Shown here: positions 1 to 64,000 of the stretch, one piece after another | Numbering within the stretch: position 1 is the first letter of the stretch | Layout of the letters: each line of letters opens with the position of its first letter | NCBI RefSeq assembly: GCF_013299185.1 | Contig: NZ_JAAFKG010000021.1 | Location: forward strand, 1 to 64,000 | Direction: 5' to 3' | DNA length: 64,000 nucleotides | Source of the DNA: Microcoleus sp. bin48.metabat.b7b8b9.023 | GTDB lineage: Bacteria > Cyanobacteriota > Cyanobacteriia > Cyanobacteriales > Microcoleaceae | The notes under the pieces: generated by a model | The model's input: only the letters and a program-made list of their open reading frames with translations | Told to the model about the DNA's origin: nothing | Databases searched by the model: none | Position numbers and translations under genes: made by a program

Positions 1-160
1 AGTATTCCCTAATGCCTATACAGTAGAAGGGATAGCGAGTGCAGCCGTTGCACCTTTAAAGGTAACACCTTTATTAAGTGTCAAGAGTGAACAAATGAAG
101 ATTTGTTCAGTTTAACACGAACGGTAGTTCACCATCCTACAAGTAAGGAGGTATAGATTA
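1..160 (+). promoter_or_regulatory. clpS upstream region with leader hairpin
   Basis: No coding frame is convincing here. A perfect 9-bp inverted repeat with a GAAG tetraloop lies at 88-109 (arms TGAACAAAT and ATTTGTTCA). A strong ribosome binding site, AAGGAGG, lies at 145-151, ten bases before the GTG start of clpS. The hairpin could be a 5' leader structure or the end of an upstream transcript. No -10/-35 pair could be assigned with confidence. Confidence 0.4.
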
Positions 161-442
161 GTGTCTGTCGAAATTATTCAAAAGCCTTCTACAGTCCGCA
201 AGCTTGCGCCGCGCTACCGCGTGCTGCTGCACAATGACGATTTCAATCCAATGGAATACGTGGTGCAGACTTTGATGGCGACTGTACCCAGTCTGACTCA
301 GCCACAGGCTGTGAATGTGATGATGGAAGCCCACACCAACGGGCTGGGACTGGTGATTGTTTGCGCTCTCGAACACGCTGAGTTTTATGCTGAAACGCTC
401 AACAATCACGGATTGAGCAGCAGCATCGAACCTGATGATTAG
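161..442 (+). CDS. clpS: ATP-dependent Clp protease adaptor ClpS
   Basis: A 93-residue ClpS adaptor. It binds proteins with N-degron residues and passes them to the Clp AAA+ unfoldase in the cytoplasm. The family signature is clear: a short disordered N-terminus, then LHNDDFNPMEYVV (residues 23-35), whose Asn25/Asp26/Asp27 region forms the N-degron pocket, and the C-terminal VCALEHAEFYAETL segment. Length matches the family. The start is GTG, chosen because AAGGAGG sits ten bases upstream and no ATG gives the conserved N-terminus. It is followed by a perfect terminator, so it is probably monocistronic. Cyanobacteria often have two ClpS paralogues; which one this is cannot be told from the window. 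Confidence 0.93.
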   Translation: MSVEIIQKPSTVRKLAPRYRVLLHNDDFNPMEYVVQTLMATVPSLTQPQAVNVMMEAHTNGLGLVIVCALEHAEFYAETLNNHGLSSSIEPDD

Positions 443-506
443 AAAACTAGAGGCACCTGAAAGTCTTGACCCACCGAGTTTTTAACTCATCTTGAATAGC
501 CTCGTA

Positions 507-540
507 CCAAAAAGCCAAGGGACTAACCTTGGCTTTTTGG
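507..540 (+). terminator. Rho-independent terminator of clpS
   Basis: A perfect 14-bp inverted repeat (arms 507-520 and 527-540) with a 6-base loop and a T run within the 3' arm. It lies 65 bases after the clpS stop codon. Confidence 0.85.
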
Positions 541-695
541 CATATTTAATGCGGTCGATCGCGAGACTGGAAGAGTAAAGGTTGGGAGCAACCGGGCCGG
601 AAATTATTCGGACGGTGGTTCAAAGCTAGGTGGCCTCGATCCCCAATTTCAGATCTCCCATCTCAAATCTCGATCGTCGGAAATTAATTAGGAAA

Positions 696-1028
696 TTAAT
701 AACGTCCGCCGCCGCCGCCGCCACCGCCGCGACCAAATTTGCCTGGGCCGCCGCCCCGGTTGCCGCCGCCCCGGCCGCCTTCATCTTCACGGGGCTTAGC
801 TTTGTTAACTTTGAGATCGCGACCCATCCACTCTGCTCCGTCGAGAGCAGCAATCGCTGCATCTTCTTCGGCATCTGTTGACATTTCTACAAAACCAAAA
901 CCGCGCGGGCGACTGGTTTCTCTGTCGGTAGGTAGATGTACTCGCTTAACGGTTCCGTATTCGGCGAAGACGGTGGTGATGTCTTCTTGGGTAACTTGGT
1001 AGGATAAGTTACCGACGTATATCGACAT
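696..1028 (-). CDS. RRM RNA-binding protein with Gly-rich tail (Rbp family)
   Basis: A 110-residue single-RRM protein of the cyanobacterial Rbp type, a cold-inducible group resembling eukaryotic glycine-rich RNA-binding proteins. RNP2 (IYVGNL, residues 3-8) and RNP1 (RGFGFVEM, residues 42-49) carry the aromatic residues that stack on RNA. Residues from about 80 to the end are an R/G-rich tail ending GGGGGGGGRY. The open frame extends five codons further upstream, but ATG at 1028 gives the canonical MSIYVGNL start and has GGAG nine bases upstream. No gene lies within 170 bases upstream in the same direction, so a long leader is possible, as is usual for cold-regulated rbp genes; that regulation is inferred. 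Confidence 0.92.
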   Translation of the reverse strand: MSIYVGNLSYQVTQEDITTVFAEYGTVKRVHLPTDRETSRPRGFGFVEMSTDAEEDAAIAALDGAEWMGRDLKVNKAKPREDEGGRGGGNRGGGPGKFGRGGGGGGGGRY

Positions 1029-1378
1029 GAGGAATAACTCCAAAAATTAGACAGTGCAAAGATTTCAGTTTCGGAGAGTCCCCTGCCGATACAGAAGGGC
1101 AAGTTTTTAAACAATTCTGTAGCAATGAACAAAGCCTGCAACCGAATCTGATACACTTGGGATTTTAACACAGAATGGCGTCTTTTGAGTAGCTTTGGCC
1201 ACTTAATTAAGTCGTTATATACCGGTTTTCAATCGCGGTGAGGTATGCCCTAGGCCCTGGGCAAGCCACGGAGATCTATTCCTACGAAGGCTTCTGCTCA
1301 GTCGTACCTCAGATGAAAGCTCGAAAGGCGACAATTCGATCTCAAAATCGAACCTCAGAAAGTTGTGGGACAGGCCGA
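1029..1378 (-). promoter_or_regulatory. Leader/promoter region of the rbp gene; no gene seen
   Basis: A 350-base gap between the RNA-binding protein and the next minus-strand gene. The open frames here are shadows without coding character. It must contain the rbp promoter and leader and the 3' end of the upstream transcript. No repeat or strong terminator was recognised. Confidence 0.3.
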
Positions 1379-2656
1379 CTACCGCAGGAAAGATACGTCT
1401 AGGTTCCCAAAATTGGTACTCAAAGCTAGATTCAGGTTTTCCAGGGCTTTGACTAACCACACCACGCCTTCTCGGGTACAAAATTCGTAGTGACCGAACA
1501 AAATTGCCAACCGCTTTTCTAAATAGGGCTTGACTTTGCTACAAATTAGCACGATTTTCAGTAGCAAACCTGTGGTTTGGGTGGGCCCGAGGTTTGAGAT
1601 CAGGTCGATGAAGACAAAGTGGTTGGGCCGCGCAGGACTCTCTACTACTAAAAAGTTCAATAACTGGCTGCAAGTTCTGATCGTTAAAAATTCGCTGAAC
1701 TTCTGAGCATCGTTGTGGGGAAAGGTATTTTGTAGTTGCTTATACAGTTTATCGTTAAATTGACGTTTGCCGTAGCCATCGTCGGTGACGGAAGAAATTA
1801 GGTATTCGTATAAGTCGTCTTTAAAGGATTTGTAGGACACACTTGTGCTGGTGTTCGCCATGAAGCGGCCCGCTAGCTGTCGGTAGGTATCGGCTCCTTC
1901 GACTTTTCCGACAAATTGCCTGAGGGCAAAGAACAGCTCTGGGTCGCTCAACAGCGTCGGGTTTTTTATAGTCTGTATACTTCTGCCGAAGGAGATTGAG
2001 GTATGCCGGCGGGCTGCTTGGGCTTTTCTCACTTGGTGAGCCACGTATTGTGAGAGGTCGATTTCAAATTGCTGCTGGTTTTGAGCTTGGATTTTTTGAA
2101 TAATTTTTTGCTGTTCGTAGCTGCTGTCGTCGCTGAGGAGGCAGTGTTTGTAGAGGTAAGGGTATCGGGGAATTAAGGTTCCGAGGGCTAGGGTGGCGGG
2201 AGTTTTGCCGTTGCTGTCTTCATTGCTGTGGGTGATGACTTGGGCTAAGCGTTTGAGGGTGAGGTATTGTTCGCTTTCGGTAAATTGATTGACTAATTGG
2301 GGGATGGAGTGAGTAGGGCGCGATCGACTATATCGAGATAATATTTTGGGGGCTTCTTCAAACAGAGCGATCAATTCCGGGATAGCTGCTTGCTTGCCGG
2401 GGTATGTTTGCCAGCGGTTGATCAGGATGTGGCAGCAACGGTTGAGGATGTATTTGAATTCTTGTTCGGCGTAGGGTGAGGCTGCTATTTTTTCGAGTGC
2501 TTCAGCGATGGCGCGATCGCGATATCCGTTACCGTAGATAAACAAAGTGCGAAAACGGTCGATTAGTTCGATCGGCTGCTCTACTTTTACCAACTCCAGC
2601 CAGTGGTTGTAAAGTAGCTGTTCTTCTTCCTGGCTCTGTCTGTTATAGTCGTTCAC
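1379..2656 (-). CDS. Conserved-looking hypothetical protein, mostly helical
   Basis: A 425-residue soluble protein with no recognised domain. It looks alpha-helical throughout, with many Leu/Gln/Arg-rich segments and no signal peptide, membrane segment or nucleotide-binding motif. The start ATG at 2656 gives MNDYNRQSQEEEQLLYNHW. Codon use and embedded HIP1 sites match the neighbouring chromosomal genes, which suggests a long-resident gene rather than a recent arrival. The helical layout could be an ARM/HEAT-like scaffold, but this is a guess from composition. It is transcribed away from murF. Confidence 0.75.
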   Translation of the reverse strand: MNDYNRQSQEEEQLLYNHWLELVKVEQPIELIDRFRTLFIYGNGYRDRAIAEALEKIAASPYAEQEFKYILNRCCHILINRWQTYPGKQAAIPELIALFEEAPKILSRYSRSRPTHSIPQLVNQFTESEQYLTLKRLAQVITHSNEDSNGKTPATLALGTLIPRYPYLYKHCLLSDDSSYEQQKIIQKIQAQNQQQFEIDLSQYVAHQVRKAQAARRHTSISFGRSIQTIKNPTLLSDPELFFALRQFVGKVEGADTYRQLAGRFMANTSTSVSYKSFKDDLYEYLISSVTDDGYGKRQFNDKLYKQLQNTFPHNDAQKFSEFLTIRTCSQLLNFLVVESPARPNHFVFIDLISNLGPTQTTGLLLKIVLICSKVKPYLEKRLAILFGHYEFCTREGVVWLVKALENLNLALSTNFGNLDVSFLR

Positions 2657-3007
2657 TGTGGATTAACCCTCCAAGTATTGGGCAGGAGCTTCAAGCGCCA
2701 TTGGCAAATATGAATTGGCAGATGAAGCACCTAAATTGAGTCAACCGAGCTTCTGGCCTCCCGAGACTTGCGGGTAGAAGCGGTCAGTAGATGAAGCCGA
2801 TCGATCTTTTTTACTTAGTTAAACTATTTGTCAACACCAGCATGACATGAATTGTTTGCAATTAGCAAGGCCTAAAATCACCACAAACTTTGTAAATTAT
2901 TGGTAAAGATTGTGGGTGTGTTCTAGATAATTTATGATGGGCAGAGGATTTATTATTACCCGAAAGAATTGGTTGAAATCCGGAAACCCGGGAGAAATTA
3001 AAATCAT
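2657..3007. other. Divergent intergenic region, no gene seen
   Basis: This lies between the start of the minus-strand hypothetical gene and the repeat-bearing region upstream of murF. It is AT-rich and presumably carries both promoters. No ORF or structured RNA was recognised. Confidence 0.3.
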
Positions 3008-3170
3008 ACGATTCATTACTCCAATCCTCGGACTTTTAAGTAGAGGTCGCTCTCCCATGGTCAACTGTCAACTGTCAACTGTCAACTGTTGAAGAGTGTC
3101 AAGGTCAATCCTAGTCGGCAGCCCCCTGTTATACCATTTGCGATTGGCGATTGGCGATTGGCGATGGGAA
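3008..3170. repeat. Composite dispersed repeat with TCAACTG heptamers, plus GATTGGC heptamers
   Basis: It begins with a conserved stretch (ATTCATTACTCCAATCCTCG, then TAGAGGTCGCTC), followed by four tandem TCAACTG heptamers at 3061-3088. The same combination recurs at 20632-20801 and, inverted, at 51547-51625. A second heptamer run (GATTGGC) lies near 3140-3165. Confidence 0.75.
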
Positions 3171-3291
3171 TTACTGAGGACTCCCAGAGTTTAGATTGCG
3201 GGCCAAGCAGTTGCATTCTTTTTTGAACTGGTGTCAGTTAAATGTGAGGTGGGGCGAGGTAGGATTAGCTGTGAAAATAATGATTTGAAAT

Positions 3292-4689
3292 GTGAGTGCT
3301 GGTAATATGGTCTGTCGCGTAAGTATCGCCCAACTTGCTGAAATTTTAACTGTACCTTTGCCTGCTGTGTCTGAGGACGTTCTGACAGTTGTAGGGACAG
3401 GTATTGCTACAGATACGCGCACCATTGAGGGGGGCGAGGTATTTTTGGCGCTGCGGGGAGAAAATTTTGACGGGCATCAGTTTGTTACAAAAGCCCGAGA
3501 TTTGGGAGCGATTGCTGCGGTAGTCGATCGCACTTACCAAGCAGAAGTTCCCAATTTTCCGCTGTTGCGCGTTGACGATACTTTAAAAGCTTACCAGGCG
3601 ATCGCCCGTTGGTGGCGCGATCGATTCAGTATACCGATAATTGCTGTTACTGGTTCAGTAGGTAAAACTACTGCCAAAGAATTAATTGCGGCGGTTTTAT
3701 CAACCAGCGGAAATGTTCTGAAAACTCAATATAACTACAACAATGAAATTGGAGTCCCGAAAACTCTGTTAGAGCTTTCGCCCTCACACAATTATGCTGT
3801 AATTGAAATGGGAATGCGCGGGCTAGGAGAAATTGCGCTGCTGTCGCAAATTGCGCGTCCGAATATTGCGGTAATTACTAATGTAGGAACGGCGCATATC
3901 GGGCGATTGGGTTCCGAAGATGCGATCACCCAAGCTAAGTGCGAACTGTTAGCGGAAATGCCTGCTGAAAGTATTGCTATTCTCAATCACGATTCTGACA
4001 GATTAATGGCAACTGCGGCGCAAGTTTGGCAGGGAAAAACTTTAAGTTACGGATTAGAAGGCGGCGATTTGTGCGGGGAATTGCTGAATAATGATACAAT
4101 GCTTGTAGAAGGTGTGGAATTGCCACTGCCCTTGGCTGGAAGGCACAATGCTGTAAATTATTTGGCGGCTTTGGCGGTAGCAAAAGTTTTACGGATTAAG
4201 TGGGAAGTTTTACAGCAAGGTTTGTCCGTGCAGTTACCGGATGGACGGGCGCGCCGCTACGATTTGCCGCAGGATGTTGTGATTCTGGATGAGACTTACA
4301 ATGCTGGCTTGGAGTCGATGCTGGCGGCACTTAGATTGTTAGCGGATACTCCGGGAAAGCGCCGGATTGCGGTGTTGGGCACGATGAAGGAATTGGGCGA
4401 AAGGGCGATCGAATTTCACCGACAAGTGGGAAAGGCGGCGCGGGATTTAAACCTCGATGCTTTGTTTGTGTTTGCGGATTTTGAGGAAGCGGCGGCGATG
4501 GCGGCGGGTGCGGCGGGCGTGCCTTTTGTGGAGATAGGAGATATTACGGCGCCCGATGGGCGAGAAGTTTTAGCAAAGCGGTTGTTGGGATTTGTCGAAA
4601 AGGGCGATCGTATTTTATTTAAGGCTTCTCATTCCGTGGAATTAAATCGAGTTGTCCAGAAGTTCCGCGCCGATTTTGCAAGTCAATAA
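3292..4689 (+). CDS. murF: UDP-N-acetylmuramoyl-tripeptide--D-alanyl-D-alanine ligase
   Basis: MurF adds the D-Ala-D-Ala dipeptide to UDP-MurNAc-tripeptide, the last cytoplasmic step of peptidoglycan precursor synthesis. The 465-residue protein has the Mur ligase order: an N-terminal substrate domain (about 1-110), a central ATPase domain with P-loop TGSVGKTT (residues 120-127) and the region NYNNEIGVP typical of MurF, and a C-terminal domain with DETYNAGLESM and GTMKELG. The frame starts at GTG 3292; ATG 3307 (MVCRVSIAQLAEIL) is an equally good start. It is a single gene followed by a repeat rather than by other mur genes, and its own promoter is expected in the upstream repeat-containing gap. 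Confidence 0.95.
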   Translation: MSAGNMVCRVSIAQLAEILTVPLPAVSEDVLTVVGTGIATDTRTIEGGEVFLALRGENFDGHQFVTKARDLGAIAAVVDRTYQAEVPNFPLLRVDDTLKAYQAIARWWRDRFSIPIIAVTGSVGKTTAKELIAAVLSTSGNVLKTQYNYNNEIGVPKTLLELSPSHNYAVIEMGMRGLGEIALLSQIARPNIAVITNVGTAHIGRLGSEDAITQAKCELLAEMPAESIAILNHDSDRLMATAAQVWQGKTLSYGLEGGDLCGELLNNDTMLVEGVELPLPLAGRHNAVNYLAALAVAKVLRIKWEVLQQGLSVQLPDGRARRYDLPQDVVILDETYNAGLESMLAALRLLADTPGKRRIAVLGTMKELGERAIEFHRQVGKAARDLNLDALFVFADFEEAAAMAAGAAGVPFVEIGDITAPDGREVLAKRLLGFVEKGDRILFKASHSVELNRVVQKFRADFASQ

Positions 4690-4699
4690 CTAGCAATTT

Positions 4700-4762
4700 G
4701 GTTCGTAGTGAGGACTTCAGTCCGCATCCGACGAGAGAGGACTAAAGTCCTCACTACGAACC
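4700..4762. repeat. Palindromic dispersed repeat (GGTTCGTAGTGAGGAC type)
   Basis: A 63-bp inverted repeat starting GGTTCGTAGTGAGGAC and ending with its complement, just after the murF stop. It is the first of many copies in the window (26905, 34275, 36105, 44500, 48401, 63877). Confidence 0.85.
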
Positions 4763-4811
4763 TATGTTTATATCATTCCGATGAAGAGCGGATTTGATAT
4801 TAAAGAGACTT

Positions 4812-4862
4812 TTGGCGAACCAGAGTTCTGCCACCGAGACTGGCATCATTCTGGTTCGCCAA
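4812..4862. terminator. Nested inverted repeat, possible terminator
   Basis: A perfect 12-bp inverted repeat (TTGGCGAACCAG at 4812-4823, complement at 4851-4862) encloses a smaller TGCCA/TGGCA hairpin. It lies between the convergent murF gene and marR remnant. There is no long T run, so it may instead be a repeat element. Confidence 0.45.
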
Positions 4863-4887
4863 GTGAAGACGATCGCCTCTCCCGCCC

Positions 4888-5110
4888 TTACTGACTCGCT
4901 GTAGCAAGCATTCGCTCTAACACTCGCTGCATCACCTGAAGTTCTTGATCGTCCAGGTGACAGGCAAAATATTCTGCAATTCCCTCAGCGTAAACCGTCC
5001 ACATTTGCTGTTGCATTGCCAATCCTGCCTCAGTCAGCACGGCATAGGTGCCACGCCGATCGCTCGGACATCGTTCTCGATACAGCAGTCCGGCTTTTTC
5101 CAGGCGATCG
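4888..5110 (-). pseudogene. 3' fragment of a MarR-family regulator gene
   Basis: An open minus-strand frame with no start codon. It reads DRLEKAGLLYRERCPSDRRG, then a typical MarR C-terminal dimerisation region, ending at TAA (4888-4890). This is the wing of the winged helix (DRRG) plus the C-terminal helices. The N-terminal half is missing: homology stops at 5110, where the toxin-antitoxin region begins. A fragment carrying the preceding part of such a gene, in the same orientation, lies at 10483-10627. The two share a 59-bp stretch (5052-5110 and 10483-10541) identical at 54 positions. They look like one gene split by, or two paralogues bordering, the intervening island. Confidence 0.8.
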
Positions 5111-5156
5111 GGATTTATTGTAGTGAAATTCGATTTTCTTTAAAGGGCGATCGCAG

Positions 5157-5480
5157 TTATCCTTCTTGTGGGTTTTTCAACCGCGTTCTCAGGCGTTGCA
5201 ACACATCCATCCGCTCGTGATAAATAGCAACAACCACCATCGGGCTTCCCGATCTCATGATGCCAAAAATATAATGGTGCTGACATCGGGTGACGCGCAA
5301 ACGGGGATGAATGTTTTTCAGCTCCCGATAGAAGCCCTGGCTATCCGCAAGGTTTTCAGCACAGGCTTCCAGCGCAGCAACATAATCTCGCGCCTGGGCT
5401 ATGCCGTACTTGTTAACGGTGTACTCGATAATATTTGCTAAATCCTCTTCTGCGTAGGAGGTGAGTTTGTAGGATGGCAT
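5157..5480 (-). CDS. ParE/RelE-superfamily toxin of a type II TA pair
   Basis: A 107-residue protein of the RelE/ParE toxin fold. The N-terminus MPSYKLTSYAEEDLANIIEYT is typical of ParE (xxLTxxAxxDLxxIxxYT). It is followed by helical residues with FYRELKNIHPRLRV, then strands YIFGIM and VVVAIYHERMDVLQRL ending in an Arg-rich C-terminus. ParE toxins inhibit DNA gyrase, while RelE toxins cut mRNA; the N-terminal pattern favours ParE. The gene overlaps its antitoxin by one base (TAATG), with the antitoxin first, the usual translationally coupled order. It appears intact. Confidence 0.88.
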   Translation of the reverse strand: MPSYKLTSYAEEDLANIIEYTVNKYGIAQARDYVAALEACAENLADSQGFYRELKNIHPRLRVTRCQHHYIFGIMRSGSPMVVVAIYHERMDVLQRLRTRLKNPQEG

Positions 5481-5737
5481 TACACTTTTCCCATCGCCGC
5501 CAGCTTCTCTTCCAAAACCTGGCTGAATGTCTTAGCCGATACTTCGCCGCGTTCGGCTGCCACTATGCGCTCCCTCAGCAGTTCTTTGAGTTCCTGCCAA
5601 GCCTGTTCTTCCTCTCGATCGCTAGAAGGAAACAGCCTTTCGAGTACAAACTCTTTAATAGATTTGCCCAGCACAGCCGCCATTGCCTTAATTTGCTGGT
5701 GCTGTTCGTCTGTTACCTCGATCGTTATCCTGCTCAT
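5480..5737 (-). CDS. ParD-like ribbon-helix-helix antitoxin
   Basis: An 85-residue antitoxin, cognate to the downstream ParE-like toxin. Residues 2-9 (SRITIEVT) form the DNA-binding beta strand of a ribbon-helix-helix fold, followed by helix DEQHQQIKAMAAVLG and a second helix around KEFVLERLF. The acidic C-terminal half (SDREEEQAWQELKELL) should bind the toxin. The frame is open 38 codons further upstream, but ATG at 5737 gives the family N-terminus. Such antitoxins normally repress their own operon, so an operator is expected just above 5737. Confidence 0.85.
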   Translation of the reverse strand: MSRITIEVTDEQHQQIKAMAAVLGKSIKEFVLERLFPSSDREEEQAWQELKELLRERIVAAERGEVSAKTFSQVLEEKLAAMGKV

Positions 5738-5887
5738 AACGCCACATTGACGGAGTACCTTTCTAAGATATCCTAAAATGTAAAAAATTACAATTGTGAT
5801 TTTTAGACTCTTCCTGGTGTCCCCAATGCGATCGAGCAGCTTAACTGGCAATTGTTATCCTAAGTTTATGGATCGAGAGGTTATCTA

Positions 5888-6125
5888 ATGCTAGAAACCA
5901 CCATCCTAGAAAGCCTAGTCAAGTTGCCAGATTCTCTGAAACAGGAAGTGCTGCACTATATAGAATTCTTAGTTTTAGTCAGCCGCAACGAAGTGTTGGA
6001 TGCTTATGTTGTTCGTGGATTTTCGACACAGATCGTATTTCTCTGGTGTTGCAGGGTAATCCCAAGGTAATCGCGCAACTAGGAAAACCCTCTGCACATA
6101 CTTTGGTATCATACTGCAAATGTGA
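5888..6125 (+). pseudogene. Remnant of a vapBC-like toxin-antitoxin module
   Basis: The frame beginning at 5888 opens like a small VapB/DUF2281 antitoxin (MLETTILESLVKLPDSLKQE) but loses that character after about 30 codons. From about 6013 another frame reads WIFDTDRISLVLQGNPKVI, the start of a PIN-domain (VapC) ribonuclease with the DTD metal motif, and ends its similarity near 6110. Both genes are therefore truncated. The VapC remnant runs in frame into the large helicase ORF downstream, which explains why that frame is open far upstream of the probable helicase start. Confidence 0.65.
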
Positions 6126-6135
6126 TATAGTTACT

Positions 6136-6203
6136 AGATATCTCCGAAAATTCGCTCTCAGCCAGACAGGGCAAGGGTTTAAGGTAGTCTTTCGGAGATA
6201 TCT
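6136..6203 (+). promoter_or_regulatory. Inverted repeat upstream of the helicase gene
   Basis: A perfect 14-bp inverted repeat (AGATATCTCCGAAA at 6136-6149, complement at 6190-6203) with a 40-base spacer, lying 98 bases before the likely helicase start. It could be an operator, a leader hairpin or a junction scar of the vapBC deletion. No ribosome binding site is evident before ATG 6301. Confidence 0.45.
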
Positions 6204-6300
6204 ACTAGCTGTGCGGAACTTACGAGTTGTCTTTGATTCCCCGTATAGGTCTTTTGTCAGCTACTACCTGAATACTTACCAAAAAACTTTCCCAAAGCTT

Positions 6301-9300
6301 ATGTATATCTATATTACACAGCAGTGCCAGGATAACGCTGAAAAGTATTATATCCAACCTAAAATCACTGAACTTTATGATAACTCCGAAGTGTTAGATC
6401 TCTTCGATCCAATTTATCCTTACTGGAAGCGAAGAATAGGGAAATACAGGTTATTAGCAAAGATCGAAGAGGTCGATAATGAGAAGATTCTCTGCTTACT
6501 AAATATTCTGGAGCGAAAAAGTCAAGAGTATGAAGAATTTACAGACAAAAATAAACGTCAAAAATTTGGTCAAGACAAGTTAGAGTCATTACTGAATGAT
6601 GATGAGATTAAGGAATGGCTAAATGAACAAAAAGAATCGGTTTGTCAACAGCAAAAAAAACGCGAGCCTCTTCCAAACGATCTGTTAGTCTGGCTAGAGC
6701 TACCTAGCTGGAGTAAAGACTCTAAAGACTTGGTGATTTACGAAAGCGAACAATGGTTGAAAAAGTGCGGACAAGAGAGAATCAAAGACCGACGGGAAAC
6801 TTTCAAAAATATTATTCTCGACATTATTAGTCAAAATGATGTGGAAGATGAAAGCACAAGTTGCTCTCGTGTAAAGTTATATAGCGACACGGAAGGGTTA
6901 TCGATTTTGTTTAGTAGGATCGAAACTATTGCTACTGAAGATACGTCCTCTAGAAAAATTTTATTTTTGCTTGCTCCTTTTCTTGAAAGACCATTGGATG
7001 ACCTTATAAGAGAAGTAGTAGAGGAGATCGGTCTTTCCGACTTTGGTGAAAATGTTAATAATCTTCCGGCTAAATATAGTATGGATGAGTTAGCTCGTCT
7101 AGCCCGACGTTCTTATCCAGCATACCTACTATTAGATTTTGCAAGTTGGCTAGCTATTGAAAAAGATGACGAATCAAATCTAGCTCTCTCAGTGGAAGAA
7201 GAACAAATTTTAGAATCTATTTCAACTCCACAAAAACCCTCCCTACCGATGTTTATCAATGGACGAGCTGGGAGTGGCAAATCTACAATGTTATTCCACC
7301 TTTTTGCTGATTACTGCGATCGCCACTGGAACTCTTGTCAAGCAGGAGAATATGATTTTTATCAAAAGCCACACCCTCTTTTTCTAACTTACAGCGAGAG
7401 CCTGCTCAAGGTAGCTAAAGATTCAGTGCAAAGCCTTTTAAAATCTCATCATAAATTTTTATTAGATAGAGAAAAGCCAGAAGCAGAAACACCAGATGTA
7501 GAACGATTTTTTCAACCCTTCCAGAAATTTTTATTAAATTTTTTACCACCTACAGAATACGACCGATTTAAGCCAGAAAAATACATTTCTTATAACCAGT
7601 TTCGACAGCTTTATAATGATTCTAAACTCCCAGAAGCAAGAAATAAACGCTACTCAGCAGGGCGATGCTGGTACATCATTAGAACTTTGATTAAAGGCTA
7701 CTCTCTTGATGGATATATAAACGAAGACGATTATAAAGAATTACCGCGCGAGGAACAACGCAAGATTCCAGAAGAGACATTCAAAGGAATTTATAAAACG
7801 GTTTGGAAATGGTATGAAAGGCTAATTGAAGATAAGGGCTACTGGGACGATCAAGACTTAATTAGAATAGTCCTAGAAGGGAAACGTTTCTCTTCTGAAT
7901 ACACGGCAATTTTTTGCGATGAATCTCAAGATTTTACGAGACTAGAACTGCAACTCATCGTCAAGCTTTCTGTTTTTTCTAAATATGATTTTGGATTTAA
8001 CTATGTTTCTGTCCTACCCTTTACCTTTGCTGGCGATCCTTTTCAAACCTTAAACCCTACTGGATTTCGTTGGGATAGCGTCGGGGCATTGTTTTACAAC
8101 GAAGTTGTAATGAGGCTCGATCCAGCAAGTAAACTTAATATAAAGATGAATTTTAAGGAGCTACAAGTTAATTATCGCTCTAGCTCATCTATCGTTAAAG
8201 TGACCAATTTAATCCAATTGTGGCGCTGTGTTCGTTTCGGCCTACCTGACATTAAGCCACAAACTCCGTGGGACAGAAAAGACAGTTTTTCTAAACCGCA
8301 AAAGTTTATTTTTGGTCAGAATCTCTCGTTAGACGATTTAAAAAACCATATCGACAATAAGCCGATTTTCATTCTACCCTGTGAAGCTGGCGGGGAAATT
8401 GACTATATCAAAAGTGATGAAGTTCTTTTGGAATTATTTCCACAAGCCAAGGAGGGAAAAACGCCAGAGAACGTATACAGTGCCATCAAAGCAAAGGGTC
8501 TGGAGTTCCCGCTGGTCATCCTATACAAATTTGGGCATGAGTTGGCTCAAGAAGAATACAATGCGAACTTTGTATGGAACTTTGACGCTAATAGTCAAAT
8601 AGATTCAGTAGAGTTAGAATACTACTTTAACAAGCTTTACGTTGCGGCTAGCCGAGCGATGTCTGATTTGGTTGTCATTGACTCAAAAGAAGGAGATGAA
8701 TTGCTGTGGCAGCAGGCTAGTGACGATCGGATCGATGGATTTCTTGAGCAGTTGGAAGCTGGTAAACGCCACGATTGGACAGAGTTACTCGGAACTATCA
8801 GCATAGGGCAAAGTCTAGAAGTGCTGGATCAGGACAACCGAGAACTCCAAGCCAAGCAGATGAAGAAGCAAGGGTTGGCAGAGGAAAACCCAGAGTTACT
8901 CAGAAATGCAAAAGCGTATTACTATGTGTTAGGAGATACAAAAGAAGTTGAAATCTGCGAAGCTTCGGCGCTCAAATTCGATAATCAGTTTAGTGAGGCT
9001 GGTAAACTTTTCTTGAAGCTAAGTAAGAAGGTAGAGGCTTGGGAATGTTTCTGGGATGGAGCTTGTTGGCAAGAACTGAAGCGATGGTGTGAAGAAAACC
9101 CCAATCAGAAACCAGTAGACCGTTCTTTAGTGGAATTCATGATTGAGGTAGATCCGAAATCTTTCGATGTTCTCAATAAATTCACCGAGTTCCTTGAAAA
9201 GCGTAATGAGAACAACTCACTGAAAAACTGCCGTTCGAGCAAACCCTGGCAAGCAGCGATCGAGGAATATGCCATCCAAATTGATATAAAGTTGATGAAC

Positions 9301-10479
9301 GAACAGAGTCTCACCTGCGATCAATGGCAACGATTTGGAAATCTATTACAAGACTTGCAACAAGCTGGTTATAACAAAACAATAGAAGTGGCGGGAAGTT
9401 CTTTCTACCAAGCCAAAGATTATAAAGGTGCTGTGCGCTGCTGGGATCAGTGTGAAGTTCCCCAAAAGCGCAAGTATAACTTAGCTAAAGCTGAAGTCGA
9501 AGGTTTTCCCCAAGGCTTACAATACCTCCAAAAAGAAGGAGAAGATCTGCGGATTATTCAGGAGTGGGAAAGAAAAGGAAAACCCGATAAATCTCAATGG
9601 TTAGACTATGTTGTACCAGCCCTTCAAAACCAGAATGGACATCAAGAGCTAGTTGATTACTTAATTCAGCGAAAATTGTGGAGCAAAGCCATAGAAGCAA
9701 TAGCTAAGCATCCTCATCCCAATGAAGCAAAAAGTTTGAAGTTTGATGTCGTCCGTGGAATTGCTTACTCAGATCTTACACCAGATACTGCTCGATCAGA
9801 ACGCCAACGTTATCAGAACTTTATAACTTCAGTTCGAGGTTTTTCCGATTGGCAGAAGCATATAACTGTACAAGAAGTTGGTGCTGCAATGGAGAGAATT
9901 GGTGAGTTTGTGCCATGCTTAGAATTTTATGAGCAATTTGTTGATGATTCCAACTCTAAGCTACGAAATTTTGCACGAGAGCGTTGGATTGCCACTAAGA
10001 AAAAGCAGGTAGACTACGAGGGAAGCACAGATGGTGGCAAATTGAAGCAAAGACAGGACGAACTTGATGAGAATGCTCATAAATGGAGCATAGATCGAAA
10101 ATCAGTCTCTGACCTTCCAGAGCTTACTGTTCCACTAGCAGAGCCATCAAACACGGAAGTCAAGAGAGAAGCTGATTGGAAAAATTTAGGCAATGGCGTC
10201 GAACAGCGTGACATAGGTCGTCTTAAATTGATGAGAATCAAGACGATTAAGCAGCTAACTATTACTGATGATACATCCAAGATATTGCAAGTAACTTTGG
10301 ATTCTGGGAAATGCACCATTAAAGGTAAAGTTGAAGATGTGGAAGTATCGGGCAGCAACAGATTATTTTTCAAGGTTCCTGAAAGTGGTTACACCTGTGA
10401 AGTCTTCTACGGTGATGCTTCTCCAATGCTTGAACTGAATATTCAAGGTCTATCAGATAAAATCACCATAAAACTCTAA
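6301..10479 (+). CDS. Very large SF1 (UvrD/Rep-like) helicase with C-terminal repeat region
   Basis: A protein of about 1392 residues, counted from ATG 6301. The frame is open back to GTG 6046, but that part encodes VapC debris. Superfamily-1 helicase motifs in order: Walker A GRAGSGKST (321-329), Walker B/DEAD-box-like FCDESQDF (D540/E541), motif III FAGDPFQTLNPTGF (~575), motif IV QVNYRSS (~622), motif V KAKGLEFPLVIL (~731) and motif VI KLYVAASRAMSDLVVI (~778). Residues ~1-320 hold extra domains; RRIGKYRLLAKI near the start resembles the core strands of RelE toxins, which is only suggestive. The last ~550 residues look like TPR-type helical repeats, and no nuclease motif was found. The gene is AT-richer and poorer in HIP1 sites than its neighbours, consistent with transfer. 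A role in anti-phage defence or DNA surveillance is inference. Confidence 0.85.
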   Translation: MYIYITQQCQDNAEKYYIQPKITELYDNSEVLDLFDPIYPYWKRRIGKYRLLAKIEEVDNEKILCLLNILERKSQEYEEFTDKNKRQKFGQDKLESLLNDDEIKEWLNEQKESVCQQQKKREPLPNDLLVWLELPSWSKDSKDLVIYESEQWLKKCGQERIKDRRETFKNIILDIISQNDVEDESTSCSRVKLYSDTEGLSILFSRIETIATEDTSSRKILFLLAPFLERPLDDLIREVVEEIGLSDFGENVNNLPAKYSMDELARLARRSYPAYLLLDFASWLAIEKDDESNLALSVEEEQILESISTPQKPSLPMFINGRAGSGKSTMLFHLFADYCDRHWNSCQAGEYDFYQKPHPLFLTYSESLLKVAKDSVQSLLKSHHKFLLDREKPEAETPDVERFFQPFQKFLLNFLPPTEYDRFKPEKYISYNQFRQLYNDSKLPEARNKRYSAGRCWYIIRTLIKGYSLDGYINEDDYKELPREEQRKIPEETFKGIYKTVWKWYERLIEDKGYWDDQDLIRIVLEGKRFSSEYTAIFCDESQDFTRLELQLIVKLSVFSKYDFGFNYVSVLPFTFAGDPFQTLNPTGFRWDSVGALFYNEVVMRLDPASKLNIKMNFKELQVNYRSSSSIVKVTNLIQLWRCVRFGLPDIKPQTPWDRKDSFSKPQKFIFGQNLSLDDLKNHIDNKPIFILPCEAGGEIDYIKSDEVLLELFPQAKEGKTPENVYSAIKAKGLEFPLVILYKFGHELAQEEYNANFVWNFDANSQIDSVELEYYFNKLYVAASRAMSDLVVIDSKEGDELLWQQASDDRIDGFLEQLEAGKRHDWTELLGTISIGQSLEVLDQDNRELQAKQMKKQGLAEENPELLRNAKAYYYVLGDTKEVEICEASALKFDNQFSEAGKLFLKLSKKVEAWECFWDGACWQELKRWCEENPNQKPVDRSLVEFMIEVDPKSFDVLNKFTEFLEKRNENNSLKNCRSSKPWQAAIEEYAIQIDIKLMNEQSLTCDQWQRFGNLLQDLQQAGYNKTIEVAGSSFYQAKDYKGAVRCWDQCEVPQKRKYNLAKAEVEGFPQGLQYLQKEGEDLRIIQEWERKGKPDKSQWLDYVVPALQNQNGHQELVDYLIQRKLWSKAIEAIAKHPHPNEAKSLKFDVVRGIAYSDLTPDTARSERQRYQNFITSVRGFSDWQKHITVQEVGAAMERIGEFVPCLEFYEQFVDDSNSKLRNFARERWIATKKKQVDYEGSTDGGKLKQRQDELDENAHKWSIDRKSVSDLPELTVPLAEPSNTEVKREADWKNLGNGVEQRDIGRLKLMRIKTIKQLTITDDTSKILQVTLDSGKCTIKGKVEDVEVSGSNRLFFKVPESGYTCEVFYGDASPMLELNIQGLSDKITIKL

Positions 10480-10482
10480 AGC

Positions 10483-10627
10483 CGTGCCGATCGCGCGGAC
10501 AGCGTTCTCGATACAGCAGTCCGGCTTTTTCCAGACGATCGACCAGATGGGTCAGATTGCTGCGACTCAACAACACTTTCTAGGCCAAGTCGCCCAAGCG
10601 CACGCGATACTCTGGCGCTTCTTTGAG
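10483..10627 (-). pseudogene. Central fragment of a MarR-family regulator gene
   Basis: The minus-strand reading gives LKEAPEYRVRLGDLA, an in-frame TAG, then KVLLSRSNLTHLVDRLEKAG and LLYRERCPRDRHG. This is the recognition helix and start of the wing of a MarR regulator. The first ~50 residues and the whole C-terminus are absent. The last part duplicates the beginning of the 4888-5110 fragment at 54 of 59 bases. The fragment starts three bases after the helicase stop codon, so it marks the right edge of the island. Confidence 0.75.
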
Positions 10628-10740
10628 CCTACATTCCGCACTTCTGACTATGTTAAGAAGTTCGGAATGTAGGTTAAAAACTAGATTTTTCTAGTTTTTA
10701 AGATTGGTAATTGACTCGGACAAATCGATTCGTCCGAGTC
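10628..10740. terminator. Three successive hairpins between helicase and EF-G genes
   Basis: Hairpin one has arms at 10628-10638 and 10663-10673 (CCTACATTCCG). Hairpin two has perfect 10-bp arms AAAAACTAGA/TCTAGTTTTT at 10676-10699 with a T-rich flank on both strands. Hairpin three has arms GACTCGGAC at 10713-10721 and its complement at 10732-10740, just past the EF-G stop codon. The last two probably terminate the convergent transcripts. Confidence 0.75.
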
Positions 10741-10746
10741 AAAACA

Positions 10747-12831
10747 CTACTTAGCAGCTTGACGCTCTTTCGCATCCTTGATCACTTCCTCAGCGATATT
10801 GCTCGGACAAGGAGCATAGTGCGAGAAAGACATGGAAAACTGGCCGCGCCCAGAAGTCATGGTACGCAAATCGCCAATGTAGCCAAACATTTCGCTCAAC
10901 GGCACATCAGCCTTGATCCGCGCTCCTGTTTGGTTTGTTTCTTGAGATTTCATCATCCCCCGGCGGCGGTTGAGGTCGCCGATGACATCGCCCATGTGAT
11001 CGTCTGGGGTGAACACATCGACATTCATGATCGGTTCGAGCAACTGAGGCCCAGCCTTGGGTACAGATTGGCGGTAGGCGGCTTTGGCTGCAATTTCAAA
11101 AGCCATTGCTGAAGAGTCAACTGGGTGGAAACCTCCATCCAGCAGGGTGAATTTCAAGTCCAAGCAGGGGAATCCAGCCAAGACGCCCACATCGATGCAG
11201 CTTTGGAAGCCTTTTTGCACGGCTGGCCAATACTCTCTGGGGACGCTACCGCCGGTTACTTTTGACTCGAACACGAAGCCACTTCCGACTTCACCAGGCT
11301 CGACGATATAGCCAATTTTCGCAAATTGACCCGAACCACCAGATTGTTTCTTGTGGGTGTAGTTGTCTTCGAGGCGCTTGGTGATTGACTCGCGGTAGGC
11401 TACTTGGGGTTCGCCAACTTCTACCTCGACGCCGTGGGTGCGTCGCAGAATGTCCACTTTGATGTCGAGGTGCAGTTCGCCCATGCCCTTGAGGATGGTT
11501 TCGCCACTTTCTTCGTCTGTCACCATGTGGAAAGATGGGTCTTCTTGTACCATCTTGGTCAGTGCGGCGCCCATTTTTTCTTCGCCTCCTTTGAGTTTCG
11601 GTTTGACCGAAATGGAGATGACTGGTTCTGGGAACACCATTGGCTCCAGGGTTGCGGGATTTTTGGGGTCGCAGATGGTGTGTCCGGTGCGGACGTTTTT
11701 CATACCTACGATCGCAATAATATCGCCTGCTTGAGCTGAGTCAATTTCTTCGCGGGAGTTGGCGTGCATTTCTACCAAACGGCTGATGCGCTCGGTTTTA
11801 CCTGTGGCGGTGTTGAGTACGGTGTCGCCTTTCGATATCCTACCGGAGTACAAGCGCGTGAAGGTTAAAGCTCCGAAGCGATCGTCCATAATCTTAAATG
11901 CTAGGGCGCGCAGGGGTCTTTCTGGATCGACGATCGCGAAATTGCCTGTTTCCTCGCCTTCGAGATCCACCTCAGGCTGAGGCGTAACTTCCATCGGGTT
12001 CGGGAGGTAGTCAACGACTGCATCGAGTACCAACTGGACGCCCTTATTCTTAAACGACGAGCCGCAGTAGGTGGGGAAAAATGCCATGTCGCGGGTGCCT
12101 TTGCGGATGCACCGTTTCAAATCTTCGATACTCGGCTCGTTGCCTTCGAGGTACTGTTCCATCAGGTTATCATCCTGCTCGACAGCCAGTTCGATCAACT
12201 GTTCGCGGTATTTCTCGACATCATCGACCATATCGGCCGGAACATCCTGAATTGTGTAGCCCATCGGATCGCCCGAATCATCCCAGATCCATGCTTTGCG
12301 GGTGAGCAAATCGACCATGCCGCAAAATTTGTCTTCAATGCCGATCGGCAAAACCATTACCATTGGTTTAGCTGCGAGAACTTTATCGACTTGGTTGACA
12401 ACTCGGTAAAAATCTGCGCCCGTGCGATCGAGCTTATTGATATAGACGATACGAGCAACTTTAGAATCGTTAGCGTAGCGCCAGTTAGTTTCCGATTGCG
12501 GTTCAACTCCACCGGAACCGCAGAACACACCGATACCGCCATCGAGAACCTTCAGAGAGCGGTAAACCTCGATCGTAAAATCGACGTGTCCGGGAGTATC
12601 AATGATGTTGAGCTGATGCTCGTTCCAGAAGCAGGTAGTAGCAGCGGATTGAATGGTAATCCCGCGCTCTTGCTCCTGTTCCATGAAGTCAGTCGTCGCC
12701 GCGCCTTCGTGTACTTCACCGATTTTGTGGATTTTACCCGTCAGTTTCAGGATTCTTTCAGTTGTGGTGGTCTTGCCAGCATCTACGTGGGCGAAGATGC
12801 CGATATTTCGATAACGAGTGAGATCTTTCAT
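10747..12831 (-). CDS. fusA: Elongation factor G paralogue
   Basis: A 694-residue translational GTPase of the EF-G family, which drives ribosomal translocation and/or subunit recycling with EF-G-type GTP hydrolysis. G1 is [11 protein letters not shown] (residues 14-24), switch II is DTPGHVDF and G4 is NKLD; domains II-V continue to the C-terminus with the usual [12 protein letters not shown] stretch. The wording of the G domain ([20 protein letters not shown]) resembles the second EF-G of gammaproteobacteria more than the str-operon EF-G, and no rpsL/rpsG/tuf genes are nearby. It may therefore be a paralogue rather than the main EF-G. A HEARO-like RNA element ends about 20 bases before its ATG, and no ribosome binding site is visible there. 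Confidence 0.93.
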
Positions 12832-12846
12832 AAAAAAATTCGGGAA

Positions 12847-13008
12847 GTGGGAAACGAGCGTGGCTTTAGCCCGCTCGTGGGAAACGGCTCGGGGATTTCA
12901 ATCAAGAGTGAATCTTTCCATTACACGAGGATTGCTTAATTCGGTGTACTTTTGTGATGTACTTTCGATGGGACAATTACCACCTCAAACCTCGCAATCC
13001 GCGATCGT
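12847..13008 (-). repeat. 3' tail of HEARO-like element, ending in a GTTTCCC-flanked hairpin
   Basis: This follows the putative omega RNA on the minus strand and matches 25547-25713 along most of its length, including a GTGGTAATTGTCC/GCGGTAACTGTCC block and CAAAAGTACACC. It ends with a hairpin (12855-12875, loop CTAAAG) bracketed by GTTTCCC and TTTCCCAC. The equivalent hairpin in the other copy has a different but still paired stem. The 3' end lies 15-20 bases before the EF-G start codon. Confidence 0.65.
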
Positions 13009-13236
13009 ATAATGTTTGCTCCTTTATGAGCCTCCCTTGCGGGGTAATGTTAGCTTCGACCTGGTTATCTGGGCTTGTTAGGCTTGCAACACTGTTCCAG
13101 TGACTTTAGAACTGTTTAATTGAAAGCGACAGAGCGGAAAACTAGCTTCGCATTCTCCGGTGTCGTGACCCAAATAACGGCTGCTCTTTCGAGCGGTCTG
13201 GTCAGTACAGCTTGCGAGAGATTCTCTTACAAGCTC
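13009..13236 (-). ncRNA. HEARO-like RNA (IscB-type omega RNA), copy 1, no adjacent iscB
   Basis: A ~228-nt stretch conserved in inverse orientation with 25325-25546 and full of paired segments. From its 5' end: hairpin AGCTTG...CAAGCT, the block CTGACCAGACC, CACGACACCGGAGAATGCG, GTCACTGGAACAGTGTTGCA, ATAACCAGGTCGAAG, CATTACCCCGCAAGGGAGGC and GGAGCAAACATTA. The spacing of CCGGA-AUGC-CAGUU-like, AUAACCAGG and AACAUUACC blocks resembles the omega RNA used by IscB nucleases (HEARO RNA). No HNH/RuvC gene is adjacent. By analogy the guide would be the ~16-20 bases 5' of the first hairpin (about 13237-13256). Confidence 0.68.
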
Positions 13237-13692
13237 AGTAGCTAAAGCCCTGAGTTACTGACAATTACTGTTGAGATTAAATGCGAGGAACCGTCGGCCA
13301 CCCGTCGGCCACCCACCTGCAAGCGTGACAAGCGAGGAATCAATGTTGCCTGGGGCCGGCGAGTACAGGTTGGATTTGCTTTTTCCTGTTTCTGGCAGCA
13401 CTACCTTAATTTTGACACTTCCCCGTCATTCCTGCGAAGGATTTTTAGTTCGATCGGTGCGGGAATCCTTACAATCATAAAAATAACCCAGACGGAGGCA
13501 AAAATTCTCTCACAAAATAGGTTGGGTTGAGGCACTCATTGAACAAATAGGACTTAGACATGAAGCCCAGAAACCAGTTTTTTTTTAAGAAAATACTTTG
13601 TTGTCAGTGAAAGGAAGAAGGAATAATGCTTATAGAGCAAGCTTTATCGCAAATCGGCACCTGATATTTAATTAAGCTGCGTCCGAAACTAT
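13237..13692. other. Intergenic region upstream of HEARO copy 1; no gene seen
   Basis: This contains the presumed guide-side flank (a CTCAG/CTGAG hairpin around 13232-13256) and a directly repeated GTCGGCCACCC at about 13290-13312. The rest is unremarkable. The only open frames are short shadows. The promoter for the EF-G paralogue presumably lies here, so the HEARO sequence would be part of its leader. Confidence 0.35.
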
Positions 13693-16179
13693 CTAAGTCA
13701 AAATCGACCCGCTCATCATCCGCCGATATCTGCGATCCAATTCATCCCGAACCACCGGCCACTGATTCAAACTTTCATCATTCTCAATTACCATTTGAGC
13801 GGCCGCCCTCGCCAACTCCAAAACCTCCTGATCCTCCACCAAACTCGCCAAAGCAAAATCCGGCAAACCCGACTGCCGAGTTCCCAAAACCTGACCGGGC
13901 CCGCGCAATCTCATATCCATTTCCGCAATAAAAAAGCCATCTTGAGATTGTTCTAAAACCTTCATTCTCTGCATAGCTTCCGCAGCCTTAGAACCGGGCA
14001 TTAACAAACAATAAGAACGGCTGCTGCCCCGGCCGACTCGACCCCGCAACTGGTGCAACTGCGAGAGTCCAAAACGCTCGCAATTTTCAATCAGCATTAC
14101 CGTTGCATTTGGTACGTCTACTCCCACTTCCACGACAGTTGTAGATACTAAAATATCAGTTTCCTTATCCCGAAACTTAGTAATTGCGTCATCTTTGTCC
14201 GCACTGCTCATCCTACCGTGGAGCAAGCCTACCTTAAACTCAGGAAATATACTTTTTTCGAGTTTCTCTTTTTCCTCAATTGCCGATCGCACATCCAGCT
14301 TTTCCGACTCCTCCACCAGAGGCAGAACCACATAAACCTGACGCCCGCTCGCCACCTCCCGCCGAATCAAATCGTAAGCTTGGAGGCGTTCTTTTGCCGA
14401 TAGGACGGTCGTTTGAATGGCCTGCCGACCGGGGGGGAGTTCATCAATTTGACTCACGTCTAAATCGCCGTGCAGAGTCAGCGCCAGCGTCCGGGGAATC
14501 GGAGTTGCTGTCATTGTCAAAACGTGGGGAGATTCGCCTTTTTGCTGCAATTTAGCGCGCTGCTGCACGCCGAATCTGTGCTGTTCGTCAATTACAGCCA
14601 AACCCAATTTATGGAAATTCACCGTATCTTGAATCAGCGCGTGAGTTCCCACTAAAACTGGCAATTCTCCGGTTTCTAACTGGCTGTGAATTTCTCGGCG
14701 CTTAGCTACTTTTGTCGAACCAGTTAACAGTTCGACAGACAAGTGCATCAAATTAAACCAACCTACCAATTTGCGGTAATGCTGTTCTGCTAAAACTTCT
14801 GTCGGCGCCATTAAAGCGGCTTGATAGCCGGATTGAATTGCTGCTAGCATTGCGACTACGGCGACGACTGTTTTGCCCGCGCCGACATCGCCTTGCACTA
14901 ACCTGTTCATCGGTTGCGGCGAAGCTAAATCGTTGAGGATGTCGTTAATTACTCTTTTCTGAGCATTCGTCATCGCAAAAGGCAAGATTTCATAGAAATG
15001 TTCGATCAATTTCCCGCTAGGAAGGATGACTGCGCTAGCTTGAGCTTTTCTTTGGGTTTGACGGCGCTTTAAGAGTCCTAGTTGCAGGTAGAAAAATTCG
15101 TCGAAAACTAAGCGGCGGCGGGCGGCGGACAAGCAATCGCGATCGAGCGGAAAGTGAATATTTGCCACCGCATCGGCTAAACCCATTAAGCCGTAACGCT
15201 CGCGCAAATCCTCCGGTAGCGATTCTGGCAACAGTTTCGCGGCCGGAATTGCTGCTAAGATCGATCGCCTCACCGAACCTGCATCGACCCCTTCCGTCAG
15301 CGGATAAACAGGAATCAGGCGGCCGACTTTCATGGATTCGATCGCACCGCCGGAATCATCTAATACTTCCAACTCAGGATTTTCTAAAGTAATGCCGTAT
15401 TTACCCTGCTTCACCAACCCCGAAGCAGCCAGCACCGCACCAGTACAATACTCGCGCTTTTTGAATTCTTGCCAGCCGCGATTGCTATAGCGAGGCCCGG
15501 CAAAAAAGCGACTGATTTTAATTTCTCCGGTACTGTCTTTTAAAATTACTTCTAATATCGTTAATTTCTTATTCTTCGGGCTAGAAAAGCAATTGCAGCG
15601 CTTGACTTCAGCGATTAAAGTGACTGTTTCCCCTGCTACTAACTCGCGAATTCGTACTTGCTTTGCATAGTCGATGTGGTTGCGGGGATAATAATAAAGC
15701 AAGTCGTATACGGTGTCTAAACCGAGTTTTAGCAAGCGGTTGCCGTTGGCGGGGCCGATGCCTGTCACGCGCGTTAACGGTTGATCTAAAGTCAAGCTAG
15801 GCGGTGGAGGTGTTGTATTCAGAGGTGCGGTTCGGGGAACGTTCACCGCTGGCGTGCTTGAATCGGCAGCGTTTTCTAGTCGAACTTGTGTCGTTTGTTC
15901 TTCCCAAACTTGCTCCATTTGTCTGAGGAAACTGACTGTAATGGCGATCGAATGCTGGCGCCCTTCGAGATCTTTCTGAGGGTAGATGTCAAATTCCACA
16001 GCAAGTTCTCTGGCGCGATCGCGCGAAGAACCAGTGACAGCGCCAGCCAACTGTCTCAAACTCAGGCCGAGAAACTCGCTGAAGCGGTATTGACTGCCTT
16101 GGATGTCGTTAAATCCGCGATCGGCTTCTACGGAAAGAGCTTTTTGCAATCGCTGCCATTCTGGTTGGTTATTAGTCAT
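13693..16179 (-). CDS. recG: ATP-dependent DNA helicase RecG
   Basis: RecG remodels stalled replication forks and branch-migrates Holliday junctions. The 828-residue protein has an N-terminal extension of roughly 120 residues seen in cyanobacterial and plant forms. Then come the wedge/OB domain (TRVTGIGPANGNRLLKLGL, followed by the OB fold) and the two RecA-like domains. Motif I is GDVGAGKT, motif II DEQHRFG, motif III TATPIPRT and motif VI QLRGRVGRG. The RecG-specific C-terminal TRG-like segment (GPGQVLGTRQSGLPDF) is present. The start MTNNQPEW at 16179 lies directly beside a heptamer repeat array, so the promoter must be within or beyond the repeats. Confidence 0.96.
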   Translation of the reverse strand: MTNNQPEWQRLQKALSVEADRGFNDIQGSQYRFSEFLGLSLRQLAGAVTGSSRDRARELAVEFDIYPQKDLEGRQHSIAITVSFLRQMEQVWEEQTTQVRLENAADSSTPAVNVPRTAPLNTTPPPPSLTLDQPLTRVTGIGPANGNRLLKLGLDTVYDLLYYYPRNHIDYAKQVRIRELVAGETVTLIAEVKRCNCFSSPKNKKLTILEVILKDSTGEIKISRFFAGPRYSNRGWQEFKKREYCTGAVLAASGLVKQGKYGITLENPELEVLDDSGGAIESMKVGRLIPVYPLTEGVDAGSVRRSILAAIPAAKLLPESLPEDLRERYGLMGLADAVANIHFPLDRDCLSAARRRLVFDEFFYLQLGLLKRRQTQRKAQASAVILPSGKLIEHFYEILPFAMTNAQKRVINDILNDLASPQPMNRLVQGDVGAGKTVVAVVAMLAAIQSGYQAALMAPTEVLAEQHYRKLVGWFNLMHLSVELLTGSTKVAKRREIHSQLETGELPVLVGTHALIQDTVNFHKLGLAVIDEQHRFGVQQRAKLQQKGESPHVLTMTATPIPRTLALTLHGDLDVSQIDELPPGRQAIQTTVLSAKERLQAYDLIRREVASGRQVYVVLPLVEESEKLDVRSAIEEKEKLEKSIFPEFKVGLLHGRMSSADKDDAITKFRDKETDILVSTTVVEVGVDVPNATVMLIENCERFGLSQLHQLRGRVGRGSSRSYCLLMPGSKAAEAMQRMKVLEQSQDGFFIAEMDMRLRGPGQVLGTRQSGLPDFALASLVEDQEVLELARAAAQMVIENDESLNQWPVVRDELDRRYRRMMSGSILT

Positions 16180-16465
16180 CAGTCATTAGTTATTAGTCAT
16201 TAGTCATTAGTCAGTTGTCAGTTGTCAGTTGTCATTAGTCAGTAGTTAACGGTTAACAGTCAACTGTCAAAGTCAACTTTAAACTGTCATTAGTCAGCAG
16301 TCATCAGTCATTAGTTATTAATCATAGCTCAAAAAATCCAGACAACTGACAACTGTCAACTGACAACTGACAACTGACAACTGTCAACTGTCAACTGTCA
16401 ACTGACAACTGTCAACTGACAACTGACAACTGACAACTGTCAACTGTCAACTGTCAACTATTAAC
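16163..16465. repeat. Heptamer repeat array (TTAGTCA and CAACTGT/ACAGTTG types)
   Basis: About 300 bp made almost wholly of 7-bp units, mainly TTAGTCA and TCAACTG/CAGTTGA variants in both orientations. It starts within the first codons of recG and ends three bases before the stop codon of the next minus-strand gene. Opposed TGTCAACTG and GACAACTGA runs could pair. Confidence 0.85.
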
Positions 16466-16468
16466 TGA

Positions 16469-17434
16469 CTAATCTTCAAACCAACTCGACCGCCAAGCCG
16501 ACTCAGCCTCTACTACCGCCATTTCCCGCTGCTTTTTCTGGTAATCGCGGCCGAGGGAATTCAACTTTGCAGAGAGGTTGCGAATTTGCTGGCGCCAAGC
16601 CGATGTTCCCGGATCGGCAAACTCTATTTCCGACAACCGCAGTTTAATTGCTGTAATGTGCAAAGCATTACTACCGGGTCTTTTTCCCAAGTTTGGCGGT
16701 GCTGGTGAACTATCTGTTTCAATGATTAAGCTTAATAGGTTAGGCGGCCCCGCCACGCTGTCGGCGGACAATTCAGCAGCAGAAGCAGCTTCTAGAACCT
16801 GTTCTGGTAATTGACTGGGCAAGATTTCCGACTGTTGGAGCAAGCGGTTGGTGTCGCGAGACAGCAGCTTGAGAGTCTGGGCGATCGACTTTTCAATACT
16901 ATTTTGCCAGCGCGCCAAACTTTGCGGGGAATTGGCAATTGGTAATTGATTGTTTGTTGCTGGAAATTGATAGTTAATAGCGGAAAATTCGTTGTTTCTC
17001 TCTATTTCTTCCTCGACGAATTCGTTTTCCTCGATTTCTTCCTCGCCAAACTCGTCTTCATCTATTTCTTCATCTATTTCTTCATCTATTTCTTCATCTA
17101 TTTCTTCATCTATTTCTTCATCTATTTCTTCCTCTTCCTCTTCCTCTGCTTCTGATTCAGTCGTGAGCGATCGCAATTTTTCTTGAGACGCCGCAGCCAA
17201 ACGCCTTACAGACTGCTGCATTTTTTGCCGCCCGTCGAAGGACAACTTGAGAAACGACTCCGGAACCGCTTGAGTGCAAAGGTGATAGCAAGCCAAAATC
17301 AACTGCTGTCGCACCGCTTGTCCCAAGGCAGTTAAATAACCATCGTAGGTACTGCGAAACTCTAGATTCAAGGCTGCTAAAGCCTCTTCGAGTCCTGCCA
17401 AATCTTGCTCTATGCGCTCTCTGGATCCCACCAT
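16469..17434 (-). CDS. Hypothetical protein with acidic EIDE tandem repeat
   Basis: A 321-residue protein, not recognised. ATG at 17434 is preferred over the frame start at 17470 because AGGGGA lies just upstream. Residues ~1-95 are helical (ERIEQDLAGLEEALAALN). A very acidic linker follows with about six EIDE tetrapeptide repeats, encoded by perfect 12-bp tandem repeats near 17060-17130. The second half is Gln/Leu-rich and helical, ending SAWRSSWFED. There is no signal peptide. The repeat length of 12 bp keeps the frame when copy number changes, so the linker length probably varies between strains. Confidence 0.7.
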   Translation of the reverse strand: MVGSRERIEQDLAGLEEALAALNLEFRSTYDGYLTALGQAVRQQLILACYHLCTQAVPESFLKLSFDGRQKMQQSVRRLAAASQEKLRSLTTESEAEEEEEEEIDEEIDEEIDEEIDEEIDEEIDEDEFGEEEIEENEFVEEEIERNNEFSAINYQFPATNNQLPIANSPQSLARWQNSIEKSIAQTLKLLSRDTNRLLQQSEILPSQLPEQVLEAASAAELSADSVAGPPNLLSLIIETDSSPAPPNLGKRPGSNALHITAIKLRLSEIEFADPGTSAWRQQIRNLSAKLNSLGRDYQKKQREMAVVEAESAWRSSWFED

Positions 17435-17595
17435 ATATCCCCTATAAAATTCAAATAGGACGATCGGCAAAACAACCCGATTTCTGCCATAAATTGTCTG
17501 ATTGTCGAGTTAACTCTGGTTAGAAATCGGCTATTGGTTTCAACAATCGCCTCAAACCTTTTTATCTTTTTTATCTTTCGGTTTCCAGCCGAGTC

Positions 17596-18039
17596 TCGAT
17601 TCCCCTCACATCCCCCGGATAGTCGTAAAATATCGACTCTTGGGTACGTAGTTGCGCTTCAGCGCTCCGGCGCTAATTTACGGTACAAACGACTCAATGT
17701 GAAAACTCGATTCCCCTCACATCCCCCGGATAGTCATAAAATATCGACTCTTGGGTACGTAGTTGCGCTTCAGCGCTCCGGCGCTAATTTACGGTACAAA
17801 CGACTCAATGTGAAAACTCGATTCCCCTCACATCCCCCGGATAGTCATAAAATATCGACTCTTGGGTACGTAGTTGCGCTTCAGCGCTCCGGCGCTAATT
17901 TACGGTACAAACGACTCAATGTGAAAACTCGATTCCCCTCACATCCCCCGGATAGTCATAAAATATCGACTCTTGGGTACGTAGTTGCGCTTCAGCGCTC
18001 CGGCGCTAATTTACGGTACAAACGACTCAATGTGAAAAA
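17596..18039. repeat. Four tandem copies of a 111-bp repeat
   Basis: Copies start at 17596, 17707, 17818 and 17929 and are nearly identical. Each contains GGGTACGTAGTTGCGCTTCAGC, the complement of the palindromic repeat found at 18125. Because 111 is a multiple of three, a spurious 169-codon open frame runs through it; it has no ribosome binding site or recognisable domain. Confidence 0.9.
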
Positions 18040-18124
18040 ATGAAACAACTAAGTTAATCTTCTGAATTTTCAAGTTACCCATTTTCAAACCCCGATGAGC
18101 AACGCCCTCTTTCGGAATATTATA

Positions 18125-18259
18125 AAGAGCGCTAAAGCGCAACTACGTACCAAGAGCGCTAAAGCGCAACTACGTACCAAGAGCGCCCAAGCGCAACTAC
18201 GTACCAAGAGCGCCCAAGCGCAACTACGTACCAAGAGCGCCCAAGCGCAACTACGTACC
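18125..18259. repeat. Five tandem 27-bp palindromic repeats
   Basis: Units of AAGAGCGCTAAAGCGCAACT followed by ACGTACC. Two units have the core GCGCTAAAGCGC, and three have the variant GCGCCCAAGCGC. They are inverted relative to the same motif in the neighbouring 111-bp repeats. Confidence 0.9.
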
Positions 18260-18283
18260 TATTTCTGTAGTCGTGTAAAAACT

Positions 18284-18345
18284 AAAAATTAAAAATGCAA
18301 AAAAATAGCTTTTCACATTTTTAATTTTTATTTTTCAATCTAAAT
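18284..18345 (-). terminator. AT-rich inverted repeat downstream of tsf
   Basis: TAAAAATTAAAAATG and its complement flank a short spacer just past the tsf stop codon. It is a plausible terminator of the rpsB-tsf transcript, though the pairing is entirely A/T. The same AT-rich palindrome type occurs between rpsB and tsf. Confidence 0.45.
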
Positions 18346-18351
18346 TTTCGA

Positions 18352-19014
18352 TTATTGAGCAGCACCCATTTGGGCTGCCACTTCATCGGCAAAGTTAGCT
18401 TCTACTTTCTCGATGCCTTCGCCCAACACAAAACGCACGAAGCGGCGGACTTGGACATTTTCGCCAATTTGGGCGATCGTTTGTTTGACCAACTCTTCCA
18501 CCGAGATATTTTGATCTCTAATAAAAGGCTGATCCATCAAACACAACTCTTTCATCCGCTTGTCAATCCGCCCTTGAACAATCTTTTCTTTGATATTGTC
18601 CGGCTTGTTGCCCAAGTCATCTTTTCCCATTTCAATTGCCTTTTCTCGATCGACAATTTCAGCGGGGATATCTTCAACTTTCACGTATTCCACATTCGGG
18701 CAAGCTGCAATTTGCATTGCAATATTGCGTACTAAACTTTGGAATTCTTCGCGCCGTGCCACAAAATCTGTTTCGCAGTTAACTTCCACCAGCACTCCCA
18801 CGCGGCCGCCCGTGTGAATGTAGCTGCCTACAAGTCCTTCTGAGGCAACCCGTCCTGCTTTTTTGTCGGCACCAGCCAGACCTTTTTTCCGCAGCCACTC
18901 AATTGATGTTTCGATATTGCCATCGTTTGCGGTGAGGGCTTTTTTGCAGTCCATCATCCCCGCGCCGGTTTTGTCGCGCAGTTCTTTAACAAGTTTTGCA
19001 GATATGTCCGCCAT
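18352..19014 (-). CDS. tsf: Translation elongation factor Ts
   Basis: EF-Ts recharges EF-Tu with GTP. ATG at 19014 gives the standard [20 protein letters not shown]; the frame extends seven codons further but those are not family-like. The 220-residue length is the short form usual in cyanobacteria. The UBA-like N-terminus is followed by [11 protein letters not shown], the conserved stretch contacting the EF-Tu magnesium site. It is downstream of rpsB on the same strand, the common bacterial arrangement, but the gap of 334 bases filled with heptamer and AT-rich repeats is unusually wide. Confidence 0.96.
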
Positions 19015-19035
19015 CTTCTTTAAGTTCCCAATCAA

Positions 19036-19325
19036 AATTAGTTATTAGTCGTTAGTCATTAGTCATTAGTCATTAGTCGTTAGTCATTAGTCATTAGTCA
19101 TAATGTTAATGATTAGACAAGAGTTAAGAAATAGCAAGTCAGCCTTCTGGCGGATTTGGTAGGTGTACAACCCTAATTAATTTTGGTGTTCACACTGCGG
19201 AATGCTTTTGTCAGAAATCTACTAATGACCGAGACTAATGCCATTTACAATTAAAAATTAAAAATGTCCAACTAAAAATTATGATTTTTAATTTTTAATT
19301 TTCAATCTTTAATTTTTAATTGCTT
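19036..19325. repeat. rpsB-tsf intergenic repeats
   Basis: TTAGTCA/TTAGTCG heptamers at about 19039-19097 sit just before the tsf start. AT-rich inverted repeats (AATTAAAAATTAAAAATG and complement) lie at about 19248-19322. A transcript across the region would fold into AT hairpins that could attenuate tsf relative to rpsB; this is inference. Confidence 0.7.
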
Positions 19326-19348
19326 GATGTCAGATGCCGATCGCAATA

Positions 19349-20176
19349 TTAGCTTTCGGTTTCTTCGCCGTCAGCGTCGGCGTCGTCGGGATCTACATAA
19401 TTGGGGTCATCCAATTCTTCGATTTCGCCATCATATTCCGCGCCTTCGTAACCACCTTCGTAGTCGTAGTCTTCGTCAGCGTCGCCGCCTTGTTGACCGT
19501 GACGACCTTCGTAGATGGCATCAGCCAACTTGCCGACAATCAGTTTGATCGATCGAATAGCATCGTCGTTTGCTGGAATCGCAATGTCAACCAAATCCGG
19601 GTCGCAGTTGGTATCCAACAGAGAGACGATGGGAATTCCCAGCTTTTGGCATTCCAACACAGCATTATACTCGCGGCGTTGGTCTACTAGGACAACTCCG
19701 TCGGGAATCTTACGCATAGTTTTGATTCCGCCCAGATACTTCTGGAGTTTTGCCATTTCTCGGCGCAGCACGGAAGCTTCTTTTTTCGGCAACATATCTA
19801 GGGCGCCGATTTCCTCGCGGCGCTCCAAATCCTTGAGGCGCTCGACGCGGGACTTAATCGTTGTCCAGTTGGTGAGCATTCCTCCCAGCCAGCGCTGGTT
19901 GACGTAGTAAGCACCGCAGCGTTGAGCTTCTTGGGCTACAATCCCGGCAGCTTGGCGCTTTGTACCGACGAACAAAAACTTTTTACCTTTTTCCGAGGCC
20001 ACTCTCATGTACTCGTAGGCGTCTTCCATAAGCTGAGCGGTTTGCACGAGGTCGATGATGTGAACCCCGTTGCGCTCTGTGAAAATGTAGGGAGACATTT
20101 TCGGGTTCCACCGGCGGGTTTGGTGTCCGAAGTGAACCCCTGACTCTAACATTTGAGCCAAACTAACTACTGGCAT
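19349..20176 (-). CDS. rpsB: 30S ribosomal protein S2
   Basis: S2 of the small ribosomal subunit, 275 residues. The family start [20 protein letters not shown] and the blocks [21 protein letters not shown] and [14 protein letters not shown] are intact. The last ~50 residues are an acidic tail rich in Asp/Glu/Tyr, a known cyanobacterial extension. First gene of the rpsB-tsf unit; a repeat-containing 668-base gap separates it from the divergent antiporter gene. Confidence 0.97.
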
Positions 20177-20631
20177 TGTATTTTTAACTCCTGTATTCGG
20201 GTTAATCCTCCACCCGGTCGTATTTCTGAGGGTTTGCGCCCTCGAAACACCCGAAAACCCGGATGTGCGAATTTAAACAACTTTTCTAGTCTATCACGAG
20301 AAGCACCACTTTTTCTGACTGTTTTAGATCCGTAGGGTTGGGTTATCCGTAGGGTTGTATGGGCGGGTTCGGTTGGGGGTGGGGACGCGGAGGATAGAGG
20401 TCGATCGCGTCGCGGTGCTTAAAAAACTCTAAAAAATCCAAAATCCAGGTGGGAGGTTGCAAAAGCCTTTGTTAGCTTGTGAGAGAATGGCGTAGAAGCT
20501 GCGTGTCTTGTGCCTTCTTTCGTTCGATCGAGCTTTTATCCATTTTGTTCGATCGGCAATTCTGCCGGCTTGAGCAGAAAAAATTAGTTTAAAGCTGCAA
20601 CACTTCTAGGGATAAATTAAAAAAAGACTAT
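20177..20631. other. rpsB upstream region; no gene seen
   Basis: This holds the rpsB promoter and leader. Two near-identical CCGTAGGGTTG stretches occur at about 20330 and 20348. No ORF or RNA gene was recognised. Confidence 0.3.
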
Positions 20632-20801
20632 TCATTACTCCAATCCTCACTCCAATCCTCGGACTTCCAGCTAGAGATCTCCCTCATCCCTTCTCGCTTG
20701 CAAGCGAGTAAGCTGTCAACTGTCAACTGTCAAGAGGGCGAGCACGGCGCGGCACCGCCCCTACAACTGTCAACTGTCAACTGTCAACTATCAACTGAAT
20801 A
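20632..20801. repeat. Composite repeat: CCAATCCTC element, TCAACTG heptamers and a G/C-rich unit
   Basis: The ATTCATTACTCCAATCCTC element is followed by TGTCAACTG heptamers. A GAGGGCGAGCACGG...CGCCCCTAC unit is embedded near 20732-20764. That unit is the inverse of the insert inside cysS at about 35109-35153. Confidence 0.7.
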
Positions 20802-20844
20802 CCGTGCCCTCTCGATCCGCAAAAAACCTAAAGCTAAAAATGCC

Positions 20845-23049
20845 ATGCCCATCCCCATTCTCGTCCTGCTTGAAGTTCTAATTGTCATCGCACTTTCTCG
20901 GCTTGTCGGCTTAGCATTTCGAGCGATCAAACAACCTCAAGTTATTGGAGAAATTGTAGCAGGAATTATGCTCGGGCCTTCTCTCCTCGGTTTGGTTGCA
21001 CCAGATTTAGGAGCAGCACTTTTTCCAGCGGAGGCCGTTCCTTTCCTCAACGTGTTATCTGAGGTAGGGCTAATATTTTTCATGTTCTTGATTGGTTTAG
21101 AACTCAATCCTAAGTATCTAAAAAACAATTTAGATGTAGCAATTTTAACATCACACGTCAGCATTTTAGTGCCGTTTTCCCTGGGAAGCTTCCTAGCACT
21201 GCTGTTGTACCCGATAGTTTCAAATAATAGCGTTTCGTTTACAGCATTTGCGATGTTTTTGGGCGCTGCGATGTCAATTACTGCCTTTCCGGTGCTGGCC
21301 AGAATTATTACAGAGCACAACTTGCAGAATACCAAATTGGGGACGCTAGCTCTGACTTGCGCTGCGGTAGACGATGTGACGGCGTGGTGTTTGTTGGCGG
21401 TGGCGATCGCAGTTACGCGCACTAACTCGATGGTTGGGGCTTTACCGACAATTTTTGAATCTATAGTCTACATCGGTTTCATGCTGACTGTAGTCCGCTG
21501 GTTCTTGCAACGGCTTTCCAAGCACTACAACCGCACCGGCAAGTTATCTCAATTAGTGCTATCTGGCATTTATATGGGAGTTGTAGCATCGGCTTTAATT
21601 ACTGAATGGATCGGCATTCACTTAATTTTCGGTGCTTTTTTGCTGGGTGCTGCTATGCCCAAGAATGCCGGACTTACCAGAGAATTAGCTGAGAAAACCG
21701 AAGATTTTGTCCTGATATTTCTGCTGCCAATATTTTTTGCTTACAGCGGTTTGCGGACTCAAATCGGCCTGCTCAACAGTCCCGAATTGTGGCTGCTGTG
21801 CGCGGCAGTTTTGGGAGTAGCAATTGTTGGTAAATATTTCGGGACTTACGTTGCTGCCCGAGTCTGCGGCATTAGTAACCGGGAAGCTTCGGCGCTGGGC
21901 TGGATGATGAATACTCGCGGTTTAACTGAACTGATTGTGCTGAATATCGGTCTTTCTCTGGGGGTGATTTCGCCACTGCTATTTACGATGTTAGTCATCA
22001 TGGCTTTGGTGACAACTTTTATGACTTCGCCGCTGTTGGAGTGGACTTATCCGAAAAGGCTGATTCGGTTAGATATCTCAGAAGTTAGCCCGGATGACTC
22101 AGAATTAGAAGATTCACAAAGTGCTGAGGAATCGGGAAAAACTGCTGAAAAATTGCTGCCAACTTATCGAATTTTAGTACCTGTTGCTAATCCTACTACT
22201 CAGAAAGGTTTGCTCAAATTAGCGATCGCCCTGGCGCAGCCTGCTGCGGATACAGGCGGTAGCGATTTGCAGTCGGCGGCGGTTCATCCTCTGAGTTTGA
22301 TCGAATTAAATGAAAATTATGGTTTTGAAAGTACGCCCGTAGAAGCCGATCGCATTATTCAGGAACGCCGCTCGAAATTATCAGAATTGATAGACAGTTT
22401 GGAATTGCCGGATGCGAAAAAATTCGTGCACCCAATCATTCGGGTTACTAAAGATGTGGCGCGGGAAACGGCGCAAATTGCGGAACTCGATCGCGCGGAT
22501 TTGATTTTGGTAGGATGGCACAGGCCGACTTTTAGCAGCAACCGTTTGGGAGGGCGTGTCGGCCAAATTCTCAGCAACGCTACTGTGGATGTAGCAATTT
22601 TTGTTGACAGAGGTAGGGAACGGTTGAATAATTTGTTAGTGCCTTATGCGGCAAATATTCACGATGATTTAGGGTTGGAATTGGCGCTGAGACTGTTGGT
22701 TAATAGCGAGGAACGTCGTTTGACTGTGCTGCGGGTGGCGGTTGACGGGGCAGAGGGAAATGAGCTGAGTTATGAGTTTCAGCGAGTTATGGATCGGTTG
22801 CCGGTAGAAGTGCGATCGCGCATTGAAACTCCGATTGTGGAGGCTGCTGAACCTATTCAAGCGGTGGTGGCGGCTTCTGCTAATGCTGATTTGACGATCG
22901 CGGGTACGAGTCGGGAGTGGGGAATTGAACGCCAAACTCTGGGACGGTATACTGATGAATTGGCGGTGCAGTGTCATTCTTCGCTGCTGATTGCGCGCTG
23001 TTACGTGAAAGTGCGATCGCACTTGGCTTCGGTACTTGTTGACAGTTGA
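20845..23049 (+). CDS. CPA2-type cation:proton antiporter with C-terminal UspA domain
   Basis: An inner-membrane Na+/H+ or K+/H+ exchanger of the CPA2 (KefB/NapA) family, about 734 residues. ATG 20845 (MPIPILVLLEVLIVIALSRL) is chosen; the 49 codons upstream translate heptamer repeat and are spurious. Residues ~5-415 contain about 12 membrane segments, with family motifs PQVIGEIVAGIMLGPSLLG and LIGLELNP and the VDDVTAW acidic pair. A UspA-like cytoplasmic domain follows (about 440-734, LILVGWHRP). The final residues VDS and the stop are encoded by the first units of a TTGACAG heptamer array. Neighbours give no clue to the transported ion. Confidence 0.9.
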   Translation: MPIPILVLLEVLIVIALSRLVGLAFRAIKQPQVIGEIVAGIMLGPSLLGLVAPDLGAALFPAEAVPFLNVLSEVGLIFFMFLIGLELNPKYLKNNLDVAILTSHVSILVPFSLGSFLALLLYPIVSNNSVSFTAFAMFLGAAMSITAFPVLARIITEHNLQNTKLGTLALTCAAVDDVTAWCLLAVAIAVTRTNSMVGALPTIFESIVYIGFMLTVVRWFLQRLSKHYNRTGKLSQLVLSGIYMGVVASALITEWIGIHLIFGAFLLGAAMPKNAGLTRELAEKTEDFVLIFLLPIFFAYSGLRTQIGLLNSPELWLLCAAVLGVAIVGKYFGTYVAARVCGISNREASALGWMMNTRGLTELIVLNIGLSLGVISPLLFTMLVIMALVTTFMTSPLLEWTYPKRLIRLDISEVSPDDSELEDSQSAEESGKTAEKLLPTYRILVPVANPTTQKGLLKLAIALAQPAADTGGSDLQSAAVHPLSLIELNENYGFESTPVEADRIIQERRSKLSELIDSLELPDAKKFVHPIIRVTKDVARETAQIAELDRADLILVGWHRPTFSSNRLGGRVGQILSNATVDVAIFVDRGRERLNNLLVPYAANIHDDLGLELALRLLVNSEERRLTVLRVAVDGAEGNELSYEFQRVMDRLPVEVRSRIETPIVEAAEPIQAVVAASANADLTIAGTSREWGIERQTLGRYTDELAVQCHSSLLIARCYVKVRSHLASVLVDS

Positions 23050-23264
23050 CAGTTGACAGTTGACAGTTGACAGTTGACAGTTGACAGTTGACAGTTGACA
23101 GTTGACAGTTGACAGTTGACAGTTGACAGTTGACAGTTGACAGTTGACAGTTGTTATTTGTTATTTGTTATTTGTTATTTGTTATTTGTGAGGTGCTACT
23201 AATTCCCAATTCCCAATTCCCAATTCCCAATTCCCAATTCCCAATTCCCAATTCCCAATTCCCA
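23038..23264. repeat. Three consecutive heptamer arrays of different sequence
   Basis: TTGACAG about 16 times (23038-23151), then TTATTTG about five times (to ~23188), then TTCCCAA about nine times (23205-23264). All have a 7-bp period. The first overlaps the antiporter stop codon and the last ends five bases before the next start codon. Confidence 0.93.
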
Positions 23265-23269
23265 AGATT

Positions 23270-23779
23270 ATGAATCATTTAAGCCTTAAATCGCTGGCAT
23301 TTTACGGAATTGCGATCGGCTCGGTTTCGCTGCTGTTTAAAGTGGTAACTGCTTACGGCGAAACAAATTTAAAGGCGGCTCCGGCAATTGCCGGAAGTTA
23401 TCGCTTCGATCCTAAAAGTTTGCCGGAATGTCTGAAATCTGATACTTTGACCTTGACAATCGAGCAATCGGGTGTTTATTTGAGTGGTAATTTGCGATCG
23501 GGTAATAGCGAGGGCGATCGCGCAAACACAGCCGAGGAGAAACCTTCTTTAGCAGGCAAGTGGGAAAATCAAGGATTGAGCTTAGAGGGTGCAGTTCCTA
23601 ATTTAGTCGGTTGCAGCGACTCCGGAGCGATCGGTCAAAAGAGCTATGTTAAACTGCGAGGAATTGTCGAAAAAGACAGCATCAACGGAAAAATAAGTCT
23701 GACGGAGCGGGCGGCGGCTACTAATTTTACGGCTCAAAAAGAAGCGGTGGCGAAGCCTCAGCAGAAGCAACCACATTAA
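23270..23779 (+). CDS. Small exported or membrane-anchored hypothetical protein
   Basis: A 169-residue protein, not recognised. Residues 8-29 ([22 protein letters not shown]) form a signal peptide or membrane anchor; the rest is hydrophilic with a beta-rich pattern ([29 protein letters not shown]) containing two cysteines (C54 and the one in LVGCSDSG) that could pair outside the membrane. The ATG at 23270 is only five bases after a heptamer array and has no visible ribosome binding site. A second open stretch in another frame (VDFNRTVRKLVEAPERSG, 23784-23891) has protein-like character and may be a frameshifted continuation. Confidence 0.65.
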
Positions 23780-23906
23780 AGGTGTTGATTTCAATCGCAC
23801 CGTCAGAAAACTGGTAGAAGCCCCGGAAAGATCGGGCTCCAACCCAAAAGTTGAGATCGAAGTTGAAGATCCAGATTTATCTGTGGAGTAAATCTGAAAT
23901 CTAAAA

Positions 23907-24428
23907 TCAATCGATGCTTTGGAAAAATAACACGGTTAGAATCAGGCAATTACTAACAGTGTGAGAGATGAAAATTGCTCCAAATTGGGTGGTGACTTTA
24001 AAACTTCTTTTCGGAGGACGGCGGGTGAGGGTGAATGAGCGTTTGAATTCAGTAGGAACAGCAGTTTTCTTCTTCCCGTATAGGGTGTTTTCTAACAGTT
24101 CTAATGCTTGCCATTTTGCGAGAAAAGTGACTAGCAGTATCGAGAGGGCGATGCCAGTTATTATGAAGTAAAAATCTCGCTCGCCTCCTAATAATATATA
24201 ATCGATTAGCCGTTCCCGTAAATCTTTTGAAAGCACGCTTTCAAGGCCGAAGAAGACTAGCCAACCGATACAAGTGCAAGAGAGATTGAGGATGGCTGCA
24301 TATTCAACGCTGGTTTTGGGGCCGAGTTTCAGTAGTTTTTGCAAGAACCATGATTCGATCGCGATCGCCAAAAACATGGCTAGAATTTGTACCAACACAG
24401 TCCGAAACGGGAAAACAGTTGCAATCAT
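23907..24428 (-). CDS. fraC: FraC-like filament integrity protein
   Basis: A 173-residue membrane protein with three or four hydrophobic segments. The N-terminal stretch PFRTVLVQILAMFLAIAIES, followed by LGPKTSVEYAAILNL and GWLVFFGLES, closely follows my recollection of FraC, a septum-located protein needed for filament integrity and cell-cell exchange in Anabaena. The C-terminal third is basic (KRSFTLTRRPPKRSFK) and should be cytoplasmic. fraD, often the next gene, is not adjacent here. A filamentous host without heterocysts would still use septal proteins, which fits the other indications of an Oscillatoria-type organism. Confidence 0.65.
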   Translation of the reverse strand: MIATVFPFRTVLVQILAMFLAIAIESWFLQKLLKLGPKTSVEYAAILNLSCTCIGWLVFFGLESVLSKDLRERLIDYILLGGERDFYFIITGIALSILLVTFLAKWQALELLENTLYGKKKTAVPTEFKRSFTLTRRPPKRSFKVTTQFGAIFISHTVSNCLILTVLFFQSID

Positions 24429-24666
24429 TAGTTTTGCTCCTATGTCTGCTTCCCGATCGTACCTGACACGCTAGAAAACGGCTGTATGCCCCAGCCCCTC
24501 TTTGAAGAGCGATCGCCAGATGGTGACACTTAAGCCACTAGCCGCCAATGGTGCTAAAGTGAAGTCAGAATATAGAACTGAGCGATAAAAATAAAATATC
24601 CCAGAGGAGTCTCCGGTTCAAAAATTACCTGGGCCAAGACCCCCCCTGTCCGTATATTGTGTTGAA

Positions 24667-25293
24667 ATGGATGTTGCCGTGATCTTAATGCCGTCAGAAA
24701 CTTCGCTTACCGAGTCAAACCCGTTGATTTTAGACAGTTTGCCAGATTTGTCGCCGAACGAGGGTGGGTGTCCCCGCCGGACTAGATTGCAAATTGACTT
24801 GATGTTGCTGGCGATCGAGGCCTTGTATCTCGGAGGTGCGGAAGAAATGCTGGCAGTGTCAAAGGAGCTGGAATTGGAGTCAATTGTCAAAAATCGCGTT
24901 GCCTTTTGGCAGATGCGAAATACTAATCCGCTGAGACGCTATGCCCAACGCCGCTCCCTGACAGTTGTGGAGGCAAAGGCGCTGGTGGCTATCGCCTGTA
25001 ATATGGCGCGCAAGTTAACTGCGACAATTCGGCAGTTGCTGCTAGATTCGCAGCAGTTGCGATCGAAAAATCTTCCCCTCAGTCAGAATTTGCAGCTTGC
25101 CGAGTATTTAGAACGTTTTCGAGCTCATTTTCGATCGCGCATGAACCCCAAGCGATCGGTGGTGGCAGCTTATAATTCTGACGACAAGCTCAACGAACTA
25201 GCTTTGAACTTGTTGAGCAAACTGCTATTTTGTACAGGCACAGCCGGAATGCAGCGCTTCTGGGTTAGCCTGTTTGATGGAGAAATTGAATAA
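24667..25293 (+). CDS. DUF3038 family protein
   Basis: A 208-residue cyanobacterial protein of the DUF3038 family, function unknown. It is soluble and helical; the conserved-looking core is RRTRLQIDLMLLAIEALYLG through NMARKLTATIRQLLL. ATG 24667 is used; MPSETS seven codons later is an alternative. In cyanobacteria this gene usually directly precedes a DUF4335 gene. Here the two are 437 bases apart because a HEARO-like RNA element lies between them. That suggests the element entered an existing operon, or that it serves as the leader of the second gene. Confidence 0.82.
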   Translation: MDVAVILMPSETSLTESNPLILDSLPDLSPNEGGCPRRTRLQIDLMLLAIEALYLGGAEEMLAVSKELELESIVKNRVAFWQMRNTNPLRRYAQRRSLTVVEAKALVAIACNMARKLTATIRQLLLDSQQLRSKNLPLSQNLQLAEYLERFRAHFRSRMNPKRSVVAAYNSDDKLNELALNLLSKLLFCTGTAGMQRFWVSLFDGEIE

Positions 25294-25324
25294 ACGTCAG
25301 GAACTCTGAGGCTCAAGCCACGCT

Positions 25325-25546
25325 CGCTTGTAAGAAATTGCAAGCTGTTCTGACCAGACCCCTTGAAAAAGGAGACGTCCCCCACCGGTCACGACACCGG
25401 AGAATGCGACGCCAGTTTTGGGCTCTGTCATCTGCAATTAAACAGTTTTAAGGTCACTGAAACAGTGTTGCAGGTCTAACAAGCCTTTATAACCAGGTCG
25501 AGGCGAACATTACCCCGTAAGGGAGGCTCCAAAAGAGCAAACATTA
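25325..25546 (+). ncRNA. HEARO-like RNA (IscB-type omega RNA), copy 2, no adjacent iscB
   Basis: A ~222-nt counterpart of the minus-strand copy at 13009-13236. The same order is seen: hairpin GCTTG...CAAGC, CTGACCAGACC with a CC-TTGAAAAAGG hairpin, CACGACACCGGAGAATGCG, CGCCAGTTTT, GTCACTGAAACAGTGTTGCA, ATAACCAGGTCGAGG, CATTACCCCGTAAGGGAGGC and AGAGCAAACATTA. Differences cluster in loops or compensate in stems. The putative guide lies just 5' (about 25305-25324). No nuclease gene is present; the next gene is DUF4335. Confidence 0.68.
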
Positions 25547-25713
25547 TGCGTACAGGGTTGCAAGGTTTGAGGCGGTAACTGTCCTGCTGAAAGTACATTA
25601 CAAAAGTACACCAAGTCGAGCAACTCCAAGGCGGTAATGGATAAAGAAAGATTCAAGGCGGTTGAAACCGCTCTTGGAGTTTCCCTCTCAGGACTAAAGT
25701 CTCTGAGTTTCCC
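25547..25713 (+). repeat. 3' tail of HEARO-like element, ending in a GTTTCCC-flanked hairpin
   Basis: Conserved with 12847-13008. It contains a GGCGGTTGAAACCGC hairpin near 25657 and a final hairpin at 25687-25707 (core GGACTAAAGTC), bracketed by GTTTCCC and TTTCCCAC. It ends about 18 bases before the DUF4335 start codon, the same geometry as the copy before the EF-G gene. Confidence 0.65.
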
Positions 25714-25730
25714 ACTTACCCAGCTATTTT

Positions 25731-26903
25731 ATGACTATTAGGCGTCAGTACAGTCTGCCAAATTGCACCCTGGTTCTAGAAGGGTTGAGCGATGGCTCGG
25801 CATCCAGCCAGCTAGAAATGCGGCCGGTGCTTTCGATATTGATGAGCGTTGAATGCTATGTGACAGGCCTCGGCGAGCCCCTCAGCGGAGGACGGGAGTT
25901 TTTTGAAAGCTTGGTGAGGAATGTTAGCAGCTACGCTCAAGAATTTATGAGCGGAGTGCATTATCCCGATCGCTACGGCCCGAATTTGGGTATGGTACAG
26001 TTGCACAGAATTGACGGGAATTCCCACCGTTTGACCGTTCTACCCGCCGAAGCTGGCAGCGCCACCCAAATCGATCGAAAACCAGAAGTGTCGGCACAGG
26101 TAGATTTGACGACGGTACAGCTATTTGATTTGGTAGAGGCGATCGATCAATTTTTTGCCGACACCCAGACGCTGCCGGAATTGTCGCTGCAATTAACTCC
26201 AATTTCCAAGCGTTATATCAAGTCTGCCGAACCTTTGGCGAAGCGCAGTTTGCCTGCGGTGGTGGGGGTGTCGAGTTTGGCAATGGCTGCGATGGCGTTT
26301 TTCTTGGTACCAGTGCCGGAAGTCCAGCGCCCGAGAGATCCAGTGCCGCAGCCGAATCCAGCAGGCCAAAATCTGGGCACGCCGAATTCCGGTGGTTCGG
26401 GTTCGCCGAATCCCAATCCCACGCCGGCGGCTGACGGTTTGCTTGGGGATAAAACTCCAAAAGTTGTTGAATCGAGTTCACCAACTCCGAGCACTTCGCC
26501 GCAGTCGGACACTTCACCCTTGGCCACGCCGCAGTCGAACATTTCACCGGAAAGCACGCCCACTCCTGTTGCTGAAGGTTTGGCAAGCCCTGGGGCGGCA
26601 GTCGTGGCGATTACCGATCCGGCAGAAATCGATCTGTTGAAGGGCAAACTTTCCCAGCAAATTGACGGAGTTTTGAAGAATCAGCCTGCTGTTGCTGCGG
26701 AGTTGGTTTATCGGGTAAGTGTGGCTAAAGATGGGGCGATTGTCGGTTACAAGTCGGAAAATTCCGCAGCAGTCGATCGATCCGAAGCGCCGTTGTCCGA
26801 GTTGCTTTACAAACCGGTTGGTACTAGGCCGCCTGCGGAACCGCTGGCTGATTTCCGAGTAGTTATTGCACCGGGCGGTACTGCGGCTGTCACCCCTTGG
26901 TAA
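25731..26903 (+). CDS. DUF4335 family protein
   Basis: A 390-residue cyanobacterial DUF4335 protein, function unknown. The N-terminal ~175 residues form the conserved globular part (RRQYSLPNCTLVLEGLSDG...RPVLSILMSVECYV). One hydrophobic segment follows (VVGVSSLAMAAMAFFLVPV, ~185-203), then a Pro/Ser/Thr-rich linker and a C-terminal domain. It is therefore probably a single-pass membrane protein. It pairs with the upstream DUF3038 gene across the HEARO-like insertion. No ribosome binding site is evident before the ATG, where the element's tail ends. The stop codon is immediately followed by palindromic repeats. Confidence 0.82.
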   Translation: MTIRRQYSLPNCTLVLEGLSDGSASSQLEMRPVLSILMSVECYVTGLGEPLSGGREFFESLVRNVSSYAQEFMSGVHYPDRYGPNLGMVQLHRIDGNSHRLTVLPAEAGSATQIDRKPEVSAQVDLTTVQLFDLVEAIDQFFADTQTLPELSLQLTPISKRYIKSAEPLAKRSLPAVVGVSSLAMAAMAFFLVPVPEVQRPRDPVPQPNPAGQNLGTPNSGGSGSPNPNPTPAADGLLGDKTPKVVESSSPTPSTSPQSDTSPLATPQSNISPESTPTPVAEGLASPGAAVVAITDPAEIDLLKGKLSQQIDGVLKNQPAVAAELVYRVSVAKDGAIVGYKSENSAAVDRSEAPLSELLYKPVGTRPPAEPLADFRVVIAPGGTAAVTPW

Positions 26904-26904
26904 A

Positions 26905-27096
26905 GGTTCGTAGTGAGGACTTTAGTCGGCATAAAGAAGGACTGAAGTCCTCACTACAAACCTGCTGTGAAGGTTCGTAGTGAGGACTTTAGTCCGCAGA
27001 AAGAAGGACTGAAGTCCTCACTACAAACCTGCTGTGAAGGTTCGTAGTGAGGACTTTAGTCCGCAGAAAGAAGGACTGAAGTCCTCACTACAAACC
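26905..27096. repeat. Three tandem 67-bp palindromic repeats
   Basis: Copies of GGTTCGTAGTGAGGAC...GTCCTCACTACAAACC start at 26905, 26972 and 27039. The last copy runs into the 3' end of the next minus-strand gene and supplies its last codons and stop. Confidence 0.92.
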
Positions 27097-29166
27097 TGTC
27101 GGTGCGATCGGCTCAATGTCTGGATCGAATCCACCAACTTGATTTGTGCGAATTATCCACAAAAAAGCCCCCTGTTTTAAGAGGATTTTGGCGATCGCAT
27201 CTTGGGTACGCCTCGGCAGCATTGTTCGGTAACTCATAGCAGCTTTGAACGAATTCACGATGCCAGCAACAAAGCTTTTTTTTAGTTCCGAATCAATACC
27301 CGCCAATCTCGCATTTTTGCGCCAATCTGGACGGACAACACCGAGGGGAATTAATACTTTTTCTAAACTCTCTCCTAAAGCTACTAACTGGTTAAATCTT
27401 TCGGTTTGTGCGGCGGTGGGATGTGTTTTCAGCCAGTCTTGAATCTGAGGATTTGACTCAATTTCCGCAGTAATTTTTTTAATTGTCGCGTAAATTGCCT
27501 GACTGGAATCTTGCACGCAAGAAGTTGCTGGCGTGACTAAACTGGCGCCGGTGCCGTCTCCGCTGCGGTAGCGCGCCATCATGATATCTAGTTGCTGGTT
27601 GAATTCGGTTAAGGGTGACAAGGTGATGCCGTCAAAGTCGTAGTCGCAACACACGCAGTCTAATTTACAGATGATATCGCACACCGGGCGATCGCCCAAC
27701 CAGCCGCGCTGCAAGTCTCCCATGTAACTTTGCCATTTGCTGGAACCTGCTACAATTCCGTCTGGATTGTGGGCATAAACTTGTTTGTATTCTATGTCAA
27801 AACGCAGTTCGCCGGTAAAGCGATCGCGCACAACTTTTGCTACTCCAAAAGCAAAATGTCCGGTGACAATTCTCAGCGGTACCGGTTCGCCTTTTTTGCC
27901 GCCGATACCGCCGAAACAATGAATCACTATACCGATATCTCCTTCTTCCCAAGGGGAGATTGAATCGTTTTCTGTAGCATCGTTTGGCACCAACAATACT
28001 CGTTTGGCTTGTCCTTTTTGCGCCCTAGTATTTAACCAGTTTTGGTCTTTTAAATAAGCGAGAGATTTTTGTAACCCGAAATGTGTTTCATCTGGGATTA
28101 ATTGGGCAATTTTCCGGGGTTCGATTCCTTGGACTACAAAAATATTATCTTCGTCTCTTGCGCCGTAAATGTACCAGCCGTCTGGATTGAATGGCGATTG
28201 TTCGATTTGGTGATTGGTAGACCTCGCTATGCCATTTTTGTCTGGCTGTACTTGGGGAATCCGAATGATTTCGGCAGCGCCGTCAAATTGTTGGGATGTT
28301 TTGCTGAAATGCCGGACAATAAATTTGTCGCTGTCGGGTTCTGGGCGCTGTAAAATTGAGACTAAGGCACAGAAACGTCCGATAATTTGTACTGGTTCGC
28401 GATCGATAATTAGTTCTTGCTGGTCGCTGTTGCTGTGGTTGATGGCAATCACCGGTCTCCGCAACATCACAGTCACGCTGTCTTCGCGCCTGCTACCGGC
28501 TAGAGTTTCTAAAGGGCCGACATTGCGCCAGCCGTTCAATCTATCTGGATGGATGTTGCCTGATTTTTGACTTTTTTGAGTTTGTTTGGTGAAACTGATA
28601 TCTTGACTGACGGCGTGGACAAAAAATTGTACTTGGCGGTCTGTACTCCACTTCAAAAATGCTATTTTGCCAATGAAATTTTGATGTTTTTTGGGTGCAT
28701 TAATCACTTCAAAAAAAACCGATCCATAAATCTGGCGCTGTTCGTTTGATGGCAAAATCAAGCGCCCGTGCCAAAGTGCGATCGGGTTGTAGAGATGGGC
28801 AACTGCTGCTGAATCTTCGCAGACTATCTCTGGCTCAATCGCTTCTAAAGTATCGCTTTCTGGTTCCCAAGAAACCGCCGGATAATTTGGATCGTTCTCG
28901 ACAAATTGCGGTTCTAAAAAAACGTTTTTACCTGCGGCAATATTGGCAGTTGAATGTCGCGTTTTTGGGCGTAATTTAAAACTCAAAAAATGGCGATTTT
29001 CCTCCAGCTTGTCCTGCAACCAATTGACCAAAACCCGAACAAAAATAAAAGCTGTGAGACCAAAAATCACAGCCAAGGCTGTCAGCCCCAGAGTCAAAAG
29101 AAATTGCTCTAAAGATTGACCGGAAAGTAAAATAATTTTGGGCCAAATCAAAGAATATGCCGCCAT
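27088..29166 (-). CDS. Large hypothetical membrane-anchored protein
   Basis: A 692-residue protein without a domain I can name. One strong membrane segment lies at the N-terminus (FLLTLGLTALAVIFGLTAFIFVRVLVNWL, about residues 22-50, written here only as its span), followed by ~640 hydrophilic residues. Notable stretches are GWYIYGARDEDNIFVVQGIEP, a glycine-rich HCFGGIGGKKGEP and a cysteine cluster CDIICKLDCVCCDYDFDG that could bind metal or form disulfides. It is eight bases downstream of the 29175 gene, so the two are probably co-transcribed. Its last codons (Gly-Leu-stop) come from a palindromic repeat, suggesting the original C-terminus was altered. Confidence 0.75.
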   Translation of the reverse strand: MAAYSLIWPKIILLSGQSLEQFLLTLGLTALAVIFGLTAFIFVRVLVNWLQDKLEENRHFLSFKLRPKTRHSTANIAAGKNVFLEPQFVENDPNYPAVSWEPESDTLEAIEPEIVCEDSAAVAHLYNPIALWHGRLILPSNEQRQIYGSVFFEVINAPKKHQNFIGKIAFLKWSTDRQVQFFVHAVSQDISFTKQTQKSQKSGNIHPDRLNGWRNVGPLETLAGSRREDSVTVMLRRPVIAINHSNSDQQELIIDREPVQIIGRFCALVSILQRPEPDSDKFIVRHFSKTSQQFDGAAEIIRIPQVQPDKNGIARSTNHQIEQSPFNPDGWYIYGARDEDNIFVVQGIEPRKIAQLIPDETHFGLQKSLAYLKDQNWLNTRAQKGQAKRVLLVPNDATENDSISPWEEGDIGIVIHCFGGIGGKKGEPVPLRIVTGHFAFGVAKVVRDRFTGELRFDIEYKQVYAHNPDGIVAGSSKWQSYMGDLQRGWLGDRPVCDIICKLDCVCCDYDFDGITLSPLTEFNQQLDIMMARYRSGDGTGASLVTPATSCVQDSSQAIYATIKKITAEIESNPQIQDWLKTHPTAAQTERFNQLVALGESLEKVLIPLGVVRPDWRKNARLAGIDSELKKSFVAGIVNSFKAAMSYRTMLPRRTQDAIAKILLKQGAFLWIIRTNQVGGFDPDIEPIAPTGL

Positions 29167-29174
29167 AAATATAT

Positions 29175-29849
29175 CTAAAAACGAGTTTTAGGTTCGATCC
29201 AGTCTGTGCTGGCTTGAGTGCCGAAAACTAGGGGTTTGTCTTGGGTGACAGATACGGTTTGGCCAGTCATATCGACGGCACAAAGAGGCCAAGATCGATC
29301 GCCCAAATGACCGGCACGGAACAGAACTTGTCCGGGGCAAACTTGACTCCAACCCAACAATACAGCATGGGTGTAAAGACTGCGAGCCGGAGCAACGGTA
29401 TAAGTGTAATTATCATTTTTATCCCAAATGACCGCGTAGTCGGACATATCGGAAGAGTTGAACAAGGCTTCAAATTCGCGGGCGAGAACACGGGAACCCT
29501 CTTGATTCCAAGAAACAGGCACTAAAATTGCGATCGTCCCGGACATATCTGTGTCATCGCTAGCATACATTCCGCTTTCGGCCAGGGGCGAAGCAGCCGC
29601 CACTGTTTGCAGTTCCCCAGTTTTGAGATTTTCCACAAACATCACGCTGCTAACCCGACAGCGGGCCAATTCCGGCTGTACTTGCAATTCAATTCGACTG
29701 TAAGCCGCGTATTGGCCGTTAGTTGAAACTAGGGAAGGACTCCGATAGTAGCGGATACCTGTGCCAGCATTTGAACTCACCTTAGCGTGAGTCTCATTAA
29801 TCCATTCCCAAGGCACGGGATAGGGGCTATTTAAAGGGTCAGACATCAT
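29175..29849 (-). CDS. Conserved-looking hypothetical protein
   Basis: A 224-residue soluble protein, not recognised. It is beta-rich with repeating patterns such as RYYRSPSLVSTNGQYAAYSRIELQ, VMFVENLKTGEL and AVIWDKNDNYTY, resembling beta-propeller or WD-like blades (SxDGxYxAY), but too short for a full propeller. There is no signal peptide. It lies eight bases upstream of the large membrane-anchored gene on the same strand and forms an operon with it. Start at 29849 (MMSDPLN) or one codon later. Confidence 0.72.
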   Translation of the reverse strand: MMSDPLNSPYPVPWEWINETHAKVSSNAGTGIRYYRSPSLVSTNGQYAAYSRIELQVQPELARCRVSSVMFVENLKTGELQTVAAASPLAESGMYASDDTDMSGTIAILVPVSWNQEGSRVLAREFEALFNSSDMSDYAVIWDKNDNYTYTVAPARSLYTHAVLLGWSQVCPGQVLFRAGHLGDRSWPLCAVDMTGQTVSVTQDKPLVFGTQASTDWIEPKTRF

Positions 29850-30062
29850 TTTTTTGCCAAAACTTCTACATTATTATCTAACAAATTCAGCCTGAGGTAC
29901 AGGAGATTATAAATTTGGTTTCTGTCGGAAATGCTGTGCCGCCAAACCCCAGATTTGTAGAAACCGGGTTAATTTTTCAGATTTGAGATTTGTTCTCCAA
30001 TCTAAAATCTAAAATCTAAAATCTAAAATTGGATATATAGGATAGTATCGAAATTAATCTGG

Positions 30063-30165
30063 TATAGCAATCCTTGCAGGAGTCGTAAAAATTTTACCCC
30101 ACCCCAACCCTCCCCTTGCCAAGGGGAGGGAGTAAGAAATTCACAAATGATTTAGGATTGCTATA
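30063..30165. repeat. MITE-like element with 12-bp terminal inverted repeats
   Basis: A 103-bp unit bounded by perfect inverted repeats TATAGCAATCCT/AGGATTGCTATA. It has a central palindrome CCCTCCCCTTG/CAAGGGGAGGG at about 30107-30130. It lies just upstream of the OmpA-domain gene. Confidence 0.75.
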
Positions 30166-30187
30166 TGTGTACCGAGAGGGAGGAACC

Positions 30188-31105
30188 ATGACGCGATATT
30201 CTACGGAAAAACCTTCAATCCCCCCGACTCGCGTCTCCAAGTCGCGGGGAAAAGGTTTATTTTTACTGTCGCTAATCTTTAGACTGCTGTTGCTGGGAGT
30301 AGGCAGCGGTTTTGCGTGGGTTTTGGGGATGACGATCGCCCAAATTTATCCATCACGCGCCACCCAAATGCCGATCGCCGAGAGATTGCTGCGCGTAACT
30401 CAAAATTTGACCTCCAGCCCGAAACGCGCCCCAGCAACGCCAATTCCAGCGCTTCCGGCACCAACCGCTACACCAACTCCCCAGTCGAAAGTCAATCCCG
30501 CCCAGAGAGAGAAATTGCAGGCAGATTTAAGAAAATTGCAAGGCGAGCTCAACGCGCTAATTGGGCGCACAGCAGCTTTAGAAAGTCAGTTGGGTAGCAG
30601 CCGCCCGACGGAAAGTTTGGAAAAGCGGTTGCAGTTGATGTCGCAGGAATTGGCTGCAACCCCAACGGAGACAACTCCTCCTTTAGCTTTACCCGCGCCG
30701 AGCCCTCTGGATGGTAACGCGCAGCCACAGAATCCGAGAAATCCGGTATTTGCAGGGGATGGGCTGATGGTAACTTTGCCCAGCGATGTTTTATTTAATA
30801 CTGGCAGCATTTCTCTGCGGGCGGGCACCAGTGCGATTTTGGACAATTTGGTGGCGGAGTTGCGGAGTTACGAGGGTGCAACGGTGCGGGTTGCAGGGCA
30901 CACTGACGACGCGGGGGAAGAGGCTGACAATCGCAATGTGTCGTTTGCGCGGGCTCAGGCTGTGGTGCAGTATTTGTCTGGTGTGCTCGGGCAGAAGTAT
31001 CATTGGGTGGCGATCGGCTACGGGGAAAGTCGCCCTTCGGTAGATAATAGTTCTGAGATCAACCGGCAACGCAACCGTCGCATTGAAGTGGCAATTAGTC
31101 CTTAG
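30188..31105 (+). CDS. OmpA-family protein with N-terminal membrane anchor
   Basis: A 305-residue protein. ATG 30188 is chosen for its GGGAGG site seven bases upstream; the frame is open 24 codons further back. A membrane segment at ~20-45 (LLSLIFRLLLLGVGSGFAWVL) anchors it in the inner membrane. A coiled coil follows (REKLQADLRKLQGELNALIG), then a Pro-rich linker and a C-terminal OmpA/MotB peptidoglycan-binding domain (~200-305). Its key residues are TDDAG, NVSFARAQAVVQYL and NRQRNRRIEV, the last with the Arg that contacts diaminopimelate. It may act as a cell-wall tether, resembling MotB/PomB-like stator or envelope-linking proteins; no partner gene is adjacent. Confidence 0.88.
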   Translation: MTRYSTEKPSIPPTRVSKSRGKGLFLLSLIFRLLLLGVGSGFAWVLGMTIAQIYPSRATQMPIAERLLRVTQNLTSSPKRAPATPIPALPAPTATPTPQSKVNPAQREKLQADLRKLQGELNALIGRTAALESQLGSSRPTESLEKRLQLMSQELAATPTETTPPLALPAPSPLDGNAQPQNPRNPVFAGDGLMVTLPSDVLFNTGSISLRAGTSAILDNLVAELRSYEGATVRVAGHTDDAGEEADNRNVSFARAQAVVQYLSGVLGQKYHWVAIGYGESRPSVDNSSEINRQRNRRIEVAISP

Positions 31106-31200
31106 TCCTTAGTCATGGGGCATTGGGCATTGGGCATTGGGCATTGGGCATGGGGCAAACAGGGCAAACAGGGCAAACAGGGCATGGGCCAAACAGGGCA
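31106..31200. repeat. GGGCATT heptamers and CAAACAGGG nonamers
   Basis: Tandem GGGCATT units directly after the OmpA-domain stop, then three CAAACAGGG units. Low-complexity spacer with no coding content. Confidence 0.8.
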
Positions 31201-31670
31201 TTAGGTCATTGGGCTTGTAGATACTAGACTTAGGATTGATAAAGCAACCGCAGATTTAAGGCAGATTAACACAGACGAACGCAGATAATTTCAAGAGAGT
31301 TTGTGGCTGTGGCAATTTTGTCTAGTTTTTTCAATTCACTGTGCCGAATTTTAGGAAAAATCATGCAACATTATTTGTAGGGTGTGTCGCCGCCAACCAT
31401 CTCTAAAATTAACAAAAAATCGAGCGACGCACCGGATTATTGTAGGGTGTGTCGCCGGCAACCATCTGTAAATTTAACCAATAATCTCAGGGCGACGCAC
31501 CCGATCAAATATTTCTGAAAACAAGCCTTTGACAAGTTTGGTGTTTGTGCAAATAATTTTAATTAGTCGTATCAGGTGCGTCGCCCTAAGATTGTCGGTA
31601 TTCAGTTAGGAATTTATCGCAGGCGACACACCCTACAAGCTGTCAACTATCAACTGTCAACTGTCAACTG
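31201..31670. repeat. Region of GTAGGGTGTGTCGCC palindromic repeats and heptamers
   Basis: Four GTAGGGTGTGTCGCC-type or complementary GGCGACGCACC units at about 31378, 31440, 31490 and 31575-31636 form nested inverted repeats. TCAACTG heptamers run from 31640 into the end of the AI-2E-type gene. No gene was seen in this 470-base stretch. Confidence 0.75.
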
Positions 31671-32798
31671 TCAACTGTCAACTGTTGAAGCCGAAGGTGT
31701 CAAAGGCGGTAAATCAGAATTATTTTTAGCTTGATTTATTGTCTCTCGATATTCGCTCCTCAGCTTCGGTTTTAAATACAAGTTTTCAATCAAAGCAGCT
31801 ACTCCCGCAAACCAAGGCGGCACAATTACCGCCCCGATAATTCCTAATACTTGTACGCCTCCCAAGACAGACAGCAATTGATACAATGGATGCACCCCAA
31901 CCGAAGAACCAACCAGCAAAGGATCTAGTACGTAAGTTTCTAAGTTTTGGATAAATACAAACAGCAGCAATACCCACAACAACACCCATCCACCCTTAGC
32001 TAAAGCGACGATTAAGGCGGGTACTGCGCCCAAAACCGGGCCAATGAAGGGAATCAGATTTGTCACACCTGCGATCGCACCCAAGCCCAAAGCAAACTCC
32101 GGCATCCCCAAAAAGCTCAAACCTGCGGTGATAAATATCCCTAAAATCCCCGAAACTAACACCCGCCCGCGAATGTAACTCCCCATTCTTTGCCCGATGG
32201 GCGTGGCTTGGGCGGCGAGTTTTGTATCCCAAGGTTTCGGGAAAAACTGCACCAAACTTTTAATTAATGTGTCGCTGTCGGCTACCATGTAGCCGGAAAT
32301 AAATAATGCTAAAACTAGGCTGAAGAAGCCGCCGAGAATGCCTCTTGTTAAACTGTACGATCGCAAAACCAGTTGTTGGCTCGATCGAATCAGCCAATTT
32401 GTCAGCGATTGAGTATCCAGCAACTGATTCACCAAAGCAGGTGCATCATCGGTGAGGCGACTGGCTAAGCTAGTGGCTACCATTTCCAGACTTTCGGCGT
32501 AAACTGGTAACTGTCGCACCAGTAACTCTATTTGCTCGATGACTGTCGGCCCGATTAACACTACCGTCCCGCTGAATCCGCCAATCAGAGTTAAATAAAC
32601 CAGAATCACCGCCAGCCAGCGGGGCACGCGCATGGTTTCGGCCCAATTGACGATCGGGACGATCGAAGCAGCCAGCACCACTGATATCATCAGAATTACC
32701 AGCAAGCTCCGCAATTGCCACAGCAGCACTAGCACCAAGGACGATGCTACAATGAGCAGCAAGTTAGGTATAGAAATTGTAATCCGCTGTTCAGACAT
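31671..32798 (-). CDS. AI-2E/PerM-family membrane permease
   Basis: A 375-residue polytopic membrane protein of the AI-2E transporter (PerM/TqsA) family, whose members export diverse small molecules or exchange Na+/H+; the substrate cannot be inferred. About seven to eight hydrophobic segments are seen, starting at LLLIVASSLVLVLLWQL. The family-typical region SYIRGRVLVSGILGIFITAGL is followed by GLGAIAGVTNLIPFIGPVLGAVPA and the C-terminal block YVLDPLLVGSSVGVHPL. The final codons (VDS, stop) are made of heptamer repeat, as in the antiporter gene at 23049. Confidence 0.9.
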   Translation of the reverse strand: MSEQRITISIPNLLLIVASSLVLVLLWQLRSLLVILMISVVLAASIVPIVNWAETMRVPRWLAVILVYLTLIGGFSGTVVLIGPTVIEQIELLVRQLPVYAESLEMVATSLASRLTDDAPALVNQLLDTQSLTNWLIRSSQQLVLRSYSLTRGILGGFFSLVLALFISGYMVADSDTLIKSLVQFFPKPWDTKLAAQATPIGQRMGSYIRGRVLVSGILGIFITAGLSFLGMPEFALGLGAIAGVTNLIPFIGPVLGAVPALIVALAKGGWVLLWVLLLFVFIQNLETYVLDPLLVGSSVGVHPLYQLLSVLGGVQVLGIIGAVIVPPWFAGVAALIENLYLKPKLRSEYRETINQAKNNSDLPPLTPSASTVDS

Positions 32799-32880
32799 GA
32801 TTAAATAATTATATTGTTGCCGATCGTGTCACCCTTGATTTCATAATAAACTATATGATATAAATAGTGTAATTAAGATT

Positions 32881-33135
32881 ATGAAAGTGCATTCAAGCAG
32901 TGGGAATGTCTTTGCTGACTTAGGACTCCCCAATTCTGATGAACTATTGATTAAGGCAGAACTAGCTCATTCAATCAGTGAATTAATCTCGGAACGCCAA
33001 CTAACCAAAATTGAAGCAGAAAAGCTCTTAGGAATCGATCGATCCAAAATATCAGCATTGATGCGCGGTAAATTATCCGAGCTCTCTAGAGAACGCCTAT
33101 TTTATTTTCTCAACGCACTCGGCAGCAATATATAG
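32881..33135 (+). CDS. XRE-family HTH protein, probable orphan antitoxin
   Basis: An 84-residue protein with a helix-turn-helix of the XRE/HigA type. Residues ~28-75 hold the five-helix core: SISELISERQLTKIEAEKLLGIDRSKISALMRGKLSELSRE, where GIDRSKISALMRG is the turn and recognition helix. Proteins of this size and layout are usually antitoxins encoded after a RelE/HigB-like toxin. Only 82 bases separate it from the upstream divergent gene and no toxin is present, so it is an orphan antitoxin or a free-standing regulator. Confidence 0.85.
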   Translation: MKVHSSSGNVFADLGLPNSDELLIKAELAHSISELISERQLTKIEAEKLLGIDRSKISALMRGKLSELSRERLFYFLNALGSNI

Positions 33136-33310
33136 ATTCGGATTGCCCAGTCGCAACCAAATGTCCAAGCTCAAACTCGCATTGTTGTAGCCTAAACTAA
33201 AAAACATTTAGTTTGGTTTGCATTGTGAAAACTCTTAAACATCTTGTGGGGTGGGCGGGAGAGCCCGCCCCAATATGCAGGTTAGTAAATAAAAAATCCA
33301 AACATTAATT

Positions 33311-34264
33311 ATGCAACCACAATATTCAACTCAAGATTTACCCGCAATTTCGTCTATCAAATCGCCAACGCTGTTTTACGAATGGCAAAAATATCGCTGT
33401 GCTTATGATGTTTATCAACCAACTACTGCAACAGAAGAGAGCATCCCATTGTTATTAATTCATCCCATAGGAGTTGGATTGTCAAGAGTCTTTTGGCAGA
33501 GATTTTGCGAAAGTTGGCACAAATCAGGCAACACAAATCCGATTTACAATCCCGACCTTTTGGGCTGCGGCGATTCCGAAATGCCCGCTGTGGCTTGCTA
33601 TCCTAGCGATTGGGCGGCACAGTTGCAGTTTTTCTTGGAGACTGTAGTAAAAAAACCTGCGATCGTCCTCGTGCAAGGTGCTTTACTGTGTGTAGCCTTG
33701 GAATTAGCCAAATTGCAGCAGAAAAGCGGTTCTAATTTAATCCATTCCTTAGTCCTCGCCGGGCCTCCAGCTTGGGCGGTGATGAACAAACATTCGACAG
33801 ATAGAGAGCAAAGAATCGTCTGGAATTTGTTAGACTCTCCCTTGGGAAACGCTTTTTATCGATACGCCAGACGCGCTAAATTTTTGCGCTCTTTTTCTGG
33901 AAAACAACTGTTTGGCGATGCTGCAAATGTTGATAGCGAATGGTTGGATGCTTTGCAAGCTGGGGCGGCAAATCCTGACAGCCGTCATGCAGTTTTCTCG
34001 TTTTTAGCTGGTTTTTGGCGCCAGGATTACACTAGCACGATTCAACAGTTTAGGAATCCGGCACTCGTTGTCATGGGAGAAAAAGCCTCAAGCATCAGTC
34101 AATCGGGTAAGGAAGAAAAACCCGATGAAAGATTAGCGCAATATTTGGCTAACTTTGCCAATGCTGAGGGTTTATTAATGCCGGGGCGCAACGTTTTACC
34201 CTACGAATCCACCTCAGAATTTGTAGCGGCGGTTGCTGAGTTTGCGAATAAGTTAAATAAATAA
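33311..34264 (+). CDS. Alpha/beta-hydrolase fold protein lacking the usual nucleophile
   Basis: A 317-residue alpha/beta-hydrolase-like protein. The first core strand and oxyanion loop read LLLIHPIGVGLS, then YNPDLLGCGDSEMP, typical of the fold. The nucleophile elbow, usually GxSxG, reads VQGALLC (residues 121-127), with no Ser, Cys or Asp in the nucleophile slot. The later acid and histidine positions are also unclear. It may be a non-catalytic or differently acting member. Similar hydrolases in cyanobacteria and plastids are often uncharacterised. It is a single gene followed by palindromic repeats. Confidence 0.8.
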   Translation: MQPQYSTQDLPAISSIKSPTLFYEWQKYRCAYDVYQPTTATEESIPLLLIHPIGVGLSRVFWQRFCESWHKSGNTNPIYNPDLLGCGDSEMPAVACYPSDWAAQLQFFLETVVKKPAIVLVQGALLCVALELAKLQQKSGSNLIHSLVLAGPPAWAVMNKHSTDREQRIVWNLLDSPLGNAFYRYARRAKFLRSFSGKQLFGDAANVDSEWLDALQAGAANPDSRHAVFSFLAGFWRQDYTSTIQQFRNPALVVMGEKASSISQSGKEEKPDERLAQYLANFANAEGLLMPGRNVLPYESTSEFVAAVAEFANKLNK

Positions 34265-34274
34265 AAAATCATTT

Positions 34275-34490
34275 GTTAGTAGTACGGACTTCAGTCCGTC
34301 CAAGAGGAATGAATTCCTCACTACAAACCCAGGTTCGTAGTACGGACTTCAGTCCGTCCAAGAGGAATGAATTCCTCACTACAAACCCAGGTTCGTAGTA
34401 CGGACTTCAGTCCGTCCAAGAGGAATAAATTCCAGGTTCGTAGTACGGACTTCAGTCCGTCCAAGAGGAATGAATTCCTCACTACGAACC
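34275..34490. repeat. Four tandem palindromic repeats (58-bp unit, GTAGTACGGAC variant)
   Basis: Units of GGTTCGTAGTACGGAC...TCCTCACTACAAACC, with starts near 34275, 34332, 34390 and 34435 (the third copy is shortened). They fill the space between the convergent hydrolase and cysS genes. Confidence 0.92.
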
Positions 34491-34496
34491 AGTTTT

Positions 34497-36056
34497 TTAA
34501 CCGCGATGCCAAATCGTGGTACCATCCTTTTGGTCAATCAAAGTAATTCCTTTATCCTTAAGTTCATTGCGAATACGATCGCCCTCAGCGAAATTTCTAG
34601 CAATCCTGGCATCCTTCCGCTGCTGAATCATCGCCTCAATTTCCGCATCACTCAAACCGCCAACCGCCGCATCGCTGTCAGCTTCCGGCTGCACCTCCAA
34701 GCCCAAAACCCCCGCCAAACTGATCAAAGTCAGCCACTTTTGCTGCAACAATTCCGGCAAAGTTTCAGTTTTGCCCTGATGCACCAAAATATTGCTTTCC
34801 TTACCCAATTCCTTAGCAAGTTCAAACAAAACAGCCAAAGCAGCCGGAGTATTGAAATCATTGTCCATCGCTGCTTGGAATTCCTCTACAGCTTTGGCAT
34901 CTTGTTCAGTTTTCTCAACATCCCAACTCAGTTTATCGGCATATCGGAGTCCAAAAAGCAAGCCTTCGTTGATAGTATTCCAGCCATTTCGAGCAGATGC
35001 GATCGCCTCTTCGGTAAAATCTATCTGACTGCGATACTGCGCCATAAACACAAACAGCCTCACCGCCATCGGTTCCACAGCTTTTGCATTATTCTGATTC
35101 CCCCCCTTCGTAGGGGCGGTGCCCCCGTGCCCGCCCTCCCCGTGCCCGCCCTCTGAGGGGGGGTCAGATTCCAAATCACCCGACCAATTCCCCTCCAACA
35201 AATCGCGAATAGTAATAAAATTGTGCAAAGACTTCGACATCTTTCTGCCATTGACAGTCACAAAAGCATTGTGCATCCAATAATTAGCCAAAGACTTACC
35301 CGTCGCAGCTTCAGATTGAGCAATTTCGTTTTCATGATGCGGAAAAGTTAAATCGGAACCGCCGCAGTGAATATCAATAGTTTCGCCCAAACAATCGCGC
35401 ACCATCGCCGAACATTCAATGTGCCATCCGGGGCGACCTTTTCCCCAAGATGATTCCCAAAAAGGTTCACCGGGTTTAGCGCCTTTCCACAGGGCGAAAT
35501 CTGATGAATCTTGCTTTTTTTGAGCTTCTATTTCGGCGGTTTCTAATCTGCCGCTAGCCCCGACTTCCATTTCTTCCAACTTGCGGCCGGAAAGTTTTCC
35601 GTAGTTGTCAAACTTGCGAACGCTGTAGTAAACGTCGCCGCTGTTGGCATAGGCAAAACCTTTGTTTTCTAACTCGTGAATCAGCCGTTTGATGCCGTCG
35701 ATTGAGTGGGTGGCGCGGGGATATTCATCGGCCCTGAGAATATTTAGTTTGTCCATGTCGGCAAAATATTCGTCGATGAAGCGATCGGCTACCGCTTCCA
35801 TTGTAGAATTTGTTTCGCGGGCGCGATCGAGAATCTTGTCATCAATATCGGTAAAATTCTGTACGTAGCGCACCGAGTATCCCCGCCACATCAGATATCG
35901 GCGCACCATATCCCACACAATGTAAGCGCGGGCGTGGCCGACGTGGCAGTAATCGTACACCGTAACGCCGCAGCAATACATCCGCACCTTTGAGGGTTCG
36001 ATGGGCTCGAAAGGTGATTCGCGGCGGGTCAAGCTGTTGTAAAGCGTTAGGGACAT
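34497..36056 (-). CDS. cysS: Cysteinyl-tRNA synthetase with repeat-derived insertion
   Basis: CysRS charges tRNA-Cys. The 519-residue protein has the class I signatures: HVGHARAYI (HIGH motif, ~residue 38), the zinc-site region [11 protein letters not shown] and [21 protein letters not shown], and KMSKS. The C-terminal anticodon-binding domain is intact. Between TIRDLLEG and [10 protein letters not shown], adjacent in ordinary CysRS, there is an extra ~35-residue Gly-rich stretch ([14 protein letters not shown]...). It is encoded by 35095-35170, whose DNA matches a dispersed G/C-rich repeat also found at 20732-20764. The insertion keeps the frame and sits just after the KMSKS loop region, so the enzyme is presumably still active. 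Confidence 0.95.
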
Positions 36057-36104
36057 GGGATTTGAGATTTGGGATTGATGTACTGCTTTAATTTATTATA
36101 TTAG

Positions 36105-36175
36105 TTTGTAGTGTGGACTTTAGTCCGCAAATTTTAAAGAATTCAGTTTGTAGTGCGGACTTTAGTCCGCAGGTT
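36105..36175. repeat. Palindromic repeats (GTAGTGCGGACTTTAGTCCGC type)
   Basis: Two units with core GCGGACTTTAGTCCGC lie upstream of cysS. Same superfamily as the GGACTAAAGTCC repeats elsewhere. Confidence 0.8.
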
Positions 36176-36244
36176 TGTAAAGACTTTCGTCCGATAGGGC
36201 GAACCAATCTTAATTATAGTCGATCGAGCGGACACGATCTCACT

Positions 36245-36529
36245 CGGCGGTTGAAACCGCAGCTATACAAACGAAGTCTGCCTCCGCCGACTGAGAGGTA
36301 ATTATCCAAGATTTAGAAGGATTACCAAACATCTGTTAAATCTAAGACAAATCCGGGCAATACATCTTCCCCTGACAAAGCAACTGTATCAATCGGCGGT
36401 TGAAACCGCAGCTATACAAACGAAGTCTGCCTCCGCCGACTGAGAGATAATTATCCAGGATTTAGAAAGATTACCAAACATCTGTTAAATCTAAGACAAA
36501 TCCGGGCAATACATCTTCCCCGGACAAAG
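36245..36529. repeat. 149-bp tandem duplication including the 3' end of the Uma2 gene
   Basis: 36245-36380 and 36394-36529 are nearly identical. Each starts with a CGGCGGTTGAAACCGC hairpin and continues with the last ~60 bases of the Uma2 coding sequence. The copy nearer 36245 is therefore a duplicated gene end. Confidence 0.88.
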
Positions 36530-37046
36530 TGGTAGGATGAGCTAATATTTCGACAGCTCGATCGCACCTGTATATCTCTACTTTCTGGTTTTTGCGATCG
36601 ATCAACCAGCCCAAACGCGCTCCATTAGCGATGTATTCTCGCATTTTTTCTCGCAATGGTTCCATGTTGTCAGATTTAGAGCGCAATTCTACAACAAAAT
36701 CGGGACAAATGGGAGCAAAACCTTCTTGTTCTTTGGCTGTGAGGGCTTGCCACCGTTCTAATTTAACCCAGGAAGCATCAGGAGAGCGATCGGCCCCGTT
36801 AGGTAATTGAAAACCGGTAGAAGAGTTGAATGCTACTCCCAGCTTAGTTTGGCGGTTCCACAGCCAGATTTGTCCTTCTATATCTAGGTTGCGCTTGCCT
36901 GTATCGCTTCCTGTCGGGGGCATAACAATTAATTCTCCTGTAGCATTTCTCTCTAGCCTTAACTCACGGTTGACGGCAGCAATTTGCTGGAACTGTTCGT
37001 GAGTTACTTTGAAGGTTTGGGGAATGGTAATGGTGTTGTTGAGCAT
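36471..37046 (-). CDS. Uma2 family (DUF820) PD-(D/E)XK nuclease-like protein
   Basis: A 191-residue Uma2/DUF820 protein, a restriction-endonuclease-like family much expanded in cyanobacteria; its biological role is unknown. The core shows RELRLERNATGELIVMPPTG, then the catalytic-type residues in SPDASWVKLE (D), CPDFVVELRSKSD (the D...ExK-like pair, here E-L-R) and AREKMREYIANGARLGWLID. The usual third residue after E is K, but here it reads VELRSKSD, as in many members. The 3' end of the gene is duplicated just downstream. Confidence 0.9.
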   Translation of the reverse strand: MLNNTITIPQTFKVTHEQFQQIAAVNRELRLERNATGELIVMPPTGSDTGKRNLDIEGQIWLWNRQTKLGVAFNSSTGFQLPNGADRSPDASWVKLERWQALTAKEQEGFAPICPDFVVELRSKSDNMEPLREKMREYIANGARLGWLIDRKNQKVEIYRCDRAVEILAHPTTLSGEDVLPGFVLDLTDVW

Positions 37047-37299
37047 ACTGTGCGGCCTCGCGATGGCTATTACTTATTCTATGTCAGTCCTGGACGCGCT
37101 TCGATCGAAGAAACCGGGTTTTTATCAGAATAATTCGCTATGAATCACAGATTTGGGCAAAAACCCGGTTTCTCAATCTTCGATTTTTGAGTATCCTGTG
37201 AGATATGAGTTAGAATTGGGGTTGAAAAGCTCCACATTGCGATCGCCCGCGATCGCAATCAACTGTGGCTTCCATCTACAATCTACAATCTGCAATCCG

Positions 37300-38658
37300 A
37301 TGACTTCACTCCCAGCCAACCGCGCCAAAACACTCAAAGAAGCTTACCGCGCTTGCGATGTCAAGCCTCTGACGGGCGATGATATGGCCCGATATTATGT
37401 GGATTTGTCGGCAGTACGCAACACAGAAGCTATAGAACTTGTCAGCACTAAACTGGAGTATCAGAATCCAGGGGAATTTGACACAATTTTGTTTACGGGG
37501 CATCGAGGATGTGGCAAAAGTACGGAGTTAAAACGGATTCAGTCGCGGTGGGAAAATGAGTATCGGGTAATTTACATAGAGTTCGATCTGGAACTGGATG
37601 TTAATGATACTGAATATACCGATCTATATTTGCTTTTCATCAAACAATTAGCTGATGATTTAACTAAACTACAGTTAAAATTTGATCGAGAAATCTTGAA
37701 AAGTTTTGAATTGTGGTTTAAGGAAGTCACTAAAGAAACAGAAGAAACTGTTCAATCTTCCGTCAGCATCGAAACCGAAGCAAGTGGAGGTATAGAAATT
37801 CCGTTTATTTCTAAGCTAACAGCCAAATTGATCGGTCAAATTCGAGGTTCTAGCCAACAAAAACAGGTGATTCGTGAAACTCTTAAACGCAATACATCCA
37901 GATTGTTGACAGATATTAATCTGTTGTTTAAAGATGCTTTTGATAAGCTGAGACGCAAATATCCAGACCGCTATGAGAAAGGATTTTTGCTAATTGTTGA
38001 CAACTTGGATCGCGTTAATCCAGAGGTTGGCAATCATTTGTTTTTTGATTATAATAGTCAACTTCAAGGGCTAGCCTCTACAATTATTTATACAGTACCT
38101 ATTTCGGTAATTTATTCAGACAAAAATATTAGCAATTTGTTTGAAAGCAATCTCAATATAGTGCCAATGGTCAATATTTATGAATTTAACCGCAGTGAAT
38201 GCGATCTAGATCATAATCAGCAAAAATTAGATGGAGTTGCTAGTTTAATTGAACAGCGGATTGATGTTGCTGCTATATTTGCCGATCGAGAACAGTTGCT
38301 ACAATTGGTAAAAGCCAGTGGTGGTCATGTGCGACAATTGATGCAGATAACTCGATCGGCTTGTCTGACAGCTACAACTCGCAAACACCCTAAAATTTTG
38401 GCTGAAGATGTCACTTATGCTTTGAAGCAACAGCAATTTGACTTTGAAAGGTCTACTCCTACGCCTGAATATTATACAACTTTAGCGCAAGTTTGCATCA
38501 AAAAAGATATTGCTAAAGATGCAATGGGACAAAAGTTGTTATTCAATCTTTCCGTTTTGGAATACAACGGAAGTAGTCGGTGGAATTATGTCAACCCACT
38601 CGTAAAACAAAGTTATGCTTTCCAACAAGCCCTGGCATCAATCCAAGGAAATCCCTGA
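37300..38658 (+). CDS. P-loop ATPase, first gene of an overlapping ATPase/TPR pair
   Basis: A ~452-residue AAA/STAND-like ATPase. ATG 37300 (MTSLPANRAKTLKEAYRACD) is preferred; the 49 upstream codons have no family character. Walker A is TGHRGCGKST (66-75), Walker B LLIVDNLDRVN (~230), with a possible sensor region SVIYSDKNI. The following helical part is rich in Gln/Leu and ends with a winged-helix-like segment (GQKLLFNLSVLEYNGSSRW). Such ATPases occur in cyanobacterial conflict and signalling modules. It overlaps the TPR gene by 44 bases in another frame, so translation is probably coupled. Function not established. Confidence 0.82.
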   Translation: MTSLPANRAKTLKEAYRACDVKPLTGDDMARYYVDLSAVRNTEAIELVSTKLEYQNPGEFDTILFTGHRGCGKSTELKRIQSRWENEYRVIYIEFDLELDVNDTEYTDLYLLFIKQLADDLTKLQLKFDREILKSFELWFKEVTKETEETVQSSVSIETEASGGIEIPFISKLTAKLIGQIRGSSQQKQVIRETLKRNTSRLLTDINLLFKDAFDKLRRKYPDRYEKGFLLIVDNLDRVNPEVGNHLFFDYNSQLQGLASTIIYTVPISVIYSDKNISNLFESNLNIVPMVNIYEFNRSECDLDHNQQKLDGVASLIEQRIDVAAIFADREQLLQLVKASGGHVRQLMQITRSACLTATTRKHPKILAEDVTYALKQQQFDFERSTPTPEYYTTLAQVCIKKDIAKDAMGQKLLFNLSVLEYNGSSRWNYVNPLVKQSYAFQQALASIQGNP

Positions 38659-40336
38659 ATTACATCAGCAAAGGATAATTGAATTCAATCAAGAGTCTTT
38701 TGACCAATTGCTGACGTTTGTCGATATTGTTCCCGACGATGCCTTTGATTTGGGATTTATTGACTGTAATTTTGCTGGGGATAGAGATGCAATTATTCAG
38801 GCTTTAATTAGTCATCCCGATTGTCAAGAGATGCAGTTTGAGATTTGGGATTTTCCCGATCCTGAGATGCGCTTTTTGTTGGATGAAATTCTGAAGGTTT
38901 TGCCAACAGTTAAGGTTCAACCAGACAAGAAGTTGATTTTCATTGTGCGGGGGGTGGAAAATGCGATCGGGATGACGGGGGAATATCCGCCGATGTTGGT
39001 GGATTTTAATTGGGTGCGAGATGCTTATCCGGTGATGGTGCCGCATCTAATGCTGTTTTGTTTGCCAGATTATGCGATTACGCGTGTTGCTACTTATGCG
39101 CCGGATTTCTGGGCCTGGAATTCGGGAACTTTTGTGTTCAAAACTCCGGCAAATACTAGAGATGATGCGATTTCTCAAACTCTAGATGCTAGCAAAGGAA
39201 TTAGCAATTGTGAGGTTCCAGAAAAGCAGGAACGGATTGATTTATTGAAACGGTTATTGATTGAATATGCTCCCTCGAATGGGCGCGAGGAAACTCCAGG
39301 GGATTTGAAGACTCGGATTAGGGTTTTGAATGATTTGGGAATTGCTTATCGCAGTCGGAGTGAATATAAAGCAGCAAAGTATCATCTAGAACAAGCGTTA
39401 GATTTGGCGAAGGATGATGAAGATTTAGGGGATATCAAGGCAAATACTTTGCATGAATTAGCAATTATTGAGCGCAATTTAGGGGAAATTGAAAAAGCAA
39501 TCACTCTCGAAACGCAAGCTATGGAAATCTTTGAACGCATTGGCGATATTAAGATGAAAGCAGCTACTTTGCACCAACTAGCAGGAATCTATGCCAATCA
39601 AGGGGAAGTAGAAAATGCGATCGCATTTTATCAACAATCACTCGAACTTAAGGAAAAAATTGGCGATGTTCAAGGGAAAGCAGCTACTTTGCACAATCTA
39701 GCAATAATCTATGCGAATCAAGGAGAAGTAGAAAAGGCGATCGCATTTTATCAACAATCACTCGAACTTAAGGAAAAAATTGGCGATGTTCAAGGGAAAG
39801 CTGCTACTTTACACCAACTAGCAGGAATCTATGCGAATAAAGGAGAAGTAGAACAGGCGATCGCATTTTATCAACAATCACTCGAACTTAAGGAAAAAAT
39901 TGGCAATGTTCAAGGGAAAGCTGCTACTTTGCACAATCTAGCCATAATCTATGCGAATCAAGGGGAAGTAGAACAAGCGATCGCATTTTATCAACAATCA
40001 CTCGAACTTAAGGAAAAAATTGGCGATGTTCAAGGGAAAGCTGCTACTTTGCACAATCTAGCCATAATCTATGCGAATCAAGGGGAAGTAGAACAAGCGA
40101 TCGCATTTTATCAACAATCACTCGAACTTGAGGAAAAAATTGGCGATTTTCAAGGGAAAGCTGCTACTTTTGCAATGCTTGGACAGTTGTTAGCAGATGA
40201 GAAGGGAGATTTTGACGAAGCTTTGAATTATTTACAGCAATCTTTGGAGATTTTACAGCATTTGCGATCGCCCGATGCGGAGACAGTGAAACGCATTATT
40301 TCTAGGATTCAGCAGATGGCTGGAGATCGATCGTAA
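38615..40336 (+). CDS. TPR-repeat protein, second gene of the ATPase/TPR pair
   Basis: A 573-residue protein. Residues ~1-190 form an unrecognised domain (FDLGFIDCNFAGDRDAIIQAL...IFIVRGVENAIG...MLFCLPDYAITRVA) that looks like an alpha/beta NTPase core without a Walker A motif. Residues ~225-560 are tetratricopeptide repeats with the 40-residue unit GKAATLHNLAIIYANQGEVE/KAIAFYQQSLELKEKIGDVQ. Five copies are nearly identical also in DNA (120-bp units, 39557-40156), each carrying a HIP1 site. Recent repeat expansion or homogenisation is evident. The ATPase partner and the TPR array suggest a sensor or scaffold role, perhaps in defence; this is inference. Confidence 0.85.
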   Translation: MLSNKPWHQSKEIPELHQQRIIEFNQESFDQLLTFVDIVPDDAFDLGFIDCNFAGDRDAIIQALISHPDCQEMQFEIWDFPDPEMRFLLDEILKVLPTVKVQPDKKLIFIVRGVENAIGMTGEYPPMLVDFNWVRDAYPVMVPHLMLFCLPDYAITRVATYAPDFWAWNSGTFVFKTPANTRDDAISQTLDASKGISNCEVPEKQERIDLLKRLLIEYAPSNGREETPGDLKTRIRVLNDLGIAYRSRSEYKAAKYHLEQALDLAKDDEDLGDIKANTLHELAIIERNLGEIEKAITLETQAMEIFERIGDIKMKAATLHQLAGIYANQGEVENAIAFYQQSLELKEKIGDVQGKAATLHNLAIIYANQGEVEKAIAFYQQSLELKEKIGDVQGKAATLHQLAGIYANKGEVEQAIAFYQQSLELKEKIGNVQGKAATLHNLAIIYANQGEVEQAIAFYQQSLELKEKIGDVQGKAATLHNLAIIYANQGEVEQAIAFYQQSLELEEKIGDFQGKAATFAMLGQLLADEKGDFDEALNYLQQSLEILQHLRSPDAETVKRIISRIQQMAGDRS

Positions 40337-40726
40337 GTTTGCGCGGGATTTAGAAACCGGGTTTCTCGCGAATATAGCCTTTCTCAAAAAGATGAGATAT
40401 GACTGACAGGTTATATCACCAGTTCCACTAAGAGGGCTAAAGCCCAACAACGTACCTCATCTTTCTCAAAACCGCTATATCTCGTGAGGATGCGTAAAAT
40501 CTCGCAGAAACCGGGTTTCTGGCCACCCTCCAAACCCACCCTCCAAAGCCGTCTCAGCATATGTCATTAAATCATGACATTAGTCTCAATACCGATCCCC
40601 TAGCGCTCTAGTATATCAAGATTCCCTGACATATTGATCCCCAAAATCACGAAAATGCGTATAAGTACCCATGATTCAGGCAAAAGACCCCTTGACCAGA
40701 CTGGGAATTGTCTGCAACATTAAGTC
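40337..40726. other. Intergenic region with AAACCGGGTTTCT and GGGCTAAAGCCC repeats
   Basis: AAACCGGGTTTCT units lie at about 40349 and 40499. A GGGCTAAAGCCCAACAACGT palindrome with its ACC tail lies at 40430-40455. No gene was recognised. Confidence 0.6.
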
Positions 40727-41008
40727 ATGACAAAGCGATCCCAAAGAAATTCTTCGATTGAGCAACTTTGGGAGTCAGATAGCGCGTGTGCTGCCGGCAC
40801 AGCGTTGCTAGCAGCACCGATCGCACTCGCAAAATCGATCTTGTTTGTAAATCAAGAATCGATAGATAAAGCTTTATTTAGATCGGACGGTGCGCGCAGA
40901 AGCCCCCAAGTCAAAAACCCCGATCGCAATTGGGGACAAGACAAGCTAAAAACTAGCAAGGCTTCAAAGGTTGGAGAGATTAAGAAGCTCGATCGTACTT
41001 GTATTTAA
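40727..41008 (+). CDS. Small hypothetical protein, doubtful
   Basis: A 93-codon frame starting at ATG 40727. It has a mildly hydrophobic stretch (AAGTALLAAPIALAKSILFV) and a basic C-terminal half. There is no ribosome binding site and no recognisable domain, and HIP1-type sequence makes up part of it. It could be a chance ORF in the long leader of the DUF4912 gene. Confidence 0.3.
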   Translation: MTKRSQRNSSIEQLWESDSACAAGTALLAAPIALAKSILFVNQESIDKALFRSDGARRSPQVKNPDRNWGQDKLKTSKASKVGEIKKLDRTCI

Positions 41009-41092
41009 AAGAGTTTCTAACTCAAAAAATCAACACATTAGTGTTGAATCGAAAAATCTAACCCGCCATCCAAATTAGTGGAGAACAAACTC

Positions 41093-42487
41093 ATGGCAAA
41101 AGAACGCCCACCATTAGAAGAGATGACTTTGCGACAACTCCGCAGAGTTGCTAGCGAATGTGGAGTCTCTCGCTACAGCCGGATGCGGAAATCGCAACTT
41201 CTGGCATCAATTCAAGAAATTCAGCGCAACAAGTTTTCATACAGTCCATCTCGCAAACTAGAGGCACAAGAAGCAGTGGAAGCAGCAAAGTTTGAACTAG
41301 GTCAAGAAGATAGAACAGGCGGTTCGTTGTCGTCTGTAGATGAAGGTTTAGCAGATTTGCCCAACGGTTACGGTGAAAGCCGGGTTGTTTTGATGCCCCG
41401 CGATCCAGAATGGGCTTACACCTACTGGGATATCCCCAACGATCGCAAAGAAGAATTGCGCCGCCAAGGTGGACAGCAACTCGCCCTCCGGATCTACGAC
41501 GTTACAGATGTTAACCTCGACATCCAAAGCCCCCACAGCATTCAAGAATATCCCTGCGACGAACTGGCGCGGGAATGGTACGTGCCAATCCCCGTTAGCG
41601 ATCGCGATTATGCGATCGACATCGGCTACCGCTGTGCAGACGGCCGTTGGTTGGTGTTGGCGCGATCGGCAGAAGTCCGCGTCCCGCCCATCTATCCTAG
41701 TGACTGGATTGAAGACCAATTCATCACCCTCGACTGGGAAGAAGACTTGCGCGGCCAAACCTTCGCCGAACTGGTTCCCCCAGCCAAGAAAATGGCAAAA
41801 GCCACCAACGGCGGTTACAGCACCGGCAACGCCATCTACGAACAAATCTTCGGCATGGCAGAATCGGCAGAATCGATGCGCGTAGCAGGTTCGATGTTCG
41901 GTTCCATGCAGCACGTTGCAGGTTCGATCCAGCAATCCGCAATCCACGAACAAGCTTTGAGTTCCTACGTATTCCCCTCCGGTGTCGGAATGTGGGCTGG
42001 GGCCGGAATCTCTGCCCTCACCGCGTCAGGTGTGGGTATGTCCGGCCTGACTGCCTCAGGTGTGGGTATGTCCGGCCTGACTGCCTCAGGTGTGGGTATG
42101 TCGGGCCTCACGATGTCCGGTGTCGGAATGTCTGGCCTCACGATGTCCGGTTTCGGTATGTCCTCCGGTGTCGGTATGTCGGGAGTTGGCTTTGCCGCCC
42201 CGATGCGCCCCCGCCAATTCTGGTTAGTTGCTGATGCTGAATTGATCGTCTACGGCGCCACCGAACCAGACGCCACCGTTTATGTAGGCGGACAACCAAT
42301 CAAACTGAATGCTGACGGCACTTTCCGGTTCCAGATGTCTTTCCAAGACGGCTTGATCGACTATCCGATTTTTGCAGTAGCAGCAGACGGCGAACAAAAC
42401 CGCGCTGTCCACATGAAATTCGAGCGCGAAACCCCTGAACGTCGCACCAATACTAAGGAAGATTCTGTTGTGGAATGGTTGGGCTAA
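41093..42487 (+). CDS. DUF4912 protein with Rho-N/SAP-like N-terminus
   Basis: A ~464-residue protein. ATG 41093 is preferred, with GGAG nine bases upstream; a GTG five codons earlier is also in frame. Residues ~10-45 (EEMTLRQLRRVASECGVSRYSRMRKSQLLASI) match a Rho N-terminal/SAP-like helical domain that may bind nucleic acid. DUF4912 follows (~95-225, MPRDPEWAYTYWDI...VPPIYPSDWIEDQFITLDW). A flexible middle has tandem GVGMSGLTAS decapeptides (~residues 305-360), and a C-terminal beta domain follows (ELIVYGATEPDATVYVGGQP). There is no signal peptide. A terminator follows, so it is a single gene. Function unknown; DUF4912 occurs in several bacterial phyla. Confidence 0.88.
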   Translation: MAKERPPLEEMTLRQLRRVASECGVSRYSRMRKSQLLASIQEIQRNKFSYSPSRKLEAQEAVEAAKFELGQEDRTGGSLSSVDEGLADLPNGYGESRVVLMPRDPEWAYTYWDIPNDRKEELRRQGGQQLALRIYDVTDVNLDIQSPHSIQEYPCDELAREWYVPIPVSDRDYAIDIGYRCADGRWLVLARSAEVRVPPIYPSDWIEDQFITLDWEEDLRGQTFAELVPPAKKMAKATNGGYSTGNAIYEQIFGMAESAESMRVAGSMFGSMQHVAGSIQQSAIHEQALSSYVFPSGVGMWAGAGISALTASGVGMSGLTASGVGMSGLTASGVGMSGLTMSGVGMSGLTMSGFGMSSGVGMSGVGFAAPMRPRQFWLVADAELIVYGATEPDATVYVGGQPIKLNADGTFRFQMSFQDGLIDYPIFAVAADGEQNRAVHMKFERETPERRTNTKEDSVVEWLG

Positions 42488-42618
42488 TCCTAAATGTCGA
42501 TCGCGATCCCGGTAGGTGTTTGGGTTTGTGCCAATTTTTTAACCATCACAAGGCCTACCCGGAGCAAATGGCGATTTGTTAGGGTTAGTTTCAGACAACA
42601 ACCCATAACACCCCCTAT

Positions 42619-42655
42619 ACACCGTTCTCCTATTTTGAGGAGCGGTGTTTTTTGT
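42619..42655 (+). terminator. Rho-independent terminator of the DUF4912 gene
   Basis: A stem ACACCGTTCTCCT/AGGAGCGGTGT with a two-base bulge, followed by a T6 run. It is preceded at about 42510-42560 by another GGTAGG/CCTACC hairpin. Confidence 0.85.
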
Positions 42656-42689
42656 ATTTAGAAAAAAGAAGGAAGAAGGAAGTTCGGCA

Positions 42690-42845
42690 ACGGATTGTGT
42701 AACGGATGTAACGGATGTAACGGATGTAACGGATGTCAGTCATCAGGAAGAAGGGAGAAGGAAGAAGGAAGAAAGAAGAAAGAAGAAGGAAGGAAGAAGG
42801 AAGAAGGAAGGAAGAAGGAAGAAGGAAGGAAGAAGGAAGAAGAAT
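42690..42845. repeat. Low-complexity GTAACGGAT nonamers and GGAAGAA purine tract
   Basis: Four GTAACGGAT units (about 42700-42737) are followed by ~100 bp of almost pure purine built from GGAAGAA/GGAAG units. A spurious 79-codon frame runs through it. Confidence 0.88.
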
Positions 42846-43178
42846 GATTTATTTGTAGGGTGCGTGAGGGCGAGAAATCTTTAAATCGACACTTCGAGAC
42901 TATGACTCACGCACCCCCCCAACGATTGAATCATGCCCATGTCAAATACCAGCGACAACGATATTAGACACTCATCTCAATATCTATCTGTAGATAGATG
43001 TTTGCTTAACTTGCGATCGAACTTGTAATCTCAAAATTTGTACTTTTCATTCAACAATTATTAAGTAAGCTAAAGTTTACTTAAATTTTCATTGCACAAA
43101 CTCGGTAAATCCCGCAAAACGAAAGAAAGCGAGTTATGAGATCAGTAAGGCGATCGCACAGCCATATCTCAAAAGCCA
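42846..43178. other. Upstream region of the sugar transporter; no gene seen
   Basis: This contains a TAGGGTGCGTGAG...CTCACGCACCC inverted repeat (about 42857-42916). An AT-rich stretch with possible promoter elements precedes the solute-binding protein gene. No regulator gene is adjacent. Confidence 0.4.
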
Positions 43179-44474
43179 ATGCCAAAAATAAATTCCCCGC
43201 CCCAGCGAAGGCAAAAGCGTCCCCGTCTTGTAGCCTTATTCGCTGTCACATTAGCCGCCGTCTTGCTGTTATTTATTCTGCCCGCACTGACTCAGCAGCC
43301 AGTTGTGCTGACAATGTTAATGCAAGGCCAAGACATTCTCAACTGGAAACCGTTTGTCAAAGAATTTGAACAGAAAAACCGCGACATTCGCATCAACCTC
43401 GTCGAAGGGCCATTTGACACAAACCTCGTCGAAAATCTTTACACATCTGCCTTTCTTTTAGGCGAATCGCCCTACGACATCATCAACATGGATATCGTTT
43501 GGGTTCCCAAATTTGCCGCCGCAGGTTGGGTAAGGGATTTAACCGACAAAATTCCCCCCGAACAACTTGCAAAATTCATCCCCGGTAACGTTGAAGGTGG
43601 GCGGTATCGGGGCAAACTTTACCGAATTCCCCATGCTTCGGATGCCGGAATGCTTTATTACCGCAAAGACATTTTAAAACAAGCCGGAATTCCTGCACCT
43701 AAAAATTTTGAAGAGATGGTAAAAATCTCTCAAAACTTACAGCAACAAGGAAAAGCAACTTGGGGTTATCTGTGGCAAGGTAAACAATACGAAGGAGTAT
43801 CTGCGATGTTTGTCGAAGTGCTCTCGGGTTTCGGCGGCTTCTGGGCTAACCCTCAAACTTTTGAAGTTGGGTTAGATAAACCCGAGGCTATTAAAGCAGT
43901 GGAATTTCTCAAAAATACGATCGCCTCTGGCATCTCTCCACCGGGTGTTACTACCTACGGCGAAGAAGAAACCAGGCTGTTGTTTCAAAACGGCAAAGCG
44001 CTGTTTTTGCGAAACTGGCCCTATGTTTGGAAGCTAGCAAACGCCGAGGGATCTAAAGTGAGAGGCAAAATTGCGATCGAGCCAATGCTCAGCAGTATCG
44101 GTAAAACAGGCGGTTCCTGCTTGGGCGGCTGGGGCTGGGGAATATCCAAAACCTCAAAACATCCAGAACAAGCCTGGAAAGCAATTAAATACCTCACCAG
44201 CGAGGAAACCCAGCGCAAATTCATTTTAGAAACAGGTTTAGTTCCCAGTTACAAATCCCTATTTACTGACAAAGAAATAGTCGCAAAATATCCACACTAC
44301 CCGCAACTCCTAAAAGTAGTTGAAAAACCAGCTTTGCGCCCGCCCATAGCACAATACGCTCAAGCTTCTGATATTTTGCAGCGCTATTTGAGTTCAGCTT
44401 TTACCGGGAAAATGACTGCGACACAAGCAATGAAAGCGGCGGCTAGTGAAACTCGCAATTTATTAGGAAGTTAG
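43179..44474 (+). CDS. Sugar ABC transporter solute-binding protein
   Basis: A 431-residue family 1 extracellular solute-binding protein (MalE/UgpB type). After a basic N-terminus (RRQKRPR) comes an uncleaved or cleaved signal segment LVALFAVTLAAVLLLFILPA (~18-37). The periplasmic domain has the family blocks LTMLMQGQDILNWKPFVKEFE, DIINMDIVWVPKFAAAGWV, YRIPHASDAGMLYYRKDIL and, late, GGWGWGISKTSKHPEQAWKAIKYL. It captures an oligosaccharide or osmolyte (trehalose, sucrose or glucosylglycerol are possible in cyanobacteria). Its permease genes follow after a 700-base repeat array. Confidence 0.92.
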   Translation: MPKINSPPQRRQKRPRLVALFAVTLAAVLLLFILPALTQQPVVLTMLMQGQDILNWKPFVKEFEQKNRDIRINLVEGPFDTNLVENLYTSAFLLGESPYDIINMDIVWVPKFAAAGWVRDLTDKIPPEQLAKFIPGNVEGGRYRGKLYRIPHASDAGMLYYRKDILKQAGIPAPKNFEEMVKISQNLQQQGKATWGYLWQGKQYEGVSAMFVEVLSGFGGFWANPQTFEVGLDKPEAIKAVEFLKNTIASGISPPGVTTYGEEETRLLFQNGKALFLRNWPYVWKLANAEGSKVRGKIAIEPMLSSIGKTGGSCLGGWGWGISKTSKHPEQAWKAIKYLTSEETQRKFILETGLVPSYKSLFTDKEIVAKYPHYPQLLKVVEKPALRPPIAQYAQASDILQRYLSSAFTGKMTATQAMKAAASETRNLLGS

Positions 44475-44499
44475 AAACAACCCAAAGCTTGATAAAGCT

Positions 44500-44875
44500 G
44501 GTTCGTAGTGAGGACTTCAGTCCTTAAAAAAACTTCCTTATTTGGTTCGTAGTGAGGACTTCAGTCCTTAAAAAACTTCCTTATTTGGTTCGTAGTGAGG
44601 ACTTCAGTCCTTAAAAAACTTCCTTATTTGGTTCGTAGTGAGGACTTCAGTCCTTAAAAAAACTTCCTTATTTGGTTCGTAGTGAGGACTTCAGTCCTTA
44701 AAAAACTTCCTTATTTGGTTCGTAGTGAGGACTTCAGTCCTTAAAAAACTTCCTTATTTGGTTCGTAGTGAGGACTTCAGTCCTTAAAAAAACTTCCTTA
44801 TTTGGTTCGTAGTGAGGACTTCAGTCCTTAAAAAAACTTTCTTATTTGGTTCGTAGTGAGGACTTCAGTCCTCAA
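44500..44875. repeat. Nine tandem 43/44-bp palindrome repeats
   Basis: Units start at 44500, 44544, 44587, 44630, 44674, 44717, 44760, 44804 and 44848. Each is GGTTCGTAGTGAGGAC plus TTCAGTCCTT and an A-rich spacer. They lie between the solute-binding protein and permease genes of one transporter. Confidence 0.95.
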
Positions 44876-44890
44876 TTTTTGAAGAAATGA

Positions 44891-45184
44891 GGACTAAAGT
44901 CCTTACTACGAACCTTAGGACTAAAGTCCTTATTACGAACCTTAGGACTAAAGTCCTTATTACGAACCTTAGGACTAAAGTCCTTATTACGAACCGGAGG
45001 ACTAAAGTCCTTACTACGAACCGGAGGACTAAAGTCCTTACTACGAACCTTAGGACTAAAGTCCTTACTACGAACCTTAGGACTAAAGTCCTTACTACGA
45101 ACCGGAGGACTAAAGTCCTTACTACGAACCGGAGGACTAAAGTCCTTACTACGAACCGGAGGACTAAAGTCCTTACTACGAACG
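44891..45184. repeat. Eleven tandem 27-bp repeats, inverted relative to the preceding array
   Basis: Units of GGACTAAAGTCC + TTACTACGAACC + TTA or GGA, starting every 27 bases from 44891 to 45161. They are complementary to the units in 44500-44875, so the two arrays can pair with each other. The 27-bp period keeps a spurious 101-codon frame open. Confidence 0.95.
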
Positions 45185-45215
45185 GGGGATGAGGGATAAA
45201 TTAGGGATTAAAAAT

Positions 45216-46124
45216 ATGCAAGCAGACAAAATGCGACAGCGCGAACAAAGAACCGGATGGATATTAGTAGCACCAGCATTAATAATTCTGCTGCTAGTAT
45301 TTGCTTACCCAATCTTGCGCGCGTTTTGGCTGAGTTTATTCACCCAAAATCTTGGAACTGAATTAAAACTGGTTTTTTCCGGCTTTGCTAACTACAGTCG
45401 AATGTTAGGCGACGGGCGTTTCTGGCAAACTTTAAGCAACACCACAGTCTTTACTGTCGCCTCTGTTGTACTGGAATTAATTCTCGGCATGGGCATTGCT
45501 TTAGTCTTAAATCAATCTTTCACGGGGCGCGGCATTGTGCGGACAATTTCCCTGCTACCTTGGGCGCTGCCGACTGCATTGATGGGTGTAGCTTGGGCGT
45601 GGATTTTTAACGACCAATACGGCGTAATTAACGACATTTTACTGCGCTTGGGATTGATTCAAAAGAGCATTAGCTGGTTGGGAGATCCGACTTTGGCAAT
45701 GATGGCAGTGATTGCAGCCGATATTTGGAAAACTACGCCCTTTGTCAGCTTGCTTTTGTTAGCAGGACTGCAATCGATTTCCGGTGATTTGTATGAAGCC
45801 CACGCCATTGACGGCGCGAGTAGTTGGCAGAGTTTCCGTCAAATTACTCTGCCGCTGCTGATGCCCCAAATTGTAATTGCTTTGCTGTTTCGATTTGCCC
45901 AAGCATTCGGCATTTTTGACTTGATTCAGGTGATGACGGGAGGGGGGCCGGCTGGAGCGACGGAGACGGTTTCTATCTACATTTACAGCACGGTGATGAG
46001 GTATTTAGACTTTGGGTACGGGGCCGCTTTGGTGGTGTGTACTTTTTTGCTGTTAGTGGCCGCAGTTGCGATCGCCAGTTACCTGTTATCGAGAGCCCGC
46101 GTCAATGCAGCCGGAGGAAATTAA
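45216..46124 (+). CDS. Sugar ABC transporter permease (MalF/UgpA type)
   Basis: A ~302-residue inner-membrane subunit with six membrane segments, beginning GWILVAPALIILLLVFAYPILRAFWLSLF. The cytoplasmic EAA loop, which docks on the ATPase, reads YEAHAIDGASSWQSFRQITLP. ATG 45216 is preferred, with AGGGA eight bases upstream; the frame start at 45189 lies in repeat sequence. It is three bases ahead of the second permease gene and shares its operon. Confidence 0.92.
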   Translation: MQADKMRQREQRTGWILVAPALIILLLVFAYPILRAFWLSLFTQNLGTELKLVFSGFANYSRMLGDGRFWQTLSNTTVFTVASVVLELILGMGIALVLNQSFTGRGIVRTISLLPWALPTALMGVAWAWIFNDQYGVINDILLRLGLIQKSISWLGDPTLAMMAVIAADIWKTTPFVSLLLLAGLQSISGDLYEAHAIDGASSWQSFRQITLPLLMPQIVIALLFRFAQAFGIFDLIQVMTGGGPAGATETVSIYIYSTVMRYLDFGYGAALVVCTFLLLVAAVAIASYLLSRARVNAAGGN

Positions 46125-46127
46125 ATT

Positions 46128-46994
46128 ATGTCGATCGCCCGCGAACAACCTACCACAAAAAAAACCTTTGAGATCCGGCAATTAATCTTGCCCCTATCAG
46201 CGATATTAATTGTCGCATATTTCCTCGCACCCATCGTGTGGCAGGTGCTGACTTCCTTCAAAGTAAACGCCGATATCTCAGCAATTCCCAACGTCTACAT
46301 TCCCACACGGATTACCTTCGATCATTACCTGTCCTTATTCCAGCGCCGCCCCTTTGCACTTTACATTTTAAATAGCGCTTTTGTTTCCATTACTTCAACA
46401 CTGCTGTGTTTAGCAGTAGGTGCTCCCGCAGCTTACGCATTGGCGAGGTTGCGGCTGTGGGGCGAGAGAATTATTCTGGCAACTGTGACAATTGTGACGC
46501 TATTTCCGGCGGTATTGCTATTTTTAGGACTGCTGGAAATTGTCAAAGCTTTGGATTTAGGAAATAATTATTTAGCCTTAATTATTCCATACACAGCCAT
46601 CAATCTACCGCTGACGATTTTGGTAATGCGGAGTTTCTTTCAACAACTGCCAAAAGATTTAGAAGATGCGGCTAAAGTTGACGGATACAACACCTTTCAA
46701 ATGCTGTGGCAAATCGTGCTACCGATGACATTTCCCGCCTTAGTCACAACCGGAATTCTGACATTTATTTCAGCTTGGAACGAGTTTATTTTCGCACTGA
46801 CATTTATGACCCGCGAATCTCTCAAAACAATTCCCGTCGCCACCGCTCAACTCAGCGGTGCATCAGTCTTTGAGATTCCCTACGGCCCGATCGCAGCAGC
46901 AACAGTTTTAGGAACCTTACCCTTAGTTTTGCTAGTTTTAGTGTTCCAGCGGCGCATAGTTCAGGGTTTAACAGCCGGGGCAGTAAAAGGATAA
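46128..46994 (+). CDS. Sugar ABC transporter permease (MalG/UgpE type)
   Basis: A 288-residue partner permease with six membrane segments. Its EAA loop reads EDAAKVDGYNTFQMLWQIVLP, and MalG-type features are present near the C-terminus (LTFISAWNEFIFALTFM). It starts three bases after the stop of the first permease. The following 130 bases carry a CTTCGCGCCCTAGCGC...GCGCCTTCGCGG repeat before the ATPase gene. Confidence 0.93.
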   Translation: MSIAREQPTTKKTFEIRQLILPLSAILIVAYFLAPIVWQVLTSFKVNADISAIPNVYIPTRITFDHYLSLFQRRPFALYILNSAFVSITSTLLCLAVGAPAAYALARLRLWGERIILATVTIVTLFPAVLLFLGLLEIVKALDLGNNYLALIIPYTAINLPLTILVMRSFFQQLPKDLEDAAKVDGYNTFQMLWQIVLPMTFPALVTTGILTFISAWNEFIFALTFMTRESLKTIPVATAQLSGASVFEIPYGPIAAATVLGTLPLVLLVLVFQRRIVQGLTAGAVKG

Positions 46995-47127
46995 ACTTCA
47001 ACCTTAAATAATCCTAGCATCTTAAACTCTTCCTCTTCCCTTCTTTTCTCTTCCTTCGCGCCCTAGCGCTTACGCGCGGCTTCGCCTAACGCGCCTTCGC
47101 GGTTCGTAACTCTTTCTTATAAAAATC

Positions 47128-48210
47128 ATGGCAAAACTACAACTAAAAAACCTCAATAAAACCTACACCCCCAAAGTTGTACCCGTAAAAGACATTAGCT
47201 TAGATGTCAGCGAGGGCGAATTTCTGACCTTGCTGGGGCCCTCCGGGTGTGGCAAATCTACCACGCTGCGGTTGATTGCAGGGTTGGAACAGCCCACTAG
47301 AGGCGAGATTAGAATTGGCGATCGCAATGTGACAAATCTCAGACCGGGCGATCGGGATATTGCAATGGTGTTTCAAAGTTACGCGCTGTACCCGCACATG
47401 ACAGTGTACGACAATATGGCATCCAGCCTCAAACTCCGCAAAATCTCCGACAGCGAAATCAACCGCTTAGTGACAGAAGTTGCAGCATCCCTCGGATTGA
47501 CCGAATTAGTCGATCGCAAACCGGGTAAACTATCAGGCGGACAGCGGCAGCGAGTAGCCCTCGGACGCGCCTTAGTGCGCCAACCAGCAGTATTTTTGCT
47601 CGACGAACCTTTAAGCAATCTCGACGCCTTATTGCGAGAAAAAGTGAGGGCAGAATTGAAACAATTGTTTTCCGCCCAAAAAGCCCCTGTAGTATACGTT
47701 ACCCACGACCAAACCGAAGCAATGACGCTTTCTACAAAAGTCGCAGTTCTCAACAGTGGCAGCGTCCAGCAATTAGACCCGCCACACTTGATTTATAACC
47801 GTCCTGCCAATCAGTTTGTAGCGGGTTTTGTAGGCAGCCCGCAAATGAATTTGCTAGTGCTTAAATGCCAGGGCAATTTTGCGATGTTGGGCGATTCTGG
47901 AGTTCCGCTACCAAATCTGCCGACAGTCCCACCAGAGATTGTCTTGGGAATTCGCCCGGAACACCTCAGCTTTGCAGATGTAGAGGCCAGGAAGAAGCCA
48001 GATCCAGAGGCAATTAAGGGTGAGGTTTATTTAGTAGAAAACTTGGGAATGCAAAATTTAGTTAGCGTCCGAGTTAAGGGTTTGGAGTCAGTAACGGTGC
48101 GCGCTTTGCTCCCAAATGACCGTCAGTGGAGTTCCGAAATTGTCGAGCTGGTTTTTCCGGCTCAGTTGCTGCACTGGTTTGATGTCAAAACTGGCGATCG
48201 CTTGAAATGA
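47128..48210 (+). CDS. Sugar ABC transporter ATP-binding protein (MalK/UgpC type)
   Basis: A 360-residue ATPase that powers the adjacent permeases. Walker A is GPSGCGKST (37-45), the Q-loop is in FQSYALYPHMTVYDNM, the signature LSGGQRQRVALGRAL, Walker B FLLDEPLSNLD and the H-loop VTHDQTEAMTL. The C-terminal ~130 residues form the OB/TOBE regulatory domain of the CUT1 (MalK) group, which fits di- or oligosaccharide or polyol substrates. Completes the transporter started at 43179. Confidence 0.95.
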   Translation: MAKLQLKNLNKTYTPKVVPVKDISLDVSEGEFLTLLGPSGCGKSTTLRLIAGLEQPTRGEIRIGDRNVTNLRPGDRDIAMVFQSYALYPHMTVYDNMASSLKLRKISDSEINRLVTEVAASLGLTELVDRKPGKLSGGQRQRVALGRALVRQPAVFLLDEPLSNLDALLREKVRAELKQLFSAQKAPVVYVTHDQTEAMTLSTKVAVLNSGSVQQLDPPHLIYNRPANQFVAGFVGSPQMNLLVLKCQGNFAMLGDSGVPLPNLPTVPPEIVLGIRPEHLSFADVEARKKPDPEAIKGEVYLVENLGMQNLVSVRVKGLESVTVRALLPNDRQWSSEIVELVFPAQLLHWFDVKTGDRLK

Positions 48211-48400
48211 AAATTTGGCCTGTATAACACGATCGATTGAAAATAGTCTAACCCTGTGCTGAAAAATACTATTTCTGCTTTTAACTAAGTTATGACTTTA
48301 GTAAGAGGTAGAAGTATTTTGCTGCTGTTAAGGTGATATTCATGTGTGAAAAAGCTAGTTGACTGATATCGTTTGCGATCGATTGCCATCACAAAAAATG

Positions 48401-48458
48401 TTTGTAGTGCGGACTTAAGTCCGCAGCATTTGGCGGACTTAAGTCCGCACTACAAACC
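48401..48458. repeat. Isolated palindromic repeat
   Basis: TTTGTAGTGCGGAC...GTCCGCACTACAAA, with two GCGGACTTAAGTCCGC cores in inverted arrangement. Confidence 0.88.
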
Positions 48459-48621
48459 AATCTGATTGCGGTTAATCGAGCGGACACGATATGACACATG
48501 AGTTGGGTGTTTGACAGGTTTTATCGCTAGCCTATAACTCTCATCATGTAGCCAATTGCAAGTTAAAGCTAAGTTTGGCTTTCCCTCGCGTTAGCTCCCG
48601 ATCGGAGAACAAGTCAATTAG

Positions 48622-49041
48622 ATGAAAAAAAGTGGGAAATTATCACCAATTAACTTACGGAGTATGACGGAGATGAATTTGATTTCTACAGCTATCGGTC
48701 GCATCAGTTCATTGCTTAAGGGCTTTCAAATCAAGAGTTTTTTGAGTGTTGTCCTAGTCGGTTTTCTGCTGCTGACATCCAATGTTGATGGGGGACGCAG
48801 CAACAAAGCTTATGGCAGTCAGTACGGTTCAAACTCGGAGCTAAACAATCCCGAAAGACCCCAAACAACTCGCGAATGGAGACAAGAAGCTCGTGAAACC
48901 TCTGACGCTCCGGGCGAACGAATTCAGAAGATCGGACAAGAAGCGGGAGCAGCCGTCAAAGAATTCGGGGAGATGTACAAAGACACTGCTAACAGAAGTA
49001 TGGCTGAATTGAAGAATAATAGAGCAGACACCACTAATTAG
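48622..49041 (+). CDS. Small hypothetical protein with signal/membrane segment
   Basis: A 139-residue protein, not recognised. A membrane or signal segment lies at ~37-56 (IKSFLSVVLVGFLLLTSNVD). The rest is polar (RPQTTREWRQEARETSDAPG) and ends with an amphipathic helix (IQKIGQEAGAAVKEFGEMYKDT) resembling LEA/apolipophorin-like stress proteins. ATG 48622 is used; MTEMNLIS at 48664 is an alternative. Probably exported or anchored facing the periplasm. Confidence 0.62.
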   Translation: MKKSGKLSPINLRSMTEMNLISTAIGRISSLLKGFQIKSFLSVVLVGFLLLTSNVDGGRSNKAYGSQYGSNSELNNPERPQTTREWRQEARETSDAPGERIQKIGQEAGAAVKEFGEMYKDTANRSMAELKNNRADTTN

Positions 49042-49416
49042 GCGATCGCAAATAAACTACGCAGGCGATCGCAAATCAACTACGGCTGACGCTCTTATCC
49101 TCTTAGAAACCGGGTCTTTTACCGTTGTTCAGGGTGCTAACAAAAGATTTTGATTAAAAACCCGGTTCCTGACCACCTGTGGGTCTAAGACTGAATAAAC
49201 TAAGGCTGACGCTCAAAAACCCAGTTTCTCACGAGAAATTGGGTTTTTGAGTTGGCAACATTTTATGTTAAATTAAATCACGAACGGTAGCATAGGTATT
49301 GTCGGTATTGTGCGATCGCTCGGGCGGTGCCTCAGTACCAACAGTCTCAAAGTCGGTAGTTAAAGAGCGATCGCTCTCGCGCACCCTACTACTTGTTTAT
49401 TTGTGACGATAATCAC
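49042..49416. other. Intergenic region with AAACCGGGT-type repeats and HIP1 sites
   Basis: GGCGATCGCAAAT is repeated at about 49042 and 49066. GGCTGACGCTC is repeated at about 49084 and 49203. AAACCGGGT or its complement occurs at about 49107, 49160 and 49223. No gene was seen. Confidence 0.5.
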
Positions 49417-49857
49417 ATGAAGAACAAACATCTTAACAGTCTTTGCTTGGCAGGCCTGCTGTTGCTCGTGCCGATTTGTCCGGGGACAATTGCCCGCGCT
49501 CAAATTTCCGAAACTTCCGATACTAATGTCAGTCCAAAAACCTTCCTCAAAGATGAACTGTATTTTGGCTTAACTAAACCCGGAGGCGAGACAATTTCTG
49601 AGTCAGAATGGCAGGAGTTTGTCAAGGAAGTTATTACCCCTCGTTTTCGGGAAGGGCTAACTGTATTAGACGGTTCCGGGCAGTTTCTCAACCAGGGCGG
49701 AATATTGATTCGAGAAAACTCTAAAATAGTTATTTTGATTTATGAAAGCAGCCAGGAAAAAAATCGAGCTATTCAGGAAATTATCGAAAATTACAAGCGC
49801 AGGTTTCAGCAGGAGTCAGTGTTGCGGACAACCAGCGCAGTTAAGGTTTCTTTCTGA
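49417..49857 (+). CDS. DUF3574 exported protein
   Basis: A 146-residue protein from ATG 49417 (MKNKHLNSLCLAGLLLLVPI); the frame extends eight codons upstream. The signal peptide ends near IARA-QISE. The mature part matches DUF3574: ELYFGLTKPGGETISESEWQEFVKEVITPRFREGLTVLDGSGQFL then SKIVILIYESSQEKNRAIQEI (given here as landmarks). Function unknown; probably periplasmic. It lies just upstream of the IS element on the same strand. Confidence 0.8.
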   Translation: MKNKHLNSLCLAGLLLLVPICPGTIARAQISETSDTNVSPKTFLKDELYFGLTKPGGETISESEWQEFVKEVITPRFREGLTVLDGSGQFLNQGGILIRENSKIVILIYESSQEKNRAIQEIIENYKRRFQQESVLRTTSAVKVSF

Positions 49858-49895
49858 TTCGCTCATCCAATCAGCGTATTTATGATATTATCACA

Positions 49896-51492
49896 GATGG
49901 GTCTAAAACCCCGTCCTTATAGGACGGCTTGGTAAGTAAAACTATAAACCTTAAACCCTCTTTCCTAAAGAAATGTAAAAAGTACAAACACGCAAGCCTT
50001 TCACTATATACTAATAACAGCTCAAGAAAAGGAGGAGTTAAAATTGTTGAGTAACTATGTATACAAGTTGCGTCCAAATCAAACACAAGACTTAAAAATG
50101 TCTAATTGGGTGGATATGTTGCGAAGCCATTTCAACTGGTGTCTTAATGACAGGATAACTCAGTATAGCCAACATTTCATTCAAGGCAACTATTGCGACA
50201 TTAGGAGCAAAAGTGAATCCTGTCCGTTGACCAGTTGTGTCAGTAAAAACGGTGCCACTGGGGAACCTTGGAAAATAGGCAAAACAGATAAAAAGGGGAA
50301 AGTTAAAAACCCTCGGCGCAACCCAGGCGAGATTCAAATCACAGCGTTGCCCCAATTGAAAGCAGCTAGACCCTGGTTTGCCGGGATAGATTCGACAGTT
50401 CTACAACAGAACGTCAAACGGTTAGACACTGCCTATAATAATTTTTTTGACGGACGCGGCTTTCCTAAATTCAAGAATCGCAACAATTTCACTTCCTTCA
50501 CATTTGTGATGGGGGTAAAAATACAAGGTAGTAAAATTTACTTGCCAAAGTTAGGTTGGATGCGTTTCCACAACTCGCGCCCAATTCCTGGTGGCTTTAC
50601 CATTAAAGCTTGTGCGGTAAGAAAGCGACAGAATGGGTGGTATGTATCCGTCCGCATTGAGGACAAGTCTGTCCCCGATTACACGACAAAACCTCTCAAA
50701 GATGTCGTCAAGGTAATTGGTTGCGATATGGGAATTACAAAATTAGTCCATCTATCAGATGGAACTCAAATTAAAAATCCCAAGTTTTCAGCCACTAAAA
50801 AAGCTAAACGCACACTGAGAATTAGACAGAGACAAGTCAGTCGAAAAGCAAAAGGGAGTAATAACCGCAAAAAAGCAGCTAAAAAACTAGGGCTTTTCCA
50901 CCAAAGAATTAGCAATAAGCGCCAAGCTTACCAATGGAAGGTTGCCAATAAAATAGTGTCACGTAACGTTGACGCGATTGCTCTAGAGGAATTGAATATT
51001 TCCGGCATGATGCGCCGATGTCGAGTGAAGGTGGACGAAAAAACAGGTAGATTTCTGAAAAATGGGCAATCAAGGAAGAGAGGTTTAAACCGTTCTATTT
51101 CTGATGCAGGCTGGGGCGAGTTAATACTGAAGATTGAGTATCTGGCTGCAAAGCAAGGAAAAATCTTAATCAAGGTTAATCCCAAATACTCTAGTCAAGA
51201 ATGTCGGAATTGCGGTCACATCGACAAGTCTAATAGAGATGGCGAAAAGTTCATTTGCACTGAATGTGGCTACCACGAACACGCTGATATAGGTGCAGCA
51301 AAAACTATTCGCGATCGAGCTTTACATTTGGTACGCGGGGACTCCGCGAAACCTGGCGTTCGCGCCTAAACGCCCAGAAGATATCCTCGCGCTCGATTGA
51401 GCAAACGTGAGGAGTCTGGGAACCCTGGAAACAGGGAAATTGAGGTAGAAATTCCTCAAGAATCCTCGCACCTTCAGGTCGAGGAGTGTCAA
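49896..51492 (+). mobile_element. IS200/IS605-family element, TnpB-only (IS1341 type)
   Basis: Left-end hairpin CCGTCCT-TAT-AGGACGG (49911-49927) and right-end hairpin CCTCG...CGAGG (51464-51484) followed by AGTGTCAA, the usual right-end sequence of this family. It contains one gene, tnpB, and no tnpA, so it depends on a transposase elsewhere. GATATTAT occurs on both flanks (49884 and 51493). Ends are placed to within several bases. Confidence 0.8.
50044..51369 (+). CDS. tnpB: RNA-guided nuclease TnpB (IS605 OrfB)
   Basis: TnpB is an RNA-guided DNA endonuclease, an ancestor-type of Cas12, that uses RNA from its own element's right end. The 441-residue protein appears full length. RuvC residues are D228 (GCDMGIT), E315 (ALEELNI) and D415 (HADIGAA). 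The zinc ribbon CRNCG...CTECG lies between the last two. The start is TTG 50044, supported by GGAGGAG at 50031-50037; no ATG is near. An N-terminal insertion (residues ~60-95) distinguishes the cyanobacterial subgroup. With no visible lesions it is probably active. Confidence 0.93.
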   Translation: MLSNYVYKLRPNQTQDLKMSNWVDMLRSHFNWCLNDRITQYSQHFIQGNYCDIRSKSESCPLTSCVSKNGATGEPWKIGKTDKKGKVKNPRRNPGEIQITALPQLKAARPWFAGIDSTVLQQNVKRLDTAYNNFFDGRGFPKFKNRNNFTSFTFVMGVKIQGSKIYLPKLGWMRFHNSRPIPGGFTIKACAVRKRQNGWYVSVRIEDKSVPDYTTKPLKDVVKVIGCDMGITKLVHLSDGTQIKNPKFSATKKAKRTLRIRQRQVSRKAKGSNNRKKAAKKLGLFHQRISNKRQAYQWKVANKIVSRNVDAIALEELNISGMMRRCRVKVDEKTGRFLKNGQSRKRGLNRSISDAGWGELILKIEYLAAKQGKILIKVNPKYSSQECRNCGHIDKSNRDGEKFICTECGYHEHADIGAAKTIRDRALHLVRGDSAKPGVRA

Positions 51493-51508
51493 GATATTAT
51501 TCGTAGTA
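51370..51508 (+). ncRNA. Predicted TnpB omega (right-end) RNA and guide
   Basis: Directly after tnpB come four hairpins: CCTCGCGCTCGATTGAGC...GTGAGG, CCCTGGAAACAGGG, TTGAGGTAGAAATTCCTCAA and CCTCG...CGAGG. They end with AGTGTCAA. By analogy with characterised TnpB systems the scaffold ends there and the guide is the first ~16 bases outside the element (51493-51508). Confidence 0.65.
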
Positions 51509-51546
51509 ATCAAGGTCACACCCTCAGAGATAAGTAGGGTGCGGGT

Positions 51547-51625
51547 GCATTCAACAGTTGACAGTTGACAGTTGAGGAGCGACCTCTACCTAGAAGGAAG
51601 AGGATTGGAATAATGAATAGTCTGA
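51547..51625. repeat. Inverted copy of the CCAATCCTC/heptamer composite repeat
   Basis: Reads, in reverse, ATTCATTATTCCAATCCTC...GTAGAGGTCGCTC then three TCAACTG heptamers. Third copy of the composite seen at 3008 and 20632. Confidence 0.78.
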
Positions 51626-51751
51626 TTTTAATTTGTCCCTCAAAGACTTGGGGCTTTCAACCAATTCTTTCTGCTAAAAATTAGAATTTGTGAGTATCGA
51701 TCGCACATTTCAAAAAGTCGCCAGAAAACCAGCCCGGGAGAAAACAAAAAT

Positions 51752-51958
51752 ATGACGAACGATGGCAGCCCAAAATCCTCAGTGCCGAATAATGACGATA
51801 TACAAAAAGATTTGGACGGTATTGGGAAAGCTTTGATTGTGAGCGTTGCTTGGTCTTACGCAGAGGCATTGGAGCGAACAAAACGAGAGCAAAAAGAACA
51901 GAAAGCTAAGCGGGAATCTCAATCAGAATCTCAACCAGAATCTCAACCAGAATCTTAA
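51752..51958 (+). CDS. Small hypothetical protein with SQPE repeats
   Basis: A 68-residue protein from ATG 51752, not recognised. The core DIQKDLDGIGKALIVSVAWSYAEALERTKREQKEQKAK looks like a single long amphipathic helix, and the tail is SQSESQPESQPES, made by 12-bp tandem repeats. There is no signal peptide. Coding potential is moderate; it could be a genuine small cyanobacterial protein. Confidence 0.5.
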   Translation: MTNDGSPKSSVPNNDDIQKDLDGIGKALIVSVAWSYAEALERTKREQKEQKAKRESQSESQPESQPES

Positions 51959-52213
51959 ACATCCGCCGCTGCCCAAACAGCGCGATTGCTTTCATCTAAA
52001 AAAAAGCGAGTGTTCGCGCACCGGCCAACCATAACAAAGATCGCGATCGAACACATTGGAATCGACTGTTTCGGCAGATTCCCGAAATTGTAGCGGTTTG
52101 TATGCCATATTACGTAAATATATTTTATTTTCCCAAAATGGATTTAAATTAAACAAAGTACGGTTTTATGGCTACAGTGTAGAAAAGAAACAACCAATTT
52201 TGAGATCGGTCTC

Positions 52214-52726
52214 ATGTCTAATTCAAAAATGATTGGCAAAGCGATCGCAGGTGGCATTTGCTTCGGCATCCTCGCCAGCAGCTTCAACGGCGCGCAAGGC
52301 CCAGCATCCGCAGCATCACCAACAATTGCCGAAGCAGCAGCCCCCGCCGCTAGCAATATCGACAAGCAACTTCTAGGTCAATGGCAAGGTACAATCCCCT
52401 CCGGTCAGTCTTTTACCTTTGTCTTTGCCCCAAAAGGCAAATTGTTCATGATGGGTAAATGCCCCGACGGAGCCCCCTGCGCCAAAGAAACCAGGTATAA
52501 AGTTAATCTCGCTGCAACACCAATGCACCTCGATGTCAGCCTCAACAAGAGCGAAACCGTTGAGACTGTTTTTGAGTTGACTCCCGAAGGTCAAATGCGC
52601 CTTCAGGTGGAAGGTACCAATCCCGGACTCCCAAGACCGAATTCCTTAAACGACCAAGCAACCGTGTTTAAAAAGGTCTCCGAGACGACTGCACTGCCTG
52701 CTGGCACTCAAGTCATCGGTTATTGA
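52214..52726 (+). CDS. Exported hypothetical protein
   Basis: A 170-residue protein with a signal peptide (KMIGKAIAGGICFGILASSF, cleavage near ASAAS). After an Ala-rich linker the mature domain begins IDKQLLGQWQGTIPSGQSFTFVFAPKGKLFMM, a strand pattern like lipocalin/calycin proteins (GxW motif). A Cys pair CPDGAPC may form a disulfide. Probably periplasmic. No operon partner: the next gene starts 254 bases later. Confidence 0.7.
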   Translation: MSNSKMIGKAIAGGICFGILASSFNGAQGPASAASPTIAEAAAPAASNIDKQLLGQWQGTIPSGQSFTFVFAPKGKLFMMGKCPDGAPCAKETRYKVNLAATPMHLDVSLNKSETVETVFELTPEGQMRLQVEGTNPGLPRPNSLNDQATVFKKVSETTALPAGTQVIGY

Positions 52727-52980
52727 GGGCATTCGGCAGTTAAGTAGTTATGGGTTTTGAGTTTTGGGTGTTAGAGGCAGTTTTCAATTCAATGAAATAT
52801 AGTAGGGACACCGCAGTGCAGTGTCCCTAAGCGAGTACCTGTAATTCGGTAAGCAGGAAAATCGCCATCAGTTAGAGAATTTAAAATTTCAAACTGAAAA
52901 TCTCCGACTTTCCTCATGCCTTGAGGCTGAGGTATGTCAAAATCCACTTAATCTCCTTGTAACTTTTCCCATAGACTTCC

Positions 52981-55002
52981 ATGAGTGAAACCGTCCTAGA
53001 AGTTCGCAACCTGCGGGTTGAATTTCAATCTGCGGATGCAGGCAATGCGTCCGCAACAGTCAAAGCTGTTGACGGCATTTCCTTTGAGGTGAAGCGAGGG
53101 CAAACTCTGGGAATTGTCGGAGAGTCGGGTTCGGGAAAATCGGTAACATCCCTCGCTGTTATGGGTTTGCTGTCAAGTTCGTTAACGAAAATCCAGGGCG
53201 AAATTTGGTTTTCTCCGGCAGCAGACGGCGCTAGCCAGCAGCCTGTGAATCTGCTGGAAATGCCCGATCGGGAAAAACAAACCTACCGGGGCAGCCAGAT
53301 TGCGACGATTTTTCAAGAGCCGATGAGTTCGCTAAATCCCGTTTTTACGATCGGATTTCAACTCACAGAAGCCATTTGTCTCCACCAAAAGATATCCCAG
53401 ACAGCAGCGCGGCGCAAGGCTGCTTCGCTATTGCAAGAGGTGAAGCTGCTACCGGCGGATGAGGAACTGCGGCAGCGCTGTTTGGCTTTGCGGCAAGAAG
53501 CAGGTGCCCAGGACGATCGCGATTTCATGCAGCTCGTCAACGGTCAAAAACAAGCTATGCTCGATCGCTATCCCCACGAACTCTCCGGCGGCCAAATCCA
53601 GCGCGTGATGATTGCGATGGCCATTTCTTGCAATCCCACTTTATTAATTGCTGACGAACCGACAACGGCCTTAGACGTAACCGTGCAAGCCACAATCTTA
53701 GCTTTGCTGCGCGAGTTGCGGGACTCTAGAGGCATGGCAATGATTTTTATTACCCACGATTTAGGCGTCATTGCTGAAATTGCCGATACGGTGGCGGTGA
53801 TGTACCGAGGTAAAATTGTTGAATGCGGTGCGATCGAGCAAATTTTCAGCAATCCCCAACATCCTTACACAAAAGGTCTCTTAGCTTGCCGCCCAACTCT
53901 CGAACGCCAAATGCGCCGCTTACCGACAGTTTCCGATTTTATGGAAGTCACCACAAATGCTAGCGGCGAATTGGTAATTGTCGAGAAAAATGTCGATTTA
54001 GACGGCGACAGCAGCGGCGGACTTTCCACCTTCCCCACCGGAAAACCCCCTCGTCTGCCACATATTGGCGAGCCTTTGCTAGCTGTTAATAACTTGCGAG
54101 TCGGTTTTCCGGTGCAAGGAATGTTTGGCGAAACTAAACGCTTGTTTATGGCAGTCAACGATATTTCTTTTGAGGTTTATCCGGGCGAGACTTTGGGTTT
54201 AGTCGGCGAATCTGGCTGCGGTAAATCAACTTTAGCGAGAGCATTGCTGCAATTAATTCCGATATCCAGCGGTAAAGTGTTTTTTGAAGGCCAAGAAATT
54301 ACCCCTCCTGCCAAAAGTAGTTCCCGAGGGCAGTGGATGGCTAATTATCGGCTCAAAAAAGAGTACGATCGCCAATTGCGAAGGCTGAGGCGCGATTTGC
54401 AAATTATCTTTCAAGACCCTTATAGTTCTCTCGATCCGCGCTTGAGTGTTGGGGAGGCTGTGATGGAACCGATGGTGATTCACAGCTTTGGCAAAAACCA
54501 GAAAGAACAGCGCGATCGCGCGGCTTATTTGTTGGATAGAGTGGGTTTAAATCCCGATTTTATGCGGCGCTACCCCCACGAATTTTCCGGGGGACAGCGG
54601 CAGCGAATTTGTATTGCCAGAGCTTTGGCTTTGAATCCTAAGTTTATTATTTGCGATGAATCGGTTTCTGCATTGGATGTATCGGTGCAGGCGCAAGTTT
54701 TAAATTTGCTCAAGGAGTTGCAAACAGAGTTTGGACTGACTTATATTTTTATTTCTCACGATTTGAGCGTGGTCAAGTTTATGAGCGATCGCGCGATCGT
54801 CATGAACAAAGGTAAAATCGAGGAAATTGGCACAGCCGAGCGTATTTACCGCCAACCGCAGCAAGCTTACACGCGGCAACTGATAGCTGCTATTCCTGCG
54901 GGGAATTTAGATCGAATTCGGCAACAGCAGTTAGGTCGCCAATCTGCTTTGTCTGCTGCGAATGCGCCCCTCTCGCCTGGGGATGAATCGCAACAAATTT
55001 GA
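52981..55002 (+). CDS. Fused dipeptide/oligopeptide ABC transporter ATPase (DppD-DppF type)
   Basis: A 673-residue protein with two complete ABC ATPase domains in tandem, as in GsiA/YejF. Domain 1: Walker A GESGSGKS (47-54), signature LSGGQIQR, Walker B ADEPTTALD, and the Opp-type C-terminal cysteine region (HPYTKGLLACRPTL). Domain 2: Walker A GESGCGKST, signature FSGGQRQRICIARAL and Walker B CDESVSALD. It would energise uptake of peptides, glutathione or nickel chelates, but no permease or binding-protein genes are adjacent, so its partners are encoded elsewhere, as is common in cyanobacteria. Confidence 0.94.
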   Translation: MSETVLEVRNLRVEFQSADAGNASATVKAVDGISFEVKRGQTLGIVGESGSGKSVTSLAVMGLLSSSLTKIQGEIWFSPAADGASQQPVNLLEMPDREKQTYRGSQIATIFQEPMSSLNPVFTIGFQLTEAICLHQKISQTAARRKAASLLQEVKLLPADEELRQRCLALRQEAGAQDDRDFMQLVNGQKQAMLDRYPHELSGGQIQRVMIAMAISCNPTLLIADEPTTALDVTVQATILALLRELRDSRGMAMIFITHDLGVIAEIADTVAVMYRGKIVECGAIEQIFSNPQHPYTKGLLACRPTLERQMRRLPTVSDFMEVTTNASGELVIVEKNVDLDGDSSGGLSTFPTGKPPRLPHIGEPLLAVNNLRVGFPVQGMFGETKRLFMAVNDISFEVYPGETLGLVGESGCGKSTLARALLQLIPISSGKVFFEGQEITPPAKSSSRGQWMANYRLKKEYDRQLRRLRRDLQIIFQDPYSSLDPRLSVGEAVMEPMVIHSFGKNQKEQRDRAAYLLDRVGLNPDFMRRYPHEFSGGQRQRICIARALALNPKFIICDESVSALDVSVQAQVLNLLKELQTEFGLTYIFISHDLSVVKFMSDRAIVMNKGKIEEIGTAERIYRQPQQAYTRQLIAAIPAGNLDRIRQQQLGRQSALSAANAPLSPGDESQQI

Positions 55003-56032
55003 TATTATTTAGCTAGCTAAATTAACCCCGAGCCTTTGGCAGCATCGGACTAAATTCCTCATCCAACCAATTTGATTGTGGTGGTTTGATGGGATACAAT
55101 TCTAACCAAATCCCAGAATTCAGGCTACATATAAATTGTGCCAAGGATCTGTATGGCAACGGAATTGCCCTCTCCAGCGCGGGGTTGTGGGAATTTTAAT
55201 AATTAATATCAGATTGATGATTGTAGCAAGAGTTTTGTGAAATTGTATTAAATAGTTGAATTTTTCCTAATCACAATTCAACACTTCCGATCGATTCGGG
55301 CCCTTCGACTTGCTTCGGCTCCCCTCGGCTCCGCTACTTCGGCTACGCGGTTATCGAGCTCTCGTCGAGATACACCACAAGTCGGAGCAAGACGCCGTTG
55401 TCGAGATCTTGTGGAGATACAGCACAAGTCGCGAGCAGCCAAGATTCCAAATTCCCAATTACCCAGGAACAGAGGAATTTAACTAACAACTGCTACCAAC
55501 ATTTTTTATTGTATTTTCATAAATCAACAGTCGATCTTCATTTTAACTTCAGAATTAATAAGTAGTATCAAATTTGGTTGAATTTGACGGAGAGTCCGGG
55601 TTTTTTAACCAGCAGTCAGGGAGTTCGCCGCAGTATTTTAGTACATCAAATCCGGTCATAACTTACGCAAAAAGTGGTTTGACACGATACTCTTACGCGG
55701 TAATCTGCTTCAGGCTCACTCTAGATAATTAAATTTTGCGTCCTGGACTAGCTAGATTAGGCCAAATGTCCAATGACTAACAGCAATATCTGGTTCATTA
55801 TTAAAGAGAAACCCTTTATGCCCTTCCAAAAAATGATAAAAACCGCACCGCAGCTAAAAAAATATTACTCGCTAATTCCGTAAATACACTTAATTTTATG
55901 GTTGTGTTGCAGGGATTAAGGAAAAATTTCAAATACTTGATTTCCCAATAGTTAGGAAAACTTACAGTATTTTAACATCTTTAGAGTTGTTTTTAAGTCT
56001 TAACTCATCAAAAATTAAACTTATTCAAAAAA
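55003..56032. other. Long intergenic region upstream of the histidine kinase; repeats, no gene
   Basis: A 1-kb gap. Around 55300-55440 there is a G/C-rich repeat with CTTCGGCT units and two GTCGAGAT...CACAAGTCG copies. The rest is AT-rich and includes the presumed kinase promoter. No ORF over 60 codons with coding character and no tRNA-like fold were seen. Confidence 0.45.
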
Positions 56033-59000
56033 ATGAAAGATCTAGTTCATATAGAAGAATCACAAAACACTAAATTGTTTAAATTCCTGCAACTATTATT
56101 GATAAAATTAACGGCAGCAGTCACCAGCAGACAGAAGGCAGAATGCAGTATGCAGTATGAAAAAACAATCAGCCTCGCGACGATCGCCCCAGGCAGTGTA
56201 TTCTCAGTTGCGAGCGTGGTGCTGCTTGTATTAAACGGGTTGCTGGTAACAGGCGGAGGCGATGGTTTGTACAATAGCCAACTCGCCCTGGGATGTTTGG
56301 CCATAGCCAATATTGTGATGTTGGCGGTGTCGGCGCGATCGCACGCCTCTGCTGTCGCAGCCTGCAACTCGGATCGCCAATCCAGCAAGTTCAACCAGGG
56401 CGATCGATTTTTTCGCCTGTCGCCAGAGATGCTCTGCGTCGTTGGTTTTGACGGTTATATCAAGCACATCAACCCAGCAGCCGAAAAAATCCTCGGCTAT
56501 TCTTCAGCCGAAATTGTGGGCAAACTCTTCATTGAATTCGTGCATCCAGACGATCGCGAAACTACTCTCAAAGAAGCTGAAAGGATTGCTGCGGGGAATA
56601 ATATCGTTGGGTTTGAAAACCGCTGGCTGTGTAGCGAGGGGTATTACAAGTGGATAGCCTGGACTGCTAGCACTTTCAGTGAAGAAGAATTGATGTACGG
56701 TATCGGCCGCGAAATTACCGATCGCAAACTCGCCCAAGAGTCGCTCCAGCAGAGCAATTCTATCTTGCGTTCCGTGATTGAAAGCACGCCGGATGTCATT
56801 TTTGTCAAGGATATTCAAGGCTGCTACGCGATCGTAAATTCTGCCGCAGCTCAATTTTTTGAAAAACCTATCGAGGCAATTATAGGCAAAGACGATACAG
56901 AATTATTGCCTGCTGAAACAGCTCAAAAAATTATAGAGTTAGACAACAGGATCGTGACAACGGGACAATATTTAAATTATGAAGAAACTATCCCAAAGGA
57001 AGGAGAAAAAAGGACGCTACTAACCACAAAATGCCCTTGGAAAGACGCAGAAGGAAATATTATCGGTTTGATTGGCGTATCTCGCGACATCACCGATCGC
57101 AAAGCAATAGAAGCAGCACTACAAGAGAGCAACATCCTCTTTGAAAATGTCATAGAAAGTACAGGCGATCGCATTTTTGTCAAAGATATTCAGGGCCGCT
57201 ACCTATTGGTAAATTCTCAGACTGCTGGCATTATCGGCAAGCCAAAATCAGAAATTATTGGCAAAATTGATGCAGAATTATTTCCGCTGGAGATTGCAAA
57301 TGTCCTGGCGGAAAATGACCGCCGGATCTGGCAATCTGGGATTGAGGAAACCATCGAAGAAGTAGTAAAAGATAGTGAGGGCAAAATCTTGACATTTCTT
57401 GCTACAAAAAGCCCTTTGCGCGATCGCTCTGGAAACATCACGGGCGTGGTGGGAGTTGCTCGCGATATTAGCGATCGCAAACAGACAGAAGCCGCCCTGC
57501 GGCGAAGCGAAGAGCGGTTGCAGCTAGCTCTTTGGGGCTCCGACAGCGGAATGTGGGATTGGAATATAGTTACTGATGAAATGTATTGCAACCACGAGTA
57601 CAGTGCTTTGTTGGGCTACGAACCAGAGGAACTACAAGCAAATGCAATCGGTTTGTCACAGCTAGTTTATCCCGACGATTTACTGGTATTGAACCAGAAA
57701 TTAAATGCCTATTTGGAAAATTCAGAAAATGGCTATGCTGTTGAGCATAGAATGTTAGCTAAATCCGGCGAATTTAAATGGATTTTGGCGCGGGGGAAAG
57801 TCGTAGAAAGAGATGAAAATAATGCTCCGGTGAGAATGATTGGCACTATTTCTGATATTGGCGATCGCAAACAAGCCGAAAAAGCTCTCCAAGAAAGCGA
57901 GCAAAAATATCGGTGTTTAACTGAAGCCACCTCCCAAATTATTTGGGATACTACCGCCGCAGGCGAAGTTGTCGCCGAACAAACAGGATGGAGTGCATTT
58001 ACGGGAGCGACTTACGACGAAATTAAAGGATGGGGGTGGCTCAATAACATCCATCCCGACGACAGAGAATATACTGCCAGGATGTGGTCTGAGGCACTTG
58101 CCGATCGCACCTTATTCGCAATAGAACACCGCTTGCTGCGGCACGACGGCGAGTACAGGTATATGAGCGTGCGCGGTATACCCGTATTGAATGCAGATGG
58201 CAGCGTTCGCGAGTGGGTAGGAGTACACGCTGACATAACCCCAGCCCGGCGCGCCGAGGCAGAAATGTGGCAGCAAAAAGAATTTCTGAGCAGCATCTAC
58301 GACAGTGTGAACTACAGTATTTTCGTACTAGATGTCGGTGCAGACGGAGAATTTCGCTACGCCGGCTGGAATCGAGCAGCAGAGTTACTCGGTAACATCA
58401 GCAAGGAGGAAGGATGCGGCAAAACTCCAGAAGAACTTTTCCCAGCATCTACGGCAGCGTTTTTCCGGCAGAAATTAAGAGAATGCCTGCTAAAAAATAG
58501 CTCTCTTTCTTACGAAGAATCTGTTAGTCTTGAGACTCAAGAAGTCTGCTTTATCACAACTCTGACTCCGCTGCGAGATGAATTTGGGAAAATTTGTCGC
58601 ATTGTGGGAAGTGCTACCGATATTACAGAACGCAAACAAGCCGAAGCACAATTGCGCGAACAAGAAGAATTTTTAAACAGCATCTATAACGGATCGAATC
58701 AAGTTATTTTCGTGGTAGATGTCGCCGCCGGAGAGTTCCGCTATGCAGGCTGGAATGCAGCTACAGAAGCATCCACAGGTATGTTGAGCGCTGATGTCAA
58801 AGGCAAAACTCCCGAAGAAGTGTTTCCCCCAGCAGTAGCAGCAGATTTTCGGAAAAGATACCTCGATTGTTTAGCCGCAGACAGCTCGATTTCTTACGAA
58901 AATAGCGCCGAATTGGCAGGTGTAGAAAATTGGTTTATCGTAACTCTGACGCCCCTGCACGATGCCTCTGGCAGCATCTACCGAATTATTGGTAATTCCA

Positions 59001-62000
59001 CCGACATTACGGATCGAAAACTTGCAGAAGCAGCGCTGCAAGCTAGTCAGCATTTTGTTGAGCGCATTGCCGGTACCAGTCCGAATATTCTCTATGTTTA
59101 CGACGAAATAGAGCAGCGAAATGTGTACGCCAACCGCGAAATCACCGACCTCCTCGGCTATACAGTTGCAGAAGTTCAAGAAATGGGCAGCAATCTGTTG
59201 CCGACAATTATCCACCCTGAAGATTTAGCTAAATTTCCCAGATATATCCAGCAAATAGAAAATGCTCCCGACGGCGAGGTGGTTGAGTACGAATATCGGG
59301 TGCTCGACAGACAAAATAGTTGGCGCTGGTTAGTCAGTCGCGATATTGTATTTAGCAGAACAGAGTCGGGCAAAATCCAGCAGCGTCTCGGTGTTGCTGC
59401 CGACGTTACAGATCGCAAATTCGCAGAACAAGCTTTAGCAGAACAATTGAAACTTTCTTCATTCACAGCAGATGTGGGAATAGCTCTGACTGAAAACCGC
59501 ACTTTACCTGAAACTTTGCAAAACTGCACCGATGCAGTTGTGCGCCATTTGGATGCTGCGTTTGCTCGGATTTGGACGCTGAATGAAGAGGGAAATGTCT
59601 TGGATATGCAAGCAAGCGCGGGGCTCTATACTCACATTGACGGCGCTCACAGCCGCATTGCTTTCGGTGAATTCAAGATTGGCTTAATCGCCCGGGATCG
59701 ACAACCTCACCTCACTAATTCTGTGCAAGAAGATGCCCGAGTCAGCGACAAAGAATGGGCGAAACGAGAAGGAATGGTGGCTTTTGCTGGATATCCGTTG
59801 ATTGTTGACAATCAGTTGGTGGGAGTAATCGCCATGTTTTCTCGCCAGGAGTTAACGGAATCTACGCTGATTTCTTTTGCCTCAGTTGCCGATTCGATCG
59901 CCCTGGGAATCAAGCGCAAACAAATAGAAATTGCTCTCGCGGCTCAAAAGCAAACTTTGAGGGGAATTATTGACAATGCTCCCATCTGGGTGTGGATGGC
60001 AAATGCTAGCGGGCGGATGTTATTAGCCAACAAAACTTTCTGCGAAGATGTAGCTATTCCCGAAGAGCTGTTCTTAGCAGCCTCTCACTATTCCGAAGTT
60101 TTTGGATTAGAAGCATCTGCTAACTGCATGGTATCAGATGCACAAGCCTGGAGCCAAGATACTCCCTGTTATTCTGAAGAATTGCTCCAGTTGGTTGACG
60201 GTGAATACCACCAGTTGGAGATAATTAAAACTCAGGTCAAAGATGATTGCGGTAATGCGATCGGCTTGATCGGTTTGGGTTTGGACGTAACGAAACAAAA
60301 AGAAGCTCAAAGACAGTTGCAAGAGTCGGAAGCGAGATTCCGCAAATTAGCAGAGCAGGAAGCGCTGCTCAACCAACTAGCTAGCAACATCCGCGAATCT
60401 CTGGATTTAGACACTATTTTGGCCACCACTGTGCAGCAAATACGTGAATTGCTGCTGCTCGAACGGTGCATATTTATCTGGTATACAACCAACGAAACAT
60501 CAGCATTTTGGAATGTAGAATACGAGGCAAAAAATGATGAACTACCTTCCTTGCTGGGTGTATTTCCGGCTAACATAACTGGTTCTCAAGCCGAGCGAAT
60601 TGCAAATATTGAAATAATTCGGGTGGATGATTTTAAAAATGTTACCGATCCAGTAGAGCGGAATTTTTTCATGTCTATAGGATTACAGTCTCTGCTGGAG
60701 ATTCCCATTCAGACATCTTCAGGTAAAATAGGGGTAATTTGCTGTAGCGCTTCTAGCAGCATCCGGTGTTGGAGCGATGAGGAAGTAGAACTGTTAGTGG
60801 CTGTGGGCAATCAATTGGCGATCGCCATTAATCAAGCCGAACTTTACGAAACATCTCGCCTCGTCGCCGCCGAAGCCAAAGCAGCAGCCATGAAGCAAAA
60901 ATTGCTCAACCAGTTAGGCAGTCAAATCCGCGCTTCTCTCGATTTAGATACTATATTGGCAACGACTGTACACCAAATTCGCGACTTGCTGCAACTCGAT
61001 CGCTGCTTGTTTATTTGGTATGTATCCGATGCCGAGATACCAGCTTGGGATGTCGTCCACGAAGCTAAAAATGATGACTTGGTCTCGCTTGTGGGTTATT
61101 ATCCTGCTAACCTAACGGGGACTCTGGTACAAAAAATAGCCAAATCGGAAATCTGCCAGATAGATGATGTTTCAATTTGGAGCGATCCCGTAGAAAGAGA
61201 GTTCTTTTTGCAGGTGGGTTACAAATCTATGTTGGATTTGCCCGTCAAGAGTGCAGGGGGTTTAATTGGTGTTGTAGACTGCGTGGCTTGTCGCGAGATG
61301 CGGAGGTGGACACAAGACGAAGTGGATTTGCTATCGGCAATTTGCGATCAATTGTCGATCGCCATCAGCCAATCCGAACTCTACACGCAAAGCGTCGATT
61401 CAGCCCGAATGGCGCGAGAACAAACTGCCCAACTAGAAGCAACTCTGTGCGAACTTAAGCTTGCTCAAACCCAGCTCGTGCAAGCAGAAAAAATGTCGAG
61501 TCTAGGTCAGATGGTAGCAGGAATTGCCCACGAAATCAATAACCCAGTCAGCTTTATTTTCGGCAATCTTACCTACACAGAAGAATACACCACAAACCTG
61601 ATGAAAATGCTGCAAATGTATCGAGATGAATACCCAGAACCACCTCAAGCTATTCAGGACGAAATAGACGTTTTAGAACTAGATTTCTTGCTAGACGACT
61701 TGCCGAAAATGCTGTCTTCGATGCAGGTGGGAGCCACTCGCATCCGGGATATTGTGCGGAGTTTGCGAAATTTCTCTCGCCTCGATGAAGCTGAGATGAA
61801 AAAAGTTAACATTCATGAAGGCATCGACAGCACGTTAATGATTTTAGAACACCGTCTGAAAGTTCAGCCCGATCGCCCAGCAATTCAAGTCGTTAAAGAA
61901 TACGGACAATTGCCGCTGGTAGAGTGTTACGCCGGACAATTGAATCAGGTGTTTATGAATATTATAGCCAATGCAATTGACGCTTTACAAGAACCGCTTC

Positions 62001-62278
62001 CAAATCCGGCAATTATCCGCATTCGTACAGAGGTAGAAGGTAATTTCGCTGCGATTAGAATTGCTGATAACGGTGCAGGTATCACCGATAAAGTCAAGCA
62101 GCGGATATTTGACCCGTTCTATACTACAAAACCGATCGGTTCGGGTACGGGAATGGGCTTGGCGATTTCTCATTCTATTATTGTCGAAAAGCATAAAGGC
62201 GAAATCAAGTGTTTCTCTGTTGTGGGGAAAGGCACTGAATTTACGATCAAGATTCCGATTCAAAGAACAGAAAATTAA
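56033..62278 (+). CDS. Giant multi-PAS/GAF sensor histidine kinase
   Basis: A ~2081-residue histidine kinase. Two hydrophobic segments near residues 55-105 may anchor it. Then follow eight PAS domains in tandem (each ending in a D-I-(T/S)-D-R-K-like PAC signature), a GAF domain (~1140-1290), a ninth PAS, two more GAF domains (~1440-1590 and 1610-1770), a HisKA domain with phospho-acceptor H1833 in AHEINNPVSF, and an HATPase_c domain (NIIANAIDAL, DNGAGI, GSGTGMGL). There is no receiver domain. PAS 6/7 and GAF 2/3 are internal duplicates. No Cys in the canonical bilin-lyase context was noticed. Start 56033 lacks a clear ribosome binding site; ATG 56150 is an alternative. The response regulator is not adjacent. 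Confidence 0.93.
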   Translation: MKDLVHIEESQNTKLFKFLQLLLIKLTAAVTSRQKAECSMQYEKTISLATIAPGSVFSVASVVLLVLNGLLVTGGGDGLYNSQLALGCLAIANIVMLAVSARSHASAVAACNSDRQSSKFNQGDRFFRLSPEMLCVVGFDGYIKHINPAAEKILGYSSAEIVGKLFIEFVHPDDRETTLKEAERIAAGNNIVGFENRWLCSEGYYKWIAWTASTFSEEELMYGIGREITDRKLAQESLQQSNSILRSVIESTPDVIFVKDIQGCYAIVNSAAAQFFEKPIEAIIGKDDTELLPAETAQKIIELDNRIVTTGQYLNYEETIPKEGEKRTLLTTKCPWKDAEGNIIGLIGVSRDITDRKAIEAALQESNILFENVIESTGDRIFVKDIQGRYLLVNSQTAGIIGKPKSEIIGKIDAELFPLEIANVLAENDRRIWQSGIEETIEEVVKDSEGKILTFLATKSPLRDRSGNITGVVGVARDISDRKQTEAALRRSEERLQLALWGSDSGMWDWNIVTDEMYCNHEYSALLGYEPEELQANAIGLSQLVYPDDLLVLNQKLNAYLENSENGYAVEHRMLAKSGEFKWILARGKVVERDENNAPVRMIGTISDIGDRKQAEKALQESEQKYRCLTEATSQIIWDTTAAGEVVAEQTGWSAFTGATYDEIKGWGWLNNIHPDDREYTARMWSEALADRTLFAIEHRLLRHDGEYRYMSVRGIPVLNADGSVREWVGVHADITPARRAEAEMWQQKEFLSSIYDSVNYSIFVLDVGADGEFRYAGWNRAAELLGNISKEEGCGKTPEELFPASTAAFFRQKLRECLLKNSSLSYEESVSLETQEVCFITTLTPLRDEFGKICRIVGSATDITERKQAEAQLREQEEFLNSIYNGSNQVIFVVDVAAGEFRYAGWNAATEASTGMLSADVKGKTPEEVFPPAVAADFRKRYLDCLAADSSISYENSAELAGVENWFIVTLTPLHDASGSIYRIIGNSTDITDRKLAEAALQASQHFVERIAGTSPNILYVYDEIEQRNVYANREITDLLGYTVAEVQEMGSNLLPTIIHPEDLAKFPRYIQQIENAPDGEVVEYEYRVLDRQNSWRWLVSRDIVFSRTESGKIQQRLGVAADVTDRKFAEQALAEQLKLSSFTADVGIALTENRTLPETLQNCTDAVVRHLDAAFARIWTLNEEGNVLDMQASAGLYTHIDGAHSRIAFGEFKIGLIARDRQPHLTNSVQEDARVSDKEWAKREGMVAFAGYPLIVDNQLVGVIAMFSRQELTESTLISFASVADSIALGIKRKQIEIALAAQKQTLRGIIDNAPIWVWMANASGRMLLANKTFCEDVAIPEELFLAASHYSEVFGLEASANCMVSDAQAWSQDTPCYSEELLQLVDGEYHQLEIIKTQVKDDCGNAIGLIGLGLDVTKQKEAQRQLQESEARFRKLAEQEALLNQLASNIRESLDLDTILATTVQQIRELLLLERCIFIWYTTNETSAFWNVEYEAKNDELPSLLGVFPANITGSQAERIANIEIIRVDDFKNVTDPVERNFFMSIGLQSLLEIPIQTSSGKIGVICCSASSSIRCWSDEEVELLVAVGNQLAIAINQAELYETSRLVAAEAKAAAMKQKLLNQLGSQIRASLDLDTILATTVHQIRDLLQLDRCLFIWYVSDAEIPAWDVVHEAKNDDLVSLVGYYPANLTGTLVQKIAKSEICQIDDVSIWSDPVEREFFLQVGYKSMLDLPVKSAGGLIGVVDCVACREMRRWTQDEVDLLSAICDQLSIAISQSELYTQSVDSARMAREQTAQLEATLCELKLAQTQLVQAEKMSSLGQMVAGIAHEINNPVSFIFGNLTYTEEYTTNLMKMLQMYRDEYPEPPQAIQDEIDVLELDFLLDDLPKMLSSMQVGATRIRDIVRSLRNFSRLDEAEMKKVNIHEGIDSTLMILEHRLKVQPDRPAIQVVKEYGQLPLVECYAGQLNQVFMNIIANAIDALQEPLPNPAIIRIRTEVEGNFAAIRIADNGAGITDKVKQRIFDPFYTTKPIGSGTGMGLAISHSIIVEKHKGEIKCFSVVGKGTEFTIKIPIQRTEN

Positions 62279-62303
62279 ATAGGTTCTATAGGGTTAACTC
62301 TTA

Positions 62304-62499
62304 GGTACGTAGTTGCGCTTCAGCGCTCTTTCGGGTGCATCTGGCGCAAGGCGAATATATCCCTATGGGCTATAGCATGACCTCGGTGAATATGAGATGA
62401 TAACTAATAACTTATATGCGGTCATGCTTCGCCCTCTTCCAAAACCAGATGCACCCGCTCTTTCATATGTATAAAAGCGCTGAAGCGCAACAACGTACC
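62304..62499. repeat. 196-bp MITE-like inverted repeat
   Basis: Bounded by GGTACGTAGTTGCGCTTCAG and its near complement, with an inner inverted pair CGGGTGCATCTGG/CCAGATGCACCCG. The terminal arms belong to the same family as the 18125 repeat. Confidence 0.85.
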
Positions 62500-62543
62500 T
62501 TTATACAGTTGCGTAAATTCAGTTAATATGATATGAACAATCT

Positions 62544-62574
62544 AAAATCTGAAATCTGAAATCTGAAATCTGAA
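62544..62574. repeat. AAATCTG heptamers abutting the P450 start codon
   Basis: Four to five AAATCTG/AAATCTA units run directly into ATG 62575, leaving no room for a separate ribosome binding site. Confidence 0.85.
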
Positions 62575-63885
62575 ATGACATTACCTCCAGGCAATTTGGG
62601 TTTACCGCTAATTGGGGATACCCTCAACTTTTTACAAGATGCTCAATTCGCCAAAAAACGCCACCAACAGTACGGGCCAATTTTCAAAACCAGCATCTTC
62701 GGACAGCCTACCGTATTTGTGTCCGGCTCAGAGGCGAATTTGTTTGTTTTAAGCAATGAAAACCAGTATTTTGTTGTGAGTTGGCCTCCCAGCACGAAAG
62801 CGCTGTTAGGGCCGCTTTCCTTGTCGCTGCAAACGGGTTCCGACCACCAAAATCGGCGCAAGCTGCTGTACCAAGCGTTTCAACCGCGAGCTTTGGCTGG
62901 CTACATCGGCGGGATGGAAGATATCACGGGGCGCTATTTGCAAAGGTGGACACAAATGAGCGAGTTTGCGTGGTATCCCGAACTGAGGAATTATACTTTT
63001 GATGTTGCTTGCAAATTGCTAGTGGGGATTGATAATAGTTCGGAGAGTGAACTCGGTAATTATTTTAAAATTTGGTCTGATGGTTTATTTTCTGTTCCTT
63101 TAGATCTGCCTTGGACTCAGTTTGGAAAAGCCAAAAAGTGCCGCAAGTTGCTGTTAGCAGAACTGGAAAATATTATTCGCGCTCGACAGCAAGGAACTCC
63201 TAGCAAGAATGATGCTTTAGGTTTGCTGATTTGCGCTCGCGATGATGATGGCAATTCTCTGAGTTTGGAGGAGTTGAAAGATCAAGTGCTGCTGCTGTTG
63301 TTTACAGGACACTCGTCTCTAAGTTCTGCGATCGCCTCTTTTTGCCTTCTGCTGGCTCAAAACCCCGATGTGATGGCAAAAATTCGCGCCGAACAACAGC
63401 AGTTTTCGACCACTGAACCGCTAACTTTGGAACACCTCAAACAAATGACTTATTTAGAGCAGGTGCTGCGAGAAGTGCTGCGGTTGGTTCCGCCGTTGGC
63501 AGGCGGTTTTCGTCAGGTAATTAAGCCTTGCGAGTTGGGGGGCTACGAAATTCCTAAGGGTTGGATCGTGCTTTATGAAATAAATCAGACGCATCAAGAT
63601 ACCTCAGTTTATCCCGAACCCGATCGCTTTGACCCGGATCGATTCAGTTTGGAGCGATCGACAAATGCGAAACCTTTCAGTTACGTCCCCTTCGGCGGCG
63701 GTTTGCGGGAATGTTTGGGGAAAGAATTCGCGCGGCTGGAAATGAAACTGTTTGCGGCGAGGATGGTTCGAGAGTGCGAATGGGAGCTATTACCGGATCA
63801 AGATTTAAATTTAATCCTAGTACCGACTCCGCACCCGCGCGACGGTTTGCGAGTGAAGTTCCGGCGAAAAATTGCAGGTTCGTAG
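62575..63885 (+). CDS. Cytochrome P450, CYP120-like
   Basis: A 436-residue cytochrome P450. The N-terminus PPGNLGLPLIGDTLNFL is soluble-type and resembles the cyanobacterial CYP120 group (retinoic-acid hydroxylases of Synechocystis). The K-helix ExxR is E300-R303 (EVLR), and the heme loop FGGGLRECLG places the thiolate ligand at C380. The I-helix reads FTGHSSLSS (243-251) where the usual motif is AGHETxxS, so the acid-alcohol pair for oxygen activation is replaced by Ser-Ser. The last three codons (Gly-Ser-stop) are the first bases of a GGTTCGTAG palindromic repeat. No redox partner is adjacent. Confidence 0.92.
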   Translation: MTLPPGNLGLPLIGDTLNFLQDAQFAKKRHQQYGPIFKTSIFGQPTVFVSGSEANLFVLSNENQYFVVSWPPSTKALLGPLSLSLQTGSDHQNRRKLLYQAFQPRALAGYIGGMEDITGRYLQRWTQMSEFAWYPELRNYTFDVACKLLVGIDNSSESELGNYFKIWSDGLFSVPLDLPWTQFGKAKKCRKLLLAELENIIRARQQGTPSKNDALGLLICARDDDGNSLSLEELKDQVLLLLFTGHSSLSSAIASFCLLLAQNPDVMAKIRAEQQQFSTTEPLTLEHLKQMTYLEQVLREVLRLVPPLAGGFRQVIKPCELGGYEIPKGWIVLYEINQTHQDTSVYPEPDRFDPDRFSLERSTNAKPFSYVPFGGGLRECLGKEFARLEMKLFAARMVRECEWELLPDQDLNLILVPTPHPRDGLRVKFRRKIAGS

Positions 63886-64000
63886 TGAGGACTTTAGTCC
63901 TTCTTCAGGTTCGTAGTGAGGACTTTAGTCCTTCTTCAGGTTCGTAGTGAGGACTTTAGTCCTTCTTCAGGTTCGTAGTGAGGACTTTAGTCCTTCTTCA
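63877..64000. repeat. Four tandem 31-bp repeats running off the window end
   Basis: Units GGTTCGTAGTGAGGAC + TTTAGTCCTTCTTCA at 63877, 63908, 63939 and 63970. The array continues past the end of the window. Confidence 0.95.

Follow-up and report, generated by a model that had tools for sequence, protein, structure and literature searches.

Standalone HEARO elements placed at start codons in Microcoleus, including one abutting an EF-G gene

Mobile elements that carry a HEARO-type omega RNA and no nuclease are inserted strongly in excess exactly at start codons in the genus Microcoleus, and one of them directly abuts the start codon of an EF-G gene in the 64-kb stretch of DNA analyzed here (hereinafter the window). 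This copy has an omega RNA, two defined ends and a precise insertion at RTGA without target duplication; its genome carries uninterrupted IscB genes, and dozens of siblings are present across the genus. With a probability of roughly 0.7, we interpret the feature at the EF-G gene as a 431-nt non-autonomous derivative of an IscB (IS200/IS605-like) element, which is seated at the RTGA of a start codon, is mobilized in trans, shares the transcript of its host gene and is capable of homing. The wider proposal, that these elements form an RNA-guided selfish family for which the start codon is both target and TAM and which captures the host promoter while supplying a new translation start, is offered tentatively and at somewhat less than even odds.

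The element at the EF-G gene and its relatives in the genome

A preliminary description of this DNA had proposed a HEARO-like omega RNA on the minus strand and suggested a check with the Rfam covariance model, which indeed gave a significant full-length match to RF02033 (HEARO) at 13262–13044 (−) (E 6.4e-28, 219 nt). At 135.2 bits the match exceeds the gathering score of 83 bits, which makes this RNA a HEARO by covariance match. The description was also right that no iscB is present: the ORF check at the locus found no adjoining iscB-like ORF of at least 80 aa, and no HNH-endonuclease ORF lies just 3′ of the RNA, where nine other copies in the genome have an IscB-like ORF. Nor does the element contain the Y1 transposase that would mark it as IS200/IS605-like by its coding content.

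The limits of the element, 13262–12832 (431 nt), follow from EF-G loci of the same genus that show the site without it; its 3′ end adjoins the ATG with no intervening nucleotide, the target is not duplicated, and ATGA at 12831–12828 is at once the RTGA target and the EF-G start codon. The conserved tail had earlier been thought to stop 15–20 bases short of the start codon, which is wrong, since the empty sites place its end at 12832, against the ATG. Palindromic ends (seen by eye only), a fixed short target at one end and the missing target duplication are those of an IS200/IS605-like element. The palindrome at the 5′ end (Table 1), the like of which also occurs near the 3′ ends of elements, is possibly a putative transposase-binding hairpin. 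The EF-G gene has as its neighbor an ORF of 1477 aa at 6046–10479 (+), in which a P-loop-like motif is visible by eye.

Table 1. Features of the two HEARO elements in the window and of their target genes
Feature	Position	Strand	Basis or remark
Presumed guide, 16 nt	13263..13278	-	native EF-G 5′ flank, just outside the element
HEARO / omega RNA scaffold	13044..13262	-	RF02033, 135.2 bits, model positions 1–211
Imperfect palindrome CTCAG..CTGAG, 5′ end, within the omega RNA	13234..13254	-	by eye
Element tail, occupying the place of iscB	12832..13043	-	end from empty sites; 3′-end type also seen in the full-length iscB element L273
3′-end palindrome CGAGCGGGCTAAAGCCACGCTCG, then TTTCCCACTTCCCGAATTTTTTT up to the start codon	12855..12877	-	by eye; conserved end motif
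EF-G homologue, 694 aa, insertion target	10747..12831	-	Pfam EF-G domains
Presumed guide, second element	25280..25295	+	3′ end of the upstream gene 24667–25293 plus 2 nt
Second HEARO / omega RNA	25296..25513	+	RF02033, 99.6 bits
Tail and 3′ end of the second element	25514..25730	+	ends at ATGACTATTAGG
DUF4335 gene, target of the second element	25731..26903	+	PF14233

The window holds a second full-length RF02033 match, overlooked in the preliminary description. It belongs to a standalone element (25296–25730, +) that lies between two nearly abutting genes and directly against the start codon of a DUF4335 gene, and no iscB-like ORF of at least 80 aa was found adjoining this HEARO. The DUF4335 site is empty in 25 of the 26 genus loci read (25 genomes); its last flanking base is C in the genome of the window and A at most other loci, and ATGG stands at one empty locus.

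Also overlooked were the many HEARO copies and IscB genes elsewhere in this genome (G000, one of the 29 genomes of our genus set, all 29 of which have HEARO matches). HEARO matches in this genome number 42, of which 35 exceed the gathering score and seven fall below it. The search for IscB that had been called for found 11 IscB-like RRXRR loci; a HEARO lies immediately 5′ of nine of these, and in ten the match contains no stop. An orphan omega RNA, considered as a candidate, is ruled out by these 42 matches and 11 loci. The one IscB scanned, the 423-aa protein of L027, contains both RRXRR and HNH domains, and its sequence matches IscB chains of solved structure. Ten matches to PF01797 (Y1 transposase) also occur in the genome, all of them outside the EF-G element.

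As for ancestry, the 3′ end of L273, a full-length iscB element of the genus, is of the type found in the standalone copies, and these therefore look like derivatives by internal deletion; the EF-G copy is a probable nuclease-less derivative of an IscB element. Its omega RNA is closest, among the loci compared, to that of L281 in G017 (86% identity), which is followed by an open iscB-like frame of 429 codons, and the nearest IscB-linked omega RNA found in its own genome is only 78% identical. From the three options left by the preliminary description, i.e., a non-autonomous element, a trans-acting guide or a leader, the first emerges as the best supported through this common 3′ end, the precise empty sites and the many copies. 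The genome further yields 40 matches to a profile of the 3′ end, 30 of them with loci, and five of these 30 are solo ends with no HEARO match at the same place. Of the five, L330 is followed by an ATGA whose frame runs for about 101 aa, L329 and L332 by RTGAs with frames of 8 and 5 aa, and L326 and L331 lack an RTGA directly after the end. These solo ends contribute nothing clear to the question of start codons.

Insertion at start codons across the genus

We read the 42 own-genome HEARO loci and the best-scoring 129 of the 369 matches in the 28 other genomes of the genus. The 3′-end profile, built from 24 own-genome ends, recognizes an end within 700 nt in 85 standalone elements at 79 unique sites (one per 14-nt sequence after the insertion), of which one falls at a contig end, leaving 78 classifiable. 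RTGA directly follows the 3′ end in 84 of the 88 profile matches within 700 nt, and three of the remaining four have an ATGA within a few bases downstream. At 58 of the 78 classifiable unique sites with this main end type, the RTGA opens an ORF of at least 60 aa; at the other 20 it opens none of that length. As a null we took the intergenic RTGAs of the window, 37 of 223 of which (26/134 ATGA, 11/89 GTGA) open such an ORF, in a single 64-kb window with crude gene calls and under a rule that also admits chance ORFs and alternative starts. The excess of 58/78 over 37/223 has a Fisher p of 3e-20, and the own genome by itself, with 19 of 27 sites at start codons, gives p 1.7e-8.

Elements longer than 700 nt are left out of this count; with L207, L251 and L281, two of which carry iscB, it becomes 60/80. 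The 3′ ends of L206, L220 and L227, where ATGA lies just outside the search span, were left uncounted. Of the 50 loci in which both the main end and the iscB pattern are missing, 20 (18 unique) have a second type of 3′ end (GGACGGGGTTTC..), and 15 of these 18 unique sites likewise open an ORF of at least 60 aa; the other 30, left unassigned, include some with iscB-like starts or cut by contig ends. We also considered a target motif longer than RTGA as the source of the excess, which is rejected, the profile beyond RTGA showing a mild preference for A only.

The genes entered in this manner mostly encode recognizable proteins. In the own genome, 17 of 19 start-site proteins, EF-G and DUF4335 included, have Pfam families. 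A scan of 30 proteins from the 62 start-site loci (17 own-genome, 13 others) assigned 27 to Pfam families; the 13 others, of which 12 were assigned, had been chosen for their familiar-looking beginnings and are an unfair sample. The targets include ribosomal proteins L13, L18 and L19, trigger factor, two class-II tRNA synthetases, MnmA and GatB, as well as SecG, PsbO, PsbQ, ferredoxin–thioredoxin reductase and argininosuccinate synthase. At three genes, dissimilar elements occupy one start codon in different genomes: at mnmA the omega RNAs are 73% identical as against 95% for the gene, and at two further genes, where the 3′-end types also differ, the values are 84% against 92% and 79% against 88%. 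We read these three as probable separate insertions at the same start codon; in a fourth pair, at the trigger factor gene, the values are 87% and 91%.

Could these be ordinary dead MITEs, that is, passive and decaying leftovers of IscB elements that are seen near gene starts only because insertions within genes were lost? The missing nuclease of the EF-G element would suit such an origin, as would the four relatives with only a 3′ end before EF-G (see below) and the seven scores below the gathering threshold among the genome's 42 HEARO matches. However, the null already omits gene bodies and still stands at 16.6% against 74%, and the six best-scoring HEARO matches of the genome are all standalone copies. 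Moreover, in 53 non-redundant omega RNAs, drawn from the 85 standalone copies and having both RNA ends recognizable, changes occur on both sides in 32 of 57 predicted pairs; such compensatory changes keep the fold, which argues against dead copies. As the insertions are also patchy among close relatives, we consider this explanation unlikely.

The patchiness is seen at sites with and without the element. Among the 22 EF-G loci read in the genus, 15 are empty, three (G000, G006 and G022) have the element and four have only a relic of the 3′ end. In the 15 empty loci the flank ..AATCTCAACAGTAATT, or a close variant of it, is joined straight to ATGAAAGATC, with the last 16 nt exact in ten. The flank that would provide the guide differs by one base in G006, itself a carrier. 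In G017, G002, G018 and G019, about 80 nt before EF-G resemble the 3′ end, the 640 nt read there showing no omega RNA, and a similar 3′ end lies ahead of EF-G in G001; the stretches before the EF-G start at L073, L077, L083 and L084 are possibly relics that now serve as leaders. The genes rplF and rplR, separated by some two bases in 26 of 29 genomes, have an element between them in three (L012, L237 and L361, in G000, G011 and G004), within a ribosomal-protein operon; it measures 312 nt in L012 and L237. Transfer of the element to G022 by local recombination was examined and is unsupported, the first 200 nt of its EF-G gene being equally close to G000, G006 and the element-less G003; a patchy distribution is what can be stated. 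At L085 in G022, upstream of EF-G, the HEARO flank is immediately preceded by what appears by eye to be the end of a TnpB coding sequence.

Such a distribution also bears on whether the host has co-opted the omega RNA to control EF-G and other housekeeping genes, independently of IscB. That several genomes have elements between the native leader and the start codons of core genes would be expected of a domesticated leader. Nonetheless, conservation at an orthologous site, as host selection would produce, is not what is seen: the element is absent from 15 of the 22 EF-G loci and present at three, and at rplR it is present in just three of 29 genomes. The diverse functions of the targets and the patchy insertions are instead those of a mobile element, and we judge co-option to be highly improbable. 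Of the leader option in the preliminary description, what stands is that it fits the position and that the element has no terminator-like site inside; nothing indicates that the host has gained a function.

Beyond the genus, we took one best locus per genome from 28 other genomes of the order. An iscB-like ORF follows the HEARO in 19 of them, and nine look standalone. Six of the nine have an end-like motif (by eye) and then RTGA, which opens at least 60 aa at three (L401, L407 and L411) and less at L390, L395 and L402; L405 and L409 have no clear assignment, and L403 is cut by a contig end. The genes after L401 and L411, going by their first residues, are presumably tatA and efp. These loci provide hints that start-codon placement may be general beyond the genus, from a count (3/6) that is too small to say more.

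Guide, transcript and translation

The IscB guide is 16 nt long. At the EF-G locus the flank lies at the 5′ end of the omega RNA, where a guide is expected, so that a guide of this origin would match the site as it was before insertion, with the start codon as TAM. For the related nickase IsrB, published work gives the TAM as NTGA (TTGA at 60 degrees); several orthologues use NTG, and one uses NTGG (PMC9581776). RTGA fits these motifs, and TAM and start codon would therefore coincide. In the empty sites the flank and RTGA are indeed joined, i.e., the guide is the flank of the element and the TAM lies beyond the joint, as in OMEGA systems, with TAM activity taken from the IsrB literature. A search of the own genome for the guide followed by ATGA, allowing up to three mismatches, returned the flank itself as the sole match, with the element's GTCA in place of ATGA. 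This replacement is what would be expected for self-protection. The option of a trans-acting guide, raised in the preliminary description, is plausible in view of the uninterrupted IscB genes in the genome and the fold kept by compensatory changes in the 53 standalone copies.

Since the element lies between the native 5′ flank and the ATG, we infer that the host promoter would transcribe guide, omega RNA and gene together as a single transcript. A consensus scan of 12832–13262 (−) found no promoter-like or terminator-like match, so that a transcript from the native promoter would hold the guide, the omega RNA, the tail and EF-G. According to the interpretation that we favor, a Y1 transposase and IscB would act in trans on the EF-G element, and the host promoter would give rise to one transcript in which the last bases of the native leader, as the guide, are followed by the omega RNA, the tail and the gene. 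The omega RNA, whether excised or bound in place, might then direct IscB to element-less copies of the site, which IscB would cut with the RTGA of the start codon as TAM. Such cutting of empty sites could in turn bring about retention and homing of the element, and translation would start from the element's own 3′ end.

The native leader is pushed away by 431 nt at EF-G and by 312 nt in the rplF–rplR operon, and the 3′ end of the element must therefore permit translation. In the main standalone end, to which the EF-G copy belongs, pairing with the anti-Shine–Dalgarno sequence falls below −4 kcal/mol in one of 85 copies, and only a U-rich stretch precedes the ATG; a Shine–Dalgarno sequence in the 3′ end of the EF-G copy is accordingly unsupported. 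For ends of iscB elements, the best such pairing in the last 20 nt is −5.7 kcal/mol or stronger in 13 of 16, counted without a shuffled control on ends that were recognized by eye from 33 iscB-linked rows and include some close relatives; the three without such pairing include both recognized own-genome ends (L018 and L027). Shine–Dalgarno-like GGAGG or GAGG occurs a few bases before ATGA in the 3′ ends of several elements that bear iscB or come from outside the genus (L262, L293, L259, L182, L401 and L411), the out-of-genus ends L401 and L411 carrying GGAGG and GAGG. It is as if a transposon end bearing this motif were a portable ribosome-binding site.

Implications and comparison with known systems

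If this interpretation is correct, omega RNAs that lack a nuclease would owe their transcription and retention to the promoters of indispensable genes, on which they ride because start codons coincide with the element's target motif. Essential mRNAs would then double as precursors of guide RNAs, and the element would be hard to lose. It would also be a natural mobile element that enters a ribosomal-protein operon without breaking its genes. The role of standalone omega RNAs would thereby become open to testable predictions, namely chimeric transcripts, IscB-bound RNA from mRNA leaders and cutting of empty sites.

Compared with the HEARO and IscB–IsrB omega RNAs, the EF-G copy has the same full-length covariance match and a flank usable as a 5′ guide. 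The RTGA on its 3′ side is comparable to the NTGA/NTG TAM published for IsrB (PMC9581776). Unlike these systems, the EF-G element has no nuclease ORF, and a host gene comes directly after it. In a Limnospira study, HEARO is listed among radiation-regulated RNAs but omitted from the discussion, and analysis of the location of such RNAs is called for (PMC8400943).

A partial search of literature on HEARO, IscB and related terms found no description of start-codon placement, which is no proof of its being unpublished. The 2009 work on HEARO is said to have noted an ATGA/GTGA target. Standalone omega RNAs in other genomes are reportedly part of Altae-Tran et al. 2021; they share with ours the lack of an adjoining nuclease and the presence of IscB in the genome, and we know of no description of start-codon placement for them there.

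MITE-like and PATE-like are names for non-autonomous elements of the IS200/IS605 family. Those elements resemble the present ones in their palindromic ends (by eye), the fixed target at one end, the lack of duplication and the Y1 transposases located elsewhere. Unlike them, the present elements carry a guide RNA that is complete and conserved in structure, and of the classifiable unique insertions in the genus about three quarters are exactly at start codons. A further parallel is the TnpB gene drive of insertion sequences in plasmids, for which the study describes a guide RNA that records the insertion site and leads to the cutting of copies without the element (PMC11870625). That system involves TnpB and plasmids, whereas here IscB would act in trans on chromosomal sites (PMC11870625). 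Both the HEARO RNA and the IS200/IS605-like non-autonomous element are of known kinds; the unexpected part is their placement at start codons.
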